A stretch of 26,462 bases of DNA, from contig WJIO01000229.1 in the NCBI GenBank assembly GCA_014730235.1, positions 1 to 26,462 of the forward strand, in the 5' to 3' direction. How positions within the stretch are numbered: the first letter of the stretch is position 1; each line of letters starts with the position of its first letter. Source of the DNA: Candidatus Poribacteria bacterium. Lineage in GTDB: Bacteria; Poribacteria; DTPJ01; WJIO01. The notes under the pieces were generated by a model. That model was not told the origin of the DNA. It did not search any database and saw nothing but the letters and a program-made list of their open reading frames with translations. Positions 1 to 26,462 of this stretch are shown one piece after another. The position numbers were made by a program, and so were the translations under genes.

Positions 1-27
1 TTAATTTAAAAAACTAATATTTTTATC

Positions 28-275
28 CTGTGGTTGACTGATATGCAACCTATCTGTTATAGTAATGCTATAGAGTTTTCATTAACACCTTCATCCGAGC
101 TTTAACCAGTGGAAATCTGTTTGAAATTGAGTCTACTTTATCGGAGATGATCAAAATTCCCTTTGATGATACGATCTTATATAAAACCGGTATTTCTGGA
201 AGCTGGATGGTTTATTATACTAAATCTGATGTTTCATACATCGGTACAGCCAATCAGTCAATTGATGATATTTAA
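28..275 (+). pseudogene. Serine hydrolase (beta-lactamase family) C-terminal remnant
   Basis: A reading frame from about position 66 to the TAA at 273-275 encodes a peptide containing INTFIRALTSGNLFE and then YKTGISGSWMVYYTKSD and YIGTANQ. This matches the usual C-terminal pattern of penicillin-binding/beta-lactamase-family serine hydrolases, where an HTG-SGS-like motif is followed by a 'xVGTxNQ' strand. The preceding segment (SNAIEF, about 61-78) is in another frame, so a frameshift near 76-82 is likely. The active-site Ser-x-x-Lys part is absent and would lie outside the window if present. There is no plausible start codon or ribosome-binding site. Read as a decayed gene tail; family assignment is from motif resemblance only. 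Confidence 0.5.
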
Positions 276-407
276 AGATTTTCCTGCATACATGCGGGAT
301 TATGCCAGTCTCTTGAATATGAAGATAATGATATTAGTTTGAATAATGTTTTTAAAATTCCTACTTCTTCTGAATCAGAAGATATAGATTAAACAAAAGG
401 TTTATAA
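276..407. other. Short intergenic stretch, no gene assigned
   Basis: The 132 bases between the serine-hydrolase remnant and the next gene hold an open frame without a start codon that ends in TAA at 390-392 and would encode an acidic tail (ending ESEDID). It may be further debris of the upstream gene. No convincing promoter for the following gene was found; its ribosome-binding site is the AAAGG about 7 bases before its ATG. Confidence 0.3.
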
Positions 408-3400
408 ATGAAATTAATAAAGATATTGACATCTATTTTATATATGATAGCTATAAATTCAGGTTATGCCTTGGGTGATACGGCAGATGAAATAATAAAA
501 GCTACAGGGATCAAAGGTGGATTGATAGTTCATGTTGGTTGTGGTGATGGCGAATTAACCGCTGCTTTTGGCTTAAATGATGGTTATCTGGTTCAGGGAT
601 TGGATGATGACCCCGAAAGTATCCAGGAAATCCGTCAACATATACATAGCCTTGGTCTTGATGGCAAAGTAACCGCAGAATTATGGAATGGTGATAAACT
701 TCCATATATTGATAACCTTGTAAATTTATTAATATGGGAGGAATCCCTTAAAGCTCCTATGGAAGAGATCTTCCGGGTATTATGCCCTGATGGTGCTGCC
801 TATGTTAAATTGAGGGATAACTGGCTTAAATTCGTCAAGAACCGTTCAAGCGATATTGACGAATGGACTCATTTTCTCCATGACTCCAATGGCAATCCTG
901 TTTCCCATGATTCAACTTTAGGGCCACCGCGTCATATACAGTGGGTAGCTGATCCTGCATGGACTCGCAACCACCATAAACTAAATAGCATCAGCGCTGT
1001 TGTTTCGGCTAGAGGCAGAATTTTTTATATAGCGGATGAGGCCACAGCCGCCTCTATGCTTGTTCCCGATAAATGGTTTCTGACTACAAGAGATGCTTTT
1101 AATGGTGTATTATTATGGAAAAAGCCGCTGGAATCATGGGCATGGCATGAACAAAGATTTCGCTCTGGTCCTGTCCAGCTTCCCAGAACTCTTGTAGCCT
1201 TTGAAAATCGGATTTATTGTCCACTGGGTATAAATGAACCATTGGTAGCTCTGGACGCTGCTACAGGAAATTTAATCAGGATGTATGAGAACACCCTGGG
1301 TGTTGAGGAAATAATACTTCATCAGGGAATTATCCTGGCTGTTTTAGGTTCGCCGGAAGCAGAACAGGCAAGTATTGAAAAACAAAGACGAGGGGAAGAT
1401 GTTAGCATAAGCTCCAAAACCATAAAGGCTATAAACGCAGAATCAGGAACACATCTGTGGAAATGGTTGGATTCAACAGAATCGAGACTCATGCCCCTGA
1501 CACTGGCGGCTGATGGTGGTTCAGTATTTTTCCAAGCTGGGGATAACATTATTTGCCTAAATGTGAAAACCGGGGAAAAAATATGGAAAGTAAAAGCTTC
1601 AGATGCCAAAGGAAACAAAGAAACAAGGAAAATCGGTTGGTCTGTAGCGTCTCTGGTAATACACAATGATAAAGTATTCTGGTCTGATGGCAACGTCTTA
1701 AAAGCTTTATCCGCTAAAAATGGTGAAAATATATGGCAGGTTGAAGCCCATCCGGGATTCCTGTCACCAGTGGATATTCTGGTATCGCAAGGCCTGGTCT
1801 GGATAAGCCCTGAATACAACATTGGCCGCGACCTTAAGACTGGAGAGATTAAAAAAGAATTGGTTAACTTAGATGACCTGAGAACATCAGGTCATCACCA
1901 TCGCTGTTATCGTGAAAAAGCCACAGATGATTATATCATCGGCGGATATCGAGGTATGGAATTTCTAAGCCTGTCATCTGATAAACATTCCCGTAATAAC
2001 TGGGTTCGCGGTTCCTGTCAGTATGGAATATTACCCGCCAACGGCCTTGTATATGTGCCTCCTCATTCCTGCGGATGCTACATGGAAGCAAAGCTTTATG
2101 GTTTCTGGGCTTTGGCTCCGGAAAAAGAAGATCCTATTTATAATTTCAGCACTTGGGATAACAAACTGGAAAAGGGCCCAGCCTTTGGAAAGGTAGAAAC
2201 GCCTGAAAATGACAATAACACGCCCTGGCCCACATACAGGCATGATATAATGCGAACAGGAGTTACCCCTGAAAGTATATCCCCGGGGATCAGCGAAAAA
2301 TTTATTATTGATATAGGCGGGAGGTTGACCAGCCCTGTAATAGCCAGAGGTAAAATGCTGGTATCATCAGTTGATTCTCACAGAATCTATGCCTTTGATG
2401 CAGATACCGGAAAAGAGATATGGAATTATATCGTCGGTGGACGGATAGATTCTCCTCCCACAATCCATAAAGGTCTGGTGTTATTTGGTTCAGCCGATGG
2501 TTGGATCTACTGTCTCAGGTTATCTGATGGTCAATTAGTTTGGCGTTTCCGGGCGGCGCCGCTGGATATAAAAACTGTGGCCTTTGATCAACTGGAATCC
2601 CTTTGGCCAGTACATGGCAGTATTCTGGTAAAAGATGGTCTTGCTTATGCTGCTGCTGGCCGTCAATCTTATATAGACGGCGGAATTTTTCTTTACTGCC
2701 TGAACCCATATACAGGCGAGGTAATCCACAGAAAAAATATCAGGCATGAACACCCAGAAACTGACGATGATACAGATTCAGGAGAAGTACAGATACTCAC
2801 TCAGAATGCTGTGGATGCAAAAACATTAAATGACCCTGATTTAAGCGATGCTTTTTCCATGAATGGCGCCAAAAACGACGTGTTGGTAAGTGACGGTAGT
2901 TCGATATTTTTAAGGCAGTTGAGGTTTGACCGTAATCTGGAATTGCAGGAAAATAAAAGCCGGCATTTATTTTCCACATCCAGTCTGCTGGATGATACGG
3001 AAAATCACCGCTCCCATTGGGTAATTGGCACCGGTGATTTCAGCCGTTTGCCAGTAGCATATTCGTGGATCGCCAACTCTCTGAAAGGCGGCTTTGGTTA
3101 TCACCTGGCTGTTCCATATGGTCTTATGCTCTCGTTTGATGATAATGCAGTCTGGGGGATAAGACGTATCAAAAATTACGAATACATGGTCTTTGCCGAA
3201 AGCCATAAACCTTTTTCTGACGACGAAAAATCCCTGCCGGATTTTAGGAAATACGACAAAGATTATTCACCCGAATTCAAATGGACAGAGCACCTGTCCA
3301 TAAGACCAAGGGCTATATTAAAGGCAGGCGAAAACCTGTTTATCGGCGGTATGCCAAAAGATATTAACGAACATGATCCCCACGCCAGTTATGAAGGCCG

Positions 3401-3557
3401 CAAAGGTGGAATAATGTGGATTATTTCAGCAAATGACGGCCAGCAAATTGGCGAATACAAACTGGAATCGCCGCCGGTGTGGGATGGAATGGCGGCGGCG
3501 TATAAACACATTTACATTTCTCTACAAAACGGGAAAATTTTATGTCTGGGTAAATAA
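408..3557 (+). CDS. Exported PQQ-type beta-propeller protein with N-terminal methyltransferase-like domain
   Basis: The 1049-residue product starts with a signal peptide (about residues 1-22). Residues about 28-150 resemble a class I SAM-dependent methyltransferase core, with a glycine-rich motif I (VHVGCGDGEL) followed by the acidic run LDDDPES and a later LCPDGAAYVKL strand. The rest is two sets of PQQ/BamB-like repeats, with motifs such as ALDAATGNLI, AFDADTGKEIWNY and LRLSDGQLVWRF, divided near residue 600 by WPTYRHDIMRTG. Between them lie HHHRCY (about residue 496), RGSCQYG (about 535) and HSCGCY (about 553), a cysteine set that could bind metal or form disulfides. Proteins of this layout are known from planctomycete-type genomes as PQQ-binding-like proteins without a proven role. 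The substrate is unknown, and an exported methyltransferase fold is puzzling. It converges on the minus-strand operon with a 28-base gap. Confidence 0.8.
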   Translation: MKLIKILTSILYMIAINSGYALGDTADEIIKATGIKGGLIVHVGCGDGELTAAFGLNDGYLVQGLDDDPESIQEIRQHIHSLGLDGKVTAELWNGDKLPYIDNLVNLLIWEESLKAPMEEIFRVLCPDGAAYVKLRDNWLKFVKNRSSDIDEWTHFLHDSNGNPVSHDSTLGPPRHIQWVADPAWTRNHHKLNSISAVVSARGRIFYIADEATAASMLVPDKWFLTTRDAFNGVLLWKKPLESWAWHEQRFRSGPVQLPRTLVAFENRIYCPLGINEPLVALDAATGNLIRMYENTLGVEEIILHQGIILAVLGSPEAEQASIEKQRRGEDVSISSKTIKAINAESGTHLWKWLDSTESRLMPLTLAADGGSVFFQAGDNIICLNVKTGEKIWKVKASDAKGNKETRKIGWSVASLVIHNDKVFWSDGNVLKALSAKNGENIWQVEAHPGFLSPVDILVSQGLVWISPEYNIGRDLKTGEIKKELVNLDDLRTSGHHHRCYREKATDDYIIGGYRGMEFLSLSSDKHSRNNWVRGSCQYGILPANGLVYVPPHSCGCYMEAKLYGFWALAPEKEDPIYNFSTWDNKLEKGPAFGKVETPENDNNTPWPTYRHDIMRTGVTPESISPGISEKFIIDIGGRLTSPVIARGKMLVSSVDSHRIYAFDADTGKEIWNYIVGGRIDSPPTIHKGLVLFGSADGWIYCLRLSDGQLVWRFRAAPLDIKTVAFDQLESLWPVHGSILVKDGLAYAAAGRQSYIDGGIFLYCLNPYTGEVIHRKNIRHEHPETDDDTDSGEVQILTQNAVDAKTLNDPDLSDAFSMNGAKNDVLVSDGSSIFLRQLRFDRNLELQENKSRHLFSTSSLLDDTENHRSHWVIGTGDFSRLPVAYSWIANSLKGGFGYHLAVPYGLMLSFDDNAVWGIRRIKNYEYMVFAESHKPFSDDEKSLPDFRKYDKDYSPEFKWTEHLSIRPRAILKAGENLFIGGMPKDINEHDPHASYEGRKGGIMWIISANDGQQIGEYKLESPPVWDGMAAAYKHIYISLQNGKILCLGK

Positions 3558-3585
3558 TTCCAATTTATACCAATCTTCCGTAAAA

Positions 3586-5724
3586 TTACATAATACTTTC
3601 TATCTCAGAGATCGCTTTAGATTCCAGTTTAAGTGCTTCTTTCAATATCCTGATTTCCTGCAGTCGTACTTCTTCCGAACGACTCTGTTCTTCCCCGGAA
3701 TTCCATTTATCGTCAAGAAGTGCTTCTAATACCTTAACTTCATATTCATATATCTTCACGGCCCGTTTCAGAGCTTCTCTCTTTTCACCACCAAGAACAT
3801 TTGACCAACTTCTGAGAAATTTAACGGCTGATATTCGGGCATCATACAATGATGTATAATTCCACCAGTTAATCCCATCTAGCCCTTGTTGTGATTCCTC
3901 TGCAAGATTATCAAATTCTTTCAGGTCATTGATCCACGCAGAAAAGGCAGCTTCACCATACCAGTATTCCCTACCTTCGATACCACCATTATGTTTTTCC
4001 CGCTTCCAGTTTTTTACAGCGTTCTGCATAGCCTTAAGTAATACATCCTGATAGGAATGCGGATTATTGTGATCTCCAAGATAGGTTTGCAAACCCACAA
4101 GCTTTTCCACCGGGAGTTTGGCTGGATGTTCGTCTTTCATATAATCGCTTATAAGCAATATTTTTCCGTTATCCTCGTAACCATAAATTAAAGCCATGTT
4201 CCAGTGTTCTGGATAAGCGACTACAGGTTTACCGGCATCAATGGAGGCAACAATTTTCTTTCTGAGTTTCTCATTGTCCCGACCATCCGCATCCAGCCAT
4301 TCCGTGGGTAAACTCCATCCTGTAAGTTCGATCAGATTTTTCTGCTCATCGGGCATTTCACCGATAGCACAAGACGGACACCACTTGGTTTCAGTCTTGT
4401 CATTGCACCACCTGACGCGAAATGCAAGACCGCTCAAGCCCATAATATCTTCGTATTTGTATGGATGCTGGGATACTTTCATAGCTTCAGCAACAGCTCC
4501 GGCGAACGTGCAATCCTGTCCTTCACCAAACTTTAAATTTCGTATATTTTTAATCCATACCTTGCCGTTTTCCCGCTTTATCTCTGCTGGATTCCTGGCC
4601 TGTATGGCCCGTTCCGGTGTGATTTCTTTCAATGACATTTCTATCTCCTTGATGCCCTTTGCATAGTTATCGCGGGCTTTAGTAAGTAATTTGGCAGCCT
4701 GATAGGCCTTTTCAGGATTCGCATCCTTATAACCTTTGAATACTTCATTACCAATTCTTCCTAAAATATTTGATTCCGTTTCAAAGTATTGTGCAGCATT
4801 AAGAAAGTGCTTTGAAACGTCAGGATATTTAGGAGCTAATTCCCGCATGAATTCTGCCGCTGCTCCTCTTATACTTTTACACCATCCCAGGGTATAGTAG
4901 TCTCCGCTATAGGGAACTTTGTGATCAGGTTTGCTTTTGAAATCATGTACCCATACATCATAGCATACCAAACCCTCATGAAAATGGTTGGGCTTCTCTA
5001 TATCCCCCGGTGAATGGGCATGACGAACGGCCTCTTCAAGGGCGGATAATTCAGCTTCGGAAGCATCAAATTCCCGAACTTTATCACCGATGAGTATTGC
5101 TCCATAAGCAGGACAAATATCCAGGCATGTAGCCATGCGCTTTTCATCAGCTACAGCCAATTCACCATCCTCACCCATATAACGATCATAAGAACCATAA
5201 CCAATGAATTGCTTTTTTTCGTCATCAAAGCCAAATACCACATCCCACTCAGCGAAGGTAAAAGCGTGCCAGACTAGCACCGGATGTCCTGCGCGAATCT
5301 CTTCTTTGATTCTTGGGGTGATTTTAAGCACTTCCTCGTCTGGCACTATTTTATCATCGGAAAGGTCAAGATGCTCCATTTCATATCCCATCAACTCAAC
5401 AAATTCAGTTGGCTCATAAGCAAGGCTGCATGTAGGCGCGCAGGGACACGGGCCGGCAATACGGAAAGCCGCACCTGAAATCCCCTGAATATAAGCCGGA
5501 GAATACTTTTCACCTTTCTTTGACAGGATGATTCTTATGCTCTCAAACATGGGATCTTTAACCCGATAACGGTCTACACCATCAATTATTATTCTGGTCT
5601 GGTTTTCCATATTCACTCCTGAAATGTTCTGGGATGCGTTTGCTTGATATGTTGAAGCAGATGTAACAAATGTTAAAATGATAACGTATAGAATTTTTTC
5701 TTTTTCAATAAACTTTTGTCTCAT
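3586..5724 (-). CDS. Exported protein with two BtrH/C39-like modules
   Basis: The product is about 712 residues. I place the start at the second in-frame ATG (5724), because the AAGG at the end of the upstream gene is correctly spaced for it; a start at 5733 would sit directly against that AAGG. A signal peptide follows (ILYVIILTFVTSASTYQA). Two tandem modules can be read, about residues 45-385 and 390-712. Each has a GxSGxAFR motif, a cysteine cluster (CPCAPTC in the first, WCPSC in the second), a glycine-proline-valine strand (GHPVLVW, GKPVVAY), a hydrophobic strand ending in GF/GY plus DD/ED, and then a charged helical region. The pattern resembles the BtrH N-terminal/C39-like papain fold, but the catalytic Cys and His positions are not conserved. 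It is the last gene of an operon with a related three-module protein. Function unknown. Confidence 0.72.
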   Translation of the reverse strand: MRQKFIEKEKILYVIILTFVTSASTYQANASQNISGVNMENQTRIIIDGVDRYRVKDPMFESIRIILSKKGEKYSPAYIQGISGAAFRIAGPCPCAPTCSLAYEPTEFVELMGYEMEHLDLSDDKIVPDEEVLKITPRIKEEIRAGHPVLVWHAFTFAEWDVVFGFDDEKKQFIGYGSYDRYMGEDGELAVADEKRMATCLDICPAYGAILIGDKVREFDASEAELSALEEAVRHAHSPGDIEKPNHFHEGLVCYDVWVHDFKSKPDHKVPYSGDYYTLGWCKSIRGAAAEFMRELAPKYPDVSKHFLNAAQYFETESNILGRIGNEVFKGYKDANPEKAYQAAKLLTKARDNYAKGIKEIEMSLKEITPERAIQARNPAEIKRENGKVWIKNIRNLKFGEGQDCTFAGAVAEAMKVSQHPYKYEDIMGLSGLAFRVRWCNDKTETKWCPSCAIGEMPDEQKNLIELTGWSLPTEWLDADGRDNEKLRKKIVASIDAGKPVVAYPEHWNMALIYGYEDNGKILLISDYMKDEHPAKLPVEKLVGLQTYLGDHNNPHSYQDVLLKAMQNAVKNWKREKHNGGIEGREYWYGEAAFSAWINDLKEFDNLAEESQQGLDGINWWNYTSLYDARISAVKFLRSWSNVLGGEKREALKRAVKIYEYEVKVLEALLDDKWNSGEEQSRSEEVRLQEIRILKEALKLESKAISEIESIM

Positions 5725-5735
5725 TTTATCCATCC

Positions 5736-6137
5736 TTATTTGCTCTTAACACCAAATTCCTTTTTAACACTAAACAGCTTAGAACCGCAGGACTGGCAAG
5801 TTTCCTCAGACCATGTATACCCTCTTCCGCATTGATTGCAACTCCAGCGCTTTTTCTGTTCAACAAGCCATGCTGGAATACCAATTTCCTTAATCCTTAA
5901 CCCGTGTTGCAGAACTGTTTTGTGGTGTATATATCCGTCATTATCAAATTTCATTATGTCCTCACAGGGATATTCATCACACAAAGGACAGGCTTCGATG
6001 CCCTTATCCTGTGCGCACTTGATGAATTTGCAGTTTGGACTCCAATGAGTATCGTCTATTATTTTACATCCTTTACATCCCGGCGTACTGCATGCCCCGC
6101 AGTAGATGCCGCAATATGAATCAAATTGTATTTTCAT
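5736..6137 (-). CDS. DUF3795-type Cys-rich zinc-binding protein
   Basis: The 133-residue product begins CGIYCGAC, followed by PGCKGC, a CKFIKCAQDKGIEACPLC segment and YPCED. This is the recognisable layout of DUF3795 proteins, small cysteine-rich proteins thought to bind zinc or another metal. After about residue 98 comes a second unit, CNQCGRGY plus CQSCGSKLF, which is a zinc-ribbon-like C-terminal addition. No signal peptide is seen, so it should be cytoplasmic, unlike its two exported neighbours. An AGGAGA site precedes the ATG by 5 bases and overlaps the stop region of the upstream gene. Its own stop is followed within a few bases by the next gene, so all three genes are probably made from one mRNA. 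Its role is not known. Confidence 0.8.
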   Translation of the reverse strand: MKIQFDSYCGIYCGACSTPGCKGCKIIDDTHWSPNCKFIKCAQDKGIEACPLCDEYPCEDIMKFDNDGYIHHKTVLQHGLRIKEIGIPAWLVEQKKRWSCNQCGRGYTWSEETCQSCGSKLFSVKKEFGVKSK

Positions 6138-6146
6138 TTATGTCTC

Positions 6147-9100
6147 CTATTCTTCCAATCCTGCAACGATTTTCCCTAAAAATTCAATTCCCTTTGCTTC
6201 AGAGGCTTTAGCAGTTTTGAGATAATCTACAGCCTTATGTCGCTTCTCTGCATCTTCAATATTCTGTTTCCATTCTTCCTGTATTTTTCCTTTTAGCGGG
6301 AAAAGCTTTTCAACCTCGTTCAGGCTATCGCTCACAATGCTGTATTGTTCTATAGCAGGTTGGAACAAGCTGTTATACTTCATATCCATGCGCTGATTTG
6401 CCTCTTCCAGGAAATCCAGTGCATATCTGCGGCATTCAGCCCATATAGCCGCATGGTATGCAGCACCAAAGGCATCAACTTCACCGGTTTCCAGTCCCTT
6501 CATCCAGTTATCATATCCGGCAAGACCGCCATCTCTGGAATCATCAACAGCCCATTTTGTATTTATGGCAAAGGATAAGGCATCTTTTACTGTTTTCATA
6601 TCATCGGCTTTCTGACCGGGTCGGATTGACCAGAGATCAAGAAAACCCACAGCGCCTATACCAAATTTCCGCCAGTCTTCCGGGGGATCATCTCCCACCG
6701 TCAAAGCGCCAGACAGGAAATAGCCGTTATCGTCATATCCGTTAATCACCATAAATTCATAGTGCCATCCGTAGCATGGAAATCCATTATCAATAGACTC
6801 TCGGACAAAATCCCAGCCTTTTTGTAAGTTTTCTTCTTTATCTTCGTTGGTGTAAAAGCCCTTTGCTTCGTAGCCAATATTTTTGCCCAGTTTGTTTACA
6901 GTAGACCAATTCCAACAGTGAGGACCGCTTCCGCATAAGTCGGTGCCAATATTCATTATGAAAGCATGTCCTGTGCTGCCATACAGCCATCCGGGGGAGA
7001 CTTCAATACCGAGATGTTTCAGGCAGCCTTCCAATGCTCCTATATGGGTTGTTGCTCTGGGAACAGAATTCAAATTACCAAGTATATACCCATTTTCATG
7101 GATTTCCAGAAATGTTCTTAATTCATCTATAGCTTTTTTCTCATGTTCTAATGCTTTCCGTATCCCCTCCGCTCCGGCCATGCGATGTTCTTTTATTTTC
7201 CCCCATCCTTCGCCGCCGCCATAGCTCAAGTGATTAAAAAACTGCTTCCAGTATACATAAGCAGCTTTGTATTCATCAGCCGCTTTAAGCAGGTGCTTAT
7301 TCAGCTTATCAGGAAATACATTTTCATCAGCTACCCATTTAAGGTATATAGATGAAGAATTACGGATGGGCCATTGAGGATTCATGCCATGACATGATCC
7401 AAAGTCTTCAAATTTTTCCATGTCAGCGCAGTTTTTGCCGTAAAGCTCGATACCGGCCAAACCCCAGGTTGCCTCTGGATATCTTTTAACCAGATGTTCC
7501 GGCGGGTTGGTGCTCCATTCCACCAGGTCTTTTATCACTCTTAAAGCAACCGCATTTTTGGGTTTTGTGGGAACTCGCTCTGTGTGACGACCGAATTTGG
7601 TTGTCTTCCAGTTTTCCATGCGTTTTATATACTCGCCAAATTCTTTCCATGACCACCATTGGGAGTAAGTGTCGGGCCCATCGGCCATAGCGTATACTTT
7701 TCTATCCTCTGGTTCCAGCGCGTCGTGATAACCCGCAAACATGATGTTTTCCCAATCCCATCCTTTTACAGATTTGCCTGAATCAATACTTTCTTTAATT
7801 AATTCCCACGCTCCTTCTATACCGTCAAAGTCAACCCATTCATATCCGAATCCGGTGGCTTCTGCTATACGATCATCCATACCTATATGCAGGTTGGCGT
7901 ATTTGGGCATAAAAGTACCTTCTTCATAGGCAAATAAAGCCGAAGCGCCGGAAACTGCCGCTATCTGATCGAAATCCACATCCTTCCAACCAGCCGCTCG
8001 CATCTGAACCAGATGCAAACTCAGGTATACACATGGCTGGGTATATACTTCATCTCTAACGGTTACTGCGTGATGTCCAATTCTACCTGTAAGATAATCA
8101 AATTCCTTTACGTCTTTCTCCAGAAGCACCTCTGAATAAACCATTTTCTCCTCCAGGGATAGAACTGTTTCCAGTTCCTTTATGGCTTCTTTCTCCAAAG
8201 CCAAAACTTCTTTAAGCACATTCGCCTCAGCATGGCGCATCTCGGCAGTCCACTTTTTACCATCCTTTAACGCCCAGGGATAGGGGGCATATTCAAAACC
8301 CTCTTTTAGTTTGTCCAAAATCTCCTGGTATATATCAGCAGCTTTTGTCAGGTGTGGAATACTTTCTTCACTAAAGAGGTCTGGTATGGAACGCAGGTAT
8401 TTGATGGCGGCTGATCTGGCATCTCCCAGGCTGGAATAAGACCAGGCGTTGGCATGTGTGCTGTATGACCCGGACTTTTCCTCGTCCTCAAAGTTCTTGT
8501 CATTAAGAAGGTCAGCAATCCAGGTCTCGTATGCATTAAATCCACTGGTATAATCATCATATTTATCCGCACTGGCAATTTCCACAGCGATTCTGATAGA
8601 CTCCAGAGCAATTTTCTTCCTGTCTGGTTTCTCTGTCTTTTCCTTGATAATTTCCACAACCCAGGGCCATTTTTCAGCCTTTGAATATTCTTCTGTTTCA
8701 TCGTAATAAGTCCGGCACAGGAATTCTTTTCCCCAGTCAGTATAGCCGACTATCACACCCCAGTCCGGAACATTTTTTAGATCAATAGCAACAACGGGAT
8801 AGCCTCTATCAATGCTTTCAATAACGGCGTTTCTTACCTTCTCAACCTCCGCCTCATTTTTATTGCTGGAATGTATGCCTGCTGATTTATAACCCATGGC
8901 TTTCATGGCGGCTTCGCCGTGATTATACCCGCATGTCGCATCCGGCGCGCTGGGACACCAGCCCGGATGGTGAATGTGCAGCCTGAAGGCAGCACCGGAC
9001 ACACCCATGAGATAATCATAGGTTACATCCTCGCCCATGGCCTTCATTGTCACCGTTAAAGCACCAATGTATGTGCTTTCCATACCTTTACCCCATTGAA

Positions 9101-9299
9101 GCCTTCCAACACCATCAATCATATTTTTTTCCTTTGTCATTTCTTTTGATACTCCTCCTGCTTGTTTGGTTTCCATAGAAACCAAATTTAATTCGCCAAA
9201 TATAGATTCTTCGGCCTTAATTGTTTGAATTGTTACAAACGTAAAAAAAACAGCAGTTGTCATAAATACCCAACCCAATATTTTAGACTTTCCTATCAT
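6147..9299 (-). CDS. Exported protein with three BtrH/C39-like modules
   Basis: The product is about 1050 residues. The longest frame begins at a TTG (9317), but the ATG at 9299 has a good AAAGGTGG site 5 bases upstream and directly precedes a clean signal peptide (KILGWVFMTTAVFFTFV), so I use it. Three tandem modules of about 310-350 residues can be seen (near residues 55-387, 388-735 and 736-1050). Each starts with a BtrH N-terminal/C39-like region: GVSGAAFR, AVSGASALF or GSTGHAFIM, then PVV-like strands and GYTD, GYHD or GYDDNG. Each ends in a charged helical bundle rich in Glu, Lys and Ala. Modules 1 and 3 carry a cysteine pair (WCPSAPDATC, CGSGPHC). The expected nucleophile Cys and the His before the GY motif are missing, so peptidase activity is doubtful. 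First gene of the operon; the substrate or ligand is unknown. Confidence 0.72.
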   Translation of the reverse strand: MIGKSKILGWVFMTTAVFFTFVTIQTIKAEESIFGELNLVSMETKQAGGVSKEMTKEKNMIDGVGRLQWGKGMESTYIGALTVTMKAMGEDVTYDYLMGVSGAAFRLHIHHPGWCPSAPDATCGYNHGEAAMKAMGYKSAGIHSSNKNEAEVEKVRNAVIESIDRGYPVVAIDLKNVPDWGVIVGYTDWGKEFLCRTYYDETEEYSKAEKWPWVVEIIKEKTEKPDRKKIALESIRIAVEIASADKYDDYTSGFNAYETWIADLLNDKNFEDEEKSGSYSTHANAWSYSSLGDARSAAIKYLRSIPDLFSEESIPHLTKAADIYQEILDKLKEGFEYAPYPWALKDGKKWTAEMRHAEANVLKEVLALEKEAIKELETVLSLEEKMVYSEVLLEKDVKEFDYLTGRIGHHAVTVRDEVYTQPCVYLSLHLVQMRAAGWKDVDFDQIAAVSGASALFAYEEGTFMPKYANLHIGMDDRIAEATGFGYEWVDFDGIEGAWELIKESIDSGKSVKGWDWENIMFAGYHDALEPEDRKVYAMADGPDTYSQWWSWKEFGEYIKRMENWKTTKFGRHTERVPTKPKNAVALRVIKDLVEWSTNPPEHLVKRYPEATWGLAGIELYGKNCADMEKFEDFGSCHGMNPQWPIRNSSSIYLKWVADENVFPDKLNKHLLKAADEYKAAYVYWKQFFNHLSYGGGEGWGKIKEHRMAGAEGIRKALEHEKKAIDELRTFLEIHENGYILGNLNSVPRATTHIGALEGCLKHLGIEVSPGWLYGSTGHAFIMNIGTDLCGSGPHCWNWSTVNKLGKNIGYEAKGFYTNEDKEENLQKGWDFVRESIDNGFPCYGWHYEFMVINGYDDNGYFLSGALTVGDDPPEDWRKFGIGAVGFLDLWSIRPGQKADDMKTVKDALSFAINTKWAVDDSRDGGLAGYDNWMKGLETGEVDAFGAAYHAAIWAECRRYALDFLEEANQRMDMKYNSLFQPAIEQYSIVSDSLNEVEKLFPLKGKIQEEWKQNIEDAEKRHKAVDYLKTAKASEAKGIEFLGKIVAGLEE

Positions 9300-9371
9300 T
9301 ACAGCCACCTTTCGCAAAAAGAGGATGAAGCTTCCACCAAACCTTCAATATAATTAACGTATGTTAAGTAT

Positions 9372-9400
9372 ATTGTAACAAAGAAACATTGTCCTGTCAA
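9372..9400 (-). promoter_or_regulatory. Sigma-70-type promoter of the three-gene minus-strand operon
   Basis: On the minus strand a perfect -35 box TTGACA (9395-9400) is separated by exactly 17 bases from TACAAT (9372-9377). Transcription would start near 9365, leaving a leader of about 65 bases before the ATG at 9299. It is one of the strongest promoter matches in the window. Confidence 0.75.
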
Positions 9401-9432
9401 GTTAATTTTAAGAAAAAATTTGGATAAAAGTC

Positions 9433-9461
9433 TTTACCAGCGGCATAATAAGAGGTATACT
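9433..9461 (+). promoter_or_regulatory. Probable sigma-70-type promoter of the M81 peptidase gene
   Basis: TTTACC (9433-9438) lies 17 bases before TATACT (9456-9461) on the plus strand, about 58 bases upstream of the ATG at 9520. The -10 box is good and the -35 box is moderate. It is divergent from the promoter at 9372-9400, and the -35 boxes are about 33 bases apart, so the two could share regulators. Confidence 0.5.
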
Positions 9462-9519
9462 CAAAAATAGAATAATAGATAATTGTTTTGCAAATATACA
9501 AAAGAAAAGAGATAAAAAT

Positions 9520-10911
9520 ATGAAAATAGCAATCTGCGGTATCAGGCATGAAAGCAATTCTTTTTCAACATTAACTACAAAACTGGATGATTTCCGCATT
9601 ACGCGCGGGGAAGAAATACTTCAGGATTCATTCTGGTCATCATATCCCGACGTGGAATGGAAGCCAATCCTGATAGGCAGAGCAGGCCCTCATGGTCTGG
9701 TAGATAAAGGTGCATATATATCAATGCGGGATGAGATTATAGAAGGATTAGAGCAAAACCTTCCAGTTGACGGTGTTTACTTGAGCTTACACGGTGCAAT
9801 GGATGTTGTGGATGTAGGTGATGGTGAAAGCGATCTCATAACCCACATCCGGAAAGTTGTTGGTGATGATATACCCATTACCGGAAGCCTTGACCTTCAT
9901 GCCAATGTCTCGCCAATTCTGGCTGATTCCACATCAGCTTTAACCGCTTACAGGACTTCACCCCATATTGACGGTGCAGAAACCCGTAAACGGGCTGTAG
10001 ACCATCTGATAAATATACTAAGCACAGGAAAACACACCAGAAATGTGCTTATCAAACTTCCCCTTCTGCTTCCGGGAGAATATGCTGTAACAGAGGTAGA
10101 ACCAGCAAAATCCCTATACACCAAGCTCTTTGATATAGAGAAACGACCCGGTATTGTAGACGCGTCTATACTTATAGGTTGCGCATGGACAGATTCCGAA
10201 TATACATCTGTAAGCGTGATAGTAGTAGGTGAAGAGGATAGCCAGGAAGCAGACGCATGCGCAGTTGAACTTGCTCAGGATATATGGAGTAAAAGACATG
10301 AATTTAAAGCAGAGGTAGAAACGGTTTCAGTCGAAGAAGCTGTAACTAAAGCCATGAATTCTGAAATTTATCCGGTGGTAATATCCGATTCCGGGGATAA
10401 TGTAACAGCCGGTGGTGCTGGTGATACGCCTATTATGCTGGATGAGCTTCTGAAAGCTCATGCAGAAGATGCAGTAATTGCAGGCATAACAGATCCCGAA
10501 GCTGTTGATAAATGCGTGGAGTCTGGAACCAACTCAGTAATTAAGTTGAATCTTGGTGGCAAATTGGATACTTCAAACGGCTATAAAAAACAAATTACCG
10601 GCATTGTGGGTAATGTTGTACCTTCATGTATGGCTGTTGTAGCTATGAATGGTATAAAAGTGATAATCACCTCAGATCGAAGGGCTTTTACAGATACTCA
10701 AGGTTATAAGCAGGTGGGTGTTGATCCCCTGAAGGAAGAGATTATCGTCGTAAAAGTTGGGTTATTACATGGTAAAATAAGGGATATTGCCAAAAAACCA
10801 ATTATGGCCATGAGTCCGGGATTTACTTCATTATTGCTGGATGAATTACCATATAAGCGTCTGAAACGTCCAATATTTCCCCTGGATGACTTATCCCAAT
10901 TCAATGTATAA
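9520..10911 (+). CDS. M81 (MlrC-type) metallopeptidase
   Basis: The 463-residue product matches the M81 family, whose named member MlrC (microcystinase C) cleaves linear microcystin fragments. Family motifs appear in order: RHESNSF (9-15), YLSLHGAM (87-94), GDGE (100-103), SLDLHANVS (123-131), YRTSPHIDGAETRKRA (144-159) and SDSGDNVTAGGAGD (289-302). His91, Asp125, His127 and His149 are candidates for the metal site, judging from their conservation. The length is close to the usual 480-500. There is no signal peptide, so it should be cytoplasmic. Most M81 proteins are not microcystin degraders, and the natural substrate here is probably another peptide or amide. It appears to stand alone under its own promoter, and the next gene begins about 170 bases downstream. 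Confidence 0.88.
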   Translation: MKIAICGIRHESNSFSTLTTKLDDFRITRGEEILQDSFWSSYPDVEWKPILIGRAGPHGLVDKGAYISMRDEIIEGLEQNLPVDGVYLSLHGAMDVVDVGDGESDLITHIRKVVGDDIPITGSLDLHANVSPILADSTSALTAYRTSPHIDGAETRKRAVDHLINILSTGKHTRNVLIKLPLLLPGEYAVTEVEPAKSLYTKLFDIEKRPGIVDASILIGCAWTDSEYTSVSVIVVGEEDSQEADACAVELAQDIWSKRHEFKAEVETVSVEEAVTKAMNSEIYPVVISDSGDNVTAGGAGDTPIMLDELLKAHAEDAVIAGITDPEAVDKCVESGTNSVIKLNLGGKLDTSNGYKKQITGIVGNVVPSCMAVVAMNGIKVIITSDRRAFTDTQGYKQVGVDPLKEEIIVVKVGLLHGKIRDIAKKPIMAMSPGFTSLLLDELPYKRLKRPIFPLDDLSQFNV

Positions 10912-10933
10912 AACGATTAACCTTAAAGTTATT

Positions 10934-10972
10934 GGCTTTATGGGGTTTAATGTGGAAATAATTTGAAAATTC
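10934..10972 (+). repeat. Decayed left end of the MITE found at 15461 and 20190
   Basis: Aligned without gaps to the first 39 bases of the element at 15461, this stretch matches at 29 positions. The match includes the shared GTGG followed by AATAATTTGAAAA. No right end or inner palindrome could be found downstream, so it is either a solo end or an old, eroded copy. It lies in the 170-base gap before the glycosidase-like gene. Confidence 0.45.
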
Positions 10973-11080
10973 ACTATACTAATACATCTACTGAAATTGA
11001 TGCGCATGGGATTTCGCAGACTCAAACCAATATATAAATAATGATACACAAAAGATTTAGCAACCTGAGAGGTGATTGTT

Positions 11081-13714
11081 GTGATTAAGTTTTCAGTTTT
11101 AGGTTTAATTATAATATTACTGATATTTATAGAGGAGAATAACATTATAGGAGCTACGATTAAAGTCATGCGGTCTGAGGATGCCTATACTGAAAATTTA
11201 GTCAAAAATGGTAATTTTGAAAGCCTTCAGGATAAACAGATTCAGGGTTGGTCTGCATATAAACAGGGTTACGAAACCGGGCCGGGACAGGGACGCGGGG
11301 GATCGGTTGCCGCATACTGCCGGAATGAAAATGCCGGTGATCAGAAAGGCATAAGCCAGACTCTGGAGCTTGATCAGAAAAGAAGCCTGCCACTGCTGGT
11401 CAGGGGTTGGAGTAAGGCCGAAAACGTCAGCGGAGGCAGGAGTTCCGGTTACTCCCTGTATGTGGATATAACGTTTCAGGATGGCACTAACCTGTGGGGA
11501 CAGACGGGGAATTTCAGCACAGGAACACATGATTGGGAGAAGCAGGAAGTCTATATCATCCAGGGCAAGCCTATAAAACGATTAAACATATACGGCTTGT
11601 TTCGAGGACATAAGGGTCAGGTGTGGTTTGATGACATGGAAGTGTTTGAGATGGGTGGGGGAGAAAGTTCCCTGCTGGACGGCGTTCCGGTGGATTTAAG
11701 CGAAGTTTCCACAGGGGAGGATTACGTTATGGGATTGTTTGAGATGTCCACAGGTGACGGTATGGATATATCCTACGACTTCGGACGAGGCAGTCTTACA
11801 TCGATGAAGCTGGATGGTAAAGAGATCATGTATAAAGACATTCCATCGGGCTTCCTGGTCAGAGATGTGGAGGCCAACTCGGATTTTTACTCCTTTGAAG
11901 GAGGCATCTGCCAGGAACTGAGCCTGGCTCTGGACGCAAGGCCTGACGAAAACTCGACAGACAACTTTGTGCATATGTCGGGACAGATTACAGACATTAC
12001 CGGCAGGGAAAGGTCAATAACCCTCTTGTTCACTATTCCAGTGGATGCCACAGGCTGGAAATGGCATGACGACGTGAGAAGCCACAGAACAATAGAACCT
12101 GATAGAGAATACATCAACGCTGTAAACATCAAAACCGGCTCAACAGGCATGATGTCCCTGTATCCCTTCGGATGTATAACCAGCGAGGATAACGGCCTTG
12201 CCATCGGTCTGGATATGGACATGCCGGCCCAATACCGCATCGCTTACAATTCGGGTACAAAGCAATTTTTCATTGCCTACGACTTCGGTTTAGCCAAAGA
12301 GACGGATAAATTTCCCGGCTCTGCACCCTTCAGGTTTGTGATATACAGGACAGACCCGGAATGGGGATTCAGGTCGGCAGCTAAGAACCTGTATAACATT
12401 TTCCCACAGCATTTCGTGTGTCGATCTAAAGACCAGGGAATATGGATGCCTTTTACTGACGTAAGCACAGTAGAGGGGTGGGAGGACTTTGGATTTAAGT
12501 ATCACGAAGGTATAAACAACGTTCCTTTTGATGACGAAGCAGGCATACTGAGCTTTAGATACACTGAGCCGTCTACATGGTGGATGAGCATGGATCCTGG
12601 AATAGAGCGAACCCATGAGAATATAATGAAACAGCTTAATGAGTACGCCAGATCCGATGATTCCCGAAAGCGAAGATCGGCGGAAGCCACTATTATATCC
12701 GGTTCTTTTGATGAACAGGGAAGATATCAATACCAGGTGCGCAACACTCCCTGGAGCAACGGCGCGGTGTTCAGTTCCAACCCGAACCCGTATATCCCCG
12801 GTAATTCCGAAGCATATATTAGCTGGAATGACGAAATCAAAAGGCGGCTGTATGGCCCTGATACAAAGGGCGAACAGGACGGCGAATACCTGGATTCGCT
12901 GGAAGCCTATGTGACAGCTACAGAAAACTTCAGGAAAGAGCATTTTCAGTACGTCAACGTACCACTGACATTTTCCACAAACTCCAAAAAACCAGTGATC
13001 CATAAAATCTTTTCGGTCTACGAATTTTCCCGATGCCTGGCCAGGGATATTCACCGGATGAATAAACTTATGTTCGCCAATTCTGTACCACACAGGTTCG
13101 CTTTTCTGTGTCCGTTCTTCGACGTGATGGGCACAGAGATGAACTGGGTGGGTGCAGATGGAAGCTGGAATCCAGCGTCAGATAGCTGGATGAATCTGAA
13201 ACGCACCATGTGCTATCAGAAGCCGTATCTGTTCCTTATGAATACCCGTTATGAGAACTTCCCTCCTGAACTGGTGGAAAAATACTTCCAGAGAAGCCTC
13301 TTTTACGGCATGTATCCCAGCATGTTCAGCCACAACGCATCCCAGGACCCATACTGGAAAGCACCGGAATTTTATAACCGGGATCGTCATCTGTTTAAAA
13401 AATATATACCCATTATCAAACGGGTAGCAGAAACCGGGTGGGAGCCGCTGACATACGCTAAAACCGACAATGAAGCTGTATATGTGGAACGCTTCGGGCC
13501 TGACGAAAAGGGTAATGTGTATTTTACGGTATTAAACGATTCGAGGGAAGAACAGAAAGTAATTATGGAGATTACATCACATGTTAATATAAAGGATAAG
13601 CTAATAGATATTGTGTCTCAAAAAGAAGTCAAATTTAGCAAGAATGGTAAAACTGTATCTTTAGAATTGGATTTATCACCAGAACAGGTAATGGTTTTTA
13701 ATTTATCAAAATGA
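11081..13714 (+). CDS. Exported CBM-containing glycosidase-like protein
   Basis: The product is about 877 residues. A GTG at 11072 opens the frame, but GAGAGGTGAT is ideally placed for the GTG at 11081, so I take that one. A hydrophobic N-terminal segment (VLGLIIILLIF) is a signal peptide or anchor. Next comes a jelly-roll carbohydrate-binding region of CBM4/9 type (about residues 35-190: NLVKNGNFE, then HDWEKQEVYI and KGQVWFDDMEVFEM). A beta-rich region follows to about 440, and then a probable TIM-barrel with GEYLDSLEAYV, TFSTNSKKPVIHKIF, FLCPFFDVMGTEMNW and MYPSMFSHNAS. A beta-sandwich tail closes the protein. This layout fits a large polysaccharide-active enzyme, but I cannot name the GH family or its catalytic acids. 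Its stop overlaps the start of the sigma-54 activator gene (ATGA), so the two are translationally coupled. The ends of the gene are clearly more AT-rich than its centre. Confidence 0.7.
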   Translation: MIKFSVLGLIIILLIFIEENNIIGATIKVMRSEDAYTENLVKNGNFESLQDKQIQGWSAYKQGYETGPGQGRGGSVAAYCRNENAGDQKGISQTLELDQKRSLPLLVRGWSKAENVSGGRSSGYSLYVDITFQDGTNLWGQTGNFSTGTHDWEKQEVYIIQGKPIKRLNIYGLFRGHKGQVWFDDMEVFEMGGGESSLLDGVPVDLSEVSTGEDYVMGLFEMSTGDGMDISYDFGRGSLTSMKLDGKEIMYKDIPSGFLVRDVEANSDFYSFEGGICQELSLALDARPDENSTDNFVHMSGQITDITGRERSITLLFTIPVDATGWKWHDDVRSHRTIEPDREYINAVNIKTGSTGMMSLYPFGCITSEDNGLAIGLDMDMPAQYRIAYNSGTKQFFIAYDFGLAKETDKFPGSAPFRFVIYRTDPEWGFRSAAKNLYNIFPQHFVCRSKDQGIWMPFTDVSTVEGWEDFGFKYHEGINNVPFDDEAGILSFRYTEPSTWWMSMDPGIERTHENIMKQLNEYARSDDSRKRRSAEATIISGSFDEQGRYQYQVRNTPWSNGAVFSSNPNPYIPGNSEAYISWNDEIKRRLYGPDTKGEQDGEYLDSLEAYVTATENFRKEHFQYVNVPLTFSTNSKKPVIHKIFSVYEFSRCLARDIHRMNKLMFANSVPHRFAFLCPFFDVMGTEMNWVGADGSWNPASDSWMNLKRTMCYQKPYLFLMNTRYENFPPELVEKYFQRSLFYGMYPSMFSHNASQDPYWKAPEFYNRDRHLFKKYIPIIKRVAETGWEPLTYAKTDNEAVYVERFGPDEKGNVYFTVLNDSREEQKVIMEITSHVNIKDKLIDIVSQKEVKFSKNGKTVSLELDLSPEQVMVFNLSK

Positions 13715-15438
13715 ACTGTAAAGACATATTAAACAACATATCCGAAGGTGTCTTAACCCTTGACACTGAAATGAAAATTGTGGATTTCAATACAGCGGCA
13801 GAGGAGATTACCGGCTTTACGGCAGAAGAAGCCGTAGGTAAACCTTGCAGCCAGATATTCAGGACGGCTATGTGTAAACAAAACTGCCCACTGGTATCTG
13901 TATTGGAAACCGGGAATCCTATACCCAACTACGACGTAATTGCCCTGCGAAAAGATAATACCGAAATCCCCCTTAGAATTAGTTCCAATGTGCTTAAAGA
14001 TGAAAAGGGAGAGCTAGAGGGATTGGTGTGGAATTTCAGGGACGCGACGGAGATCAGGAATCTGATGTGGGAAGTGGTGGACAAGCATACCATAGCCTTG
14101 GAGGAAAACGCAAAGCTGGAGATAATCCTGGACAGCATTGCCGAAGGTGTGTTTACCATAAATGCCAACTGGCAGATAGAAAGCTTTAACGCCGCCGCTG
14201 AACGCATTACCGGGTTTACTGCTGACGAGGCCATAGGCAGGCCATGCTATGAAGTATTCAGGAGTGACATGTGCGGGGAAAACTGCGCCCTGGCCCGATC
14301 CCTTGAAACCGGAGAGCCAGTTTCCGGCTGTGAGGTAAATATAACAAGTAAAGACGGCAAACGGGTTCCCATAAGTGTAAGTGCCTCGGTGCTTGTAAAT
14401 GATGACGGTCAGGTAATCGGTGCTGTAGAAAGCTTCAGAGACCTTTCGGAGATCAAAAGGCTTACGGCTGAAGTGCATGGTCAATACGATTTCAGCAACA
14501 TCATAGGCAAATCAAGGGATATGCAGCAGATTTTTACACTTATCAAAAATCTTTCTGATACCGACGCAACCGTATTGATCCGGGGAGAAAGCGGCACAGG
14601 AAAAGAACTTGTGGCCAAGGCCATACATTACAACAGCCTTCGACGGGATAAGCCTTTTGTAGCGGTAAGCTGTGCAGCTTTGTCTGAAAATCTTCTGGAA
14701 AGTGAACTTTTCGGGCATGTGAAAGGCTCTTTCAGCGGCGCGGTGATGAATAAAGCCGGAAGGTTTGAAATCGCCGATAAGGGAACGCTGTTCCTGGATG
14801 AAATAGGCGACATAAGCCCAAACGTCCAGATAAAGCTCCTTCGGGTGCTTGAGAGCCAGGAATTTGAAAGGGTAGGAAGCGTCCAGACCATAAAAGTGGA
14901 TGTAAGGCTTATTGCGGCTACCAATAAAAACCTGGAAAAAGCCATAAAGGAAGGTGATTTCCGGGAAGACCTGTTTTACAGGCTGAATGTTGTGCCTATC
15001 TACATACCACCTTTACGAGAACGAAGCAGAGATGTTCCCCTTTTGGTGGAGCATTTCATAAGGCTTTTCAACAAGAAAACGGGTAAGGAGATAACAAAAG
15101 TATCACCAAAGGCAATGGACTTGCTGCTGGATTATCCCTGGCCCGGTAACGTGCGAGAACTGGAAAACGCCATAGAACATGCCTTTGTCCACTGCCAGAC
15201 CAGCACCATCATACCCGACCATCTGCCGGGATCATTACAGAAATCCGAATCGTTTATAGCAGATAAAGCCCTGTCCAGCGATAATCCCCTGGAAGCGGCG
15301 GAAAAGCAGGTGATCCAGAAAGCGCTGGAAGAAAACCAATGGGATCAGAATCGGGTTATGGATTTGCTGGGGATCAGCAGGACTACTCTGTGGAGGAAGA
15401 TGCATAAGTATGGAATAAAGAGGCCTGTGGGATTATAA
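13711..15438 (+). CDS. Sigma-54-dependent transcriptional activator with two PAS sensor domains
   Basis: The 575-residue product has PAS 1 (about 1-115), PAS 2 (about 133-250), an AAA+ sigma-54 interaction domain (about 260-490) and a Fis-type helix-turn-helix (about 530-570, ending GISRTTLWRKMHKYGI). Walker A is GESGTGKE (292-299) and Walker B is TLFLDE (359-364). The sigma-54-contacting loop reads GSFSGA (339-344) in place of the usual GAFTGA. The arginine-finger region FREDLFYRLN and LRERSRDVPLL are present. Each PAS domain carries C-x8-C-x3-C (Cys46/55/59 and Cys179/188/192), which suggests a metal, Fe-S or redox sensor. There is no receiver domain, so sensing is probably direct in the cytoplasm. 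Overlap with the glycosidase-like gene suggests a linked job. I found no convincing -24/-12 promoter in the window. Confidence 0.92.
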   Translation: MNCKDILNNISEGVLTLDTEMKIVDFNTAAEEITGFTAEEAVGKPCSQIFRTAMCKQNCPLVSVLETGNPIPNYDVIALRKDNTEIPLRISSNVLKDEKGELEGLVWNFRDATEIRNLMWEVVDKHTIALEENAKLEIILDSIAEGVFTINANWQIESFNAAAERITGFTADEAIGRPCYEVFRSDMCGENCALARSLETGEPVSGCEVNITSKDGKRVPISVSASVLVNDDGQVIGAVESFRDLSEIKRLTAEVHGQYDFSNIIGKSRDMQQIFTLIKNLSDTDATVLIRGESGTGKELVAKAIHYNSLRRDKPFVAVSCAALSENLLESELFGHVKGSFSGAVMNKAGRFEIADKGTLFLDEIGDISPNVQIKLLRVLESQEFERVGSVQTIKVDVRLIAATNKNLEKAIKEGDFREDLFYRLNVVPIYIPPLRERSRDVPLLVEHFIRLFNKKTGKEITKVSPKAMDLLLDYPWPGNVRELENAIEHAFVHCQTSTIIPDHLPGSLQKSESFIADKALSSDNPLEAAEKQVIQKALEENQWDQNRVMDLLGISRTTLWRKMHKYGIKRPVGL

Positions 15439-15460
15439 ATTTATATTACTCTATAAGTTT

Positions 15461-15623
15461 GGTTCTTCCGGATTTGGTGTGGCAATAATTTGAAAAATCT
15501 CTCTAATTGTCATTCCTGCGAAATCAGGAATGACAGGATTTAATTTTAAATTTATTTATAGAAAACCCGTGAATACTACTTAGATAATGTTTTTTACATT
15601 TCCACACTTAAATCGGAAGAACC
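15461..15623. mobile_element. MITE with ISL3-like terminal inverted repeats, copy 1 (163 bp)
   Basis: The ends are inverted repeats of 22 bases with 18 matches, starting GGTTCTTCCG on each outer side (15461-15482 and 15602-15623). Inside is a palindrome with 10-base perfect arms GTCATTCCTG and CAGGAATGAC (15509-15518, 15525-15534) around a 6-base loop. The flanking 8-mers (ATAAGTTT and AATTTTTC) do not match, so the target duplication has decayed or never formed. The element encodes no protein and would depend on a transposase elsewhere. The GGTTCTTCC end resembles ISL3-family IS ends; that family link is an inference. Confidence 0.75.
15509..15534. repeat. REP-like palindrome inside MITE copy 1
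   Basis: Ten-base perfect arms flank a CGAAAT loop. The same arms occur in the second copy at 20238. Sequences of the GTCATTCC/GGAATGAC type are common extragenic palindromes in many bacteria. Here it could serve as a bidirectional terminator between two convergent genes. Confidence 0.7.
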
Positions 15624-15746
15624 AATTTTTCAAACTCAACTCTGAAGAGCTAAAATTTCCCTTGCGCCTCAGTGATTCATTAGGCCTACGGTGAAGTTTT
15701 AAACTGGACATTATCAGCCCGACCTATGAAATACCATCCGGCACAC

Positions 15747-16340
15747 CTACAACAGTTTCTTTATCTCATTTTCGAATACACTCTTGGGTCTTGCACCTAC
15801 ATGAACTGAATCTATGTTACCCTGTCTATCCACTATAATAGTTGTCGGTATGCTGCGTATGGATTTACCTATACCTTTTTCATATTTAGTCTGCAATTCT
15901 TTTGTTACCATAATAACCGGATAATTAATTTTATTTTGTTCAATAAACTTTTTAACAACTGGCTCGCCGCCTCTGTCAACAGAAATACCAACAATAGTTA
16001 CATTTTGATCTTTATATTGATCGTAGAGTTCTATAAAACTTGGTATCTCTGCGCGGCATGGGGGACACCATGTAGCCCAGAAATCGACAAGAATTACATG
16101 ACCCTTCATGTCATCAAATGATATGTAACTACCGTCTACAAGATTTTTATATTTTTCACCCGATACTTCTGAAGAAGGATTTCCCGCTACTTTATCTGCA
16201 CTCTGGGTGTTATTATTCTCAGCGGTCTGTTTTTCTGCTTTTACATCGTTCTTTTTAGATTCCTGACATGAAGTTAAAAAGGCAGTACCAGCAAAAGCCA
16301 AAACCAGAATCGAAATGACTATATAACCGGATATTTTCAT
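15747..16340 (-). CDS. TlpA/ResA-like thioredoxin lipoprotein
   Basis: The 197-residue product has a lipoprotein signal peptide with lipobox LTSC (acylated Cys25) and a polar linker to about residue 60. A TlpA/ResA thioredoxin domain follows, with VDFWATWCPPCRAEIPSF (active Cys92 and Cys95), the GISVDRGG strand and IRSIPTTIIVDRQG, whose cis-proline stands in the usual place. Such proteins reduce disulfides outside the cytoplasmic membrane, for example in cytochrome c maturation, and need electrons from a membrane partner. GAGAGGAGAATATAT precedes the ATG. It is the last gene of the minus-strand cluster, 89 bases after the polyferredoxin gene, and that protein and the CXXC peptide are natural partner candidates. 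No cytochrome c maturation genes are visible, so its target is unknown. Confidence 0.9.
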   Translation of the reverse strand: MKISGYIVISILVLAFAGTAFLTSCQESKKNDVKAEKQTAENNNTQSADKVAGNPSSEVSGEKYKNLVDGSYISFDDMKGHVILVDFWATWCPPCRAEIPSFIELYDQYKDQNVTIVGISVDRGGEPVVKKFIEQNKINYPVIMVTKELQTKYEKGIGKSIRSIPTTIIVDRQGNIDSVHVGARPKSVFENEIKKLL

Positions 16341-16429
16341 ATATATTCTCCTCTCTTATCAAAGTTAAAAATTGGTTTTTCTATCACCATAAACACACTT
16401 TAATGTTTACAAATTCCTGCTATTTAATA

Positions 16430-17293
16430 TTATCGAGATGATTTGCGAGTATGGATAGTTTTCCCGTTTATTTCTGACGATATGGCATCAACGGGACATA
16501 CGTTAATACATTCCAGACAGCGTATACAATCCTTATGCTGTGGGTTCAGATATATTTTTATACTCATAGGGCAAGTTTTGTAACAGCGATTGCATTTGAT
16601 ACACTTATCAGAAACAGCCATCCTGAACAGGCTTATTCGATTAAACAACGAATATATAGCCCCTAGAGGACATACTGTACGGCAAAATGGACGTTTTGTA
16701 GGTATCATAATTACAAGAAAAAAAACGAGTATGGCTATTTTAAGCCAGAACTGAATTCCTATAAGCTGACGGAGGGATGAATCCAGAGTTGTTAATGGAA
16801 TTCCGGCTTCCAGAGTACCGGCGGGACATAGATATTTACAGAACCATGGTTGTCCATATCCCAGAGCATCAATAACCAGCAAAGGCAAGAGAATTACCAT
16901 CACTAACAATATAATGTATTTAAAATAGTTGAGAAATCTGGGAATTTCCAGCTTGGGTGTGGGAATTTTATATGTCAAATCCTGAAGTGCACCAAAGGGG
17001 CATATCCAACCGCAGGGCATTCTCCCCACAACTCCCCCCACAAATCCTAAAAGACCAATCACATAGAAACCCAGGTAATATTTACCTACAGCCAGGGATG
17101 GACGAATCTGGGCAAGAACGTTTTGCAGAGAACCTATAGGGCAGGAGAATATAGCCAGGGGGCAAGAGTAGCAATTGAGACCGGGAACACAGAAACCCTT
17201 TAATTTTCCATTATAAATAGTTCGGGCAAAGAGAGATGGCCAGTGGGAATTAATAATAAGAGCACTGGCGATTTGACTAATTCTTCTCCACAT
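16430..17293 (-). CDS. NapH/CcoG-like membrane polyferredoxin (4Fe-4S protein)
   Basis: The product is about 287 residues. The longest frame starts at a TTG (17326) inside the small gene upstream; the ATG at 17293 has a TAGGAT site and follows the small gene's stop by 5 bases, so I choose it. Several membrane segments alternate with cysteine motifs: NCYSCPLAIFSCPIG, MPCGWICPFGAL, CKYLCPAGTL and CRTVCPLGAI, the repeated pattern of NapH and related proteins. Two classical 4Fe-4S ferredoxin motifs close the protein (CIKCNRCYKTCP and CIRCLECINVCP). NapH-type proteins pass electrons from the quinone pool or cytoplasm to periplasmic partners. The neighbours, a CXXC peptide and a TlpA-like thioredoxin, suggest thiol reduction as the destination; this is an inference. 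Confidence 0.88.
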   Translation of the reverse strand: MWRRISQIASALIINSHWPSLFARTIYNGKLKGFCVPGLNCYSCPLAIFSCPIGSLQNVLAQIRPSLAVGKYYLGFYVIGLLGFVGGVVGRMPCGWICPFGALQDLTYKIPTPKLEIPRFLNYFKYIILLVMVILLPLLVIDALGYGQPWFCKYLCPAGTLEAGIPLTTLDSSLRQLIGIQFWLKIAILVFFLVIMIPTKRPFCRTVCPLGAIYSLFNRISLFRMAVSDKCIKCNRCYKTCPMSIKIYLNPQHKDCIRCLECINVCPVDAISSEINGKTIHTRKSSR

Positions 17294-17298
17294 TATTG

Positions 17299-17439
17299 TT
17301 ATCCTATACCCATACAACCTAAACAAATATTGACAGCCGTCTCAAGAACTTTTGAAACTTCACCCAGGTATATTCCGACTGCGGTGCTTATACCAAAAAT
17401 TAATATTATTATAAAAGGAATTAATTTGTAAATTTTCAT
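17299..17439 (-). CDS. Small CXXC-motif membrane peptide (CD1871A-like)
   Basis: This 46-residue frame, too short for routine gene finding, starts at an ATG that overlaps the upstream stop (TAATG) and ends 5 bases before the polyferredoxin ATG. The product has one hydrophobic helix (LIPFIIILIFGISTAVGIYL), a GEVSKVLETAVNI segment and a terminal CLGCMGIG. This matches the layout of the small CD1871A-family CXXC proteins, which usually lie beside 4Fe-4S membrane proteins. Tight spacing on both sides indicates translational coupling. The CXXC could accept electrons from the polyferredoxin or exchange disulfides with the TlpA-like thioredoxin. The family name is from memory of its length and C-terminal motif. 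Confidence 0.78.
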   Translation of the reverse strand: MKIYKLIPFIIILIFGISTAVGIYLGEVSKVLETAVNICLGCMGIG

Positions 17440-19298
17440 TACAGATTTTCGCCATACTTAAGTATAGTACCTTTAAAACCAACCGCGTATATATCATCAC
17501 CCGCGCTGCATATATCAAATATCCAGTTGCCTGTTCCGCTTTGCTGTGGTGTCCAGGATTTGCCACCGTCTTCGGACATTATAATTGCACCGTTAGCACC
17601 AGCAGCCCAGGCCCGGTTTGGCATCTCGAATAACACGCTCCATAAAAATGTTCCTGTGGTATTATCATGACACACCCATGTCTTGCCTCCGTCCTCTGTT
17701 AAAGCTATAGGACCGAAGCCCACAGCACATCCTCTCATGGGATCGGTGAAATATATGTCCAGGAAAGGATCAAAGGTGTTGGTTTCCTGAATATCCCAGT
17801 TTTCGCCGCCGTTATCGGTATGTATTATGATTCCATTATTGCCTACAGCCCATCCCTTTTCATTATCAATAAAATGCACTCCAAGCAGGGGTATATCTGT
17901 TCCGCTTTTCTGGAACATCCAGACCTTTCCAGCATCATTGGTGTGGAATATCAGACCATTGTACCCGACTATCCAACCTTCGGTATCGCTTATAAAATGC
18001 ACCGCATAAAGGCTGTTATAACCGTCATGGCATAACTTACCAGAATTCCCCACAAAGGTCTGGGGGTTTACCATATTCCGCTGTTGTGAGACCCAATTTT
18101 CTCCGCCGTCTTCAGTGTGTAGTATAGTGTATTGATTACCTACAGCCCAGCCGTTTTTTCTGTTGATAAAATATACACCGAATAACTCATTGCTGGTATT
18201 ACTTTCCTGTCTTTGCCAGGATTTCCCCTTGTCCTTTGAATGCAGGATAAGACCATTTGCGCCTACAGCCCAACCGTATTTTTCATCGGTGAAGTATACA
18301 CCTTTTAAAGGCACATCATCGGCATTTTCCTGTGGTGACCACGTGATCCCGCTGTCCTCTGTATACAATATGGCCCCGGTTCCAGTGACTGACCAACCTT
18401 TTTTTTCGCTGACAAAATCCACTCCCAGCACGTCACTGCTGGTAATACCTGTCTGGGGCATCCATATTTCACCGCCGTTTTGTGTGTGTATTGTTACACC
18501 TTCCCAGCCAGTGACCCAGCCGTTGTTGGGATCAACAAAATCCACAGCCCAGAGGTGTTGGTCTGTGCCGCTTATCTGGCGCATCCATGTTTTCCCGCCG
18601 TCTTTTGTGTTAAGTATAGTTCCGTAAGTACCCACCACCCAACCGTTGTTTCGATCGGTAAATTTTAAGCCAAATAGAGATTGATTATTACCTGTATCAA
18701 GGGGATTCCATGTTTCGCCACCATCTTGAGTATGTATAGCAATACCCCAGACTCCCACAGCCCAACCTTCTTTCCTATTCAGGAATTGTATTTTATATAA
18801 TTCACCTTTGGTATCATAATTTTGCTTGTGCCATGTTTTACCACCGTCTTTGGTATGTAATATAAGACCTGATATTACACCACCTACGGCCCAGCCATAA
18901 TCTGAATCAACAAAGTAAACACCATTTAATTCGTCATCAGTTCCGCTGTTCTGTGTATCCCATGTCTTTCCACCGTCTTTTGTATAAATTATAGTACCAT
19001 GACTTCCTACAGCCCAGCCTTCATTTTCATTCAGGAAATACAGATCGTCCAGGTTATCTTCAATGGGTGTCTGGCATTGCTTCCATGTTTTGCCGCCGTC
19101 TTTTGTATGAGTTATAACACCATCCCAACCAGCAACCCAGCCAAGTTTTTCATTAAAAAAATGGACTCCACAGAAATGGCTTTCTTTGCTGGATTGACGG
19201 ACAATCTTCCATGCCCGTTCTTTAGACTGTTCTGAACAGCAAATTACTGAATAGAGAAGCAATACTATCATAACAAGGTATAAAAAAAACTTCTTCAT
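17439..19298 (-). CDS. Exported YCF48/BNR-repeat double beta-propeller protein
   Basis: The product is about 619 residues. The longest frame (from 19364) would overlap dapF by 40 bases; the ATG at 19298 follows dapF by 26 bases and directly precedes a signal peptide (MKKFFLYLVMIVLLLYSVICC), so it is preferred. The CC at the end could be a lipid attachment site, although a Cys before it is unusual. The rest is about 14 repeats of roughly 41 residues with the pattern GWAVG-x2-G-x-I-x-HT-x-DGG-x-TW, the YCF48/BNR signature. Fourteen units fit two seven-bladed propellers. YCF48 itself is a photosystem II assembly factor, but such repeats occur widely in secreted proteins. It is coupled to the CXXC peptide gene, so a role as a scaffold of the redox cluster is possible but unproven. 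Confidence 0.85.
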   Translation of the reverse strand: MKKFFLYLVMIVLLLYSVICCSEQSKERAWKIVRQSSKESHFCGVHFFNEKLGWVAGWDGVITHTKDGGKTWKQCQTPIEDNLDDLYFLNENEGWAVGSHGTIIYTKDGGKTWDTQNSGTDDELNGVYFVDSDYGWAVGGVISGLILHTKDGGKTWHKQNYDTKGELYKIQFLNRKEGWAVGVWGIAIHTQDGGETWNPLDTGNNQSLFGLKFTDRNNGWVVGTYGTILNTKDGGKTWMRQISGTDQHLWAVDFVDPNNGWVTGWEGVTIHTQNGGEIWMPQTGITSSDVLGVDFVSEKKGWSVTGTGAILYTEDSGITWSPQENADDVPLKGVYFTDEKYGWAVGANGLILHSKDKGKSWQRQESNTSNELFGVYFINRKNGWAVGNQYTILHTEDGGENWVSQQRNMVNPQTFVGNSGKLCHDGYNSLYAVHFISDTEGWIVGYNGLIFHTNDAGKVWMFQKSGTDIPLLGVHFIDNEKGWAVGNNGIIIHTDNGGENWDIQETNTFDPFLDIYFTDPMRGCAVGFGPIALTEDGGKTWVCHDNTTGTFLWSVLFEMPNRAWAAGANGAIIMSEDGGKSWTPQQSGTGNWIFDICSAGDDIYAVGFKGTILKYGENL

Positions 19299-19324
19299 TG
19301 TTTTATCACTCTTCCTTAAAATAA

Positions 19325-20152
19325 TCAATAGTTCCACGAATCCGTTAGTAGTTTTCCTTTGCATATAACTCTGGCATCACCTTCCAGATGCACATCCGAA
19401 GCTCCATCATCATTGATTTTAAAATAAACTTTTAGGACATAACCGCCTCTTGTATAAGCGGTTATAGGGGATGAGGCTTTTCCTTTGGCTCCTGCTACTA
19501 TAGCCGAAGCTATACATCCAGTACCACAGGCCAGGGTTTCATCTTCAACACCTCTTTCGTAGGTGCGTATATCAAAAGCATCATCTTGCCGCATTTTTAT
19601 AAAATTTGCGTTAGTTCCCGCTGGTTGGAATTCCTTATGATAGCGCGTTTGCCTGCCCAATTTTACCACTTCAGTATTTTCCAGATCATCCACAAAGTAT
19701 ACCACATGGGGAACACCACTATTGGCGAAGGACGGAGTATAAGTGCCATCTTCCAATTTCAGTGGAAAATCCAGACGTAGTTGGGAAGCATCGCCTAATT
19801 TTAGCTTAACGGTATCAATCATAACTGTTGCGCTATATATTCCGGCTCTGGTTTCAAAGGTCATTTCGTTTGACGGCACAAGTTTTTCCATATAAGCAAA
19901 ACGGGCTATGCACCTTGCACCATTACCGCAGGTTTCCACCTCGCCACCGTCAGAATTATAATACCGCATTTTGAAGTCAGCTTCATCGGAATTTTCCACC
20001 AGCAAAAGGCCGTCAGCGCCAACTGATATTCGTCTTGCACAGACTTTACTTACAAATTTTTCTCTATTTTCTGGAAGTATATTTTCTCTGTTATCAATTA
20101 TAACAAAATCGTTCCCTGCTCCGCTGAGTTTGGCGAACTTTATAGATTCCAT
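19325..20152 (-). CDS. dapF: Diaminopimelate epimerase
   Basis: The 275-residue product has the full DapF pattern: FAKLSGAGNDFVIID (6-20), YNSDGGEVETCGNGARC (catalytic Cys75) and GVEDETLACGTGC (catalytic Cys209). The enzyme converts LL- to meso-diaminopimelate in the cytoplasm, the last step before decarboxylation to lysine or use in peptidoglycan. Length is normal. A GGAGGAAA site precedes the ATG. The upstream gene is lysA, the next enzyme of the same pathway, but a MITE lies between them. Downstream, the YCF48 gene begins 26 bases after the stop, so dapF may also lead the redox cluster transcript. Confidence 0.97.
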   Translation of the reverse strand: MESIKFAKLSGAGNDFVIIDNRENILPENREKFVSKVCARRISVGADGLLLVENSDEADFKMRYYNSDGGEVETCGNGARCIARFAYMEKLVPSNEMTFETRAGIYSATVMIDTVKLKLGDASQLRLDFPLKLEDGTYTPSFANSGVPHVVYFVDDLENTEVVKLGRQTRYHKEFQPAGTNANFIKMRQDDAFDIRTYERGVEDETLACGTGCIASAIVAGAKGKASSPITAYTRGGYVLKVYFKINDDGASDVHLEGDARVICKGKLLTDSWNY

Positions 20153-20181
20153 TTAGCTGTTTCCTCCAGCGTTATTTTCTA

Positions 20182-20189
20182 AATTTATT
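20182..20189. repeat. Left target-site duplication of MITE copy 2
   Basis: The 8-mer AATTTATT directly precedes the element and is repeated exactly at 20310-20317. An AT-rich 8-base duplication is typical of ISL3-family transposition. Confidence 0.8.
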
Positions 20190-20309
20190 GGTTCTTCCCG
20201 GTTCAGTGTGGTTATAATTGAAAATTTTCTCAACTTGTCATTCCTGCTTTCGCAGGAATGACATTATAAAGAAGTTTCTTATTTTTACCACAATGAACCG
20301 GGAAGAACC
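20190..20309. mobile_element. MITE with ISL3-like terminal inverted repeats, copy 2 (120 bp)
   Basis: The outer 23 bases of each end are inverted repeats with one mismatch, starting GGTTCTTCCCGGTTCA. A perfect 8-base duplication (AATTTATT) flanks the element. Inside is an 11-base palindrome. Better end identity and the intact duplication make this copy younger than the one at 15461. It sits between lysA and dapF and its right duplication overlaps two bases of the lysA stop codon, so insertion was just beyond the gene. It may separate the transcription of two neighbouring lysine genes, or cover it with a hairpin terminator. Confidence 0.85.
20238..20263. repeat. REP-like palindrome inside MITE copy 2
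   Basis: Perfect 11-base arms GTCATTCCTGC and GCAGGAATGAC surround a TTTC loop. No T-run follows on the strand read from lysA, so it is not a textbook intrinsic terminator, yet a stem this strong could slow transcription or protect mRNA ends. Confidence 0.75.
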
Positions 20310-20317
20310 AATTTATT
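20310..20317. repeat. Right target-site duplication of MITE copy 2
   Basis: AATTTATT follows the element and matches 20182-20189. Its last two bases belong to the lysA stop codon (20316-20318 on the minus strand). Confidence 0.8.
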
Positions 20318-21572
20318 ATACAATATCTTCAGGAACAGATTCACCCGTTATAAGGTCCTCGTAGGTTTCACGCTGACGCACAATATAGTGCTTATCGTCT
20401 TTTACCATGACTTCGGGAATCCTTGGCCGGGAGTTGTAGTTTGATGACATCACGAATCCGTAAGCCCCTGCGCTGAATATAGCCAGCAGATCACCTTCGT
20501 TTACCTTACTTATAGATCGCTCTTTGGCAAAGCAGTCGGCTGATTCGCAAATTGGCCCTACAACATCAACTACCATTTCTTCTGATGACTCTATGTTTAC
20601 AGGACTTATGGCATGATAACTGTTATACAGGGCTGGTCTTATCAAATCATTCATTCCTGCGTCCACAATAACAAATGTCTTTGCGTCAGTTTTCTTTATA
20701 TACACCACCTTAGTAACCATGATACCAGCGTTACCAATTATAAATCTACCCGGTTCCATTATTAACTTACATCCAGTAGGTTTAATCAAAGGGAGAACAG
20801 CATTGGCAAAATCCCTGGCAGTTGACGGAGTTTCTTCTTTATATATAATACCTAATCCGCCGCCGATATTCAGGGTTTCTATTTCTATACCAGCATCCCG
20901 AAGTTTATAAACCAGATTGGTCAGCTTACCAATAGATTTTACATAGGGATCTGTTGTGACAATCTGTGAACCTATATGGGCATGAACGCCGCTTACGATT
21001 AAGTTGGGAAGAGAACCAGCTTCCTTGTAATAATCTAAAGCATTGTCTATAGCGAGACCGAATTTGTTCTCCTTTTTTCCTGTTGTAATATGCTTGTGGG
21101 TATCAGCGTCTACATCAGGATTGATCCTTAAAGCTATTTTAGCTTTTTTACCGAGTTTACCGGCAATTCGATTTATTGCATGGGCTTCGGACATGGATTC
21201 CACATTGAATATAAATATATCGGATTTTAGTGCATAACTAATCTCCGAATCCGTTTTACCGACACCGGCAAAGACAATTTTTTCAGCAGATATACCCGCC
21301 CTTAGTGCCCGAAATAGTTCTCCACCAGATACAACATCTGCGCCTGAACCCTGTTTTGCAAGGGTTTTACAAACGGCCATGTTGGAATTACTTTTTAAAG
21401 AATAGCAAATAAGATGCCATATATCAGCAAGGGCTGTGTCAAGTTTTTTATAATGATCCAGAATGGTACCCTGACTGTAAAGGTAAAAAGGCGTATCCAC
21501 ATCCTGAGCTATTTCGTCTACTTTTGCCTGTTCGCAGTAGAGCTGGTTATCCTGGTAATGGAATAGGTGCAT
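20316..21572 (-). CDS. lysA: Diaminopimelate decarboxylase
   Basis: The product is 418 residues. The open frame extends to 21662, but a promoter lies inside that extension and family members begin near the ATG at 21572 (HLFHYQDNQLYCEQ), preceded by GGGAGA. The PLP-dependent decarboxylase fold is evident: YSLKSNSN with PLP-binding Lys60, SGGELFRALRAG, HIGSQI, the GGGLGI phosphate-binding loop, EPGRFI, and CESADCFAKERS with the second-subunit active-site Cys. It decarboxylates meso-diaminopimelate to lysine in the cytoplasm and acts right after DapF. It shares its strand with dapF, but 163 bases with a MITE separate them. Confident identification. Confidence 0.97.
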   Translation of the reverse strand: MHLFHYQDNQLYCEQAKVDEIAQDVDTPFYLYSQGTILDHYKKLDTALADIWHLICYSLKSNSNMAVCKTLAKQGSGADVVSGGELFRALRAGISAEKIVFAGVGKTDSEISYALKSDIFIFNVESMSEAHAINRIAGKLGKKAKIALRINPDVDADTHKHITTGKKENKFGLAIDNALDYYKEAGSLPNLIVSGVHAHIGSQIVTTDPYVKSIGKLTNLVYKLRDAGIEIETLNIGGGLGIIYKEETPSTARDFANAVLPLIKPTGCKLIMEPGRFIIGNAGIMVTKVVYIKKTDAKTFVIVDAGMNDLIRPALYNSYHAISPVNIESSEEMVVDVVGPICESADCFAKERSISKVNEGDLLAIFSAGAYGFVMSSNYNSRPRIPEVMVKDDKHYIVRQRETYEDLITGESVPEDIV

Positions 21573-21633
21573 AAGTTTATTTTCTCCCTGTATGGAAAAA
21601 TATATTTTCAATTTCGTTAAGTTTGTATAGATA

Positions 21634-21662
21634 ATGATACCATAAGTGTATATCCAAGTCAA
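21634..21662 (-). promoter_or_regulatory. Sigma-70-type promoter of lysA
   Basis: On the minus strand TTGACT (21657-21662) is 17 bases from TATCAT (21634-21639). Transcription would start near 21627, giving a leader of about 55 bases before the ATG at 21572. Its place rules out the upstream ATG at 21662 as the main start. Confidence 0.65.
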
Positions 21663-21685
21663 CTTTCAGGATATCTCTGTTAGGG

Positions 21686-22148
21686 TCATCCACCGTTCTC
21701 ATAGTCCAGGAATAAGCCCATCAGATAATTATTCTGAGTGCTGATTTTTGCATATTCGACTATGTAACTGTTGGTCCAGTTCCAGAATTCATCTGAGTTA
21801 GGGCTCCATAGTGAATGCTCATTGCCGCTGGCCCACACCAGCCGCTTGCCGTCGGCTTCCGCGCATCCAGGGCATGTGATATATACCATACTTCCTGCAC
21901 CATTCAGTCACCTGCCTGACTTCATCCAGCCTATCATGTTCCCTGCGAGGGGAGAACACATTGAAGCCAGCCTCAGCAGTCGCTTTGACCATCCATTCCT
22001 CGGTTGTCCATCTGGCCTGCGGCTGCATAACCTTGTCCACCAGGATAGTCATTTTCACGCCACGTCCCAGATCCTGACGTTCTATTTTCTCAGCAGAGAG
22101 ATTGTCTGCAAAAAGAGCGATAGTTGAAACGACCAGCAAAAGCAGCAT
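21686..22148 (-). pseudogene. Broken, truncated glycosidase-like gene
   Basis: The first frame (22148 to about 21850) gives a signal peptide (MLLLLVVSTIALFA), then GRGVKMTILVDKVMQ, TTEEWMVKATAEAGFNVFSPR and WCRKYGIYHMPWMRG. The sense then continues in another frame (about 21860 to 21686): EADGKRLVWASGNEHSLWSPNS, WNWTNSYIVEYAKIS and LMGLFLDYEN, before an abrupt stop. The pattern 'aeaGFNVFSPRR... YGIYHMPWMRG... GLFLDYEN' looks like the N-terminal strands of a (beta/alpha)8 glycoside hydrolase. A single frameshift near 21850 and loss of the C-terminal part make it a pseudogene of about 150 codons. The gene before it on the same strand is a GH32/43-like protein, so they once may have formed a sugar-processing pair. 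Confidence 0.65.
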
Positions 22149-22213
22149 GTCGCGTTCCCATATTCACTTTACCACCATTAGCAATGGCCAGTAATTGTCA
22201 CTTTATCTCCTGA

Positions 22214-23764
22214 CTATTCCGCCATTTCTACATAAACAGCATAAACTCTGGCGTCTTCCAGACGCAAGCCATCCCAGTTGACACGAATCCGGATTGGTTC
22301 GGAAATTCCTGTAATAACAGCCCCGCGCTGCCATCTTACCGGCAGTCGGACGCTGGAGTCATCGCTCCAGGGGATGAAGTCAGCGTCTGTATATCCATCC
22401 AGCTTCTCAAACCGCTCATTAAGCACCTCAACTGTAATTTGGCTATGCTCAGATAGGCCACTGGCATTGACAAATATCCGCGTGCTGCCGGAGCCAATCC
22501 TGATGGGAGCAGAAATAAAATGCGGCTTCACTTCATCTACCCATGCCTGCCCTTCAATTGGCGTTCTTGTAGGAGAAAAATATCCCAGGCGATCGCGCTT
22601 CCAGTATGCGGCGCGGATTGAGTTATCCCCACCGCGTCCCCATATGCTGTACCATGTAATAGTTTTGTCACCGATATTGACTATCCCCTGTCCCTGGGCG
22701 AATCTGGGCGGATCTCCCAGCGGATTAGGACCTTTCCAACCCTCTTCAGTAGTATCAATAAGCCTGAAATCCGGTATTGGCTCTCGATAATGGACTGCGT
22801 CCTGACTCACTACCAGACCAATATCCATTCGCATCTCACGACGGTCATCAGTTTCATTGGATGCGTTCCACTGACCATAAAGCCCAAGAATTGCATTGCC
22901 GCGATCCCATAGACCTGCCCCAAGGTGAACCTGTTTCCCCATATTATGACCAAACACCACCGGCGATGGTGGGATAGCATCGCGCCGAAATCCCAGGACA
23001 CTGGCATCTGTCCAGTGCTCGAAGTCATACGAGGCCAGGCTGATAAGGACGCGTTTCTGAAATCCCCTGTCAAATCCTGCGTTCTGTCCTACGACATAAT
23101 AGCAGCCACTCTTTCGTATGATTCCAGTAGGCTCAATGCGAACATGGGTAACAGGATTGTGAGGTGACGTTGTCCATCTGAGACCATCCGGGCTGAACGC
23201 TACACAGCCCTGATGTTTGCTTGTAGGGGATTCCACTTCGCTGAATATCTTGAACCTACGCTCTAGATCAGGATCATCTGGATCATAAAGAACACAACAC
23301 GACATGGCCTTGCCATCCCAATCAAGATCAACCAGATTATTCTGACTATTGCCACTATATTCTACCAGCCCCAGATTTGGCTTTTCCCATTGAAAGCCAT
23401 CATTGCTCGTAGCATAGCAGATTCTCAGTGGCATATCACCCACATCACCGCGTCCGAGATACCACATGTGAAGCTTCCCATCGATTTCAATAACTGTCCC
23501 ATAGTAGGCCATAGCGTTAGTATCAACCTTGCCCAGGCCACCTGGTTCCAGAACTGGATTCCCTTCATAGCGTTTAGCCTGTATAAGCTCAAGCTGTAGA
23601 CCATGACGGAAGGGAATGCTGTAGCTATCGAAGGGAAAAAGCACTGCTCCCCTTTGAGAAGACTGCTCCTGATGATTCAAATCAATGACATTTGCTCCTG
23701 ACACAGTGCCTGATGCCTGAGCAATGCCCAGAAAGATTGTTAATGCAACAGCGGAATGATTCAT
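22214..23764 (-). CDS. Exported GH32/GH43-like five-bladed propeller protein
   Basis: The 516-residue product has a signal peptide (residues about 1-20, ALTIFLGIAQASG). A five-bladed beta-propeller pattern of the GH32/GH43 kind follows: GNPVLEPGG, YYGTVIEIDGKLHMWYLGRG, ICYATSNDGFQWEKP, GCVAFSPDGLRWTT, EPTGIIRKSGCYYVVGQ and ITWYSIWGRGG. A beta-sandwich-like end (about 430-516) closes it. Such proteins usually hydrolyse fructose- or arabinose/xylose-type glycans, but I could not assign the three catalytic carboxylates and cannot name a substrate. AAGGAG precedes the ATG by about 11 bases. The glycosidase-like pseudogene lies 65 bases downstream on the same strand, consistent with a former operon. 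Confidence 0.75.
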   Translation of the reverse strand: MNHSAVALTIFLGIAQASGTVSGANVIDLNHQEQSSQRGAVLFPFDSYSIPFRHGLQLELIQAKRYEGNPVLEPGGLGKVDTNAMAYYGTVIEIDGKLHMWYLGRGDVGDMPLRICYATSNDGFQWEKPNLGLVEYSGNSQNNLVDLDWDGKAMSCCVLYDPDDPDLERRFKIFSEVESPTSKHQGCVAFSPDGLRWTTSPHNPVTHVRIEPTGIIRKSGCYYVVGQNAGFDRGFQKRVLISLASYDFEHWTDASVLGFRRDAIPPSPVVFGHNMGKQVHLGAGLWDRGNAILGLYGQWNASNETDDRREMRMDIGLVVSQDAVHYREPIPDFRLIDTTEEGWKGPNPLGDPPRFAQGQGIVNIGDKTITWYSIWGRGGDNSIRAAYWKRDRLGYFSPTRTPIEGQAWVDEVKPHFISAPIRIGSGSTRIFVNASGLSEHSQITVEVLNERFEKLDGYTDADFIPWSDDSSVRLPVRWQRGAVITGISEPIRIRVNWDGLRLEDARVYAVYVEMAE

Positions 23765-24021
23765 AGCTAATATTTCTCCTTATATATTTTCGCATAACCG
23801 CTTTCTCCTGTATTTTTGCCTTTGTGCTCTAATACCTCACAACTATTGTCTCATGGACGTCACTTACCAGCAATTCTATGTCATTGCAGAGAGTTTCTAT
23901 CTGGGTATCAGGAGACAAACAGAAAATTCCCTGAACGGTCTTCGGACAGTGATCTTCGCACGATATATGGGCGCTTCCTCCATGGGACATGGCAGTATGA
24001 TGTATTGCTTATTTAAAAGTG
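23765..24021. other. Intergenic stretch with no gene assigned
   Basis: A minus-strand frame without a start codon (about 23836-24012) would encode roughly 60 residues, and a plus-strand frame from 23853 is also open, but neither resembles a family I know. This may be debris from the neighbouring IS fragments or a lost upstream part of the glycosidase operon. Only the ribosome-binding site of the GH32/43-like gene (AAGGAG) is clear. Confidence 0.3.
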
Positions 24022-24058
24022 GGACAAACCCATCCTTTAAAAGTATGAGGGTTTGTCC
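24022..24058. repeat. Inverted repeat at the end of the IS3-type remnant
   Basis: GGACAAACCC (24022-24031) and GGGTTTGTCC (24049-24058) are perfect 10-base arms around a 17-base loop that carries the stop codon of the IS3-type fragment. It may be a terminator or a subterminal IS structure. No matching distant end was found in the window. Confidence 0.55.
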
Positions 24059-24345
24059 TCGTTTAACGTTAGTTTTTTCTCCCAGTAGACCTTTCTTCTC
24101 TCCACTGCTTGAAACAGTTTTTCCTTGCGTTCTGCTATCCTGGCATCAGGATTGGCATGGTAATAGTCTGCCGGAACAATATACCTGATTGCCGAATTGG
24201 GTCTCCTGAAGTTGTAAATAATCATTCCAGCCTTTCATGGCATCCAACGCTGTATAATAATCAGTCAGAGCCTGTTCTGTCAACCCCTCTTCACGATCTG
24301 ATTCACCATCAGTTTTTCTTCTTCTATAGACTTTGAAATAAAGAA
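24037..24345 (-). pseudogene. IS3-type transposase, integrase-core C-terminal remnant
   Basis: Reading leftward from about 24345, one frame gives YRRRKTDGESDREEGLTEQ, ALTDYYTALDAMKGWNDY, and then a shifted frame gives YNFRRPNSAIRYIVPADYYHANPDARIAERKEKL to a stop at 24037. The 'YYN-RRPxSAIxYxVPADYYxGNPxARxAER' pattern is the end of the rve integrase core of IS3-like transposases. A frameshift lies near 24215. The first two acidic residues of the DDE triad are missing and the fragment joins directly to an IS630 fragment. Confidence 0.75.
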
Positions 24346-24904
24346 TTGCGATCTTGACTCAAGAGATTCATAAGTCTTTTCGGAGATTTGGAAACCAATT
24401 GAAAAAAAGCCCGAATTGCCTGCTTCAGTTGCTCAGACTCCTGGAAATAGTAATTGTGGGTCACCACACGGCGAAACCATTTGAAAAGTCGCTCAATGGC
24501 ATTGAGTATAAGAGAAGTATACCTGGGCAGATATATCGGATACATATTGCCATCTTCTCTGGCAAACTTCTTAACAGATCGTGCTGTATGGGGTGGTGCA
24601 TTATCAAGAATAAACAGCAGTCTTTCTTCGGGATAGCGTTGTCGCATCTGCTTCAGAAATGCTACTACCTTGTGTGATTTGATGGGCTGTCAGATATGCG
24701 ATAATGCACTCGACCATATATTGGGTCTGCTGCTGAGAAAACCACAAAGCTTTTATGGTCATCTCCCATGGGAATCTCCGGACGTGTGCCTTTACGCGCT
24801 TTTTCTCGAAGACGTTTTTTGGGGTGGTTTTGAAACATCTCTTGAATTGTTATCTTTTGCTCTTTGGGAATATCCGATAGTGTTCGTTGATTCACAAGTA
24901 TCAC
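24324..24904 (-). pseudogene. IS630-type transposase, internally deleted and frameshifted
   Basis: The first part (24904 to about 24665) begins like an IS630 N-terminus (IPKEQKITIQEMFQNHPKKRLREKAR), then jumps to a mid-protein segment (GDDHKSFVVFSAADPIYGRVHYRISDS), so the helix-turn-helix region and first catalytic Asp appear deleted. A frameshift near 24663 joins it to KVVAFLKQMRQRYPEERLLFILDNAPPHTAR (second Asp of the DDE triad in LDNAPPHT) and to YLPRYTSLILNAIERLFKWFRR (final Glu region; the usual PxLNPIE is degraded to LILNAIE). The element cannot make an active transposase. Confidence 0.8.
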
Positions 24905-24933
24905 CTCGAATTATATAACATCAATTCGAGGTG
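24902..24933. repeat. Perfect 11-base inverted repeat beside the IS630 remnant
   Basis: CACCTCGAATT (24902-24912) and AATTCGAGGTG (24923-24933) form perfect arms around a 10-base loop. It lies immediately before the IS630 start codon and may be an IS end, an operator or a hairpin. A nearby CTCTT/AAGAG palindrome (about 24954-24968) sits at the junction with the IS701 fragment. Confidence 0.6.
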
Positions 24934-24968
24934 CGTTTATTCAAAACCTCAACTCTTTATTTAAGAGT

Positions 24969-25793
24969 CTATAGGTGTTCATGCCTTAACTTCTCTTCCA
25001 ACCAATCCACTCGCTGCCATTTGCCGTACCAATGGATATTACGGGAGCATTCTATCTCGCTTACCCAATGCTTGCCGCAGCCTTCTATGTAACGGGTCAT
25101 ATCAAGATTCAGCACTCCGTTATCAAAGGCATAATTGGCTTCAGGAAATAGTCCTTCCTGTTCCAACTGAACCACCATCTCATAGGCTATATCTGTGCGT
25201 TTCTTATATTCCAGGTTGTGCTTCTGGTGGTGAAGTAACTCCAAAAGACGTTCTCCAGCTTCATCCATTTGTTGGTAACCATCTTTGGCTGTCATTTTAA
25301 GATACTCCTGTTCTGATTCCGTCACATTGGTAGACTGGACCACCACGTCCAGACCATCTATCACTTTAGTGTTGGAGATCACTGCCGTTACTACTGTTTG
25401 GTATCTGGATGAGCGTCTTTCTACATAATCATATCTCTTCACGTTCCCATATATTTCCGGACCACAGTCATGGTGGGAAAATGTCCAGTCAAGACTTATC
25501 ACCTCTCGACCCTGACCTCGGTGAGAACCAGATATAACCTGACGATGCTGCTTGATCAAATCTCCCGAATCCCAGCCATATTCGAACACCGAACCGTGCA
25601 TGGAACGGCGACTGGGAGCATCACCTTCCCAGACCTGAAGATCATATATCTCCTGAAGTGTCTTATTTGGGCTGACTATTAGTCCTGTTACATAGCGACT
25701 TACATATTCAAAACCTTCATCTCTACAGAATACTTCTCTGTAATTCTCCATTCCCAGAGCTATTGTCTTTGGCACTTCAATGATGGGGAGCAT
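24969..25793 (-). pseudogene. IS701-type transposase, N-terminal two thirds
   Basis: The 274-residue frame starts normally (AAGGA before the ATG) and has typical IS701-family (DDE_5) pieces: ENYREVFCRDEGFEYVSRYVTG, SPNKTLQEIYD, SRRSMHGSVFEYGWD, HRGQGREVISLDWTFSHHD, RYDYVERRSSRYQTVVTAV, LLELLHHQKHNLEYKKRT, NYAFDNGVL and GKHWVSEIECSR. It stops at EEKLRHEHL, where a complete transposase would go on to a catalytic Glu and C-terminal domain. The C-terminal piece of an IS701 element lies instead upstream, at the right edge of the window, so the copy is truncated or rearranged. Confidence 0.85.
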
Positions 25794-25813
25794 AATCTTT
25801 TCCTTAATGCTTT

Positions 25814-26287
25814 ATGTTGGTATTTTCAGTCTCTTGGATCGCCACCTGTTTGTGGTATTATTCTATTCCATTTTATCTGTTTTCTGCAATAACCTTCCAA
25901 GTCGTGTATATATGTTTCCCAAAAGCCAAATGCCTTTTATGCGAGAGTCGGTCATTATGCACACGTAGCAAGAAAGGCTGCAGAACCATAGGTATACCTC
26001 CCCAAGCCCAGTATGAGGCTTTACAGAAAGCTCGTAAGCGGCAGAAGACCCAGGAATGGAGGGCTGAGTATACCATAAGGTCTGGTATAGAAGGAACAAA
26101 CTCTCAAGGGGTACGGTTTTTTGGCTTGAGACGGGCACGATACATAGGTCTTTCCAAGACGCATTTGCAGAACATTCTTACGGCCGCTGCCATCAACGTT
26201 GTCAGGTTCAGCAACTGGATTTCGGGAGTGCCATTGGCCAAGACAAGAATCTCAGCTTTTGAGGCTATAAAGCCTATGGTTGCATAA
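25814..26287 (+). pseudogene. IS1182-type transposase, C-terminal remnant
   Basis: The open frame ends at TAA 26285-26287. From about 25919 it matches the C-terminal part of IS1182-family transposases: FPKAKCLLCESRSLCTRSKKG (the Cys-rich 'CxxCxxRxxCT' element), PQAQYEALQKARKRQKT, AEYTIRSGIEGTNSQGVR (with the final catalytic Glu), FGLRRARYIGLSKTHLQN and AAAINVVRFSNWISGVPLAKTR. The segment before it (SVSWIAT) could still belong to the same protein. The N-terminal half is missing. It runs opposite to the two flanking IS701 pieces. Confidence 0.82.
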
Positions 26288-26304
26288 TTCGCCAACAGTA
26301 TCAA

Positions 26305-26462
26305 TATTCTGCTACCTTCCCAATGAAGGGCATCTGTCAGATAAAACTTGGCAGTGTCTGTCAAATCCTCTGTCTCATGGACTATGGCCAAACGCTTCTT
26401 ACCGTATCGCCTGAGTCTTACTGACTTATACCAATTTAAATAAATGTTGTATTGTGCTATAA
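26305..26462 (-). pseudogene. IS701-type transposase, C-terminal fragment (cut by window edge)
   Basis: Reading leftward from the window edge, the open frame gives NWYKSVRLRRYGKKRLAIV, then HETEDLTDTAKFYLTDALHWEGSRI, which follows the IS701 pattern 'KVVRLKRYGRKRLVIVHExEDLxDxxRFLLTDALHWE'. Similarity ends near 26310, where the sequence runs into the IS1182 remnant. It is either a second IS701 copy or the displaced end of the copy starting at 25793. The part beyond the window is unseen. Confidence 0.7.

Follow-up and report, generated by a model that had tools for sequence, protein, structure and literature searches.

The amide synthases CcbD/LmbD and CtaG, which are of the BtrH type (PDB 7yn1, 9qvj), are single-module enzymes of two-domain architecture. 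CcbD, which carries out carrier-protein-dependent acyl transfer, and CtaG both require a Cys-His-Glu/Asp triad; for CcbD this is reported to be Cys-His-Glu (PMC12945683), and CtaG mutants C11, H128 and D144 are named in PDB titles. Peptidases of the C39 and Peptidase_C39_2 families lack a helical C-domain. The azinomycin aziridine synthase subunit AziU3 (PDB 8gs1, 7wuw), a biosynthetic enzyme in complex with AziU2, was described as a novel fold (PMC11168924). Among regulators, ECF sigma factors whose C-terminus is extended by membrane and periplasmic regulatory parts form an established class (PMC8999054), and the extensions described for the class of ECF52 SCO4117 and IutY are carbohydrate-binding or anti-sigma.

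The window analysed here is a stretch of 26,462 nucleotides from a Candidatus Poribacteria bacterium (contig WJIO01000229.1). It contains a three-gene operon on the minus strand, running from 9299 to 3586 in the order A, DUF3795 gene, B, with intergenic gaps of 9 and 2 bases. Residue numbers of A count from the TTG at 9317, where the mechanical open reading frame begins; the ATG at 9299 has an RBS-like GGTGG ahead of it and a hydrophobic N-terminal segment after it. The features are as follows.

9372..9400, minus strand: sigma-70-like promoter TTGACA-N17-TACAAT, with TG before the -10 element (consensus match, 11/12)
6147..9299, minus strand: gene A, predicted exported three-module protein, 1050 aa from the ATG at 9299
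8145..9128, minus strand: module A1, residues 64-391 (family profile; AlphaFold2 model pTM 0.79)
7095..8066, minus strand: module A2, residues 418-741 (family profile; AlphaFold2 model pTM 0.71)
6150..7085, minus strand: module A3, residues 745-1056 (family profile)
5736..6137, minus strand: DUF3795 protein, 133 aa, cysteine-rich, with a C-terminal zinc-ribbon-like stretch (Pfam PF12675)
3586..5733, minus strand: gene B, two-module protein with an N-terminal hydrophobic segment, 715 aa
4621..5595, minus strand: module B1, residues 47-371 (family profile)
3589..4563, minus strand: module B2, residues 391-715 (family profile)

All elements of the arrangement first noticed in the sequence are present: two proteins of exported type enclose a DUF3795-type gene in a tight operon, and the near-perfect promoter ahead of it (9400-9372) agrees with TTGACA-17-TACAAT at 11 of 12 positions, purely as a match to consensus. 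Export of A and B is predicted from their hydrophobic, export-type N-termini. Elsewhere in the window, a plus-strand gene at 408-3557 encodes a protein whose hydrophobic N-terminus is followed by an N-terminal methyltransferase-like domain and, fused to it, PQQ/BamB-type beta-propeller repeats. The plus-strand genes at 9520-15438 encode an M81/MlrC metallopeptidase-family protein, an 880-aa protein with no Pfam match and a PAS-PAS-sigma54 activator that scores best to PrdR, under the PrdR cutoff. A DDE transposase fragment lies close to the contig end (25814-26287, plus strand).

Self-comparison and a family profile made from window and foreign members show that A and B consist of three and two modules of one family, each of about 330 residues, as originally predicted. 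BLASTP of A against B gives E values of 8e-30, 1e-20 and 6e-6, well above chance, and the profile matches each of the five modules at 2e-80 or better, although it itself contains these modules. The recurring motifs GxSGxAFR, (H/K)PV and GY(D/E)D are indeed present but looser than first described, with A2 reading AVSGASAL and A3 GSTGHAFI. No Pfam model passes its cutoff for the module, either in the window proteins or in the relatives scanned. Specifically, BtrH_N (PF14399, cutoff 29.7 bits) scores 20.9 bits in A and 12.2 bits in B, and Peptidase_C39_2 (PF13529, cutoff 24 bits) scores 16.5 and 13.5 bits. A search of PDB sequences with one protein and with a 15-row profile gave no meaningful match, and in PADLOC neither A nor B matched a defence system, while the DUF3795 protein had just a weak match (E 0.025).

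AlphaFold2 models of A1 (pLDDT 72.9, pTM 0.79) and A2 (pLDDT 67.0, pTM 0.71) were built from a six-row alignment. For both, the top Foldseek match is AziU3, with E values of 7e-8 for A1 and 6e-4 for A2. VIA-align places AziU3, CtaG and CcbD at the top for both models, with Z scores of 17.8 to AziU3, 16.8 to CtaG and 16.0 to CcbD for A1, and of 15.1, 13.1 and 13.9, respectively, for A2. These alignments run from the N-domain through to the end of the helical domain, so that the two-domain architecture of the BtrH-type amide synthases is held in common at Z 13 to 17. Lower rows for A1 cover single domains: the C-domain is matched by helical bundles at Z 13.4 or less, and the N-domain by C39 peptidase domains, among them those of PCAT1 and ComA, at Z about 9.4.

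The agreement of the two queries over both domains indicates that the BtrH/C39-type fold in the original prediction was right, with the caution that both models derive from the same shallow set of six sequences. Judging from these models, A1 and A2 would each consist of a papain/C39-like N-domain and a helical C-domain, as in BtrH, CcbD, CtaG and AziU3, and A3, B1 and B2 probably adopt this fold by homology to them. The structural match also puts AziU3 beside CcbD and CtaG in one match list.

Catalytic positions were assigned from the sequence alignment and from where the helices lie, not from superposed coordinates. In A1, Thr82 occupies the nucleophile slot, where the first helix begins, and Asp185 the His slot, six residues ahead of the G in GY. 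Counts over 82 aligned rows are approximate, since window modules are repeated and some poorly aligned members are included. The nucleophile slot is T in 35 rows and S in 8, and no row has C there; in 16 rows C is the residue just before it. The His slot is occupied by E (28 rows), D (19), N (6) and H (1). The strings reported for the nucleophile region (STYIGAL, TQPCVYL, ATTHIGAL, PMFESI and QDCTFAG) read as quoted. Thus, as far as sequence and secondary structure indicate, a Cys-His-Asp/Glu triad of the kind used by CcbD, CtaG and the C39 peptidases is not recognisable in any of the five modules, in agreement with the proposed lack of C39-type catalytic residues. When 81 genomes from the window's phylum were scanned for the BtrH_N family, one genome scored above cutoff, so no canonical triad-bearing reference was obtained.

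Some modules nevertheless carry candidate residues close to these slots. In A2 and B2 a Cys directly precedes the nucleophile slot. The original statement that the His before GY is absent from all five modules holds at the slot itself, but two residues upstream of that slot A3 (GWHYEF) and B2 (EHWNM) carry a His. Conservation of the Cys in the B2 clade, and of the His in part of the A3 clade, would fit an alternative in which A and B are divergent cysteine acyltransferases or peptidases whose active-site residues have shifted in some modules. However, B2 is the only module with both residues, its closest relatives lack that His, and the A2 Cys is replaced by Tyr in an Anaerolineae relative. 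We therefore regard shifted cysteine enzymes as very unlikely.

The absence of a cysteine triad does not by itself settle the matter of catalysis. AziU3 is not known to have a catalytic cysteine, and it appears to form the aziridine by sulfate displacement, a non-cysteine chemistry. Because AziU3 functions as an aziridine synthase (PMC12559475), loss of the triad need not mean loss of activity. The main rival to a sensory role is accordingly that the modules are active enzymes of this sort, modifying a small molecule outside the cytoplasmic membrane through Thr and acid residues of the N-domain. The rank of AziU3 as closest structural match of both models favours this idea, as do the conserved N-domain residues, which include the acid in the His slot, and a W-C-P-S loop Cys found in several module types. 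On the other hand, the slot residues vary among the five modules and among clades, and exported arrays of three in a row are unusual for enzymes. Sigma-factor fusions among the relatives also speak for sensing instead, and we consider non-cysteine catalysis unlikely.

These fusions are found in six relatives (L018, L034, L042, L093, L098 and L100), in which sigma70 regions 2 and 4 score above their Pfam cutoffs in the same protein as the module. In most of them a membrane-helix-like stretch lies between the sigma part and the module; the module occupies the same architectural place as the extensions of ECF52 SCO4117 and IutY. At least four more proteins (L038, a second protein of L042, L094 and L095) look, by sequence, like fusions of the same kind. 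Coordinates are L018:562-2532, L034:516-2276, L038:4371-6083, and L042:1309-3198 and 4359-6284; the L018 fusion gene is followed by a second ECF sigma gene. Another relative, L103:2319-4895, is an 859-aa protein with a C-terminal module behind about 530 residues that have no Pfam match.

Paenibacillus cellulosilyticus carries five module copies on one replicon, again partly next to regulators. One module gene lies just downstream of an ECF sigma gene, and a start 13 bases behind the sigma stop fits this arrangement when start codons are read; a module pair lies downstream of a WYL-HTH regulator gene. A further module is joined to a laminin-G domain, and another is downstream of an EamA transporter gene. 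A search of the literature found no paper linking BtrH, C39 and a sigma factor.

Since relatives of the modules are fused to or lie beside transcription switches, the domain probably binds and senses small molecules and does not make or cut them. The most likely explanation is a sensor system with a dead acyltransferase fold, in which the N-domain pocket may still bind small molecules. We assign a probability of about 0.5 to the reading that A and B are extracytoplasmic small-molecule-binding, mainly sensory, proteins with a triad-less BtrH-type fold. The original prediction of binding, possibly sensing, and not of a peptidase thus gains backing from the fusions and adjacent regulator genes in relatives, from which the function is read, whereas its scaffold role found no support.

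Against sensing in the window itself stands the fact that the operon has no sigma factor or regulator gene; the Pfam scan found sigma70 regions 2 and 4 in neither A nor B. With no regulator fused there, the role of A and B would be that of exported binding proteins, which take up a ligand or present it, and the cytosolic DUF3795 protein may be an accessory. Moreover, sensing is probably not the sole role of the family. Signal peptides are missing from many relatives. In one branch that lacks them, from several families of the window's phylum (L009-L015, L019-L021 and similar loci), the module genes lie beside a gene that belongs to one shared cluster. One representative of this neighbour cluster was identified by Pfam, the L010 protein, an ABC-transporter membrane protein whose N-terminus is longer by about 230 residues. 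This transporter context would also suit the non-cysteine enzymes considered above.

The middle gene of the operon passes DUF3795 (PF12675) at 32.4 bits against a cutoff of 22.6, covering only profile positions 39-82 of 83. There are two DUF3795 genes above cutoff in this genome, and both lie beside module genes; by a rough estimate, the chance of two out of two doing so in a 5.5-Mb genome is about 1e-5. The second locus (L092:371-4199, contig C270) is a same-strand row of genes for DUF3795, DUF6144, a TAT-exported module, a GyrI-like protein and a GNAT protein, a setting that points to small molecules and so favours the binding reading. DUF3795 was not found in the four other module-bearing genomes of the phylum that were searched (G005, G006, G007 and G010), which argues that its link to the modules is local to this lineage.

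The GyrI-like and GNAT genes of this locus, together with the EamA transporter gene upstream of one Paenibacillus module, bear on another alternative: that the exported multi-module arrays trap antibiotics, be they aminosugar, lincosamide-like or other, outside the cell. A thiooctose is bound in the CcbD pocket (PMC12945683), which would be in keeping with such a sponge. However, the sigma-factor fusions suggest signalling, there are few copies per locus, and the ligand is only putative, making drug sequestration quite improbable.

Compared per domain, the window modules included in the comparison are 18-31% identical to A1, and the types differ mutually at about 25%, yet each has closer relatives in other genomes: A1 at 48%, A2 at up to 61%, A3 at about 42%, B1 at 46% and B2 at 33-35%. 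In a tree, every module falls into a separate supported clade with relatives from other genomes. Local tandem duplication is ruled out by this pattern, which implies that A and B arose by fusion of old paralogs that had already specialised. Within module types the N-domain is better conserved than the C-domain, with the exception of one B2 pair. Together with the divergence between types, this favours the binding reading, and each type may have its own ligand specificity.

Multi-module proteins are otherwise scarce in our searches. The one other example found is a two-module protein in G010, which is encoded directly behind an A1-type gene and ends in a B2-type module. The synteny foreseen for this locus therefore recurs in part, as this A1-type gene followed by a two-module gene and as the second pairing of DUF3795 with a module in the same genome, but the 3+2 gene trio was not found in the other genomes searched.

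The family is present in 29 of 84 genomes of the window's phylum and in 14 of 201 genomes of Chloroflexota, the phylum of an Anaerolineae metagenome-assembled genome (L004) that carries a relative. In a plasmid collection, module A1 had one match, in Paenibacillus, and two relatives had none; the family is thus also found there. It occurs in at least three phyla and has no passing Pfam model. We tentatively propose, at somewhat less than even odds, that in this uncatalogued family the fold of natural-product amide/aziridine synthases lost its triad and came to serve as an extracytoplasmic small-molecule sensor, which is joined in some members to ECF sigma factors through membrane helices and is built here into exported arrays of multiple specificities. 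If true, the family would clearly exemplify how the fold of a biosynthetic enzyme can become a domain for receiving signals, a protein family without a Pfam model would gain a name, and the fusions would offer a group of ECF sigma factors in which a new input domain can be tested.
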